This document shows positions 1 to 43,254 of a stretch of DNA of 43,254 nucleotides, in pieces; positions within the stretch are counted from its first letter, which is position 1; every line of letters starts with the position of its first letter. The stretch spans positions 1 through 43,254 of the forward strand of contig CAISVF010000611.1 in assembly GCA_903888765.1 (NCBI GenBank), in the 5' to 3' direction. The DNA comes from an uncultured Verrucomicrobia subdivision 3 bacterium. GTDB taxonomy: Bacteria > Verrucomicrobiota > Verrucomicrobiia > Limisphaerales > UBA11358. The notes below the pieces were generated by a model. It saw nothing but the letters and a program-made list of their open reading frames with translations, did not search any database and was not told the origin of the DNA. Made by a program: the position numbers and the translations under genes.

Positions 1-17
1 CCCGAACTCCGAAATGG
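1..17. repeat. Left terminal inverted repeat of the IS
   Basis: CCCGAACTCCGAAATGG matches the reverse complement of 1457-1473 at 16 of 17 bases. Confidence 0.85.
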
Positions 18-49
18 AGCGTAAATTTGGGGCCTTGCTGTGCATGGGA

Positions 50-1413
50 TTAGATCATACCGCCTCCAATGGGGAGCCGGTCTTCTGGGGGAATCAACTT
101 CGGCGAAGGGACGTTGAGCCAGTCTAAAGTGGCGTCTACCAATGGTTTGTGTTTGCGTAATCCGCCCCACGCCGCTGAGAGTTTCACCACGACATCGCGG
201 CCCATGACCCCAAGTACCGCGCCGCACAAGAATACAGTTACCCGCAATGTTCCCGGCTGCCGATACGGCTGGTCGGGCGTGACCTGATGCTGGTAGAGGC
301 TTAACAGGTTAAACGTGAAGAGCACCGCCAGGAACGCCGACTCGGTGGCGAAGAAAGGTTGCAGGCAAAAGCCGTCGGCCGCCAGATCGTGCTTCAACTC
401 CTCCATCCGCTGCTCGACGCAAGCCCGACCGTTGTAATCGCGCCACAGTTCCAGCGGGCTTTCGCTTCGGTTAGTCACCCAGACCCGGAACGTGTAGCCC
501 GGCACGTCAAGCAAGGTGCGGCCCACTGCGGCTTTGCTCTCGCGCACGCGTTCCCGCACAACCACGAAGCGCCGTGCCTTGGACCACCCGAATAATTTCA
601 CCGTGAACTCGCCGCTCGCGTGCTGGTCATCCGCGCCACCACGACATACGGCAACGCCCGTTCTTCCAGGAAATCCAGAAAAATCCCATCAAAGAAACCA
701 CTGTCCGCCCGCACGGTGCGCAGCCAAGTGCCTGCCAGTAGAAAGGCCAACGCCTCCTGCAAGAACGGCACGACTCCGCGCGCCGCACCCGTGTTGCCGC
801 TACGCAGCCAGCCGTGCAGAATAAACTGCGCCTCCGCCAGCACCGCCAGCAAGGGATGATGGCTGTTGCGGCCTTTGCGGCGGGGATTGAAGCCCTTGCG
901 GGCACCTTCCTGTTTACCTTCCCGGCAGAACACCGTCGAATCCAAATCCAGCGCGAAGCCGCTCAGGGGACACTTCACCAGCAGGACCAGCCAGCGCCAG
1001 AGCGGTCGCCAGAACGCCTCGACGTGGCCTTGGGAGAAGCGGAGGAAAAAGTTGCGGATGGTGTCATCACTGGGAAAGCGCTCCACGCCCAGCAGCGTGT
1101 GCAAGACGTGATCGGCCCGCAACCATTCGCAGTGGGCGAAGCGTTGCGCCCCGACGACGACCGCCAGCAGAAACGCCGTGAGCGAATGCGCCAGCGGGAT
1201 GGCGTTGTTGGACGTCGGTTCCGCAAACGGCAGATGTTGTTGCACCTGCCGGGCATAACCGATCTGCCCGAGGAAGGAGATGAAACTGGCCAGCCCGCCA
1301 AAGGGCGAAATCGCCTTGGGCGTTTCATCCAGTACCACCTTGGCTTCGCCAAAGAGTGCCGCAATTTCAGGACGGGGCGTTTTGTGCAGGCTCGGGTCGG
1401 CTTGTTTAAGCAT
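50..1413 (-). pseudogene. IS1380-type DDE transposase, frameshifted
   Basis: Two adjoining frames together give about 454 residues, near the full length of an IS1380 transposase. The upstream part (1413 to 598, 271 aa) carries the first catalytic region, FALDLDSTV, and the second, RADSGFF, and stops shortly after VVVARMTS. The downstream part (601 to 50, 183 aa from a GTG) continues with KLFGWSKARRFVVVRE, VPGYTFRVWVT and the late region around WRDYNGRACVEQRMEELKHD. The two overlap as GTGA, so the second frame is -1 to the first, and it is open upstream of the GTG. I see no classical slippery heptamer at the junction, and the stretch between the two conserved blocks looks shortened. A small deletion is therefore more likely than programmed frameshifting, and the copy is probably inactive unless supplied in trans. 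Confidence 0.8.
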
Positions 1414-1456
1414 CCTTCCCTATGCCCATATTCCTGCTCGCAAAGCGACCTTTTTC

Positions 1457-1473
1457 CCACTTCGGAGTTCGGG
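1457..1473. repeat. Right terminal inverted repeat of the IS
   Basis: CCACTTCGGAGTTCGGG is the inverted partner of bases 1-17, with one mismatch. Confidence 0.85.
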
Positions 1474-1643
1474 TTAAAAGGACGGATTTGAGACTGGAGA
1501 ATCCCCAAATATCAGAGTTGAACTACTTGGGTAAATAGAATTGGGCAAGAGGCGGCCGTGATGAGGTAAGCATATTTCTTCAACTCCGGAAGCTTTGCCG
1601 GGATCAGCTTTGTTGTCAGATGCGGCGGACACAAATATGGACG

Positions 1644-3113
1644 TCACCTCTTGCCCGAATCCGGTCGCCATTGCCAGATCAATTTGGATTGTGTTTCCGG
1701 GGTTAGCTTGAAATTCTCACCGATGCGCAGGTTTTCCACCCAAAAAATTTCACCAGCCGCCGTTGCAGCCAAAATCAAAGAACGCCGCCGGGCGGCAGGA
1801 ATTTTGGCGTTCATAAACAAATCCTGCAACTTTACCGCCGAAGGCAATCCCATCGGCTGAAATCGGTCTCCCGCGCGCCAGTATCGTAAAGTAATTTCGC
1901 TGCCGACCTTGTTTGCATCAAACTCTTCCACCTGCGGGCATCGCGCAACCGGCTGCCAGCTTTTTCCAGACAATATGTTTTGGTAACTCCATGAAAAAAC
2001 TTTTCTGCCGAAACGGAAATTTCCTCCCTTGCCTTGCAGTTTTAGTTCCTGCCGCTTGAAATTAAAGTTTTCCACCACATTACCTTGCGACTTTACTTTG
2101 CCAAACTCATCGCGAGAAACCCACAAAGCCGGTCCTATGCTAACGGTCTGCTCAGGCATCGCGCGTAGTTTTTCAATTAAATCGAAATCGGAAACGAATC
2201 CTTGAGCGGTTAGTTGCCCTAGCAATACTTTTCGCTGGACGGCCGTAGGCAAATTGCAGAATTCAGTTTTACCGGGCACTGGTGTGGCTGGATTTTGGCT
2301 GGCCAGCCAATTGCTTGCTACCTCGTCGGCCAACTCTGCTTCCGCCCTCGTTATCGCCATGGTTCGTAAAACGGTGTTTGTCAGGCCGGGTTGGTATTCG
2401 TTTCGCAGCAGTGGCAGCAGGTGATTCCGGATCCGGTTCCTCAGAAAGTCGCAGGAAAAATTAGACTGGTCTTCCCGAAACGAAATTTTATTGGCTTTGG
2501 CAAACGTCAGGATTTCGGTCTTGGGAAAATCCAGCATTGGCCGGATTAGCGTTGTTTTTTCATCTGCTGGAGAAGTGGAGCGGTATTTCATGCCGGCCAA
2601 GCCCGCACCACCTGCTCCTCGCAGCAGTCGGAGAAAAAAAAGCTCCACCTGATCATCTGCGTGATGTGCCAGAGCCACACCGGAAAACCTTCCGGTTCGC
2701 GCCACTCGGGCAAAAAATTCATGGCGTAGTTTTCTCGCGGCCATTTCCACTGAAATTTTTGATAGCGCAGCGACTTTTTTTACCTCGCCATGTTCTATGA
2801 CTAGGGGCAGTCCCCAGCTTTCCGCCGTGCTTATAACTAAATTTTCATCCGCACTGCTCGCGCGGGCGCGCAGGTGGTGGTTGAAATGGGCCACCGTTAT
2901 TTTCCAATGGTGTTTAGCTGAAAGGGTATGCAAAATAAATAGCAAAACCATGGAATCGACACCGCCCGAAACCCCCACCAGAAATTGTTTGCCACCCGTT
3001 AAAAGCCTCCGGCTTAGAATTTCTGCTTCGACACGTTGAAGGAATGGGCTCACTGGGAGATTCTGCATGTTGTTATGCGAAATGGGCGCGAAGGTCGAAG
3101 CCTGGTTGGTCAT
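1644..3113 (-). CDS. tilS: tRNA(Ile)-lysidine synthase TilS
   Basis: TilS ligates lysine to C34 of the CAU-anticodon tRNA-Ile using ATP, forming lysidine so that the tRNA reads AUA. It is cytoplasmic and essential in most bacteria. With the ATG at 3113 the product is 489 aa. The PP-loop SGGVDS lies at about residues 49-54, followed by the N-type ATPase core (AHFNHHLR, LAHHADDQ, FREDQSN, RNRIRNHLLP) and a C-terminal TilS domain (LRYWRAGDRFQPMG, SAVKLQDLFMNAKIP). The frame is open upstream to 3194, but that would overlap the preceding peptidase gene, which stops at 3118. Another possible start is the ATG at 3068. It lies directly behind the two S53 peptidase genes and may be read through from them. 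It ends about 170 bp before the IS. Confidence 0.93.
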   Translation of the reverse strand: MTNQASTFAPISHNNMQNLPVSPFLQRVEAEILSRRLLTGGKQFLVGVSGGVDSMVLLFILHTLSAKHHWKITVAHFNHHLRARASSADENLVISTAESWGLPLVIEHGEVKKVAALSKISVEMAARKLRHEFFARVARTGRFSGVALAHHADDQVELFFLRLLRGAGGAGLAGMKYRSTSPADEKTTLIRPMLDFPKTEILTFAKANKISFREDQSNFSCDFLRNRIRNHLLPLLRNEYQPGLTNTVLRTMAITRAEAELADEVASNWLASQNPATPVPGKTEFCNLPTAVQRKVLLGQLTAQGFVSDFDLIEKLRAMPEQTVSIGPALWVSRDEFGKVKSQGNVVENFNFKRQELKLQGKGGNFRFGRKVFSWSYQNILSGKSWQPVARCPQVEEFDANKVGSEITLRYWRAGDRFQPMGLPSAVKLQDLFMNAKIPAARRRSLILAATAAGEIFWVENLRIGENFKLTPETQSKLIWQWRPDSGKR

Positions 3114-3117
3114 CCCC

Positions 3118-6100
3118 TCATTGCTCGAGTTCCAACCGGTAAAATTGGCTGGTAAAATTAGTCCATTGCGGCCCGTTGAATAGCCAGTAACCATCTGGGC
3201 TGATAATGTTGGTTGCGACCGGTAACCAACCGCTACCGGAAAGCAGATCGGTACGGGTTTCCAAAATATAGCTGTGGCCTGGAGCTGCTTTTAGATTCAA
3301 TTGGATGTTGCCATCGGAGCCCGCCGCAACGCTGGCAATAGCAGGAAAAACTATGCCAATGTTAACGACCTGAAAATTTGTGCCGCCAAAGTCATCGTGG
3401 ATGGAACAGACAAACTGGTCATTCACGTTGTTGGAATTTGAATAGGTAATTATGCCGTTGTCGTTGGTGATATTTACTCCGTCGGTGGAGGTATTAATGC
3501 CACCCAAAAATACCGGATCATTATCCAAGTCGCTCCAATTGGTCGCGAGGCTGGACAGCGGTATTGTTAGCGGCAAACCGGCGTTTCGGGTAAAAAAGGC
3601 GGGTGATGCTGCGGGGGGATGATTGGTGATAATCTGCAAAATGGAGTTGGATTGTGGCAAGTCGCTTGCGTCGCCGGAATAAATTGCGGTCACTGTGTTC
3701 GTTCCGCGAGGTAACAAGGCCAGGCTGGTGCTTTCGGCGAAGCCATCCTGCACTGTCTGTAAATTAAATAGCGCCCCATTAGTAAGCCATTGGATGGTTC
3801 CAGTGGCCGTAACCGGGGTGACGCTGGCCGTGAAGTTCAGCTTCGAGCGATAACCCGACGGATTGCTCGATGAATCAAGGGTGAGAACTGCTGGAACCCT
3901 TTCGAGCGTCAGGGTTGCGAGTGTGCTGGTGCTGGAGCCTCCGTTGGCAGAAACAACCACAAAATAATTTCCAGCTGCGGTTGGCCTGACATTGGAGTAG
4001 GTGAGTGTGCTATTGGTTTGCTCCGGGAGTATCCCATCATTAAAAAACCACTGCCAAGTCAGCGGCGTGCAGGCGCTGGCAACGACTGAGAAACCGGCCA
4101 TGGCTCCGATAAAATTGGTCTGGCTTTGGGGTTCCATTAAGATTTGGGGAGGGGTTTGATCCACCACTACTATGGTGTTCGTCACAACGCTCGCATTTTC
4201 AAAGGCATCCTTGACGGTGATCACCACGGCATTCGTCCCCACCGATAATGTCGAGGTGTTGGTTGGATTTTGTGTCAGTGTTAATGGCGCGGACAAATCG
4301 GTGGCCAATATAAAGTTGGTTCCGGTCACATCTGGCATGGTCAGGCCGCAATTTGTGTCGGCTGCCAAAACCAGATTGGTAAAAGTCCAGGAGATGGCTG
4401 GCGGAGTGGTGTCACGCACAATGACGGTGCGCACAGCAATGTTGGTGTTGCCATTTCCATCCTGGGCAAGGTATTTGAGTATATTTGTGCCGACGGATCC
4501 CGGATTAACCGTGCCAGTCATCACCACCGGCACGACCCCGGCACAGGTATCCCAAGAGCTGGCACCAGGATCAATGAACGGAGTCCACAATTCGAGGAAT
4601 ATGGAGTTACTACCATTTAACGCGATAATCGGCGGGATGGTGTCTTGAACGTAGATAGTGGAGTTGCTCGTCATGCTACCGAACAAATTTGTGACTGAAA
4701 TGGACACCACGTGGTTTGGCAAATGGAGATTCGTGAGCGAGAAACTGGTGTTCGTTGCGCCGAAAACCGGCATTCCGTCTAAACTCCATTGGATACTGAG
4801 CGGCGGAGTTCCAAGGGGAGTCACCATGAAGTTGGCATTACTGCCACATTGAATCATCTGATCCATCAGCCCAACGCTGAGGTAGGCCGGCACGGCATTG
4901 ATTTGAGCGATAATCAGGGATGAAAAATTATTAGTGGTATTCGTTTCGGGCGTGATCGTGCCGACGCTCGCAAAATTGGTGAATACAGTGCCATTGGTCG
5001 GGGCGAGGGTGAGAGCAAAATTGGTGACTGACCCAACCGCCATCAAACCAATGGGAAAAACAATTTTTCCAGCGAGATTAGTAGCACCGGGCGAGGCAGA
5101 AACAAAAGTGACATTGGCTGGCACCGTATCCGTAAGAGCAATATTGGCAGCGAGTTGTGGACCCGAATTTGTCACGGCCAGGTTGTAGATAAGATTTTGG
5201 CCGGATTGAAGTGAATTGGTCGCCATCGACTGGCTAACAGCCAGATCGGTCAGGACCGGGAGGCAGGTCAAAGCCGCATCAGAGATATTGATGGAATCAA
5301 CATACCAGCCTACCACGGCGGTGGTATTACCCGTATCCGTTGCGCAGTTCCAGCGCAATTGGATGCTTTTTCCGGCTGCAGAAACTGGCAACTTGACGTT
5401 GACCGTCTGCCACCCGCCGGAATTACCACACCACGCTGAGCGTCCGCCAATGGGATTATCCGACCTGGTGGTAATGGTTTTGTTATACCCACCGCCAAGC
5501 ATGCTCCCGCCAGCAGTGACAATATCGGTGAATGCGCCATTGCCGATTTGTATTTCCAAAACGCCGCCGTCGTAATATCTGGAACCGGAAAATTCGAAAC
5601 TGAAATTGTGCCGGAATGAAAGCTGTGCGTTGGTGGAGTTAATCGTTATGGCTTGCGAAACCAACGCATTTTGACCCGAACTGGCGGAGTCGGAGACAAA
5701 AGCCGCATTGGGGGCCGTGTCATAAGCTGCCGGGATCGTGGACCATGGGTTGGCCGTGCCGGAAACATTCACGCTGGTCCAATTCGCTGGCAATGCGGGA
5801 GCCGTGACGGCGTCAAAATTTTGAGTTAACCCCGTGCTTTTGCCCAAAGGTAAATTAACACTGACCGTACCGAGATTATTGGTCCCATCCTGAAGTTGCA
5901 ATACGGCCACAATGTTGGATCCGCACGCACCCGATGCGGTGATCGTAAATGATTGATTGGTAATAGCGCCAAACCCGGCCAGCGCCCCGTAAATTTGCGA
6001 ACCGCTGGGGGAGAGCACGCCATTGTTTGCGAGCAGCGTGGCGATGAGATTGGTGGTTGCCAGATTGCCCTGGTTTTGCAGGGCGATGCTGATGGTCACG

Positions 6101-7851
6101 GTTTCTCCGGGGTCAATCGCCCCATTTGTAGGCGTGGCGCTTTCCCACAACAGCGACCAGCCGGCAGGGGTCAACACGGGCGCAAAAATTAATGGAGCGA
6201 GCGCATTGATGAAGTTGGTTCCATTGGGCGTTCCCAGGCCGGTACAAAGATCATAACCAGCCACCGCATAGTATTTTGACGGACTGGCAATGGATGTGTT
6301 GTTTCCAGTGGTGATATCATGAAAATTAGTGGCGTAGGCGGAGCCTCCGGCCATGTTGTAAATGGCTGGATTCAAAAAGCCTACCGAGGGCCGGGATGCC
6401 AGCGCGGCTTGCTGGTTGATCAGCGCGGTAAAACCGGCCCACAATGGCGCAGCACAACTTGTCCCGCCCACCACGCCACTGACGCCATTGCTGTAAATGA
6501 CATTCACGTTGTCTGCCGTCAAGGCCACGTCGGGAATATTGCGATAAACCGAGGAACCGCCACTGGCAGTCAAATTGAGGTTGGTTTGCCAATAGGGGAT
6601 TTTATAATAGGTGCTGAGTCCGCCACTGCTGCCTTGCCCATTCCCCCAATTCCAGACAGTTTCCGACACATAATTGCCTCCCGCGCCACTGGTCGTTAAC
6701 GTGGTGCCGCCAACTTGCGTGATGTTGGTGCTGTCAGACGGAAACGGCACCGAGCCGGTGAATGCATCAGAATCCCCCGAGGCATTGAAAAATGTTTGTC
6801 CTTGGGAAGCCATCTGTTTAAAAACCTGCTCCGATGTGGCATCCGGGGAGCCGCCACCCCAGGAACTGCTCAGTTGCCGGGACAGATTGTCATTGGCCAT
6901 GTGATTCAGAATGGAAAACCAGGAGGTGGATCCGTTGGTTACTTCATAAACATAAATGGTTTTTAAGCCTGGGGCCATGGCAATCACCATTTCAATATCC
7001 AGCGAAACTTCAATAGAACCGCTGCCCGGCGGCGGTGTGGTGTTACCAATGGCCGGTATGTTGCTGAGCACAACGCTCGTAGCAATGCCTGCCTGGCTGA
7101 TGTAGGAGGCAATATCATTGGAATAATAGCCGTCATATTGTAGCAAACCGACGGACTGTCCCGCTCCCGTAAGCGTTGTGCCGGGGACATAGGCCGCGCG
7201 AAAGTCATTCCCTCGGTACGTCCCACTCGGTCCCGAGCCGGAATAGGGTACCGCCTGCGAAGCCGCCGCTTGCGGCTTTACCTTGAAATGAGGACGGGGC
7301 AGTGAATAATTGTCCAAACCGCCAATGGTCAGTAGTTTCATCGGCCCGGAAACCGAGGGTTCTATGTCGGGCGCAAAAAATTCCCGCGCTTCTTGCGGAT
7401 GTTGATACGTCCTGAGGGTAACCGCGAAAACACGTTCCACTGCGCCTACGGGTCCCGAAATGTCCAGCACGACCCGGTTGGGATGGGTGGCAACTACTTG
7501 GAGTCCGTTGCTGCGCACAAAATCCTGGAGCGCGGCGTAATCCTGTTCCGTAGGGCCGAAACGCACCGTAAATTCCTGCGGAGTCAGATATTTATGAAAG
7601 TTCGTGCTCGCCGGGTCATAAATCTGTTGGAGTAATTGGTCCAACCCATCTTGATTCCGCAATGGCAGACCGATGGAGAGCGGCATGATTTGGTCTGCGG
7701 GCAAACGGCTCTTGGCCGTCAAACTGGCCAAGGCTTTTGGCACATGACCGGACAAATATGTCCGGCCTGATTCAGCGCCACGCAGGGCATCCAGGGATGC
7801 CAAATGCAGCAAAATCGCTAAAATAAGCAGGGTTCGGATGAACATAGTCAT
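3118..7851 (-). CDS. Secreted S53 (sedolisin/kumamolisin) peptidase, giant multidomain form
   Basis: This 1577-aa exported serine-carboxyl protease is of the acid-active sedolisin type. After a signal peptide (about 1-26) comes a pro-kumamolisin activation domain (about 33-180), then the catalytic domain (about 205-550). The family's Glu/Asp/Ser set is visible: E281 and D285 in EVSLDIE, oxyanion Asp D360 in ASGDSDAF, and nucleophile S465 in GGTSCAAP. The late HDIT and GYDLCTGLGTPNG segments (D512, D534) fit the calcium site. The C-terminal two thirds look like beta-sandwich modules: CARDB-like (560-665), a MAM/jelly-roll-like unit (672-860), DUF11 (866-983), Ig-like, two HYR/DUF5011-like units (1070-1230), two more Ig-like units, a cadherin-like unit, and a terminal module ending QFYRLELEQ. 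Typical S53 enzymes are 500-700 aa, so this one is probably a large surface or secreted protein. It starts 49 bp after the paralogue upstream, probably in one transcript. Confidence 0.92.
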   Translation of the reverse strand: MTMFIRTLLILAILLHLASLDALRGAESGRTYLSGHVPKALASLTAKSRLPADQIMPLSIGLPLRNQDGLDQLLQQIYDPASTNFHKYLTPQEFTVRFGPTEQDYAALQDFVRSNGLQVVATHPNRVVLDISGPVGAVERVFAVTLRTYQHPQEAREFFAPDIEPSVSGPMKLLTIGGLDNYSLPRPHFKVKPQAAASQAVPYSGSGPSGTYRGNDFRAAYVPGTTLTGAGQSVGLLQYDGYYSNDIASYISQAGIATSVVLSNIPAIGNTTPPPGSGSIEVSLDIEMVIAMAPGLKTIYVYEVTNGSTSWFSILNHMANDNLSRQLSSSWGGGSPDATSEQVFKQMASQGQTFFNASGDSDAFTGSVPFPSDSTNITQVGGTTLTTSGAGGNYVSETVWNWGNGQGSSGGLSTYYKIPYWQTNLNLTASGGSSVYRNIPDVALTADNVNVIYSNGVSGVVGGTSCAAPLWAGFTALINQQAALASRPSVGFLNPAIYNMAGGSAYATNFHDITTGNNTSIASPSKYYAVAGYDLCTGLGTPNGTNFINALAPLIFAPVLTPAGWSLLWESATPTNGAIDPGETVTISIALQNQGNLATTNLIATLLANNGVLSPSGSQIYGALAGFGAITNQSFTITASGACGSNIVAVLQLQDGTNNLGTVSVNLPLGKSTGLTQNFDAVTAPALPANWTSVNVSGTANPWSTIPAAYDTAPNAAFVSDSASSGQNALVSQAITINSTNAQLSFRHNFSFEFSGSRYYDGGVLEIQIGNGAFTDIVTAGGSMLGGGYNKTITTRSDNPIGGRSAWCGNSGGWQTVNVKLPVSAAGKSIQLRWNCATDTGNTTAVVGWYVDSINISDAALTCLPVLTDLAVSQSMATNSLQSGQNLIYNLAVTNSGPQLAANIALTDTVPANVTFVSASPGATNLAGKIVFPIGLMAVGSVTNFALTLAPTNGTVFTNFASVGTITPETNTTNNFSSLIIAQINAVPAYLSVGLMDQMIQCGSNANFMVTPLGTPPLSIQWSLDGMPVFGATNTSFSLTNLHLPNHVVSISVTNLFGSMTSNSTIYVQDTIPPIIALNGSNSIFLELWTPFIDPGASSWDTCAGVVPVVMTGTVNPGSVGTNILKYLAQDGNGNTNIAVRTVIVRDTTPPAISWTFTNLVLAADTNCGLTMPDVTGTNFILATDLSAPLTLTQNPTNTSTLSVGTNAVVITVKDAFENASVVTNTIVVVDQTPPQILMEPQSQTNFIGAMAGFSVVASACTPLTWQWFFNDGILPEQTNSTLTYSNVRPTAAGNYFVVVSANGGSSTSTLATLTLERVPAVLTLDSSSNPSGYRSKLNFTASVTPVTATGTIQWLTNGALFNLQTVQDGFAESTSLALLPRGTNTVTAIYSGDASDLPQSNSILQIITNHPPAASPAFFTRNAGLPLTIPLSSLATNWSDLDNDPVFLGGINTSTDGVNITNDNGIITYSNSNNVNDQFVCSIHDDFGGTNFQVVNIGIVFPAIASVAAGSDGNIQLNLKAAPGHSYILETRTDLLSGSGWLPVATNIISPDGYWLFNGPQWTNFTSQFYRLELEQ

Positions 7852-7900
7852 ACTATACTACATTTTCAACGGATGTCATTTGCAAGCTAAGCCCTCTATT

Positions 7901-10900
7901 TTAGGGCAGCCGGCGAATGCGATAGAAACGGCGGGTATCGCTGCCGGTAAAATTAGTGTAGGTCATAGTGCTGGCCACGGCGGTATTGGTGGTCAGATTG
8001 TTCCAATTCGTCTGCAGTAAATTGGTGCTAAATTGGATTTGATACACTAGGCCGGTGAAAGTATTCCACGTAACGGTAAAGGCATTGGTTGTCCTGGCAT
8101 AGCCCATGACGGTCGGCAGCGGGATTGGCCAGACGGCAACGTCGTCGAGCCCAAAATAACTCGCATCATTCCGCACGGCAAATTGTAGTGTGGTATTGGT
8201 GCTGGTTGCTGTGACCAGCGTCACCACGTTGGACCAGGTGAAGGCCGGTGGATTGGTCAGCGCAAGCACAGTATTGTTGGCCATCCCATTTGTATTCCAT
8301 CTCACCAGAAACTGTTGCGGAAAAGAAGGACTGCCGGGGTAGTCATTGTCGAGCCAGAATGAAAGCTGGTAGGTTTGCCCGGGAATGGTTGCCAGGTTTT
8401 GCGATAGCAAAGCCAGGGAGCCGGGTTGGCCAAAGAGAAAGTCTTTTCCCCCGGCGTGGGGGAGGATTGAGGAAAAAGTGAGGTTTCCATTGTCCACAAA
8501 ATCAGGCGGATTCCCGCTGCCCGAATAGCTGTCCGTAATGCCCCATCCCAGGGCATTGTTTCCGACCGGTCCCAATTCAAATCCGCCATTCGCTACGATC
8601 TGTTGGCCAATTTGCAATTGAAAAGGAATGATCATGGCGGCGTTGGATGTCAGATTGGTAAACAGAATATTGGCGGCATAAATGCCTGCCGCCAGCCGGT
8701 TGGCCGCCGGTGCCAAACTAAAATTAACCACCGTGCCGGCATTGATTCCCAGCGTGCTTGCGGAAGGGAAAATATTGATCCAAGCCGAGGTGTTAATCAT
8801 GGACCAAGTTAAATTGGCTCCGCTGGTATTGGTCAAGGCAAATAGGGTGGTGGCGGGACTAAAAGGGCCGCCACATGCGCCCACGGCGGTAAAACCGGGT
8901 GGGGCCGTTAATTGTAATAGAAATGGAACATTCAGGGTCGCAGCATTGTTCCGGTTCGTGAATGTTAAGTTCGCTGTATAAGCACCCGCCGACAGATTTT
9001 TCCCGGAAGTTGTCAGGCTTACTGGGAGGTTGGTCGCCGCATTGGGAACCAAAATCCCGTTAGTCAAGGATACGTTGAGCCAGATTGACGTGTTAAGCAA
9101 AGACCAGGCGAGATTCGTGACGCTGGAATTCGTTATGGTGAAAATCTGGGGTGCCGGGGTGAAAAAACCGCCCGCCAGGCAATTGGCCGAACCGACTGAG
9201 GGCGTAATCACCAGCGGGCCAGCCAGGGCATTGATAAAATTGCTTCCGTTGGGCGTGCCCAGGCCTGTGCACAGGTCGTAACCCGGAACGGCAAAAAATT
9301 TGTTGGGGCTGCCCGGCCAGGTGTTGTCCCCGCTGGTAATGTCGTGGAAACAGTTGGTATAGTTGACGCTATTGCCAATCGCATAGATGGCCGGATTGAT
9401 AAAGCCGGCTACTGGCCGGCCGGCCAGCGTTGCCTGCTGATTGATCAGAGCCATTAAACCAGCCCACAACGGTGTGGCCACACTGGTGCCAAGCGTTACG
9501 CCATTCGTATGGTTGGTGCCATCGTAAAAACAGCAATAAACATTATCCGCCAACATGGCAACGTCAGGCACATTGCGGTTCGTGGCTGATCCTTTATTTG
9601 CTGCCATGCTAATGTTGGTTTGCCAATATGGCATTGCGTTCGTACTAATACCGCCGCTGGATCCCCAATAGCCGCCGTTTGCCGCATTGGTGGTGCGGTC
9701 ATTCCATACCGTCTCGGAAAGGTAAGAAATACCCGCGCCATTCATCGTCAATACCGTCCCGCCTACCTGCGTGATATTGGTGCTGCTGGCAGGATAGTTG
9801 GCCTGATTGGGATTATTTATATCATTGGCTGAGCCGCTCCCAAAAGCATCGCCATCGCCGGTGCCGTTAAAAAATGACTGACCTTGCGCCTGCATTTGCT
9901 TGAAGTAATTTTCCGTGGTTGCATTCGGCCCTCCCGTCCAGCCAAAGGTGCTGGTAAGACTTTTTACGGCGCTATTGGTCACCATGGCGTTGAGAATATG
10001 GTTGATGGAGGATATATTGGGGGGGGCCTCAAACACCACTACTTTGGCCAATCCCGGTGCCATGGCGATGGCCATCTCGATATCCAATTCCGTTTCGTGA
10101 ATGAATTCAGGAATACCGCTGTAGCCGGGCGTTACGCTGGCACCATCCAATAATATGGGCTGTATGACCACATTCGTGCGCCCTCCGCCCGCTGCGGCAG
10201 CATAAGCCAGGATGTCGCTGGCAAAATAACCATCGAATTCCATCAAGCCCACCATCTGCCCTGCGCCGGTCAGTACCGTCCCGGGGACATAGGCACGACG
10301 AATATCATCCCCCAGGTAGGAAGTTCCATCCGGAGCCGACCCCACCTTCGCCGTTGGTCCAGCTGAAGTCCGTCGTTGGTGGATCCTCGGGTGTGGCTTG
10401 GCATAATCGCTCAATCCGGTGACATCGGCCATTGGCAAGGCAGCATCCACACTGGGTTCGGCATCGGGCCCAAAACATGATGCCGCCCCATCAGGGAGCC
10501 GAAACTTCCGCAGAGTCAGGTGAAAGGCGCTTTCGACGGCCATCACTGGCCCATCAATATCCAACAATTGGCGGTTGCCATAAGTACCCAATACCGTCAG
10601 GCCATTGGTTGACGCAAAATCTTTGACTGCCTGGTAATCAGCTTCCGTTGGCCCAAACCGTGCCAGAAACTCCCCTGAATTAAGGAATTTCTGATAATTT
10701 GTGCTGGCAGGGTCGTAAAGTTGCTGGAGAAATTGATCCAGTCCTCCGGAATCGCGCAATGTCAGGCCTATGACCAAATGCAGGCGGTTCGTCGCTGGCA
10801 GCCGTCCCTCCGAAATGAGCTTAGTTAGAGTGAATGACACATGTCCCGGCAAATGCTTGAGGCTGGCCTCGGTGCTGGAAAAACCAGCACAAAAAACCAG

Positions 10901-10957
10901 CATTACCAGGATCCATCCCCATCCCGGTTGTACTGTGTTTGTCGTTCTTATATTCAA
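7901..10957 (-). CDS. Secreted S53 (sedolisin/kumamolisin) peptidase with BACON-like repeats
   Basis: This 1018-aa protein is paralogous to the next gene through the pro- and catalytic domains. Near-identical stretches include RRAYVPGTVLTGAGQ, LDIEMAIAMAPGL and CTGLGTPNGSNFINAL. The pro-domain is about 37-185. The catalytic residues E288, D292, D368 and S492 (LGTSVATP) are all present, with the HDIT and GYDLCTG calcium segments. After residue 580 the architecture differs from its neighbour: two similar BACON-like beta-sandwiches (about 583-684 and 688-784, both with an NTS-x-W motif), a DUF642/galactose-binding-like unit (787-945), and a terminal module ending RRFYRIRRLP. The start used is a TTG that gives a plausible signal peptide; the next Met in frame is residue 19. 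It is first of a probable three-gene unit with the second peptidase and tilS. Confidence 0.92.
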   Translation of the reverse strand: MNIRTTNTVQPGWGWILVMLVFCAGFSSTEASLKHLPGHVSFTLTKLISEGRLPATNRLHLVIGLTLRDSGGLDQFLQQLYDPASTNYQKFLNSGEFLARFGPTEADYQAVKDFASTNGLTVLGTYGNRQLLDIDGPVMAVESAFHLTLRKFRLPDGAASCFGPDAEPSVDAALPMADVTGLSDYAKPHPRIHQRRTSAGPTAKVGSAPDGTSYLGDDIRRAYVPGTVLTGAGQMVGLMEFDGYFASDILAYAAAAGGGRTNVVIQPILLDGASVTPGYSGIPEFIHETELDIEMAIAMAPGLAKVVVFEAPPNISSINHILNAMVTNSAVKSLTSTFGWTGGPNATTENYFKQMQAQGQSFFNGTGDGDAFGSGSANDINNPNQANYPASSTNITQVGGTVLTMNGAGISYLSETVWNDRTTNAANGGYWGSSGGISTNAMPYWQTNISMAANKGSATNRNVPDVAMLADNVYCCFYDGTNHTNGVTLGTSVATPLWAGLMALINQQATLAGRPVAGFINPAIYAIGNSVNYTNCFHDITSGDNTWPGSPNKFFAVPGYDLCTGLGTPNGSNFINALAGPLVITPSVGSANCLAGGFFTPAPQIFTITNSSVTNLAWSLLNTSIWLNVSLTNGILVPNAATNLPVSLTTSGKNLSAGAYTANLTFTNRNNAATLNVPFLLQLTAPPGFTAVGACGGPFSPATTLFALTNTSGANLTWSMINTSAWINIFPSASTLGINAGTVVNFSLAPAANRLAAGIYAANILFTNLTSNAAMIIPFQLQIGQQIVANGGFELGPVGNNALGWGITDSYSGSGNPPDFVDNGNLTFSSILPHAGGKDFLFGQPGSLALLSQNLATIPGQTYQLSFWLDNDYPGSPSFPQQFLVRWNTNGMANNTVLALTNPPAFTWSNVVTLVTATSTNTTLQFAVRNDASYFGLDDVAVWPIPLPTVMGYARTTNAFTVTWNTFTGLVYQIQFSTNLLQTNWNNLTTNTAVASTMTYTNFTGSDTRRFYRIRRLP

Positions 10958-11144
10958 TTATCAGATCAATTTCAGGGGAAGCGCAGCCGGCTTGACCCGC
11001 TCCCACAGGCAACTTGATGCCGGCAATTTACTGGAGAGTCCGGCAAAGTCAATTGAGCCACCTTCAACTCCAAGCTATGCCAGTCACCCTGGCATAATTT
11101 TTATAACCACCTTTAAAATCGGCCCTTGAGGTCGAATATTCAAC

Positions 11145-11174
11145 CGGAAACTCGCGACATCGGAAACTCGCGAC
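11145..11174. repeat. Tandem 14-bp direct repeat
   Basis: CGGAAACTCGCGAC occurs at 11145-11158 and again at 11161-11174, two bases apart. The 16-bp period is about one and a half helical turns. The role is unknown; it could be a protein-binding site upstream of the peptidase genes or a simple duplication. Confidence 0.7.
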
Positions 11175-11192
11175 CCCTTGCTGAAAATAGAG

Positions 11193-11221
11193 CCGGCGGT
11201 TGTCGGTGGGACAACCGCCGG
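11193..11221 (-). terminator. Perfect 12-bp hairpin downstream of icd
   Basis: CCGGCGGTTGTC (11193-11204) pairs perfectly with 11210-11221 across a 5-base loop. It lies about 40 bp after the icd stop. On the minus strand the hairpin is followed only by a weak run (TATTTTC), so it may be an imperfect intrinsic terminator or a 3'-end stabiliser. Confidence 0.55.
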
Positions 11222-11260
11222 TCCATTGGGCCGTCACTAAGAAACCGTTCTGCCCGTCTT

Positions 11261-12526
11261 TTACATGTGGGCGATGATATTGTCGCCAAACTGGGAGCAC
11301 TTGATTTCAGTTGCCCCCTCCATCTGGCGGGCAAAGTCGTAAGTGACGCGTTTGCTCCCGATGGCTCCGTTCAATCCTTTGAGGATGAGATCCGCAGCTT
11401 CATTCCAGCCCAAATAGCGAAACATCATTTCGCCGGACAGGATTACGGAGCCCGGGTTGACCAGATCTTTGTTGGCATACTTTGGTGCCGTGCCGTGGGT
11501 GGCTTCAAAAATGGCGTGTCCCGTGACATTATTGATATTACCGCCAGGCGCGATGCCGATACCGCCTACCTGGGCAGCCAGGGCGTCGCTCAAATAATCA
11601 CCGTTGAGATTGAGCGTGGCAATAACTTCGAATTCAGTCGGGCGCGTTAGTACCTGCTGCAGCGTAATATCGGCGATGCTGTCCTTGAAAACAATCCCCG
11701 CCCCGCGTTTGCCTTCCGGAATTTTGCACCACGGACCAGCCTCAATGAGTTCGGCCCCATATTCTTCCCGGGCCAACTGATAGCCCCACTGCATGAAAGC
11801 ACCTTCCGTGTATTTCATGATGTTGCCTTTATGGACGAACGTCAGGGATTTCTTCTTTTGCGCGATGGCATATTCGATGGCGGAACGCACCAGGCGTTGC
11901 GTGCCGGTTTTGGAGACGGGTTTGATGCCAATACCCACCATTTCCGGCGTTTCTCCGAAACGGATCTTTTTGAATTCTTTCGGGAAATTCGTCTTGAGAA
12001 ATTCAATCGTCTTGAGCGCCATTTCTTTGCCGGCTTCAAAATCAATGCCGGCATAAATGTCCTCGGTGTTTTCCCGGAAGATGACCATGTTTACCTTCTC
12101 GGGATGCTTCACTGGAGAAGGAACCCCGGTGAACCATTGCACGGGGCGCAGGCAAACATACAGGTCGAGCATCTGGCGCAGTGCCACATTGAGCGAGCGA
12201 ATACCGCCGCCGGTGGGCGTGGTGAGCGGCCCCTTGATGCCAACGAGATATTCCTTGAAAGCCTCGACCGTATCATCGGGCAGCCAGTTGTTGAATTTTT
12301 TGAAGGATTCTTCACCGGCAAACACTTCAAACCAGGCAATTTTGCGCTGCCCACCGTAGGCTTTGGCCACGGCGGCATCCATCACCCGTTCACTGGCAGC
12401 CCAGATGTCCGGTCCCGTGCCGTCCCCACGAATGAACGGGACGATGGGATTGTTGGGCACAGTGAGAATGCCGTTGTTGATGGATATTTTTCCGCCTGCC
12501 GGAGGAGTTACGTCTTGGTATGCCAT
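11261..12526 (-). CDS. icd: Isocitrate dehydrogenase, NADP-dependent
   Basis: This TCA-cycle enzyme oxidatively decarboxylates isocitrate to 2-oxoglutarate with NADP+. The 421-aa product matches the length and layout of bacterial dimeric Icd. The substrate loop [13 protein letters not shown] has S111, N113 and R117, corresponding to E. coli S113, N115 and R119; the serine is the residue phosphorylated by AceK in enterics. Other conserved segments are [11 protein letters not shown] (150-160), [30 protein letters not shown], and [17 protein letters not shown] with metal-binding Asp. [11 protein letters not shown] carries K349 and Y350, the NADP-specificity pair. It starts at an ATG, is divergent from ruvC, and appears to be monocistronic. 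Confidence 0.97.
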
Positions 12527-12721
12527 AAATTCAAAAAATAATGGTTGCTATCCTACTGAAACCAGCCCAAACGCGCGAGTGCAAACCTGATAAATTTTAG
12601 CCGGGCGTTTTTGCTTTTGCCGGAGCGCCGTCGCTGGCAACCTGTTCGGGTGGGTATTTCCCGGCAACAATTTGAGCAGATCCAGCGCCGCCTTGACGGC
12701 AATAAATCGCGCGCCGTCGCC

Positions 12722-13258
12722 GTGCTGGCCATCCCGGAGCCACGGCGTAGCGTAACCAATAAAATCATCCTGGGCATCGATCCATCTTTGCGCGGCACAG
12801 GCTACGGCGTGATCGCCATGGGTAAACCTTTTCCCACCGTCTTGGCCCAGGGTACGATTGTCTGCCCCAAGGACTGGGCGCGGTCGCGCTGCCTCGCGCA
12901 TATTGCCCAGACGTTACGAGCAGTTTTGCGCGAACATCAGCCGACGGTTTGCGCCGTTGAGGGGTTGTTTTTTGCGCAAAACCTTAAGACGGCCATCATC
13001 ATGGGCGAGGCGCGCGGAGCGGCGATGGCGGTCATTGCCGAAGCCGGGCTGGACATATACGAGATTGCCACGCGCAAGGTGAAGCAGGCCATAGTGGGAT
13101 ATGGCGCGGCGCAAAAAATTGCGGTCGCCAAAATGGTGCAGCGGATGCTGAACCTTGCTGAACTGCCCGAGCCCGATGCGGCGGATGCGCTGGCGCTCGC
13201 GCTGGTGCAGGCCCGGGAAAATTTTCAAACGATTTTAACTGCTCCCAAGCGCATATGA
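12722..13258 (+). CDS. ruvC: Crossover junction endodeoxyribonuclease RuvC
   Basis: RuvC is the Holliday-junction resolvase that works with RuvAB in homologous recombination. The catalytic acidic residues are all present: Asp in ILGIDPSLRGTGYG, Glu in VEGLFFAQN, and two Asp in EPDAADALALAL. In the 178-aa form they are D20, E80, D152 and D155, matching E. coli D7, E66, D138 and D141. The frame is open back to a TTG at 12611, but that would add 37 residues unlike any RuvC. No ATG precedes the first conserved strand, so the GTG at 12722 is the best fit; it still leaves an extra N-terminus of about 13 residues. ruvA begins 34 bp downstream, so the two are probably co-transcribed. No ruvB is in the window. 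Confidence 0.93.
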   Translation: MLAIPEPRRSVTNKIILGIDPSLRGTGYGVIAMGKPFPTVLAQGTIVCPKDWARSRCLAHIAQTLRAVLREHQPTVCAVEGLFFAQNLKTAIIMGEARGAAMAVIAEAGLDIYEIATRKVKQAIVGYGAAQKIAVAKMVQRMLNLAELPEPDAADALALALVQARENFQTILTAPKRI

Positions 13259-13292
13259 CGGCTGCATTCCCAAGCTTACCCTTTTTCTTTCG

Positions 13293-13895
13293 ATGATCAC
13301 TTTTCTCCAAGGCAAACTCGTTGAATCGCTGCCCACGCAGGTTGTGGTGAATGTGAACGGCATCGGCTATGAGGTGTTGATCCCGCTGTCGTCTTTTTCC
13401 AAACTGCCGCCGCCCGGCAGCGATGTCAAGTTGCTCACGCAGCTGGTGGTGCGGGAAGATGCGCATATTCTTTACGGTTTCATGTCGGCGGGGGAACGCG
13501 ACTTGTTCCGGCTGCTGGTGAACAGCGTCAGCGGCATCGGGCCAAAGACCGCGCTGAACATTTTGAGTGGCATGAACGCCGTGGCCTTTCGCGGAGCGGT
13601 GGCTAATAGCGACGTTAAATCTCTTTCCCAAATCTCCGGCGTGGGCAAAAAAACGGCCGAGCGCATTGTCGTCGAACTGCGCGATAAAATGGGGGCGGCT
13701 GGCGCTCTGGAAGCGGCGAGCGCGAAACATGCTCTCTCTCCTGAGGATCAGAAGCTCACTGATGCCACCCTGGCGCTCATGGCCCTGGGCATCAAACAAG
13801 CCGACGCGCACGATGCTGTCCGGGCCGCCCAAACAATGCTGGGTGCGGAGGCGACCGTGGAGCAATTGGTGCGGGCCGGACTCAAAAAAAGCTGA
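13293..13895 (+). CDS. ruvA: Holliday junction branch-migration protein RuvA
   Basis: RuvA binds the four-way junction as a tetramer and loads the RuvB motor. The 200-aa protein has the three expected domains. First is an N-terminal OB fold starting MITFLQGKL with GIGYEVLIPLS and LVVREDAHILYGF. Then come two helix-hairpin-helix motifs (LLVNSVSGIGPKTALNIL and LSQISGVGKKTAERIVVELRDK). Last is a C-terminal three-helix RuvB-contact domain (DATLALMALGIKQADAHDAVRAA). It sits between ruvC and a DUF374 gene that starts nine bases downstream, consistent with one operon running into priA. Confidence 0.97.
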   Translation: MITFLQGKLVESLPTQVVVNVNGIGYEVLIPLSSFSKLPPPGSDVKLLTQLVVREDAHILYGFMSAGERDLFRLLVNSVSGIGPKTALNILSGMNAVAFRGAVANSDVKSLSQISGVGKKTAERIVVELRDKMGAAGALEAASAKHALSPEDQKLTDATLALMALGIKQADAHDAVRAAQTMLGAEATVEQLVRAGLKKS

Positions 13896-13904
13896 CCTCA
13901 TTCC

Positions 13905-14600
13905 ATGGCAAATACCCCAAAGCCCCAGCGAAGCGGAGTGGTGGTGCCACACACGCCCAAATGGCCGCAACGTTTGCTGGCGCGGTTGATCCATGGACTG
14001 GCCCGGGGGCTGGCGGCAACCCTTCGGTTCCAAATGGAGGACCGGTCCGGTTATTTTTCCAGCGGTCCGCCGGAGAAGCTGATCTTTACGATCTGGCATA
14101 ACCGATTGGCTCTGGCGCTGGTGCTTTATCAGCGCTACGTCTCCCGCCGGGACCCTGCCCGGCGGCTGGCGGCCATGGTAAGTGCGAGCCGCGACGGTGG
14201 CATGGTGGCCCGCGTGTTGGAACTTTTTCAGGTGCAACCGGTGCGCGGTTCCTCCTCCCGCCGGGGCGCGCAGGCGCTGCGTGAATTAGTTGCCTGGGGC
14301 GGGCGCGGATACGATCTGGCCATCACGCCCGACGGCCCGCGCGGCCCGCGTTATGTGGTGCAGGAAGGCGTGATCTCGGCGGCGCAACTCAGCGGCCTGA
14401 TCATCTTGCCGGTGGCGTATCACCTGAACTGGAAAATCACCGTGAAGAGCTGGGACCGGCTTCAGATCCCGCTCCCGTTTGCGCAGGTGCGCGTTGTCAT
14501 GGGTGCTCCGTTGCGGGTGCCGCCCGAAACGGACGAGTCGGGCCGCGCCGCCTTGCGGCAAAAACTGGAAGCGGAGTTACACGCTATTACGCACGATTAA
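13905..14600 (+). CDS. DUF374 lysophospholipid acyltransferase-like protein
   Basis: This 231-aa protein belongs to the DUF374 family, related to the LpxL/PlsC acyltransferases. Members are thought to acylate lipid A precursors or lysophospholipids at the inner membrane. Visible family motifs are FTIWHNRLAL (about 61-70, with the catalytic-type His), ASRDGG, RGSSSRRGAQALREL, and ITPDGPRGPRYVVQEGVI followed by the hydrophobic LSGLIILPVAY. The exact substrate cannot be told from sequence. The gene follows ruvA by nine bases, and its stop (14598-14600) is one base before the priA ATG, so translation is probably coupled. Confidence 0.88.
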   Translation: MANTPKPQRSGVVVPHTPKWPQRLLARLIHGLARGLAATLRFQMEDRSGYFSSGPPEKLIFTIWHNRLALALVLYQRYVSRRDPARRLAAMVSASRDGGMVARVLELFQVQPVRGSSSRRGAQALRELVAWGGRGYDLAITPDGPRGPRYVVQEGVISAAQLSGLIILPVAYHLNWKITVKSWDRLQIPLPFAQVRVVMGAPLRVPPETDESGRAALRQKLEAELHAITHD

Positions 14601-14601
14601 A

Positions 14602-16896
14602 ATGATCGCCCGCGTCAGCCTGGAGCTCGCGTTGCGCAAGGAATTTGATTATTCGATTCCGGCGGAACTGGCGGGCCAAATAGAAGTCGGCAGCCGCGTG
14701 CAGGTTCCCTTCGGTTCGCGAAACCTCCTGGGCGTGGTAACCGCCCTGGCCGAGGAGTCCGGCTATGCCCGCCTCAAACCGATTTTGAAAGTTATTGGTG
14801 CGCAATCGCTGGTTACCCCGAAAGTGCTCACCCTGGCTCGCTGGATAGGTGATTATTACTGTTGTGCGCCGGAAACCGCGCTGAAATCCGTGTTGCCCGA
14901 AGCGGTGCGCAAGGAAGACGCCGGATGGCGCGAGCGCCTGCTGGTGCGGGCGCTGCCCGCGAACGGCGAATTCCCGAAACTGCCGCAGCGGCAGCAGGCG
15001 GTATGGCAGGTGGTGGAGGAGCGCCGTGAAATATTGCTGGCCGAACTGGTTACGCTGGCCGCAACGACGGCAGCCACGGTGCGCAAATTGGAAGATCGCG
15101 GACTGGTCACCATTACCTCGGAAATTTCCGAGCGCGATCCCTACGCACACGAAGTCATCCTGGCATCCCAGCCCCTGGTGCTGAATTCGGCACAGGCGAC
15201 GGCTCTGGAGAAAATCAAGCAGGCCATGGCCGGAGGCAATGCCCGTAGCGATACGACTGTGGCCGGAAAAGCCTCTACGTTTTTACTCCATGGGGTAACT
15301 GGCTCCGGCAAGACGGAGATATACTTGCAGGCGATTGCGCTGGCATTGGAACAGGGTAAGGGAGCGATCGTGCTGGTGCCGGAAATTTCCCTGACCCCCC
15401 AGACGGTGGAGCGCTTCAAAGCGCGCTTCAGCTCCGGGCCCTGGCAGACGTTGGTGGCCGTGCTGCATTCGCATTTAAGTGCGGGAGAACGGCATGACGA
15501 ATGGCATAAGATCCGGCAGGGGCGGGCGCGCATTGTCATCGGGGCGCGCTCGGCGATTTTCGCACCAGTGGAACCGCTCGGGCTCATTATTGTGGATGAA
15601 GAGCACGAGCATACCTATAAGCAGGAGGAGTCGCCCCGTTACCACGCACGCGATGTGGCGGTGATGCGCGGGCAGATGGAAAACGCGGTGGTGGTGCTGG
15701 GTTCCGCCACGCCTTCCCTGGAAAGTTATTTTAATTGCAAAATTAACAAGTTCACCCTCCTGGAACTACCCGAGCGCGTGGGTAACCAGAAAATGCCGCA
15801 CGTCCGCGTGGTGGATATGCGGCAGTCAGTGCGCGATGGCAAGGGGCCGCCGCTGTTCTCCCCGCAACTCAAGGAAGCCATTACGCAGCGGCTTGAGCGC
15901 AAGGAGCAGACTATTTTGTTTTTAAACCGGCGCGGTTATGCTAGTTCGCTGCAATGCCCGAAATGCGGTCATGTTTGCGGCTGCCCGCACTGCAGCATCT
16001 CACTGACCTACCACCGGACCGATCCGAAATTATGCTGCCACATCTGCGGTCATGTGGAAAAGGTTCCGCTCGTGTGCCCCAATGAAGCCTGCAAAAACCC
16101 CGCCATTCGTTTTGCCGGCACCGGCACTCAGAAAGTGGAGGAGATCCTGGGAAAGCTCTTTCCGCAGGCAACGGTCCGGCGCATGGATGCCGATACCATG
16201 AAACGCAAGGACGATTACCGTCGCGTGCTGGGCGATTTCCGGGTGGGAAAAATCGACATCCTGCTCGGCACCCAGATGATCGCGAAAGGACTGCATTTTC
16301 CCAACGTGACGCTGGTGGGCATCATTTATGCCGATATGGCCCTGCACCAGCCGGATTTTCGCGCCGGGGAACGCACCTTTCAATTGCTGACGCAGGTTTC
16401 CGGTCGGGCCGGTCGCGGGGACGTGGAAGGCGAGGTTTTTGTGCAGGCCTTTACTCCCTTTCATCCTTCCATCCAATTTGCCCGGCGGCATGATTTCCTC
16501 GGCTTTTATGAGCAGGAACTGGAATTTCGTCAGCAGCTAAAGTATCCGCCCTTCAGTCGCGTGGCGTTGCTCACGCTCAAGGGGTGTCATGAAGAGAAAG
16601 TGAAATTATCCGCAGATCATGTCCGCAGTGTGATCGAGGCCAAAATTCTCGGGGCAACCACCCCGACTTCAGGACTTTCGCCGGAACGCTCCGGCACGCG
16701 AATTTTGGACCTGACGATTTCCGGCCCCGCTCCGGCTCCCTTGCTGCGGGCGGAAAATTTTTATCGCCACCAGATCATGTTGCGAACGCGGTCCATGAGC
16801 GCCCTGAGTCGGGAGTTGGCCAAAATGACGCAATCACTCACGCTGCCGGAGGATGTTTCCCTGGTGGTGGATATTGACCCGGTGAGTTTGAGTTAG
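14602..16896 (+). CDS. priA: Primosomal protein N' (replication restart helicase PriA)
   Basis: PriA recognises stalled forks and D-loops and reloads the replicative helicase. The 764-aa product has the N-terminal 3'BD/winged-helix DNA-binding region, then a superfamily 2 helicase. Walker A GVTGSGKTEIY is at about 231, the DEEH box at 332-335 (VDEEHEHTYKQEESPRYHARD), GSATPS is motif III, and LLGTQMIAKGLHFPNVTLVG and SGRAGRG are late motifs. A zinc-binding insertion lies between CPKCGHVCGCPHC and CHICGHVEKVPLVCPNEAC. A longer frame reaches back to 14479 but overlaps the upstream gene; the ATG at 14602 matches the conserved MIARVSLELAL start. The gene ends in a 4-bp convergent overlap with the pyrophosphatase gene. 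Confidence 0.96.
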   Translation: MIARVSLELALRKEFDYSIPAELAGQIEVGSRVQVPFGSRNLLGVVTALAEESGYARLKPILKVIGAQSLVTPKVLTLARWIGDYYCCAPETALKSVLPEAVRKEDAGWRERLLVRALPANGEFPKLPQRQQAVWQVVEERREILLAELVTLAATTAATVRKLEDRGLVTITSEISERDPYAHEVILASQPLVLNSAQATALEKIKQAMAGGNARSDTTVAGKASTFLLHGVTGSGKTEIYLQAIALALEQGKGAIVLVPEISLTPQTVERFKARFSSGPWQTLVAVLHSHLSAGERHDEWHKIRQGRARIVIGARSAIFAPVEPLGLIIVDEEHEHTYKQEESPRYHARDVAVMRGQMENAVVVLGSATPSLESYFNCKINKFTLLELPERVGNQKMPHVRVVDMRQSVRDGKGPPLFSPQLKEAITQRLERKEQTILFLNRRGYASSLQCPKCGHVCGCPHCSISLTYHRTDPKLCCHICGHVEKVPLVCPNEACKNPAIRFAGTGTQKVEEILGKLFPQATVRRMDADTMKRKDDYRRVLGDFRVGKIDILLGTQMIAKGLHFPNVTLVGIIYADMALHQPDFRAGERTFQLLTQVSGRAGRGDVEGEVFVQAFTPFHPSIQFARRHDFLGFYEQELEFRQQLKYPPFSRVALLTLKGCHEEKVKLSADHVRSVIEAKILGATTPTSGLSPERSGTRILDLTISGPAPAPLLRAENFYRHQIMLRTRSMSALSRELAKMTQSLTLPEDVSLVVDIDPVSLS

Positions 16897-18557
16897 CCTT
16901 TTACACCCTGTTCCGCTTCCCGGAGGCAATGGGCAAGGTAGGGCAGTAGTTGTTTCTTGCGGGAAACCACCTCGCGCAATTCGTAAATGCCGGGTTCCAG
17001 TCGGGGATAATCAATGCGCCGGACCAGTTTCTCATCACCGGCCACCAGTAGCAGTGAACTTTGCGTGGCGACATCGGTGACGAGCAGGCTGGAAAAATGA
17101 TAAGCCCGCTGCGCGCGGTAGGCCTCGAGCGCGGACAGCAATTCCTCCTTGCGCTTCCAAAACTGGTCAAAGCCCACTTCTTCGATTTGCGCCACGCTGA
17201 AGTTTTTGCCGTCCTCGCGGTATTCCTTGCAATCGGTGGTGATGGCTTGCGGCGCAGGTTTGAGCGTGAGCAATGAACCGCTGGCAAACAGTTTTTCGGT
17301 AAACTCGCGGGCGTTAGTGCGGGACAGCGTTTCCAGCTTTCGTAAAATTTCCACGTCCCGCCCGGTGGTGGTGGGCGAGGTGAGATTCAACGTGTCGGAT
17401 ACCACGCCGGCCAGCAGCAGGCCCGCGATGTCCGCTGGCAATTCCACGTCGTTGCGGAAGAAACAATCGGCCACAATGGTGCAGGTGGAGCCGACCGGCT
17501 CGTTGCGAAATAAAATCGGTTGCTGGGTCGCGAGTGCGCCTATGCGGTGATGGTCAATGATCTCAATGATTTCCACTTCGTCCGCTCCCTGCACCGCCTG
17601 CGAGAGTTCATTGTGGTCCACCAGAATCAATTTGCGGGTGACCGTCTTCAGAAAATCCGTTTTGGACAGAATGCCGACGGTTTGGCCCTGGCCATTCAAA
17701 ACGGGGAAAACCAGGAAGCCGGAGGAGGTTGCTTCATCGCGCACGGCGGCGAGCGGCGCGTTTTCCCGGAAACAGAGGAACTCCTCATTTAGGACATGGC
17801 GCACCGCGACGGCAGCCCGGCAGAGCGATGCCGTGGTGGCGGTATCGTGCGGTGAGGTGATGACGCTGACATTCCGTTTGCGGGCGGCCTCCAGCGTCTT
17901 GGGTTCGGCTTGGGTGCCGCCGGTGATGATCAGCACGCGAACGCCCTCCCGGATGGCAATATTCTGGATATCCCAGCGGTCGCCCACGATGACGCAACAT
18001 TTTTCCGGCGGGAATTTTTCCAGGCGAGCGGCAAAGGATTCCAAGCCCATGGCACCAATCATCAAAATCAATTCGTCTTCGCGGTCGGTGTCAAAGCCCA
18101 CAATCAGCTGTCCGTCGAGGGTCTGCGCCAGGCCATCAAGGGAGGATAGCACTTCGCGGGTGTTCGCACCTTGGCTGACTGCGGGAAAAAGGAACTTGCT
18201 CAACTTGAACAGGGAAAGCAGGCCGCGGCATTTTTGTTCCGCATCCATCACGGGCAGGATGCGGAGGTTTTTGCCATCCATCAGGCGCAGTGCCTCGGCG
18301 GCGGTGGCGCCGGGTGGCACGCTTAAAATCCGCCGCTGCATGACATCGGAAATTTTTGGCGAAACATCCGCAACAAACTTTGGCGCCGGGATCCCGAAGG
18401 TCTCGAGCACGAAATCAATCCGGTCATTGGTGTCGCCGCAGCGCGCGGCGACAGCTTCCTCCAGACCGGTGCGGCGCTTGAATTCCGCGTAGCCGATGGC
18501 GGAACAAATCGCGTCGGTGTCAGGATTTTTATGACCGATAACCAGTATTTCACTCAT
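16893..18557 (-). CDS. ppaC: Manganese-dependent family II inorganic pyrophosphatase with CBS-DRTGG-CBS insert
   Basis: The enzyme hydrolyses pyrophosphate to phosphate in the cytoplasm, driving biosynthesis. The 554-aa length identifies the regulated form (simple PpaC is about 310 aa). The DHH metal site is split by the insert. GHKNPDTD (H9, D13, D15) comes first, then CBS1 (about 68-125), a DRTGG domain (about 130-240) and CBS2 (about 255-305). VDHNE (313-317) and IIDHHRIG (DHH 335-337) follow, then the DHHA2 domain with the C-terminal SRKKQ motif. CBS-pyrophosphatases of this type are regulated by adenine nucleotides, and those with DRTGG also by diadenosine polyphosphates. It is divergent from the GH28 gene and converges with priA, overlapping it by four bases. 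Confidence 0.95.
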   Translation of the reverse strand: MSEILVIGHKNPDTDAICSAIGYAEFKRRTGLEEAVAARCGDTNDRIDFVLETFGIPAPKFVADVSPKISDVMQRRILSVPPGATAAEALRLMDGKNLRILPVMDAEQKCRGLLSLFKLSKFLFPAVSQGANTREVLSSLDGLAQTLDGQLIVGFDTDREDELILMIGAMGLESFAARLEKFPPEKCCVIVGDRWDIQNIAIREGVRVLIITGGTQAEPKTLEAARKRNVSVITSPHDTATTASLCRAAVAVRHVLNEEFLCFRENAPLAAVRDEATSSGFLVFPVLNGQGQTVGILSKTDFLKTVTRKLILVDHNELSQAVQGADEVEIIEIIDHHRIGALATQQPILFRNEPVGSTCTIVADCFFRNDVELPADIAGLLLAGVVSDTLNLTSPTTTGRDVEILRKLETLSRTNAREFTEKLFASGSLLTLKPAPQAITTDCKEYREDGKNFSVAQIEEVGFDQFWKRKEELLSALEAYRAQRAYHFSSLLVTDVATQSSLLLVAGDEKLVRRIDYPRLEPGIYELREVVSRKKQLLPYLAHCLREAEQGVKG

Positions 18558-18650
18558 GCAAGTCGGCTCAGCCTAACCAGAATTGGCGATGGTCGCAAGC
18601 GGAAGCGGGATTTGACTCGTTCCGGTCTTGCCCGCAAACTTTTGGTTAAC

Positions 18651-19904
18651 ATGAGAGCAATCGTTGCCATTATCGCTGCCGCTGAATTAATCGCCGGCAG
18701 TTGCGGGGCCAAAAGTTCGTTGAACGTGCGTGACTTCGGTGCGGTGGGCGATGGGGTGGCAAAAGACACCTCTGCTATCCAAAAAGCCTTGGATGAATGC
18801 GCCGGTGGCGGCGGGGGAACGGTGCTGGTGCCGGACGGGGTTTACCTGACCGGCAGTCTGGTGCTCGGACGGGACACCACGCTCCAGTTGTCTTCGCGCG
18901 CCAGCTTGGTGGGGAGCCCGGACATTGCCGATTACCCGCTGGTCAACATCCGGTGGGAAGGTGAATTCCGGGAAGGTCACCGCGCCCTGCTATCGGCTTC
19001 CAATGCCGCTAATGTCAAACTTACCGGCGGGTTCATCTTCGGTCCGCCCTCGCCCTTGAGCCACCTGCGCAATCCGCGGGGGCCTTCCCTCATCGAATTG
19101 ACAGGCTGCACCAATGCTGTGCTGGAAAGTTTCACCACGCAGTACCAGCAGCTCTGGTCTATTCACCTGCTGTTTTGCCAAAACCTGACCGCCCAAAACC
19201 TTACTTTGCGCACGGTTGGCGCTAATGGTGATGGTATTGACGTGGATTCCTGCGATGGCGTGACGATTGACCGCTGCGACATTAACACCGGCGACGATGC
19301 CATTTCACTCAAGTCTGGCCGCGGCTTGGCTGCTCAAAGCCTGGGCCGGCCCACGCAAAATGTGCTCATTCGCGATTGCCGCCTGCACAGCTCCATTTAC
19401 GCCGCCATCGGCTTGGGCACTGAAATGTCCGGCGGCATCCGTGACGTGAAATTACAAAATTGCGTGCTGTCCGGTCGCCAGAACGCCATTTTTATCAAGA
19501 GCCGTGAAGGGCGCGGCGGTTTCATGGAAAACATTTCCGGCGAAAATCTGACCATCCTCAAGTCGCCGACCTTCATCGGCATTGATCTTTTGAAAAAGGG
19601 GATTCAAGCCACCGATCCCGTGCCGGGCGAGGTGGAGAAATGGGCGCGCGTGCAGAATTTCAGCTTCAAGCATGTTCGCGTCCAGGATGTCGCCGAGCTG
19701 GTCGCAGGCGTCAATGTGCCCACGGCCCGGCCGGTGGAGGGGTTCGCGCTGGCGGATATTTCCGGGACCTGTTCCCGGGGGATTTCCCTGGCCAACATGA
19801 CCAACGTGGTTTTGTCCCAGATCAACGTCACCGGTTTCGCCGGGTCTCTGATCAAGACCACCAACGTGCAGGGCACGGGGCTGGACCTTTCTGCCGCGAA
19901 ATAA
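18651..19904 (+). CDS. Glycoside hydrolase family 28 (polygalacturonase-like), exported
   Basis: This 417-aa right-handed beta-helix protein probably hydrolyses galacturonan or a related pectic backbone. It starts LNVRDFGAVGDGVAKDTSAIQKAL, the standard pectate-lyase-superfamily entry. Catalytic-type acids appear in NGDGIDVDSC (D194, D197) and TGDD (D215, D216). The downstream IGLGTEMSGG matches the bacterial IGSEMSGG block. Two usual features are altered: the GHG histidine motif reads HSSIYAAIG, and RIK reads FIK. Activity or substrate may therefore differ from classic polygalacturonases. The signal peptide (MRAIVAIIAAAELIAGSC) ends in a weak lipobox-like AGSC. The ATG at 18651 was chosen because the open frame upstream reaches into the divergent gene. 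It converges with the pectate lyase, with stop codons abutting at 19904/19905. Confidence 0.88.
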   Translation: MRAIVAIIAAAELIAGSCGAKSSLNVRDFGAVGDGVAKDTSAIQKALDECAGGGGGTVLVPDGVYLTGSLVLGRDTTLQLSSRASLVGSPDIADYPLVNIRWEGEFREGHRALLSASNAANVKLTGGFIFGPPSPLSHLRNPRGPSLIELTGCTNAVLESFTTQYQQLWSIHLLFCQNLTAQNLTLRTVGANGDGIDVDSCDGVTIDRCDINTGDDAISLKSGRGLAAQSLGRPTQNVLIRDCRLHSSIYAAIGLGTEMSGGIRDVKLQNCVLSGRQNAIFIKSREGRGGFMENISGENLTILKSPTFIGIDLLKKGIQATDPVPGEVEKWARVQNFSFKHVRVQDVAELVAGVNVPTARPVEGFALADISGTCSRGISLANMTNVVLSQINVTGFAGSLIKTTNVQGTGLDLSAAK

Positions 19905-21188
19905 TCAGGGTTTTTGCGGATGCAACTGCGCCCAGCGCGCATAGTGTTCTAACACGCGTTTGCCCGTGTCCTTGAACCAGGCATAGCCTTTGCGCCGTTC
20001 GCGGGAAATTTCATTCACGTCGTCGTGAATCGTCTTGTCGCGGTCGCCAAAGATCGGTCGGTCCGTTCCGATTTCGTAGTAGCGCGACCAGATGGGGCCG
20101 TTGTCCGGCGCATTTACCAGCTTGCGGCTTTCCGTGCCCACCACGCGAAAGGCTTTGTCCATGATCTTGGTTTTTTTAAACCAGGTGGCCGCCGCGTGAA
20201 CCGCTGTCACCACCCGCGAATCTGGCTGTGGCAATTGCATCAGGAATAAGATCAGCGTGCCGCTCTCGCTGGACGCTGCCGCCGGCATCTCATAGTTTCG
20301 CGCGGATACGGGCTGTAACGTGATGGCATCGTGCTGCTGGCCCCACACGGTGCGGCGTCCGTCCGCGACAATTTGCGCGGCCAGCATGCAATCCAATGCT
20401 TTTTGCCAGCCGGCCTCTGCCTGCGCACGTAATTCTTTGTCCGTGAAGGCAAATTCCGCCTGTCCGCCCGCCACGTCGCGGAGGAATTCAACAATGTGCA
20501 GCATGGCATCGTCATTGAATGTCACCGCATCGTGATACCCTCCTTGCAACGGCCAGACTTGCGGCCAGCCGCCATTGGGATACTGGGCGGCAAAAATATA
20601 ATCCAGCCCGCGCCGGAAGGAATTTTTCCACGCCTCTGCATGGTCTTTTGAGGAAGCGATGACTTTGGCGAGGAACCGTAATTCGGTGGTGGTTGCGTCA
20701 TTGTCGAAGGTGCCCACATAATTCCAGCTGTCCTCCAGCGGCGTGTCAAAATCGTTGGTGCCGAGCCAGAGTGATCCGTTTTCTGCCCCGAAAAGCTCGC
20801 CGGGCAACCGCTTTCGCGCGGTAAAATCGGTGTTTTTACTCCAGCCGCCCGCCGGGGTTTGGAACGATACGAGAATATCGGCAATACGTTGCGCCGCTGC
20901 TCCCGCATACCAACTGGCCTCATTATCCAGCGACAGTCCCTTGGCGGAGTGCGTCTTGGGTGGCAGTGTGGACTTTTTCAAGTCATGGGTTTTCAACTCT
21001 GCCAGCAAAAAATCCCGGTCCGCCTGCCGTTGCCGTTGCGAATGTTCATAATAGGCCTTCCAGGCGGGCAAGCCGGCGACCCGGTTGGCGGTGAGCGGGG
21101 TGGCGGGAATATTGGTGGCAATCACCGCGCTGCGCGAGGGTGCGCAGAACAAAATGAATAATAGGCCTAAGCGGCGGGCACAGATCAT
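19905..21188 (-). CDS. pelA: Pectate lyase, polysaccharide lyase family 10
   Basis: This secreted 427-aa enzyme of the PL10 family cleaves polygalacturonate by beta-elimination, giving unsaturated oligogalacturonides. The signal peptide is MICARRLGLLFILFCAPSRS. Family landmarks are FQTPAGGWSKNTDF, GTFDNDATTTELRFLAKV, AQYPNGGWPQVWPL, FNDDAMLHIVEFLRDVA, WGQQHDAITLQPVSARNYE followed by MPAAASSESG, and the C-terminal GDRDKTIHDDVNEISRERR, which carries the conserved Arg/Asp-rich active-site region. It should act with the adjacent GH28 enzyme on pectin. The two genes are convergent with no spacer, so they need separate promoters. Confidence 0.93.
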   Translation of the reverse strand: MICARRLGLLFILFCAPSRSAVIATNIPATPLTANRVAGLPAWKAYYEHSQRQRQADRDFLLAELKTHDLKKSTLPPKTHSAKGLSLDNEASWYAGAAAQRIADILVSFQTPAGGWSKNTDFTARKRLPGELFGAENGSLWLGTNDFDTPLEDSWNYVGTFDNDATTTELRFLAKVIASSKDHAEAWKNSFRRGLDYIFAAQYPNGGWPQVWPLQGGYHDAVTFNDDAMLHIVEFLRDVAGGQAEFAFTDKELRAQAEAGWQKALDCMLAAQIVADGRRTVWGQQHDAITLQPVSARNYEMPAAASSESGTLILFLMQLPQPDSRVVTAVHAAATWFKKTKIMDKAFRVVGTESRKLVNAPDNGPIWSRYYEIGTDRPIFGDRDKTIHDDVNEISRERRKGYAWFKDTGKRVLEHYARWAQLHPQKP

Positions 21189-21295
21189 GAGAGTTTCAGA
21201 CGCTGATACCCTTGGTTAAGTTTCCGGACTTTTCCTCCTTCTTGACATCATGGGCGCAAGCGGGCGGGGGCCGATGACCGTACCAAAGCCTCAAA

Positions 21296-21631
21296 TCAAG
21301 CCTTCTTCACAAAACAGGCTTTGAGACCCACGGATATGCCATCCACCTTGCAAGTGATTTCATGATCGCCGTCGCCAAGCCGGATGGGTTTGGATTTGGA
21401 ACCGCCCTTGAGCACTTGAGAGCCGCCCAGTTTCAAGTCTTTGATGAGGATCACACAATCGCCATCAGCCAGGCGGTTGCCGTGGGCGTCCTTCACCATG
21501 CGCGGGCCGTCGGTCGCTTCGGGGGCGGCTTCCCGCGGCCATTCATGGCCACAGGTCACACATTCGTAATTTTGGGTGTGTTCTAGAATCTCAGGCATTT
21601 CGCACATCGGGCAGGCCGTTGGTTTGGTCAT
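21296..21631 (-). CDS. YjdM/PhnA-family zinc-ribbon protein
   Basis: This 111-aa protein matches the small YjdM (formerly PhnA) family in full length. An N-terminal zinc ribbon uses C7, C10, C24 and C27 (CPMC and CVTC). The C-terminal PhnA domain includes DAHGNRLADGDCVILIKDLKLGG and GSKSKPIRL. Despite the older name it is not a phosphonate-degradation enzyme, and its true role is unsettled. It stands alone, about 107 bp behind the pectate lyase start on the same strand. Confidence 0.93.
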   Translation of the reverse strand: MTKPTACPMCEMPEILEHTQNYECVTCGHEWPREAAPEATDGPRMVKDAHGNRLADGDCVILIKDLKLGGSQVLKGGSKSKPIRLGDGDHEITCKVDGISVGLKACFVKKA

Positions 21632-21973
21632 AAAAAAGCATGATAACCAGCTATTGTGATCTGAATCAATCGCACATTTGTCCCGGGAATATTTGGCATG
21701 GACTATGGTCCCATGAATCTGATGAAAAAAGGAGGCTCGTGGTTAACATTTCACTGGTCGTACTTCTCTTATTGTTCGAAAGCGCTCGTGTCTATCCAAA
21801 GGATGGTATTACCAGAGCAGCAGCAACCCATCCTCAGCCGGGATCGGACGGTGTTGCTTCAACTCACCCTTCATAGGTGGAATTTGTTGCCCGAGCGTGT
21901 AGCAAAAACTGCCGGCAGGACATCCGGACGCAGGCGCATTCAACCGGCACGACGGAATGGCGTAAGGCGTCAT

Positions 21974-22003
21974 GCGGTGGCAAGGCGTTAGCCGCGACAC
22001 CGC
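21974..22003. repeat. GCGGTGG...CACCGC hairpin repeat, copy 1
   Basis: A stem GCGGTG/CACCGC encloses GCAAGGCGTTAGCCGCGA and is followed by TTTTT. It is a direct repeat of 22303-22331, apart from a short indel. Confidence 0.75.
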
Positions 22004-22025
22004 TTTTTCTCAACCACGATTTCAA

Positions 22026-22177
22026 GCCCCGTTCAGGGGCGATATCGTTGTAGAACCAAAATCAAAATAATTTTCAGCCCCGTCGGGGCGGCATCAGCCG
22101 ACACATTCCCGAAGATGCCTACGGAGCTTGTTTTCATTGGCGATGACGATTCTACAAATATATCGCGCCGACGGCGC
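22026..22177. repeat. Cluster of four REP-like palindromes in mixed orientation
   Basis: Two plus-oriented units lie at 22026-22058 (GCCCCGTTCAGGGGCGATAT, then GTTGTAGAACCA) and 22077-22095 (GCCCCGTCGGGGCGGCATC). Two minus-oriented units follow at 22111-22128 (reading GCTCCGTAGGCATCTTC) and 22150-22177 (reading GCGCCGTCGGCGCGATAT, then TTGTAGAA). The shared pattern is a GC-rich palindrome around CCGT, then G-AT or GCATC, then TTGTAGAA. The head-to-head layout is like a BIME. The same pattern precedes the RAYT-like remnant at 42 kb. Confidence 0.75.
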
Positions 22178-22302
22178 TAGGCATGGCGCGCTAATTAAAA
22201 TCGAGGGCGGGCAGGTTTACGGAGGGGCTTCGTGATTTCGATTACCTATTTTGATAAAAAGTCGAGGTGACAAGGAAGACTTGGCAAGCCCCAACGTGTC
22301 AT

Positions 22303-22331
22303 GCGGTGGCAAGGCGCAGCCGCGACACCGC
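22303..22331. repeat. GCGGTGG...CACCGC hairpin repeat, copy 2
   Basis: GCGGTGGCAAGGCGCAGCCG and the following CGACACCGC repeat copy 1 at 21974-22003, in the same orientation. Both are preceded by GTCAT. Confidence 0.75.
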
Positions 22332-22449
22332 TATCGCTCTCGCCAAGGCTTCCCGCCAGCCCGCCCACGATCGCCCGCCGCCACAGCTCCGCATTTCCCA
22401 ATTTAGGCTTTTTGCGTATTCGCTACCCCCTGCCACCATTCTGTCCCTC

Positions 22450-22544
22450 AAAGCGCCAGAGGTCTGGCGCTTTCCAAGACGCTTCGCGCCATCCAAGCGT
22501 CCCGTGAACGCGCCAGCGTCTTGAATGCGGTGGCCCTCCACCGC
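22450..22544. repeat. Composite palindromic repeat of nested hairpins
   Basis: It starts with the hairpin AAAGCGCCAGA/TCTGGCGCTTT (22450-22473). An outer inverted pair CCAAGACGCT (22475-22484) / AGCGTCTT (22515-22522) follows. It ends with the hairpin GCGGTGG-CCCT-CCACCGC (22527-22544) and TTTT. The organisation is that of a dispersed intergenic repeat or a multi-hairpin RNA rather than a gene. Confidence 0.7.
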
Positions 22545-22591
22545 TTTTCCCTGCCGCACCGGTTAACCACCCATTCGTTTCCCTCCGGAGC

Positions 22592-22608
22592 GCGGAGCCT
22601 TGCTCCGC
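22592..22608. repeat. Perfect 7-bp hairpin with 3-base loop
   Basis: GCGGAGC-CTT-GCTCCGC is a perfect inverted repeat in the repeat island. It resembles the other GC-rich palindromes nearby. Confidence 0.7.
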
Positions 22609-23142
22609 GGGTTAAAAAGAGAAAATTGACAATTTTTCCTGGCCGGGCGCGTGGCCGTTTGCCAAGACTTCCGTCTTCGCCGTCTTTGCTTTTAACCTGC
22701 CTCGGCGAGCGGGGAGTGACGTGCCCTGTCTTTGCCGTTCTTTGGCAGCCTCAAACATGGCATTAATTTGAGCCTCGTCACCTCGGCTCCTACCGGGTTT
22801 TGAATTTGGCTCTGAATTTAGCCAAAAATCCGGGCCGCTTTAAACCACGAATTTGCCACCTGCTTCGGGAAAAATTCCTGGCGGATCGCCCAAGGCGCAA
22901 TTAATCCGAATTCATCCCATGGATTTGTGTCACAATTTGGCAACAACCGGAGGCAGGCGCAGAAAATACGCCGGTAAATTTCTTAAAACCCGGAAAAACC
23001 TCTGAAATATAGCCTTTTTGCGAGCCGCGAATGGATGGCCGATTAGTGTTGCTCTATGGCTTTTAAGTGCAGGTTTTAGTCTTGGGGGATGGCTAAACTG
23101 TGGCTCTTAAAAATGAAAAGTTTCCTGAGTCTAAATAAAACT

Positions 23143-24147
23143 ATGTTGAATAAGAAAAGCGCCGGATTCCTCGCCCTTTTGGCAAGTTTTGCCGTTGGTG
23201 ATATTTTGTATGCCGGCTCTCTGGCATCCCCCAACAGTTACACCGCCGGCGATGTTTTGGTTTGCTTCCGTAAATCCGGCGGAGCCAATGACCTTGTGGT
23301 GGACGCCGGTCCCGTGTCCACGTTGACCAATGCGACGGTCAACCAAGTCATTCCGATTACTCAGTTCTCCGGCAGTCAGCTAGCTAAGGTGGGCACCAAT
23401 GGCATTAGCTGGTCGGCCTTTACCTGGTTTGACAATTCATTTTTGCCGTCGAGTGTTCAATACACTTTGTTTGTGAGCAAAGGGCGCACGTCGGTGGGTA
23501 CACAAACCACGCCGTGGGTGCAGCAGAGTCAAAATTCGCAGAAAGGCACTGCCCTGACCATGAGTGTTATTCCCGCTGGGGCTGGCGATTGCCGGAATTA
23601 TCAGGTGGTGAATTCGGATACGGCTGTGGTTGAGCCGGATGATATAAACAATGTAAATGTTAATTATCTTAACGGCCAAAGTTATTATGGAACCTTGGGG
23701 GCGAATCTCGATTTCAGTGGTAAGTTTACGGTTGGCAGTGACACCATCGAATGTAACACGGCGGCTAATTTTATCACGGCTGGGGTAGTGGCTCGCTCGG
23801 ATTTTTACCAGATTCCGCCGCGCGGCAATGGCAGCGTGAAATTTCTTGGTTATTTTGAGCTTAGCACCAACGGTGCTCTGACTTACGTGGCGTATCCCAG
23901 CTTGACCGCGCCAACTCCGACAGTTCCGGTGATCAAATCCATCAGCCGCAACAGTGGGATTTCCAGTGTCAGTTTCACCACGGGCACCTTTGGCACTTAT
24001 ACTTTGCGGGGAACCAATAGCGCCGGTTTCGCCACCGCCCGCACCAATTGGCCGGCGATTTCTTCGATTACCGGCAATGGTTCCATTCTGACTTTGCAGG
24101 ACACGACTTCCCTCAGCAGCAAGTTTTATGTAATCACGGCTCAATAA
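23143..24147 (+). CDS. Exported protein, paralogue of the adjacent PEP-CTERM protein
   Basis: No named family is recognised. From the ATG at 23143 the product is 334 aa with a signal peptide (MLNKKSAGFLALLASFAVGDILYAG). The frame is also open from 23089, but that adds a second Lys-rich lead-in. The mature start, SYTAGDVLVCFRKSGGANDL, aligns with the start of the next gene's product (NYQNGDMLAAF...KDVIVDLG). The region FLGYFELSTNGALTYV aligns with its YLGNFTLDNTGILTFSP. In place of a PEP-CTERM tail this protein has about 70 residues ending SSKFYVITAQ, like the C-terminal module of the S53 peptidases. It is 37 bp upstream of the paralogue and probably co-transcribed with it. Confidence 0.8.
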   Translation: MLNKKSAGFLALLASFAVGDILYAGSLASPNSYTAGDVLVCFRKSGGANDLVVDAGPVSTLTNATVNQVIPITQFSGSQLAKVGTNGISWSAFTWFDNSFLPSSVQYTLFVSKGRTSVGTQTTPWVQQSQNSQKGTALTMSVIPAGAGDCRNYQVVNSDTAVVEPDDINNVNVNYLNGQSYYGTLGANLDFSGKFTVGSDTIECNTAANFITAGVVARSDFYQIPPRGNGSVKFLGYFELSTNGALTYVAYPSLTAPTPTVPVIKSISRNSGISSVSFTTGTFGTYTLRGTNSAGFATARTNWPAISSITGNGSILTLQDTTSLSSKFYVITAQ

Positions 24148-24184
24148 CGGGACGTGATTTATCTCCAAACCAAAACAAAATAAC

Positions 24185-24967
24185 ATGAAAAAACATACAA
24201 TCCTCACAGCAGTCATGGCTGCCGCCGTAATGGGCGGGACCAGCGCCATGGCACAATTCAACTACCAAAACGGTGACATGCTCGCCGCCTTCGGCAATGG
24301 TACGGCCGCTGGCAGCAAGGACGTCATAGTGGATCTTGGTTCCATTGCCAATTTCCAACCCGGTCCGGCTACCCAGAGCTGGGATTTGAGTTCTTATATG
24401 ACTTCCCAGTTTGGCGGCCTCAGTGGCAGCGTTTATTGGGCCGTTCTCGGTGCCAATAATCCCGTGCTGGGCATCTATAACCATGCCGTTTCACAGGCGG
24501 ATACTTATACTTTTTGGAGTACCGTGGGTCGTGCGGATGTAAACACGCAAAATGCCTCGCCCGCTGTGGTGCGAAGCGTGGCTCAACACGCTGCCGTGAA
24601 TAACATCATTTCGATTGGTCAAACGACCCTCCCTGCTTCGGCTAGTCCTGGTTTAATCACCGATTTGGCACCGGGTGTTGAAGCCGTGGACGTTTCTGCC
24701 GGGGTGTTTAGCACAGCGATGACTAGCCCTTACAACGGTAATCTTCAAGGTTCCATCGGCTATAACGTGATCAATAACGGGGCCGGTGTTTCTGATCTGT
24801 TCAAAAACGACCCTCGCTCCGGAGCCACCACCACCGCCACGTATCTCGGTAATTTCACCTTGGACAACACCGGTATTTTGACCTTCAGCCCGGTTCCTGA
24901 ACCCTCCACCTGGATGATGATTGGTTCGGGCGCTGTGGTCTTGCTCACTCTTCGTCGCCGTAAATAA
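24185..24967 (+). CDS. PEP-CTERM sorting-domain exported protein
   Basis: This 260-aa protein has an N-terminal signal peptide (MKKHTILTAVMAAAVMGGTSAMAQ) and a C-terminal PEP-CTERM signal. The signal consists of VPEPSTW, a hydrophobic segment (MMIGSGAVVLLTL) and RRRK at the very end. Such proteins are sorted and cleaved by an exosortase at the outer envelope and are often linked to exopolysaccharide production. No exosortase gene is in this window. The body has the DML...DVIVDLGSIANF pattern common to uncharacterised PEP-CTERM proteins and shared with the gene before it. It is the middle of a probable three-gene unit. Confidence 0.9.
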   Translation: MKKHTILTAVMAAAVMGGTSAMAQFNYQNGDMLAAFGNGTAAGSKDVIVDLGSIANFQPGPATQSWDLSSYMTSQFGGLSGSVYWAVLGANNPVLGIYNHAVSQADTYTFWSTVGRADVNTQNASPAVVRSVAQHAAVNNIISIGQTTLPASASPGLITDLAPGVEAVDVSAGVFSTAMTSPYNGNLQGSIGYNVINNGAGVSDLFKNDPRSGATTTATYLGNFTLDNTGILTFSPVPEPSTWMMIGSGAVVLLTLRRRK

Positions 24968-25030
24968 TCAATTAGCTCCTTTACCATCAACAAACAATAA
25001 AACACAACAATAGTCCGAAATAAAAAATAT

Positions 25031-26353
25031 ATGAAAAAAGCATTATCCATCACCTTGGCTGCCGGTTTGGCCAGCGCTCTGCCGCTGCAAGCCGCGAACA
25101 GCATCTTTCTGACCGGCTCCACGGCCTTCCGCGCCAACGTGCATGACGCCTGTTTCAAGTTGTTCAGCCCCGCCCCGGCGGTCAAATATGACACCACCAA
25201 AGTCATCGGTGGCGACGGCACCTCCACCAACAGCAATCCTGTGTGGACGATGACCGGCACCCCGATCAGCGCCGTCACCAATATCAGTGGAACCATGACC
25301 ATCTATGCTGATTTCACTGGTTCGATTCAAGGTATTGCTGCCGTTGAAAACAAGACCAAGCTTCCTTACCTCAACACGGATGGCACCTTGCGGACCAATA
25401 CGCCGACGATTGCCTTTACCGACAATTCCAGCGGTGCGGTTCCTTACCCGGCCAAAGGAAGTTTCTCTGAAGAGCAGGTTGCGGTTCAACCCTTCGTGAT
25501 CGTGAAATCAAACGCCGGTGGCGTGATGAATAGCATCAACAACGTTACTTGGGAACAGTTGAATAACATGGTCACGCTTGGTTCCATTCCTCTTTCCACC
25601 TGGACGGGCAATAAGGCTGCGGATTACAACACCAGCATCTACCTGCTTCAGCGCACCAAAGACTCCGGTACCCGCCGCACGATCCTGGCTTATCTGGGTT
25701 ATGGCTATAATCAAGGTGTCAGTGTTTATAATTTTGACCCGACCAACAACGCGATCTATTCAGCCGTTAACTCCCTCAACACCGCCGCCGGTGCTCCTGG
25801 CTACGGCGTGGTTGGTTCCGCCGGTGTTAGCGGTGCGAACTTGAACTGGGGTCCTGGTTATGTGGGTGGCGGCGACATCAAAAACGCCATCAAAAATACC
25901 GGCTCTGCCAACTTGACCTTGGGCTACTTGTCCTTCGCGGATGCCAAGGGCATTACCGGTGTCAACTGGTCTCAGGTTATTTCTCTCAATGGTGTTTGGC
26001 CCACGGCGGCGGGCGCTGCCCTACATGGCAACACCGGCACCAATGACTTCTCGCCGATCTCGGCTGGTTGCTATGGCTACTGGGGTTATGAAGTGGTGGT
26101 TTATCCGAACGTGGCACCCAGTTCTTTGAGCGCCGACCAAGACTTGGTTGCCGGCCAGTTGGGCAACCGCACCACCCCTGGTACCTTCTTGGGTGTGTTG
26201 GACGCGCAGACCTATGATGGTGTGCTCGCCACCCCTGCTATCGGCAGCCTTGAAAACGAAATCGAAAATAGCAAAGTCAATGGTGCTACCGCGATTCGTT
26301 TGTCTGACATGACCTCGTCCCGCACCTCGGTCGGCGGCACGATCACTCCCTAA
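25031..26353 (+). CDS. Exported protein with PstS-like periplasmic-binding fold
   Basis: This 440-aa protein has a signal peptide (MKKALSITLAAGLASALPLQA). The mature part begins NSIFLTGSTAFRANV, a GST-x-type opening as in PstS/PBP-like proteins. It contains KDSGTRRTILAYLGYG (about residues 215-230), comparable to the SGTR ligand loop of phosphate-binding proteins, and LGYLSFADAKG, like the IGYV-x-F segment. These suggest a substrate-binding fold, probably for an oxyanion, but this is inference. No ABC transporter permease or ATPase is nearby, and there is no PEP-CTERM tail. The spacing of 63 bp behind the PEP-CTERM gene and the terminator just downstream make it the last gene of the unit. Confidence 0.75.
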   Translation: MKKALSITLAAGLASALPLQAANSIFLTGSTAFRANVHDACFKLFSPAPAVKYDTTKVIGGDGTSTNSNPVWTMTGTPISAVTNISGTMTIYADFTGSIQGIAAVENKTKLPYLNTDGTLRTNTPTIAFTDNSSGAVPYPAKGSFSEEQVAVQPFVIVKSNAGGVMNSINNVTWEQLNNMVTLGSIPLSTWTGNKAADYNTSIYLLQRTKDSGTRRTILAYLGYGYNQGVSVYNFDPTNNAIYSAVNSLNTAAGAPGYGVVGSAGVSGANLNWGPGYVGGGDIKNAIKNTGSANLTLGYLSFADAKGITGVNWSQVISLNGVWPTAAGAALHGNTGTNDFSPISAGCYGYWGYEVVVYPNVAPSSLSADQDLVAGQLGNRTTPGTFLGVLDAQTYDGVLATPAIGSLENEIENSKVNGATAIRLSDMTSSRTSVGGTITP

Positions 26354-26378
26354 TTGGATTTAGTCCTAGCTCCATCAT

Positions 26379-26412
26379 GGCCGGTGCGGATTTTTCCGCG
26401 CCGGCCTTTCTT
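26379..26412 (+). terminator. Rho-independent terminator of the exported-protein unit
   Basis: GGCCGGTGCGG (26379-26389) pairs with CCGCGCCGGCC (26396-26406), 11 bp with one G-U pair and a 6-base loop. TTTCTT follows. It lies 25 bp after the stop of the PstS-like gene. Confidence 0.85.
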
Positions 26413-26426
26413 CGCACAAAGAACTG

Positions 26427-27185
26427 ATGAAAATCCCAATAATAATCGCACTGCTGACGATCCATAGCGTCAGTTTTGCCTGGGATTTTGTGCAGCTAAA
26501 CGGCATTACTGGGTTGTTTAAGGCCAAAATGGCCTTTTTAGTGATTTACCAACCGGAACAACCAAACCCCATCAACCTCACCTTATCAGAGGGGGAAACG
26601 CAATTGGGGATCAAGCTTGTGGGGGTGGACGTGGAGCACCAACGCGTGGAAATTGACAATGACGGCGTTAAGCAGTTTCTGCGCCTGAGTTCCGGTATTG
26701 GGGATTCCGCTGCTGTCACCCCCATTCCTACGGAAGATACGCCACGCCCGATCACGGATCAGGATAAGCAAGCTGTTGCCAATTTTTTAGCGAGCCAAAG
26801 CGCTTTGGCGAAAATGAATAACGGAGCCTCCTTGTTTACTGCTGCCGTCGGATCCGGCGGCAATGGCTTTGGAGGATCAATTCCTAATGCCGGGTCTGGT
26901 TCCAACCCTGCGAATCCGCCTTCTGACTCGGGTTCTGACTCCAATGGAATAAAGCCCCAGACAGATTACACCAAGGAACGCTGGTACCGGGAATCCCTTG
27001 TGGTGGAACAAAAACGTCTGGATACCGCCAATGACGTGCTAGCGGGCGAAATGACGCCGTTGCCTCGCACCCCTTTGACTCCCTCAGGCACGCCCGAGGT
27101 TCTGCTCGGTCGCGGTGCCTTTTATTCCAATCACATACCCAATTATGTGGTTCCCGGTTTCGTGAATCCGCTGGTCTCTCTCTGA
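26427..27185 (+). CDS. Small exported protein with GspC/PilP-like beta domain
   Basis: This 252-aa protein has a signal peptide (MKIPIIIALLTIHSVSFA). The first 90 mature residues read as a small beta domain: LNGITGLFKAKMAFLVI, then LSEGETQLGIKLVGVDVEHQRVEI and DNDGVKQFLRL. Alternating strands around a GE...G-x-K-L-V pattern are typical of the HR/PilP-GspC type found in secretion and pilus systems, and similar verrucomicrobial proteins occur beside secretion genes. The middle is Gly/Ser/Asn/Pro-rich and disordered, and the C-terminus is charged then hydrophobic. No secretion-system gene is adjacent, so the role is open. It lies after the terminator of the preceding unit and may have its own promoter. 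Confidence 0.7.
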   Translation: MKIPIIIALLTIHSVSFAWDFVQLNGITGLFKAKMAFLVIYQPEQPNPINLTLSEGETQLGIKLVGVDVEHQRVEIDNDGVKQFLRLSSGIGDSAAVTPIPTEDTPRPITDQDKQAVANFLASQSALAKMNNGASLFTAAVGSGGNGFGGSIPNAGSGSNPANPPSDSGSDSNGIKPQTDYTKERWYRESLVVEQKRLDTANDVLAGEMTPLPRTPLTPSGTPEVLLGRGAFYSNHIPNYVVPGFVNPLVSL

Positions 27186-27240
27186 CCGTATAACTGCGGG
27201 CGAGCCAGCTTCTGTTAACTCCTGTTGCCGTATTTGTCTT

Positions 27241-27330
27241 CCCGCCGGCGCGTCACTCCGTGCGCGGCGACGTAATAAACCCGGACACCTCTGTTGGTAA
27301 GCAAACGGCGCGCAGAAGAGTGCCTGCCTA
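27241..27330. repeat. Intergenic inverted-repeat element, copy A
   Basis: A GC-rich left arm (GCCGGCGCGTCACTCCGTGC) and a right arm (GGTAAGCAAACGGCGCGCAG) flank a CGGACACCTCTGTTGG centre. The right half matches copy B base for base at most positions (CTCTGTTGG-AAGC-AAC-GCG-GCAGA-GA). Confidence 0.7.
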
Positions 27331-27486
27331 ATGGCACCTCCCCTTGTGCTGCCGACTGAATCACAATTTTGAATCAAATAATAAAATAAATCTTCCACCC
27401 AGACGGACCGAAAATCGCACTGGAAATGGACCGGATTTTGGTTCTCATTGCTCGACCTGAATGACGACTCCTGCCAGGCCCGCATG

Positions 27487-27574
27487 CGGTAGGGAGCGCA
27501 GTCCTCTGCGCGCCGTCGTGGCAAATCCGAACGCGTCTGTTGGCAAGCGAACTGCGTGCAGAGGACTACCCGCC
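27487..27574. repeat. Intergenic inverted-repeat element, copy B
   Basis: The left arm GTAGGGAGCGCAGTCCTCTG is inverted in the right arm (CAGAGGACTACCC). The centre CCGAACGCGTCTGTTGGCAA aligns with copy A, and a further relative lies at 40006-40067. It looks like a MITE-type or palindromic dispersed repeat. Confidence 0.7.
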
Positions 27575-27599
27575 CACGTTGCAAGCAAGTTCTCATTCT

Positions 27600-27849
27600 T
27601 CAGCGATAAACAGTCCGACAGTCGCTCAGGAACCATCGCCAGCAACCCATGGACCCTGCTGAAAGAAAGGTCCATCCGCAAACAATCGGCTTGTGTCGCG
27701 GCGGCGGCCATTAGTCCGCGTACCAAATTATCGGCCAGTAGCCCGGCGTAGCACTCCTTGCCCACGATATCGGCGGATTTGGCCTTCGAGCGGTCCCTCT
27801 GCACAGTGGATTTGACGGTCCGGAAGTGCAACTCCGACTGCCAGCACAT
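27600..27849 (-). pseudogene. IS4-type transposase remnant
   Basis: About 83 residues read like the C-terminal core of an IS4 transposase. WQSELHFRTVKSTVQRDRSK contains the Glu-bearing block corresponding to E-L-x-F-R-x-I-K-T-T. It is followed by the KSADIVGKECYAGLLADNLVRGLM segment (normally K-S-P-x-M-V-x-K-E...LLAYNLIR-x-LM) and LSFSRVHGLL. The N-terminal two thirds, including the first two catalytic Asp, is missing. The downstream part runs into inverted-repeat copy B. It is a dead fragment. Confidence 0.72.
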
Positions 27850-27906
27850 GGAATCGGCGCGGACGGCTTTTCTGGAGGTTGCCGCTTCCCAGCCAGCCGC
27901 GTAGGT

Positions 27907-28611
27907 TCAATGGCCGGTACCGGCGGAAAACTGTTCCGCCATGCGTGTCAGCCGTTTGTTGTCGGCGCGGATGCGCGCGGCGAGTGTGCGCGAGGTTGCC
28001 TGCAAAAAGGGCGTGGCGAGATTCGGCGCTTCGCGGGTCAGGCGTTGAAAGTTGGTCGCCGAAAGCCGCAATAGCGTGCTATCCACATTCGCCACCACAT
28101 CCGCTGAGCGCGGACCCTGGTCGAAGATGGACATCTCCCCGAAGAAATCACCAATGGCCACCGTGATCAGAATGGTTTCCCGCCCGCCGGCGAGCGTGCG
28201 GGCGCGGAGTTCGCCTCCCAGCACCAGATACAGCGCGTCGCCGGGGTCTCCCTGGCTGAAGAGCACGGCGTGCTGTTTGACTTCCTTTAATTCCAGGAAT
28301 TCCGCCAGGTGAGCCAGTTGGGCTTCGTTAAGGTCCGCCAGAATCTTGATGCGGCGCAGCGAGCCCGGCTTGAAGCCTTTGCGGATGAAGCTGGTGGAAA
28401 CCCCTTCCATCGTGGCGGTCAGGTAATCCTTCAATTCGGGGATATCCTCCGCTTTGCACCAGCGATTGTCCTCGCGCGAAAAAACCCAGCTTTCCCGCTG
28501 CACCCGCTCATCCGCCGTCCATTCCTGCAGCGTTTCCAGCGGCACCGGGCCGTAGGAGGATTCGTCAATGCCCCAGATGAAATATCGGTTGGTAGAATTT
28601 ACTGATTCCAT
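27907..28611 (-). CDS. GYF-like plus cyclic-nucleotide-binding domain protein
   Basis: This 234-aa cytoplasmic protein has an N-terminal GYF_2-like domain (about 9-60: YFIWGIDESSYGPVPLETLQ). The Crp/FNR-type effector domain spans about 90-205. Its phosphate-binding cassette, FGEMSIFDQGPRSADV, has the Glu (E159) and Arg-Ser (168-169) used for cyclic-nucleotide contact, so it may bind cAMP or cGMP. No helix-turn-helix follows; the C-terminus is a helix rich in Arg and Lys. It is therefore not a Crp-like DNA-binding regulator and more likely senses a nucleotide and binds another protein through the GYF part. It is 48 bp downstream of pheA on the same strand. Confidence 0.85.
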   Translation of the reverse strand: MESVNSTNRYFIWGIDESSYGPVPLETLQEWTADERVQRESWVFSREDNRWCKAEDIPELKDYLTATMEGVSTSFIRKGFKPGSLRRIKILADLNEAQLAHLAEFLELKEVKQHAVLFSQGDPGDALYLVLGGELRARTLAGGRETILITVAIGDFFGEMSIFDQGPRSADVVANVDSTLLRLSATNFQRLTREAPNLATPFLQATSRTLAARIRADNKRLTRMAEQFSAGTGH

Positions 28612-28659
28612 AATTAAGGGCTAATTATCATTAGGCCGGGGCGGATTAAAAGCAAAAAG

Positions 28660-29721
28660 TTAATCCACCACTGGATACGAACCCAGTATTTTCACGAAAT
28701 TGCAATGCTGGCCGAGTTGCTCAATCGCTTTGGTCACCTTGGCGTCCTGATAATGCCCGGCGCAATCCACAAAAAAGAAATATTCCCAGGCCTTGCGCTT
28801 GCTGGGACGGGACTCGATTTTGGTCATGTTGATCTTGAATTTGCGGAACGCCGCAATCGCTTCATACAGGGCGCCCGCCTTGTCCGCCACGCTTAACATC
28901 AGGCTGGTGCGGTCGGCCCCGGTGGGCGGACTGCACTGCCGGCCCAGCACGATAAAGCGCGTGACATTCACGGAATTATCCTGAATATCCCGCCGCAGAA
29001 TTTTGAGCCCATACTTTTCCGCGGCGAGCACGCCGCCGAGGGCGGCGGCAAATTTCTCCTTGGCGGCCAGTTCCGCCGAGCGCGCATTGGAAGAGGTCTC
29101 CACGATTTCCACGCGCGGTAAATTTTTTGCCAGCCAGCCGCGGCATTGCGCCAGGGATTGGGGATGCACGTACAGTTTGCGGATCCGGGCTAGCGGGGAG
29201 TTGCTCATCAGGCATTGCTGGATGCTGAGCACAATCTGCGACACAATTTTCAGGTCGCTGTCCACAAACATATCCAGCGTGTGCGTGACCACGCCTTCAG
29301 TGGAATTTTCCACGGGCACCACCCCGTAATCGGCGGTGCGCTTGCTGACTTCGGTGAAAACGTCGCCAATGGTCTTCTGCGCGGCATAGTTGAGGCTGGC
29401 CCCGAATTTCTCGATGGCCGCCTGATGGGTGAAGGTCGCTTCGGGGCCAAAATAGGCGATCACCATGGTCTTTTCCAGGGCCAGGGCGCTGGACATGATT
29501 TCCCGGTAAATCGCCCGGAGTTGATCGTCGGTGATTGGCCCGCTGTTTTGGGCGCAGACGCGGTCAAATACGGCGCGCTCCCGGTGGGGGGCATATATTT
29601 CCTCGCCCGCCGCCAGCTTGATTTCTCCGATGGATAAGACATGGCGGGTGCGCTCATTGAGCAGCCGGACAATCTGCGCGTCCAACTGGTCAATCGCCTG
29701 GCGATGTTCGGAAAGGCTCAT
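28660..29721 (-). CDS. pheA: Bifunctional chorismate mutase/prephenate dehydratase (P-protein)
   Basis: PheA converts chorismate to prephenate and then to phenylpyruvate in phenylalanine synthesis. From the ATG at 29721 it is 353 aa; the frame also offers a TTG three codons earlier. The AroQ-type mutase is about 4-88 (RQAIDQLDAQIVRLLNERTR). The dehydratase is about 88-268, with GVVPVENSTEG at 133-143 and the catalytic TRF at 254-256. The ACT domain follows (GAL at 283-285, ESRPSKRKAWEY from 303), the site for phenylalanine feedback inhibition. It is complete and typical of non-enteric bacteria. It is divergent from the class IV aminotransferase gene. Confidence 0.96.
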   Translation of the reverse strand: MSLSEHRQAIDQLDAQIVRLLNERTRHVLSIGEIKLAAGEEIYAPHRERAVFDRVCAQNSGPITDDQLRAIYREIMSSALALEKTMVIAYFGPEATFTHQAAIEKFGASLNYAAQKTIGDVFTEVSKRTADYGVVPVENSTEGVVTHTLDMFVDSDLKIVSQIVLSIQQCLMSNSPLARIRKLYVHPQSLAQCRGWLAKNLPRVEIVETSSNARSAELAAKEKFAAALGGVLAAEKYGLKILRRDIQDNSVNVTRFIVLGRQCSPPTGADRTSLMLSVADKAGALYEAIAAFRKFKINMTKIESRPSKRKAWEYFFFVDCAGHYQDAKVTKAIEQLGQHCNFVKILGSYPVVD

Positions 29722-29908
29722 CGCAATCAAGGATGCGGAAATCAGCCGGAAGAATCAAACCCGTTTCTGCCGGATTCCTGGGCGTCCGCCGGTGCGTGGC
29801 TCCCGGATGCTTGGCCGGCTCACGGGGAAAATTGTTTTTTGAATTTTTCTGCTCGCGCTTAGTCGCCCGTTCGCGTTATAAATGATGCATTAGGAAACGG
29901 GCATTCTC

Positions 29909-30757
29909 ATGGTAGTATTTCTTAACGGGAAATTTTTGGCGGAAGCGGAGGCGGTCGTTCCTTTGAGCGATCGCGGGATTCTGCTGGGCGACGGCTTGTT
30001 TGAAACCGTGCGGGTGGCCAACCGGCGTCCCTTCCGGCTGGCCCAGCATCTGGAGCGGCTGGTGCGTGGTGCCGATTTTCTTAAAATCCCCCTGCCGTGC
30101 CTGCCCCGGGAAATACAGCAATTCACCCTGCAATTGATTGCGGAGAATGATTTGCCCGAGGCAATTTTGCGGGTGACCCTGACCCGCGGTTCGGGTGCCC
30201 GCGGCTATTCCATTAAAAACGCCGGACCGCCCACCTTGGCCATGGTGCTGCATCCGTTGCCCCCGCAAGCCGCTGCGGAGGAGCCGCTCCAGTGGAGTCT
30301 GGTCACCTCCTCTTTTCGCATACCGTCTGCGGATGCGCTCTCCTCGTTCAAAACCACCAGCAAAATCAGCCATATTATGGCGCGTGCCGAGGCGGAGGAA
30401 AAGGGGGCGGATGAAGCGCTGTTGCTCAACACCAATGGCGAGGTGGCCGAGACGGCGGGCGGCAATATTTTTTGGGTTTTTCACGATAAGATCTGCACCG
30501 TCCCGACCGGGCGCGGGGTGCTGCCCGGGATAACCCGGGCGGTGGTATTGGAATTATGCCAGTCGCTCGGGTTGCCCACCAATAAATGCGTGGTTAAGCC
30601 GGAACAGTTGCGTCGGGCCGAAGGCATATTTGTTTCGCAAAGTACGCTGGGTATTGTCCCGGTCGCGGCTTTTGACGGCCATCCCGTCGCCCCGTCACCG
30701 CTGGTGGACCAGTTGGCGTCCGCTTATCACACGGCGCTGTTGCACGAGACGATGTGA
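29909..30757 (+). CDS. Class IV aminotransferase-fold PLP enzyme (aminodeoxychorismate lyase or BCAT-like)
   Basis: The 282-aa fold type IV PLP enzyme has PLSDRGILLGDGLFETVR (18-35) at the start. The PLP lysine is probably K148 in SSFKTTSKISH. The E-A-L-L-L-N-x-x-G-E-V-A-E block with E181 is followed by GGNIFWV, and GVLPGITRAVVLEL and SQSTLGIVPV are further family motifs. Family members are branched-chain aminotransferases, D-amino-acid aminotransferases and 4-amino-4-deoxychorismate lyase (PabC). Length and the LSSFKTTS and TSTLGI-like motifs fit PabC best, which would place it in folate synthesis from chorismate. Assignment among the three remains uncertain. It is divergent from pheA. Confidence 0.85.
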   Translation: MVVFLNGKFLAEAEAVVPLSDRGILLGDGLFETVRVANRRPFRLAQHLERLVRGADFLKIPLPCLPREIQQFTLQLIAENDLPEAILRVTLTRGSGARGYSIKNAGPPTLAMVLHPLPPQAAAEEPLQWSLVTSSFRIPSADALSSFKTTSKISHIMARAEAEEKGADEALLLNTNGEVAETAGGNIFWVFHDKICTVPTGRGVLPGITRAVVLELCQSLGLPTNKCVVKPEQLRRAEGIFVSQSTLGIVPVAAFDGHPVAPSPLVDQLASAYHTALLHETM

Positions 30758-30848
30758 TGCCTTTCATTAGCCTGCATCAAATCGTCCGATCCCGCTTGAA
30801 TTTACCACCGCTGGCAGCGTAACTTACCGCGTAACCACGAGGTATTAT

Positions 30849-31547
30849 ATGATAAACGCCAGCCTTGACCGTTGTCTTTCGTTTGTAAACAGCCAATCCG
30901 TGCCGTCGGCGAAAGCCGCCGCCCCGGTGCAGGTTCGCCGTGCCGTCACCATTTCGCGCCAGGCAGGGTGTGGTGCGGTACATGTGGCGGAAAAATTGGC
31001 CAACTATTTGCAGCAGCAGGCGCCGGTGCCGGGCGTCAGCTGGACGATCTTTGATCGGGAGTTGATGGATAAGGTGCTTGCCGACCATAAATTGCCGAAA
31101 TACCTCGCCAAATTCCTGCCGGAGGACCGCGCCTCGCAGATCGAGGATACGCTGGCTGATATTTTTGGCGTGCACCCGCCGACGCATACGATGATCAAGC
31201 AGACGGCCGAGACGCTTTTGCAACTGGCTGAACTTGGCGGAGTCATCCTCATTGGTCGCGCGGGCAACATTGTGACCTCCAAGCTGCCCCACGTTCTGCA
31301 TGTTCGCTTGGTGGCCCCGTTGGAGGACCGGATTGAGCGCATTTGTCACGACGATCATAAAACCCCGGACGAAGCCCGGAAATTCTGCCTGGAGGAAGAG
31401 CAGGCGCGCGCGCGGTATCTGAAAACCTACTTTAACGCCGATATCAACGACCCGCTGCATTATCACCTCATCATCAATACGAGCCGGGTCAGTCCTCATC
31501 ATGCCGCGCAATTGATTGCCGATGCGACGTTGAGCCTGAACTCCTAA
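30849..31547 (+). CDS. Cytidylate kinase-like family protein
   Basis: This 232-aa protein resembles the cytidylate-kinase-like family (Cytidylate_kin2). TISRQAGCGAVHVAEKLANY (34-53) occupies the P-loop position but lacks the usual GxGGxxxA/K form (typical members read ISR-x-x-G-S-G-G-R). VSWTIFDRELM, the helical lid region, GGVILIGRAGNIVT, VRLVAPLEDRIERI and INTSRVSPHHAAQLI are further family landmarks. The substrate is unknown; members with this layout are not proven CMP kinases. A genuine cmk would be about 220 aa with a canonical P-loop. It lies 91 bp after the PLP enzyme and 25 bp before the L,D-transpeptidase. Confidence 0.82.
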   Translation: MINASLDRCLSFVNSQSVPSAKAAAPVQVRRAVTISRQAGCGAVHVAEKLANYLQQQAPVPGVSWTIFDRELMDKVLADHKLPKYLAKFLPEDRASQIEDTLADIFGVHPPTHTMIKQTAETLLQLAELGGVILIGRAGNIVTSKLPHVLHVRLVAPLEDRIERICHDDHKTPDEARKFCLEEEQARARYLKTYFNADINDPLHYHLIINTSRVSPHHAAQLIADATLSLNS

Positions 31548-31572
31548 ATTCAAACTTGGGTCGGCGGCGCAG

Positions 31573-32778
31573 GTGTGGCTAAATGGGCGTGTGCCCGTTC
31601 TGCAAAAATCTTCGGGAAAGCGGCGGAATCGCGGCGGCGACTTTTTTGCCGTAGTGCTTTTGTTGGCCATTTTGACCGGGCTGGGCTGGTTGTGGTGGAG
31701 GCACCTGCATCTAGAAAAAAAGCCTCCCGCTCAGCTGCCGGCACCGGTTAATGTGGTGAAAAAGAGTGTTTCTCCCTTGCTCGCGGTTCCCGTGGTGAAA
31801 ATTGTGGAAGCCGACCCGCTTCCGGTGCCGGTTCTGCCCGTTCCCGTGGCTCCGCCGGTAGTCATTCCCCCGCCCGCCAAGCCTCCGCCGGTCGCACCGG
31901 TGGTTCCAGCAACGGAATTTCCCCGTCCTGTGCATGCGGCGCTCGAAACCCAAATTGCGCTGGCGCGACGGGCCATTTCGCCTGGCTCGCTTGATGGGGC
32001 CATTGGCTCGCAGACGCGGGCGGCCCTCGCGGCGTTCCAGCGCACGGTTCATTTGCCTGCGGCTGGCACCCTGGATACCGACACGCAAGTCCAATTGACG
32101 CTCGCCGCGCCGTGGCTGGTGAATTATCTCGTGACCAGCAATGACCTGGCGCGACTTCAGCCACTCGGTAAAACCTGGCTGGCCAAATCCCGGCAGTCAG
32201 CCTTGGCATACGAAACCATTCTGGAATTGGTTGCCGAAAAGGCCCATGCCCACCCCCAATTGATTCAAAAATTAAATCCGGGGGTGGACTGGGCAACTGT
32301 TTCTGGCGGCACCGTGCTGAAAATTCCCGACGTGAGCTATCCCCCGCCGGTGGACCTGGCGGCTTTTGTGATTATCCATTTGTCGGGGAAATTTCTCGAA
32401 GCCTTTGATGCCGGAACCAACCTGTTGTTTCATTGTCCTTGCAGCATTGCCGCGCGGGTGGAAAAGCGGCCGGTGGGGCAGTTGCACGTTGCCGTGGTTG
32501 CCCCCAACCCCAATTATACTTTTGACCCGTCGGTGTTTCCCGAATCGCCGGAGGCGCAGGCGATCGGTCATAAATTGATTTTGCCGCCCGGCCCGAACAA
32601 TCCCGTGGGCGTTGCCTGGATCGGTTTGGATCGGCCGGGCTATGGTATGCATGGCACTCCGGCGCCGGAGCAAGTCGGGCGCACGGAATCGCACGGGTGT
32701 TTCCGGCTGGCTAACTGGGATGCGGAATATTTGCTGAAACTCGCGTGGATCGGGCTGCCGGTGGAGGTGCTGCCTTGA
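31573..32778 (+). CDS. L,D-transpeptidase (YkuD) with peptidoglycan-binding and LysM-like domains
   Basis: This 401-aa envelope enzyme forms 3-3 peptidoglycan cross-links or attaches proteins to the wall. It starts at a GTG, has one membrane anchor (about 24-42) and a long Pro/Val-rich linker (50-115). A PG_binding_1-like helical domain follows (about 120-175: GSLDGAIGSQTRAALAAFQR). Then come a LysM-like stretch (about 215-255, ending VSGGTVLKIP) and the catalytic domain. The active site is GYGMHGTPAPEQVGRTESHG then CFRL, giving catalytic C376 with S373-H374-G375 and a distal HG. All catalytic residues are present. A second GTG at 31591 is possible as a start. Confidence 0.93.
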   Translation: MWLNGRVPVLQKSSGKRRNRGGDFFAVVLLLAILTGLGWLWWRHLHLEKKPPAQLPAPVNVVKKSVSPLLAVPVVKIVEADPLPVPVLPVPVAPPVVIPPPAKPPPVAPVVPATEFPRPVHAALETQIALARRAISPGSLDGAIGSQTRAALAAFQRTVHLPAAGTLDTDTQVQLTLAAPWLVNYLVTSNDLARLQPLGKTWLAKSRQSALAYETILELVAEKAHAHPQLIQKLNPGVDWATVSGGTVLKIPDVSYPPPVDLAAFVIIHLSGKFLEAFDAGTNLLFHCPCSIAARVEKRPVGQLHVAVVAPNPNYTFDPSVFPESPEAQAIGHKLILPPGPNNPVGVAWIGLDRPGYGMHGTPAPEQVGRTESHGCFRLANWDAEYLLKLAWIGLPVEVLP

Positions 32779-32883
32779 TCAGGATCGCCTGGCGGCCGTT
32801 CCAAATTTGTCCGGAAATTATCATTGCCCGGCAGCGAGATTCGGTAAAACTATAGGTGAACTTTAAACTAAGGAAAATATCAT

Positions 32884-33531
32884 ATGATGACGGGAATTAT
32901 TTTGGCGGAACCGGGAACCATGGCCATCGGCGCGATTCTTCTCTTGATAGTGGGTGGACTGTTGGTCCTGGCGCTTATCATTGGCGGGCTGGTGGTCGGC
33001 ATATACAACAAGCTGGTCACTTTGCGCAACCGTTACAAAAACGCCTACGCGCAGATTGATGTGCAACTCAAGCGCCGGTATGACCTGATCCCCAATCTGG
33101 TGGAAACCGCCAAGGGGTATATGGCCCACGAGCGGAACACTTTGGAAGCGGTCATTGCCGCCCGCAATGTGGCTTATGCCGCCTCCCAGGGTGCCGCCAG
33201 CAATCCCGGAGATTTAGCGGCGATGAAAAACCTGGTTTCCGCTGAAAGTGGTTTGGGGGGAGCGTTAAGTCGCCTCATGGTCGTCAGCGAGCAATATCCC
33301 GAACTCAAGGCGAATCAGAACATGATGCAATTGACCGAGGAACTGACTTCGACCGAAAACAAAATCTCTTTTGCCCGTCAGGCTTACAATGATTCCGTAA
33401 TGGCTTATAATACTGACCGGGAGGTGTTTCCGAGCAATCTGATCGCTGGCACCTTTAATTTCGCGGCTGCGGAACTGTTCGTGATTGATAAGCCGGAGCA
33501 GAAGGACGCGCCCAAAGTTTCCTTTTCCTGA
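32884..33531 (+). CDS. lemA: LemA family membrane protein
   Basis: This 215-aa protein has a single N-terminal transmembrane helix (about 14-42), then the LemA coiled helical domain (YNKLVTLRNRYKNAYAQIDV, then KRRYDLIPNLVETAKGY). YPELKANQNMMQLTEELTST and FNFAAAELF-like segments near the C-terminus are family hallmarks. The function is not well defined; LemA proteins occur next to M48/HtpX proteases or in membrane stress operons, and this one precedes an M48 protease by 54 bp. A purine-rich AAGGAAA a few bases upstream is a good ribosome binding site. A tandem ATGATG gives two possible starts. Confidence 0.94.
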   Translation: MMTGIILAEPGTMAIGAILLLIVGGLLVLALIIGGLVVGIYNKLVTLRNRYKNAYAQIDVQLKRRYDLIPNLVETAKGYMAHERNTLEAVIAARNVAYAASQGAASNPGDLAAMKNLVSAESGLGGALSRLMVVSEQYPELKANQNMMQLTEELTSTENKISFARQAYNDSVMAYNTDREVFPSNLIAGTFNFAAAELFVIDKPEQKDAPKVSFS

Positions 33532-33585
33532 CTGGCGGAAATACGGTCTCGCTAAATCGGTACAATTCTCTGCGCCGACGCAACG

Positions 33586-35652
33586 ATGGCCGATGTGCCC
33601 ATGGATTTTTTTGCGCGACAAGACCAGGCCCGCCGCAAAACGAAATGGCTGGTTGCCTACTTCGTGCTGGCGGTGGTTTTGCTGATTCTGGCCGTTTACG
33701 CCATTGCCCTGGTAATCTTCTCGGGTGCGCCATTGCGGCATTTGCATTCTGGCGCTCTGATACCGTATGCCTGGTGGAATGCGCCGGTGTTTCTGGGGTC
33801 AACTCTCGGCGTGCTCGCAGTGATCTTTTTTGGCAGCGCCTACAAGACCAGTGAGCTTTCCGCTGGCGGCAGCGCCGTGGCGACGCTGCTGGGCGGACGT
33901 CTGGTGCCTCAAACTACCCTGAATGCGAACGAGCGCAAGTTGCTTAACGTTGTCGAGGAAATGTCCATTGCCTCCGGCGTGCCCATGCCGCAGGTGTATG
34001 TGCTGGAAGACGAGGGAGGCATCAATGCCTTTGCCGCCGGTCATACGCCCAGTGACGCCGCCATCGGGGTGACCCGGGGCTGCATCGAGATGCTGTCGCG
34101 CGATGAATTGCAGGGCGTCATCGGCCATGAATTCAGTCACATTTTGAATGGTGACATGCGGCTGAATCTCCGGCTCATCGGCCTGATTTTCGGATTGTTT
34201 TGCCTGGCTACCATCGGCCGCATTCTTTTGAACACCCGCGGCGGCAATAGCCGCGACCGTAATGCCCTGCCGCTGCTCGGTCTCGCGCTGGTCATTCTGG
34301 GGGCCATTGGCGTGTTTTTTGGCCGCCTGATTCAGGCCGCCGTCAGCCGTCAGCGCGAATTCCTCGCTGATGCCTCCTCCGTGCAGTTCACGCGCAATCC
34401 CGCCGGTCTCTCGGGTGCCTTGCAGAAGATCGGCCGCTTCAGTCTCGGTTCCCGGCTGACCTCCGACCACGCGCCCGACCTCTGCCACATGTTTTTTGGC
34501 AATGGTCTCGGCGATTCGCTCTTTGGGGCAATGGCGACGCATCCACCTATTCCCGAACGCATCCGCGCCATTGATCCCGCGTGGGATGGTAAATTCGCGC
34601 CGCTCACTCCGGAACTGGCGCAACACGTCCAGCACGCGGCCCTGGACGATTTGGCGCATCGTCCGCGCACCGGGCTGGAATCCACCGGTTCGGGGATGCT
34701 CGCCGCCGGAGAAAATAGTCCTCGCGAACCCGGGGTGCCGTTTCTGGACCCCATTGGCACCTCGCAATTGCGGCCGGTAGCCTCCGCCCCGCCGGTGATC
34801 CGCGCGGATGCGGTGCTGCCGAATCTTGGCAATCCCTCTTCGCTTCATCTGCGCTCCGCCGAACAACTGCGCGATTCCCTGCCGGAAAACCTCCGGGCTG
34901 CCGCGCGGGATCCGCAATTGGCCATGGCGCTGGTCTTGGCGCTCCTGCTCGATGCCGGCGAAGCCTTGCGCCGCCAGCAGTTGGCCGGGATTGCCCGGCA
35001 GACCAGTCCAGCCCTCGCCGCCCGCTGCGAGTCTCTGTATCCGGCCGTGGCGGCGGTCGCCTGTCGTACCCGCCTGCCTCTGGTCAATCTGGCGCTCGGT
35101 TCCCTGTGCCTGCTTTCGGCGGACGAGTTCCGGCAGTTTTCCGCCACGCTGGAATGGCTGGCCGGCAGCGATGGCCGGGTGGAATTGTTTGAATTTGTCC
35201 TCCAGAAAATCATTCAGCGGCATCTGGCGGTCAAATTCATCCCGGGACGGGTGCCGCCGGTGCAATACTACACGCTCAAACCCTTGCTGCCGGATTGCGT
35301 GGTGATTCTCTCGGCGCTGGCGCGGGTGGGCAGTGCGGCCGAGCCGGAGATCCAGACGGCTTTTTCCCTGGGCGTGCCGTTTCTGCGCGCTCCGGCCGCA
35401 GCGCCGCTGGGTTTGCTGCCGCTGGAGCAATGCGGGGTGGCTGCGCTTGATGCGGCGCTCGACCGGTTGGTCGGTGCCGTGCCCGTGATCAAAAAAAATC
35501 TGCTCGCCGCCTGCCTGCGCGTGGTCGGGGCGGATGGCCTGATTCTGGAAGCGGAGGCCGAACTGCTCCGCGCCGTGGCCGATACGCTGGATTGCCCTCT
35601 GCCGCCGCTGGGCATTCCCGGGGACGAGGGCGACGCAAATGCGGGCGAATAG
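33586..35652 (+). CDS. M48 family membrane metalloprotease with long C-terminal extension
   Basis: This is an HtpX-like integral-membrane zinc protease for membrane protein quality control. Two N-terminal transmembrane helices (about 22-46 and 66-83) are followed by the M48 catalytic region. The zinc motif HEFSH is at 181-185 (GVIGHEFSHILNGDMR) and the third ligand E258 is in REFLADASS. Another hydrophobic pair is at about 192-250, and MATHPPIPERIRAI is the conserved tail of the protease domain. HtpX is about 290 aa; this protein has 688. The extra 330 residues after about 355 form an unannotated, mostly helical region, with a TerB-like-looking end (ACLRVVGADGLILEAEAELLRAVADTL). It is coupled to lemA. 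Confidence 0.9.
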   Translation: MADVPMDFFARQDQARRKTKWLVAYFVLAVVLLILAVYAIALVIFSGAPLRHLHSGALIPYAWWNAPVFLGSTLGVLAVIFFGSAYKTSELSAGGSAVATLLGGRLVPQTTLNANERKLLNVVEEMSIASGVPMPQVYVLEDEGGINAFAAGHTPSDAAIGVTRGCIEMLSRDELQGVIGHEFSHILNGDMRLNLRLIGLIFGLFCLATIGRILLNTRGGNSRDRNALPLLGLALVILGAIGVFFGRLIQAAVSRQREFLADASSVQFTRNPAGLSGALQKIGRFSLGSRLTSDHAPDLCHMFFGNGLGDSLFGAMATHPPIPERIRAIDPAWDGKFAPLTPELAQHVQHAALDDLAHRPRTGLESTGSGMLAAGENSPREPGVPFLDPIGTSQLRPVASAPPVIRADAVLPNLGNPSSLHLRSAEQLRDSLPENLRAAARDPQLAMALVLALLLDAGEALRRQQLAGIARQTSPALAARCESLYPAVAAVACRTRLPLVNLALGSLCLLSADEFRQFSATLEWLAGSDGRVELFEFVLQKIIQRHLAVKFIPGRVPPVQYYTLKPLLPDCVVILSALARVGSAAEPEIQTAFSLGVPFLRAPAAAPLGLLPLEQCGVAALDAALDRLVGAVPVIKKNLLAACLRVVGADGLILEAEAELLRAVADTLDCPLPPLGIPGDEGDANAGE

Positions 35653-35702
35653 GGTAGTTCCTATGGATGAAACCAATCGGGAGGGCTGGTTGCCATGCGG
35701 TT

Positions 35703-35760
35703 GAAGCCACCAAAACCATCGGCCAGTTCTGAAAGCGCAAAAATGCGCGGCGGAATGGTG
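35703..35760. repeat. Degenerate gene-fragment repeat, copy 1
   Basis: This 58-bp stretch is about 85% identical to 38774-38830, in the same orientation, and the two flank the sigma-factor gene. Reading it as protein gives EATKTIGQF then a stop; the other copy reads EATKTIG, stop, FAKRKTPGGMVRFTM. Both look like decayed coding sequence. The opening GAAGCCACCAAAACCATCGG is identical in both. Confidence 0.75.
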
Positions 35761-35867
35761 TAGCCAAGGCAGACCAGGCGGCTGGTCTTCAGTAAATTTT
35801 TCCAGCCTTTTACCAAATCGAAAATTCACCATGTAACAATTTCCATTCGCGGTTGTCTTGCGGTTAA

Positions 35868-38678
35868 ATGACGAGAGCCGAAATGACCGACAGCGCCAAT
35901 CCCAGCGCTCAGCAGGATGAATCTGCCGTGGCCGCCGTGCGCGGCGGCGATGCTGAGCGCTACCGTGAACTCGTTGAACGCCACGAACGCCGGGTCTATG
36001 CCGTCGCGTGGAGTCGGTTGGGCGATGCCGCGTTGGCAGAGGAAGTGACGCAGGAGGCGTTCATCCGCGCGTATCGGCGGCTATGGCTCCTGGGCGACGG
36101 GGCGAAGTTTTCCGGCTGGGTCAACACCATTGCCCGCCGAATCGCCATAAACTTCGGACTGCGCCACCGCCGCGAACTCAACAACCGCAAACGCTGGGCG
36201 CTGGAAACTGGCAACGCCGCCGCTCCCGAATCTTCGGAAGCCGACCCGCTGCACACGCCTGAAACCTTGCGGCAGACACTGGCGGAATTACCCGCCGCGC
36301 ACCGCGAATGTCTGGTGCTCTTTTATCTCGAAGGCAAGAGCGGCGCGGAAGTGGCGGCAGCGCTGGGAATTACCGAGGTGGCGCTGCGGGTGCGCCTGCT
36401 CCGCGCCCGCACCGCGATGCGCGAACGGCTTGAGGAAAAATTTGCAGACTCGCTAAACAAACTGCGTCCAGCCAAAACGCTCGTTCCCGCCGTCATGGCC
36501 GGGGTCCTGGCCTCTCCGTCAGCAAAACTCATTGGCGGCGGCGTTGGTGCAAAGATTCTATACTACTTGCTGCCGTTAAAGTTTTTATTCCTGTTCATCT
36601 GGGCAATAGCGATTCTCCCCAACCTGGTTTTGGGTTTGGTGGGCATGCACCTGGAACAAGGCAATCTTCGTGACCCAAAGGGTTTTCGCGCGCGAATGTA
36701 TGGGAAATCAGCCAAGCGAGTATTATGGTTACTGCCGCTGTTGCTGGCAGTTCCTTTGTTTATTTCCTATTTTTATTTGGCTGTCCTAAGCCCTAGCTTT
36801 GGAATAAATAGCTTTTACCTTTGTCTGGCAGCATTCCTGTTTTCCATAAGCTTGTTTTCAGCTCGGCAATTCACGATCAATCGCACGCGTTACCACTTCA
36901 CCACGTTTCTGTCGATGCTGCTGATGATTCCCGGCTGGCTGGCAATTGGCTTGGGCTGGCTACCGGTAAGCGCGAATAGCACCCTCATGATATTTTACCT
37001 TTTGCCGATCATTATTGGCTTAGGATCTCGCCCACTGCGGATGGACTACAATCTGTTCCGGCGGGCCGTGCAGAACATGTTGGAATCAATACCAGCGGAA
37101 TCAGCTTCAATCGAAACCCCATTGCCATTCAATAAATCGCAGTTAATCACGTTCGCCCGCTTTCTGGGCAATCGCCTGCTGGTGGTTGACTATCTCTGGC
37201 GCGAGCAAGGACTGATTCTCCGCTTACCGGCTCTGAAAACCATAAACTTGTGGGATGTCTTGGGAAGCTTTGTTTTCTATTCTGCATCCGGGCGGAGGTT
37301 TTCATATTTGCTGCTGGAATGGAATGGAACCGTCTCTGCCCAATTGGGAATCAATGACGAAAAGGCATTGCGGGCTTCGGAAGGTCGGGCATTTTCCGAT
37401 ACAGCCGATTTGGAAAATCAAGTGTCGGTGGCCGTCGAGTCGGCCTGGCGGCATTTTCATAACGGCGACGCAACTTCAGCCGAGAGTGCCTTGGGGCAAG
37501 TGCCGGAAGCTGACATTTTCATCGTACCCCCGGCGCGGTCAAAAGCCGTTCGCCTACAAAGGGGCGTGATGATATTTTTCCTGGTGCTCATGGTGATTCT
37601 CAACGGCTTAATATTTATCAACCCTGCGTGGATGGGCGGATTGAAGCCGGTGAATGTCAACGAGGCGGAAGTCCGCGCATTTTTGGGCAGTATCACCACA
37701 AATCCCAATCCGATAGTCAAGAACGAGCAGCGCAGCTATCCCGGCAACCCGATTATTGCTCTCAATAACTGTCTGGTTATGCCATCCTCAAATCTTTTCA
37801 GCTCGGCCGGATTGCTGGCGACCCGGCAGACAATTTTCAGGGCAGCAGGTTTTAATTCACACGGAGCTTTGGAATCAAAAATTGAAAGGCTGGAGGATAA
37901 TTGGCTACTCCAAAAGGCGCTGATTAATGACTGGATCAGCTATACCGATCTGGGAGTATCACCAACCCAGGCAGCAGAGCACCTACGCTCCGTTTCAGAA
38001 TCGCCTATATGGAATTTTATGCGCCGGACTAGTCTAGCAGACAAAAAGGAGATGGATGTAACGAGGATTGATGACCTGCCTTTAGCACAACTTCGCTGGC
38101 TCCGGGACGTGAAATGCGTGGACAGGGTGGATCGTAAAACAATCCTTAAACAGATTCTTCCCGTGCAAGTTTTGTCTGCCGAAACATCCGCCGGCCGGCC
38201 ACCGTTGCAGAATTGGCGCGCCATGCGTGGATTGTTCTACACGCCCGGCTTTCCTGCGTTGCGGGACACTTATTGCGACCTGGCCGCACTGGAAATTCTT
38301 GGTGCGCTGGACCAGATTGACCGCGCGGCGTGCATCCAGGGAATCCTTAAATGTCATCATGGCAAAGGTTATTTCACCTCACCCAGCGGACGCAATGAAG
38401 ACGGCATTGACGGCAGCGCCCGCGACACCATCGCCGCTTTTGAATCCCTGCGCATTCTCGGCGCGCTCGACCGCGTGAAGGATTTGGACAAATGGCAGTT
38501 TAGAGTGAAGTCAGACCACTTATCCAAACCCGACGCGAACGGGATTCGCACCTTGTCTTGGGATGGATGGCAAGATGTCGAGGCCTGGGTCTGCCAGCAG
38601 CGGCTGAATGAAATTATCCGAAATAGAAATAAAAATCCCCAAGCGCCCATCGGCTCGCTTTTACAACCTGCAAGTTAA
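35868..38678 (+). CDS. ECF-type sigma factor fused to multi-pass membrane and prenyltransferase-like C-terminal region
   Basis: This 936-aa protein starts as an ordinary sigma-70-family ECF factor. Region 2 is about 26-100 (DAERYRELVERHERRVYAVA, EEVTQEAFIRAYRRLW, FSGWVNTIARRIAINF). Region 4 is about 133-190 (LRQTLAELPAAHRECLVLFY, GKSGAEVAAALGITEVALRV, RLLRARTAMRERL). It then continues through predicted membrane helices (about 232-262, 284-306, 314-333, 347-365, 372-387), a soluble loop, and another helix near 566-585. The last 300 residues look extracytoplasmic. They contain a pair of prenyltransferase/terpenoid-cyclase-like alpha-helical repeats (about 790-870: DTYCDLAALEILGALDQIDR ... GYFTSPSGRNEDGIDGSARD then TIAAFESLRILGALDRVKD). 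This would be a sigma factor tethered to the membrane by its own C-terminus. The frame is continuous, with no anti-sigma gene beside it. Start at ATG 35868, or ATG 35883. Confidence 0.88.
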   Translation: MTRAEMTDSANPSAQQDESAVAAVRGGDAERYRELVERHERRVYAVAWSRLGDAALAEEVTQEAFIRAYRRLWLLGDGAKFSGWVNTIARRIAINFGLRHRRELNNRKRWALETGNAAAPESSEADPLHTPETLRQTLAELPAAHRECLVLFYLEGKSGAEVAAALGITEVALRVRLLRARTAMRERLEEKFADSLNKLRPAKTLVPAVMAGVLASPSAKLIGGGVGAKILYYLLPLKFLFLFIWAIAILPNLVLGLVGMHLEQGNLRDPKGFRARMYGKSAKRVLWLLPLLLAVPLFISYFYLAVLSPSFGINSFYLCLAAFLFSISLFSARQFTINRTRYHFTTFLSMLLMIPGWLAIGLGWLPVSANSTLMIFYLLPIIIGLGSRPLRMDYNLFRRAVQNMLESIPAESASIETPLPFNKSQLITFARFLGNRLLVVDYLWREQGLILRLPALKTINLWDVLGSFVFYSASGRRFSYLLLEWNGTVSAQLGINDEKALRASEGRAFSDTADLENQVSVAVESAWRHFHNGDATSAESALGQVPEADIFIVPPARSKAVRLQRGVMIFFLVLMVILNGLIFINPAWMGGLKPVNVNEAEVRAFLGSITTNPNPIVKNEQRSYPGNPIIALNNCLVMPSSNLFSSAGLLATRQTIFRAAGFNSHGALESKIERLEDNWLLQKALINDWISYTDLGVSPTQAAEHLRSVSESPIWNFMRRTSLADKKEMDVTRIDDLPLAQLRWLRDVKCVDRVDRKTILKQILPVQVLSAETSAGRPPLQNWRAMRGLFYTPGFPALRDTYCDLAALEILGALDQIDRAACIQGILKCHHGKGYFTSPSGRNEDGIDGSARDTIAAFESLRILGALDRVKDLDKWQFRVKSDHLSKPDANGIRTLSWDGWQDVEAWVCQQRLNEIIRNRNKNPQAPIGSLLQPAS

Positions 38679-38773
38679 AAGCCTTCAACGGTTTCTTCAA
38701 CAAACCGGACGTGGTGAAATTTTTTAGAACCGCAGAGCTGATCGCCCTGCAGGCTGACCTGGACTGGCTGGAG

Positions 38774-38830
38774 GAAGCCACCAAAACCATCGGCTAGTTC
38801 GCGAAGCGCAAAACGCCGGGCGGAATGGTG
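38774..38830. repeat. Degenerate gene-fragment repeat, copy 2
   Basis: This is the partner of 35703-35760. An open frame that leads into it from 38681 reads KAFNGFFNKPDVVKFF, then RTAELIALQADLDWLEEATK and TIG before an in-frame TAG. It suggests the tail of a lost gene. Confidence 0.75.
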
Positions 38831-38886
38831 CGCTTCACCATGAAACAGACTTTTCTCCATCTGTGCGAACCGCGTAGATTTATTAA

Positions 38887-38930
38887 AGGGTAATCCAACC
38901 GAATCGGAGGAGGACCGGCTGGATTACCCT
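38887..38930 (-). terminator. Hairpin downstream of csbD
   Basis: AGGGTAATCCA (38887-38897) pairs perfectly with TGGATTACCCT (38920-38930). It lies 21 bp after the stop of the minus-strand CsbD gene. The 22-base loop contains a further small stem. It is a plausible terminator but has no long T-run. Confidence 0.6.
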
Positions 38931-38951
38931 ATCCTGCCAATGGAATTGCTA

Positions 38952-39161
38952 TTACTTGCAAGCACAACCACAAGCGAATGTTTCTTTTACGATTTTGGCC
39001 ACCGCTTCTTGCGCTTCGCCGGTACGCTTCTGAATGCGGCCGATCAGTTCGTCCTGCTTGCCTTCGTCATAATGAAGGTCACTGTCGGTGAGTTTGGCCC
39101 ACTTCTGTTTCAACTTGCCTTTGACGATATTGTAATCGCCCTTAACTTCTAGTTTGGTCAT
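38952..39161 (-). CDS. CsbD family stress-response protein
   Basis: This 69-aa protein is of the CsbD-like family, induced in stationary phase or general stress in other bacteria; its molecular role is unclear. The pattern KGDYNIVKGKLKQKWAKLTD, then DLHYDEGKQDELIGRIQKRT, matches family members along their full length. Unusually, it ends in a Cys-rich tail (FACGCACK), which typical CsbD proteins lack. It is followed by a terminator-like hairpin and preceded on the same strand by an entericidin-like gene. Confidence 0.92.
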   Translation of the reverse strand: MTKLEVKGDYNIVKGKLKQKWAKLTDSDLHYDEGKQDELIGRIQKRTGEAQEAVAKIVKETFACGCACK

Positions 39162-39248
39162 AATTATTCTTTCGTTTCGTTGTTTGTAATCACCGTCAAC
39201 AGGACGGCAAAATTATATGAATCACTGATCCTCGGGAGGACTATTCTG

Positions 39249-39446
39249 TTACCCGCAGGCCCAGCCAAAGGAAGGCACCTTGTTGGTTGCTGCGAGCCTA
39301 TTTGTGCCGTTCTGAATCCCCTCCCCGGCATCTTGCAAATCCTTGCCAAAGCCATTAGCTGTGTGGCAACCCATGGCAGCCATGACCATGGCCAGAAGAA
39401 ATAACAACCCAAGCTTCCCGATAATTGGTGCCCTCAAGGTTTTCAT
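39249..39446 (-). CDS. Entericidin-like small lipoprotein
   Basis: This 65-aa protein has an N-terminal hydrophobic signal (MKTLRAPIIGKLGLLFLLAM) and a lipidation cysteine at C27 (AAMGC). The mature part, HTANGFGKDLQDAGEGIQNG, is the entericidin A/B pattern (C-N-T-x-x-G-x-GKD-x-Q-x-AGE-x-I). Entericidins are small bacterial lipoproteins linked to stationary-phase lysis. The frame is open further upstream (39482), but the Met at 39446 gives the standard signal peptide. It lies upstream of csbD on the same strand. Confidence 0.85.
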   Translation of the reverse strand: MKTLRAPIIGKLGLLFLLAMVMAAMGCHTANGFGKDLQDAGEGIQNGTNRLAATNKVPSFGWACG

Positions 39447-39620
39447 GTATTCAGCATCCATCAAAACTCCGGCTCTCGCCATGGGGTTAAACCCTTACCT
39501 GAATCCCGTGGAAATTTGCAGGCCAAACCATCCGCAATTTCTTTGGCAAGCGAATCATCGCTTCCGTGATGGGGTGAAGACCCCATAGCAACCACGTGAT
39601 ACTGCCATTACAGTGATGTC

Positions 39621-39779
39621 ATGAATATTATATTGCTCATGTTGGTTCTGCTTCTCTTGTTCGGTGGCGGCGGGTTTTACCTCGGTGGACCGGCCATCGG
39701 CGGCGGCGGCCTCGGCCTGATTCTGGTGATCTGCCTCGTCCTGTTTCTGGCGGGCGGCTTCCGCACTAAGAAAGGCTGA
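39621..39779 (+). CDS. Glycine-rich membrane microprotein (DUF3309-like)
   Basis: This 52-aa product reads MNIILLMLVLLLLFGGGGFY, a Gly-rich turn (LGGPAIGGGGLGL), then a second hydrophobic stretch (ILVICLVLFLAGG) and a basic end (FRTKKG). Two membrane segments joined by GGG(L)G are typical of the small DUF3309 proteins found in stress clusters. No strong ribosome binding site is visible. It is short but has the composition and context of a true gene. Confidence 0.72.
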   Translation: MNIILLMLVLLLLFGGGGFYLGGPAIGGGGLGLILVICLVLFLAGGFRTKKG

Positions 39780-39808
39780 CCGGCTGCGGTAAAAAACTAA
39801 TTAAACCT

Positions 39809-39934
39809 ATGATTGCACTTGTGATAGCACCGATGTTTGCAGCGGCCGGTTATTCGTTGATTTATTTGCTTTTCGGAGGCGGTTTGGGCGGAGCCGTCCT
39901 CATTTTTATCGTGGCAAAAATGTTCGGCAAATAA
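39809..39934 (+). CDS. Second small membrane microprotein
   Basis: This 41-aa product (MIALVIAPMFAAAGYSLIYL then LFGGGLGGAVLIFIVAKMFGK) also has two hydrophobic segments around a GGGLGG turn. It lies 29 bp after the preceding microprotein, on the same strand. It is related to it in design but not clearly in sequence. The function is unknown. Confidence 0.6.
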   Translation: MIALVIAPMFAAAGYSLIYLLFGGGLGGAVLIFIVAKMFGK

Positions 39935-40005
39935 TGGATTACCAGGGTAAAAACCTTCCGCGAAACCTTCAACGATTTCTGCCGCAACCGGGTAAGCGGT
40001 GTGTG

Positions 40006-40067
40006 TAGGGCGCGTCACCCCGTGCGCGCCGGGGCAAGTTGCAAGCGAAGACGGCGCGCCGCTGGGT
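40006..40067. repeat. Intergenic inverted-repeat element, copy C (partial relative)
   Basis: TAGGGCGCGTCACCCCGTGC then GCGCCGGGGCAAGTTGCAAG and CGAAGACGGCGCGCC resembles the arms of the elements at 27241 and 27487 (GTAGGG, GCGCGTCAC, GCAAGCGAA, GGCGCGC). Confidence 0.6.
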
Positions 40068-40125
40068 CTTCTCGGGGATTGCGCGTCACGTTATAATAAA
40101 ACCGGATTATGCCGCTACAAACGGG

Positions 40126-41514
40126 TCAGATTTTCCTCTCGGGACGGTACTTTGCTTGTATCCAGGAATCGGCCTCGGGCGCATTGGCGGCCCGCTGGGT
40201 TTCCCCGTTCCATTCCAGCGGTTTTTGGGCGCGCAAGGCGATGACGCCGGATAACACAATCTCCGTCAGCTTGCCGCCGGTTTCAAAATCGGAGAAAGTG
40301 GCCGGCCCGCCGCGGCACGCATTGACCCATTCCTGGAGGTGCCCGGGACTGCGGGGCAGGGAAGGGGCGATGGCGCGGGTGCCGGCGTGTTTCAGGATGC
40401 CGGATAGTTTTTTTTCACCAGCCAGTTGGAGGTAATCCGAACTGCTGTGCGGTTCCCCATAGGTGAAGCCGCGGTCGCCCAGCATCAGCACGCCGCTGGC
40501 GGGAATTTCGCCAAAATGTTCCACCACGGAAAGGGGAACGACGCTGGCAGGCGGGCGACGACCGCCGTCATACCACCAGATCGTAACCGGCCATCCCGGG
40601 TGGGTGGCAAATTCAAAACGGATCCGGACTCCTTTCGGGTAGCCCGCGGTCAAGCCGCCCGGGACATCGGCGGTGACCGTGGTGGGATAATCCAGGTTCA
40701 GGGCGCGGTACGGCAGGTTTAATCCGTGACAGCCCCAATCTGCCATCGAGCCGCCCCCAAAGTCATACCACGCGCGCCACGCGCGTGGATGGTAACAGCC
40801 CGCTTTATAAGGTCGCACGGGTGCCGGGCCGATCCATTGGTCCCAATGCAAGCCGGCCGGAACCGGATCTTCGCCAATCGGAGCCGCCTGCCCGGCCTGA
40901 AACGATACGCTGGGGGCGACCCACACGTGGACTTCGCGTACCTCGCCAAGGGCTCCGGCCCGGATAAGTTCCATTCCTCGCCGCAGATTGGGCGAAGCGC
41001 TGCCCTGGTTGCCCAGTTGCGTGGGCAGCGCGGGTAATCGGCTGGCCAGCTGGCGCAAGGCTCGTGCTTCGGACAGGGTATGGGTCAGGGGCTTTTCGCA
41101 GAAAACCGCCTTGCCCGCTTGCAACGCGGCGGTGGCAATGGGCGCGTGCCAATGGTCCGGTGTGGCAATGATCACCGCATCCACATCTGACTGCAGGAGA
41201 GCGCGGTAATCGGTGAACTGCTTTGGTGTCCGGGATTTATCCGGCAGGAGTTTTTTGGCGGCCGCCAGTTGGCTCTCATCCACATCGCAGAAGGCGGCGA
41301 TCTGGACGCTGCACTTCAAACTTTCCTGCAAACGGCTGCTGCCCATGCCTCCCAGGCCTATGAAGCCCACTTGCAGCCGCTCATTCATGCCGCGGGCGCG
41401 CAATAAATTCGGAAAGCCAAGCGCGGTGGCACCGGCGGCCAGCGTGGTCGCCTGCAAAAAACGTCGGCGTGACCAGCCGTTCGGTCCGGATGGTACGGTT
41501 TGGCTGCGAGACAT
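40126..41514 (-). CDS. TAT-exported Gfo/Idh/MocA family oxidoreductase
   Basis: This 462-aa NAD(P)-dependent oxidoreductase has a twin-arginine signal (SRRRFLQATTLAAGATALGF at 15-34). The Rossmann motif is GFIGLGGMGSSRL (50-62). ATPDHWHAPIATAALQAGKA and CEKPLTH (EKP 140-142) mark the nicotinamide-binding and catalytic-loop region, and the family's C-terminal beta-sheet domain follows. Planctomycetes and Verrucomicrobia have many such exported proteins, thought to act on sugars or sugar derivatives in the periplasm; the substrate cannot be read off. The open frame reaches back to 41565, but the Met at 41514 directly precedes the TAT motif. Confidence 0.93.
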   Translation of the reverse strand: MSRSQTVPSGPNGWSRRRFLQATTLAAGATALGFPNLLRARGMNERLQVGFIGLGGMGSSRLQESLKCSVQIAAFCDVDESQLAAAKKLLPDKSRTPKQFTDYRALLQSDVDAVIIATPDHWHAPIATAALQAGKAVFCEKPLTHTLSEARALRQLASRLPALPTQLGNQGSASPNLRRGMELIRAGALGEVREVHVWVAPSVSFQAGQAAPIGEDPVPAGLHWDQWIGPAPVRPYKAGCYHPRAWRAWYDFGGGSMADWGCHGLNLPYRALNLDYPTTVTADVPGGLTAGYPKGVRIRFEFATHPGWPVTIWWYDGGRRPPASVVPLSVVEHFGEIPASGVLMLGDRGFTYGEPHSSSDYLQLAGEKKLSGILKHAGTRAIAPSLPRSPGHLQEWVNACRGGPATFSDFETGGKLTEIVLSGVIALRAQKPLEWNGETQRAANAPEADSWIQAKYRPERKI

Positions 41515-41703
41515 AGGCCAATAAATGTGAGCCAGAAAATGGCCGCCGTCAATCCAAGCGCACACCGCCGCGTCCGGGCGGGAAGCGGGGCTGGGTGCCC
41601 CGAAACCGACCGGCAGCCTTTATTATCATTGCGACCCGCACGCACGCCATTACGTCAAGGGTTGCTCGACCAGTTTCCTGGTTAAACCTAGAAACCGCAG
41701 TTC

Positions 41704-41818
41704 AACCACGGATGCACACAGATGGTCACGGATAATCAAGGCGTTCGAAGATATGCTCCGCTTCACCCAATGGGTGAACGACCTGAAGCCCATTTTCATC
41801 CGTTTCCATCCGTGGTTT
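41704..41818. repeat. ACCACGGATG inverted-repeat element
   Basis: AACCACGGATGCACACAGAT (from 41704) is inverted at 41797-41818 (ATCCGTTTCCATCCGTGGTT), enclosing a 17-bp palindrome at 41762-41778. I recognise the ACCACGGAT-type sequence as a dispersed element common in intergenic DNA of several phyla. Confidence 0.65.
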
Positions 41819-41999
41819 TTCAAATTCAATTGCGGAGTTGGGATGAACCGCGCAATTGCACCAGGCTGCGAATCAAGCGCCGGCATTACTGCCAAGATGG
41901 TAGGATAAACTAAAACATTTCCTTGAAACACCAATGAATTAGCCATGTTGCAAATTTATTGCGTCGTCTCCCCGCCGTCTTATCAGGAAAACGCCTTAA

Positions 42000-42078
42000 A
42001 ACGCCGTAGGCGTGACATCTTGGTAGAACCAGACGGAAAAAGATTTTTTAGCTCCGTCAGGAGCGGCATCTTCGGCTC
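42000..42078. repeat. Two REP-like units in front of the RAYT remnant
   Basis: Unit 1 (42000-42031) reads ACGCCGTAGGCGTGACATCT then TGGTAGAACCA. Unit 2 (42051-42078) reads GCTCCGTCAGGAGCGGCATC then TTCGGCTC and abuts the ATG at 42079. Both have the same palindrome-CATC layout as the units at 22026-22177, and GTAGAACCA is identical. Confidence 0.78.
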
Positions 42079-42261
42079 ATGGCAAACACCTATTCGCAAA
42101 TTTATCTCCACGTCGTGTTCGCCGTCGAAGGTCGGCAAAACCTCATCGAGCCGGAACCCAGCGACGAACTTCAAAAATACATCACCGGAATCGTTTCTGG
42201 TCAGAGACAAAAGTCAATTGCCATAGGCAAAAGTTCTACCATGTTCGCCGCATTTTATTGA
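42079..42261 (+). pseudogene. REP-associated tyrosine transposase (RAYT/IS200-like Y1) remnant
   Basis: Sixty codons are open. The start MANTYSQIYLHVVFAVEGRQ and the following NLIEPEPSDELQKYITGIVS match the beginning of Y1/RAYT transposases (M-x-N-T-Y-x-Q-I-Y-x-H-V-V-F-A-V-x-x-R). The sequence then loses frame where the HVH metal motif should be; one frame over it reads HVRRILL. The HUH pair and the catalytic Tyr are missing, so it is non-functional. It sits directly behind two REP-like units, the normal gene layout for RAYTs. Confidence 0.8.
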
Positions 42262-42486
42262 GACGTGCGATAAAAATGATTCCCAGCCGATCTTGGCCAG
42301 CGTGCGTTCATGCAATTGGCCATCGTGGCGTTTCTAAGTATTACATTTCTTGCAAGAAACCATCATCTTGTCGGGGATATGGGGCTTTATTGGGCAGGCG
42401 CTGCTTCCAAAAAATGGGGAAAAGTTACCAAAATAAGTGGAGTTTCTGGCGGCGTTTTCATTAGAAAATACGGTATGAAACGCGGG

Positions 42487-43254
42487 TTGACATTAATAAT
42501 TATTGCACTGCTGTTCCTTGCGGCCGGTTTCGCCGTGGCCGGGGTGAAAAACAGTGATTGCCTGGATTGCCACGGCGACAACACGCTCTTCAAAACCAAC
42601 TCCGCCGGCAAAGCCCTTTCCTTGTATGTGGATGCGGCCAAGCTGAAGCTCTCCGCGCACCGCACCAATGACTGCATCAGTTGCCACGCGGACGTCACGG
42701 CGAAGCATCCCGACGATGGCAAAGCGATTGTCCCGGTGAACTGCGCGCTGTGCCATGTGCGGCAGACCGAAAGCTACTCCCAGAGCGTCCATGGCGTCGC
42801 TTTGAAATCCGGCCACGCGGATGCCGCCACCTGTCGCGACTGCCATGATTCCCATGAGGTCATTTCTGAGCGTTCTCCGTCCTCGACCCTTTATTTTTCG
42901 CGGCAGGCGGCGACGTGCGGCGCGTGCCATGACAAAGAAGTGCGCGACTGGCAGGCCAGCGTCCATGGCCGGGCCGTGGCCGCCGGGTCGCAGGACGCCC
43001 CCACCTGTACGGGCTGCCATGACGATCACAAGATTCGTTCGCTCAAGAGCAGTTCCACCCGGAATATTTCGGAGGATGTTTGCAGCCGCTGCCATGCTTC
43101 CGAGCGCTTGAACACCAAATACAATCTGCCGGCGGACCGCGTGAAAACGTTTTTTGACAGCTATCACGGCCTCGCCGCGCAATACGGTTCCACCGTGGCG
43201 GCGAATTGCGCCAGTTGCCACAGCTACCACAAAATCCTGCCGTCCTCGGACACC
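42487..43254 (+). CDS. Multihaem cytochrome c, 3' end beyond window
   Basis: The open frame continues to the last base (256 codons in the window). Its N-terminus is a hydrophobic export signal (LTLIIIALLFLAAGFAVA), then eight CXXCH haem-binding motifs. In the TTG-start numbering they begin at about residues 25, 63, 86, 116, 144, 174, 199 and 241 (CLDCH, CISCH, CALCH, CRDCH, CGACH, CTGCH, CSRCH, CASCH). It is a periplasmic or outer-membrane electron carrier; the CXXCH spacing and SVHG segments resemble multihaem cytochromes of anaerobic or extracellular electron-transfer chains. The start is problematic. ATG at 42476 reads M-N-A-G then a stop, whereas one added base would give M-K-R-G-L and a normal signal peptide. 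I therefore start it at TTG 42487. Confidence 0.85.
   Translation, partial: MTLIIIALLFLAAGFAVAGVKNSDCLDCHGDNTLFKTNSAGKALSLYVDAAKLKLSAHRTNDCISCHADVTAKHPDDGKAIVPVNCALCHVRQTESYSQSVHGVALKSGHADAATCRDCHDSHEVISERSPSSTLYFSRQAATCGACHDKEVRDWQASVHGRAVAAGSQDAPTCTGCHDDHKIRSLKSSSTRNISEDVCSRCHASERLNTKYNLPADRVKTFFDSYHGLAAQYGSTVAANCASCHSYHKILPSSDT

Follow-up and report, generated by a model that had tools for sequence, protein, structure and literature searches.

A membrane-tethered ECF sigma factor of uncultured Verrucomicrobia with a conserved candidate promoter before its own gene

We identified in the window (the whole 43,254-nucleotide stretch of DNA that was analysed) a 936-aa product that is a real and conserved one-chain, membrane-tethered ECF sigma factor and, immediately before its gene, a conserved two-box motif that is a candidate promoter for the gene itself. 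Our preferred reading, to which we assign a probability of about 0.6, is that this ECF sigma factor is self-tethered and auto-activating, with its own gene as the one target that can be detected. As judged from the sequences, the putative self-promoter is the distinctive finding, and it had no part in the reading of the first-pass annotation. The relevant features are:

35833..35837, + strand: -35 element GTAAC of the candidate self-promoter, at this place before 28/28 sigma-type-1 fusion genes
35854..35859, + strand: -10 element TGTCTT, spacer 16; GTAAC-N16-TGTC in 23/26 upstream regions
35868..38678, + strand: 936-aa fusion gene (ECF sigma, membrane module, toroid), from the ORF list, Pfam and homologue loci
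35970..36173, + strand: sigma region 2 (residues 35-102), from Pfam
36267..36419, + strand: sigma region 4 (residues 134-184), from Pfam
36465..36545, + strand: linker with a marginal Ala-rich hydrophobic segment (residues 200-226), from the insertion score and low pLDDT at 217-235
36552..37028, + strand: five-helix membrane bundle (residues 229-387), from hydropathy, AlphaFold helices and the family alignment
37029..37553, + strand: alpha/beta domain of no known family, probably cytoplasmic (residues 388-562)
37563..37619, + strand: last membrane helix (residues 566-584), from hydropathy and the AlphaFold model
37623..38675, + strand: C-terminal alpha/alpha toroid of the protein-prenyltransferase beta type, zinc-site residues not conserved (residues 586-936)

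The reading frame 35868..38678 on the + strand is open throughout for 936 aa from its ATG, and its N-terminal part matches the Pfam families Sigma70_r2 at residues 35-102 (E 1.2e-12, 47.8 bits against a cut-off of 24) and Sigma70_r4_2 at residues 134-184 (E 2e-11, 43.8 bits against 25.7), as well as TIGR02937 (80.1 bits against 42.9). With sigma2 and sigma4 above the curated cut-offs and no further sigma region reported, this is the makeup of an ECF sigma factor. Hydropathy gives six hydrophobic helices behind it (240-258, 288-306, 311-329, 347-365, 367-385 and 566-584), and the repeats LEILGALDQIDR and LRILGALDRVKD are present in the product together with a GYFTSPSG segment. Thus, the uninterrupted chain that the first-pass annotation had described, with intact sigma regions 2 and 4, about six membrane helices and prenyltransferase-like repeats, is borne out. 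The predicted toroid fold also stands, since the tail models as a protein-prenyltransferase beta-type alpha/alpha toroid, but it had been confined to the last 150 residues and in fact spans the whole tail of ~350 residues (586-936). The alpha/beta domain at 388-562 had no convincing match among solved structures, an absence that does not show a new fold.

The fusion is old as well as real. In 33 of the 36 loci inspected (from 33 genomes, the window's own genome supplying three) the sigma and membrane modules share one frame; of the remaining three, L122 lies at a contig edge and L050 and L125 are incomplete or broken, and none presents sigma and an intact membrane protein as two separate genes. 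All three parts of the protein are under purifying selection in the one homologue pair tested, L052/L053 (dN/dS 0.055 for sigma, 0.21 for the membrane and cytoplasmic part and 0.20 for the toroid). The loci in one frame and the dN/dS values uphold the earlier claim of a single protein as opposed to a frameshift join. An assembly or sequencing artefact joining two genes would be conceivable in draft metagenome genomes, and yet the homologues already refute it: with the fusion common to so many loci and genomes, and selection acting on both sides of the joint in that pair, its probability is negligible. The same fusion, which was to be sought in other Verrucomicrobiota, is present there: a membrane-module profile matches 30/320 genomes of the order, in 17/118 genera, and 3/288 genomes in a draw from the phylum (own genome counted), and a smaller version of it matches 10/384 genomes in a draw from the class. 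The relatives with names are genomes from metagenomes; their labels are Limisphaerales, Verrucomicrobiales, Verrucomicrobia subdivision 3, Verrucomicrobia or Pedosphaera and, in one case, Omnitrophota. A contig search with the single protein as query found no relative; with the profile it gave 16 loci, 14 of them already in the collected set. The rarity of extended ECF sigma factors had, however, been overstated: about 10 of the 19 ECF matches in the own genome are extended at the C end by more than about 150 residues, three of the scanned extended proteins bear RCC1, DUF3738 or DUF5122, and fused membrane extensions of ECFs have been described before (PMC8999054, PMC5826349).

The promoter stretch of the window gene reads TGTAACAATTTCCATTCGCGGTTGTCTTGCGGTTAA, followed by the ATG, which lies 35 nt after the G of GTAAC. 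When the span from 250 bp before to 30 bp after the start was scanned in 26 sigma-type-1 fusion genes, GTAAC-N16-TGTC was found before 23 of them, a count whose rows are related and hence not independent; in 20 shuffles no pattern exceeded 3. GTAAC as such precedes all 28 sigma-type-1 fusion genes (27 aligned, plus L123), and GTAAC-N17-GTC precedes 26 of the 28; L048, L123 and the distant L124 retain GTAAC with a changed -10 element, and L159, from the MAG labelled Omnitrophota and not used in motif discovery, has GTAAC-N16-CGTC. The parts consulted of PMC3426412 give, for ECF promoters and ECF41, AAC in the -35 element, CGT in the -10 element and a spacer of 16 +/- 1; an AAC/GTC-type bipartite promoter with a spacer of about 16 is present, as a sequence motif, before the fusion gene too. 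GTAAC-N16-TGTC was found before none of the three fusion genes with the other sigma module, and the promoter class, on these sequences, goes with the sigma module; because the promoter adjoins the sigma part, one recombination would move both. A second promoter class, resting on a pattern fitted afterwards, showed no clear excess in a blind dyad scan (3 versus shuffle maxima of 2 to 3). The ATG follows the G of GTAAC by 35-38 nt in 21 of 27 promoters, and a Shine-Dalgarno-like word lies between the -10 element and the start in 3 of the 26 genes with a start found. This short distance and the rarity of such words suggest that the main transcript is probably leaderless.

Our search for further targets points to few others. 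The strict motif has two sites in the own 5.4-Mb genome, at the window gene and at a paralogue on another contig (C507), both fusion genes; since the reversed pattern, used as a control, has three, it is position and not count that carries the case. A promoter model gave E-values of 2.9e-6 and 1.2e-4 at these two genes and 1.9 at the next match (150 of 2108 candidates scored). Across 25 fusion genomes, that is, the 33 less two with the other sigma module (G036, G445) and six that are incomplete or distant (G087, G425, G570, G408, G632, G774), there are 37 strict matches, 23 of which, in 22 genomes, were assigned to fusion genes by hand comparison of coordinates. The 14 matches off fusion genes correspond to 0.092 per Mb, versus 0.115 per Mb (12 matches) in 25 genomes that the module profile does not match; a looser motif, with two bases fewer, occurs at 1.79 per Mb in the fusion genomes and 1.72 per Mb in those without the module. 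Neither motif is therefore in excess off the fusion genes of the 25 fusion-bearing genomes, in a search that misses targets with weaker motifs. The reversed pattern outnumbers the motif in the strict form (56 versus 37 in the fusion genomes) and in the looser form (826 versus 271 in the fusion genomes, 587 versus 180 in the others); being about three times richer in the latter, it is not a matched control, and the two genome sets were compared instead. Among 12 off-locus sites inspected (8 of the 14 strict and 4 looser), L133 and L134, both strict, have an extended motif before proteins with an N-terminal membrane anchor, recognised by eye. These two resemble real promoters, so that the regulon is not strictly one gene everywhere and rare extra targets are likely.

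Hence, we propose a cytoplasmic sigma part that continues into a conserved membrane module (helix bundle, alpha/beta domain and last helix), which would be followed by an exchangeable tail, here the prenyltransferase-beta-like toroid, most likely facing outside. We infer that the sigma part would recognise GTAAC-N16-TGTCTT, 35 nt before its own start codon, and transcribe its own gene into a probably leaderless transcript, with the membrane module and tail presumably holding it back until a signal or a release step. Since there is hardly any other motif-detectable target, the output would chiefly be more of the same membrane protein, and the result either a positive-feedback switch or a maintenance loop. 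Such a circuit, in which one protein would serve as sensor, tether and sigma factor and be its own principal target, would be a very simple one; a concrete promoter is available for testing, and the parts may be swappable, given the natural exchange of sigma modules and of tails. It also supplies a likely reading for a group of large verrucomicrobial sigma fusions.

ECF41 sigma factors, which have a fused SnoaL-like domain, are soluble. They share with the window protein a fused C-terminal regulator and a bipartite promoter with a 16 +/- 1 spacer at their own locus, and the portions seen of PMC3426412 further report a motif before both a partner gene and the sigma gene, a -35 element TGTCACA, a mapped mRNA with a 22/23-bp leader and ribosome site, in contrast to the probably leaderless start here, and a genome-wide motif search that yielded no conserved regulon. 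The predicted target here is the sigma-membrane protein itself. ECF41 is a precedent for a fused sigma factor without a detectable wider regulon.

In layout the protein resembles ECF52 and IutY, without their defining parts. IutY has a FecR-type partner or anti-sigma domain, and the window protein shows no Pfam match at E<=1 either to a FecR-type anti-sigma domain or to the zf-HC2 that marks ECF52 after sigma4; the carbohydrate-binding module that marks the C end of ECF52 likewise has no Pfam match, the C end here being the toroid. According to passages of PMC5826349, ECF52 (SCO4117 of Streptomyces coelicolor) also unites an ECF sigma, a membrane part and an outside C-terminal domain in one protein, has a zinc-finger domain, a proline-rich stretch and a carbohydrate-binding module of its own, and is said to be limited to Actinobacteria; truncated SCO4117 activates its own gene, and its motif stands before 29 affected genes. 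Unlike ECF52, the window protein has a five-helix bundle, an alpha/beta domain of no known family and a toroid, with no zinc finger or detectable wider regulon. In IutY (ECF243) the C end of sigma is similarly fused to a membrane regulator, and excerpts of PMC8999054 describe its release by cutting, by Prc and RseP, place it, unlike the protein here, in iron-starvation signalling, and expect ECF48, ECF52 and ECF53 to act like it. These precedents, and the two plausible extra targets L133 and L134, speak for a conventional one-component membrane sigma factor like ECF52 or IutY, in which an outside signal leads through proteolytic release to a sizeable regulon with degenerate promoters and self-transcription is amplification only. 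We consider this rather unlikely, given the lack of a strict or looser motif excess off the fusion genes in 25 genomes, of a zinc-finger anti-sigma domain in the window protein and of any neighbouring gene, whether for a protease or not, that recurs in more than 5 of the 36 loci. In the literature covered (titles and abstract openings, with subscription journals mostly outside its scope), no verrucomicrobial sigma-toroid fusion or self-only membrane sigma factor is named.

The neighbours scanned comprise YkuD, LemA and M48 genes upstream and a Gfo/Idh oxidoreductase gene 1.4 kb downstream on the other strand. No anti-sigma gene is among them, as the first-pass annotation had stated, and the only zf-HC2 match in the genome, zf-HC2 being the sole anti-sigma class searched genome-wide, adjoins a different ECF gene. 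The M48 gene, which had been put forward as a candidate for processing the protein, does end at 35652, 215 bp before the fusion ATG, but its role as a partner, like that of LemA, was rejected: homologues of either were found at E<=1e-8 in 0/35 other loci, and the candidate promoter of the window gene lies inside the 215-bp gap. No neighbour family is shared by more than 5 of the 36 loci, in a comparison of frames of at least 80 aa in which flanks were unequal, several contigs short and a distant gene could be missed.

Sigma is the most conserved part of the protein, with 43-86% identity versus 23-68% for the membrane part (24 type-1 rows). Three fusion genes combine the other sigma module with the same membrane module, and on the membrane-module tree (built from 31 of 38 loci after omission of seven that are short or partial) the sigma class needs three changes, two of them firm, including branches of modest support (81/84, 94/91). 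The tail type needs five changes on this tree, where 21 genes are labelled toroid, 6 TPR-like, 3 little or no tail and 1 other. All TPR-like genes lie on one side of a branch with support 98/99, this label and the coiled-coil one having been given by eye, and for L005 Pfam reports no TPR at E<=0.01. A coiled-coil-like tail is seen at a further locus, L148, and L047, L112, L124 and L159 have little or no tail. One chromosomal slot, beside a cation-efflux-type gene (so named by eye), holds a toroid version in L051 and a TPR-like one in L057 and L111. The toroid profile matches 17/196 genomes of the order, 16 of which also have the membrane module; the toroid occurs without it in G410 only, as a weak match with stop codons. 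Thus, the tail is exchangeable, which makes the membrane module a better candidate for the essential part than the toroid. The toroid as an essential outside sensor, as first envisaged, is weakened to that extent: sigma and membrane module are kept where the tail is TPR-like (six genes) or short or absent.

The Pfam family Prenyltrans matches residues 750-871 (E 8.6e-4, 19.2 to 21.6 bits), under its 26.5-bit gathering cut-off. The zinc ligands of the prenyltransferase beta subunit we take to be Asp, Cys and His. The Cys at 909 is partly conserved (7/11 rows), no column after residue 830 has His in at least 6 of the 11 rows, and the DxDD motif of class II cyclases is found in 0/11 rows. With no His column after the C822/H830 helix and a partly conserved Cys, the zinc site appears to be missing. 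The toroid differs in this from the protein prenyltransferase beta subunits (RabGGTase, GGTase-I, FTase), and also in following a membrane helix in the same chain; enzymatic activity as a prenyltransferase or terpene cyclase was rejected on the lack of conserved zinc ligands and DxDD. This bears on the notion that sigma is a private expression device and the protein mainly an ungated membrane effector or enzyme relying on its toroid or TPR-like tail. Such a device would account for a motif at its own genes only and for the exchange of tails, and even of sigma modules, while the layout stays; we nevertheless deem it unlikely, as the toroid is without conserved zinc ligands or DxDD, the four genes with little or no tail persist, and an ungated self-activating sigma factor would be expected to run away. 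Extending the preferred reading of a self-tethered, auto-activating factor, we tentatively suggest, at somewhat less than even odds, a regulon of one, in which promoter and sigma form the private cassette of their own membrane protein and have been grafted onto many unrelated exported domains in the Limisphaerales/Pedosphaera lineage; toroid, TPR-like, RCC1 propeller, DUF3738 and POTRA would, taken jointly and with the same reserve, be these domains. If true, such membrane proteins would transcribe themselves, a single chain serving as signal, switch, transcription factor and product.

As to topology, the K/R-rich loops lie on the side opposite the tail in 27/27 aligned homologues, with mean K/R counts of 6.9, 2.8, 3.1 and 2.6 for loops 1, 3 and the middle-domain side versus 0.2, 0.1 and 1.7; the loop spans are unequal in length, and the order is unchanged per residue of the spans used (about 0.27, 0.22, 0.19 and 0.16 versus 0.03, 0.01 and 0.11). 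This pattern suggests that the alpha/beta domain is inside and the tail outside, an arrangement that we favour by about three to one and that agrees with the membrane tether and probably outside tail described at first. For the tail to be outside, the chain would have to cross the membrane an even number of times between sigma and loop 1, whereas only six clear helices would put the sigma part and the K/R-rich loops on opposite sides. The candidate for an extra segment, residues 200-226, has an insertion score between those of transmembrane helices and soluble controls, on a hydrophobicity scale whose values we assumed; it does not form a full helix in the model (pTM 0.54), where pLDDT is low at 217-235, and is a possible, marginal extra membrane pass or re-entrant segment. 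Another option considered was an internal, cleavable signal peptide between sigma and the membrane module, as many homologues have there, judged by eye, an Ala-rich stretch resembling a signal-peptidase site; it was set aside as speculation, the stretch of the window protein fitting poorly and the segment being only marginally hydrophobic.

Six clear helices by hydropathy and in the model, with the extra pass marginal, would suit the opposite topology, that is, six passes, the alpha/beta domain outside and a cytoplasmic toroid or TPR-like tail that clamps sigma directly, as the ECF42 extension would; a portion of PMC8103513 lists the TPR extensions of ECF42 sigma factors as regulatory. A TPR C-terminal extension is the mark of ECF42, and the tail in the window is a toroid, not TPR. 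We hold the opposite topology to be improbable in view of the K/R residues on the alpha/beta-domain side in 27/27 homologues and of a related fused sigma gene, L110, which ends in POTRA domains; these lie in the periplasm, and the L110 tail thus fits the preferred placement of the tail outside.

Upstream of the sigma fusion genes whose sigma module differs from that served by the GTAAC-N16-TGTC promoter, our analysis points to a candidate second promoter class of the form TGTY...TTT...GCGG(A)CAT, lying immediately 5′ of the ATG. It precedes 8 of the 9 fusion genes of this kind; the pattern was fitted post hoc.

Loci with TGTY...TTT...GCGG(A)CAT upstream of the gene
L002
L109
L055
L017
L021
L024
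L027
L051, second sigma gene

The pattern was absent before all six stand-alone ECF genes tested, and was not found upstream of the fused gene on contig C25. A blind dyad scan for this second class gave no clear rise over shuffled sequences.

The listed locus L002 (source-genome contig C12, 1-3081) has contig ends that overlap exactly by 141 bp; hence, the assembly has it as a loop of 2,940 bp, the sole content of which is one fusion gene of 932 aa (length from coordinates). This protein combines the other sigma module with the same membrane module and toroid as the fusion gene in the window. The loop could represent a tandem array, a small circle or an assembler loop.

The source genome also codes for many ECF sigma domains that are followed by long C-terminal extensions (L015, L017, L018, L021, L022, L024 and L027), some of which contain known domains: an RCC1 propeller (L017) and DUF3738 (L027), while that of L024 matches DUF5122 slightly under the cut-off. 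Upstream of the fusion gene in the window lies a peptidase gene with an extension:

33586-35652, M48 peptidase; extension C-terminal, ~350 residues

This extension gave no match in Pfam at E<=0.01.

Among the other loci, a sigma fusion with two POTRA stretches at its end (L110:3308-4858) sits 459 bp upstream of a TPR-like sigma–membrane fusion gene. Incomplete or shifted frames occur in fusion genes of L050, L110, L115 and L125; in L110, the ATG belonging to the promoter is out of frame with the fusion. A tailless sigma–membrane fusion is encoded in a metagenome genome labelled Omnitrophota (L159, JAKQFZ010001239.1), reflecting either horizontal transfer or a mislabelled bin. Finally, promoter-like sites were seen away from fusion genes at L133 and L134: the former is similar to that genome's own fusion promoter, except that the start codon of the latter is missing, and the proteins downstream of both sites possess an N-terminal membrane anchor.
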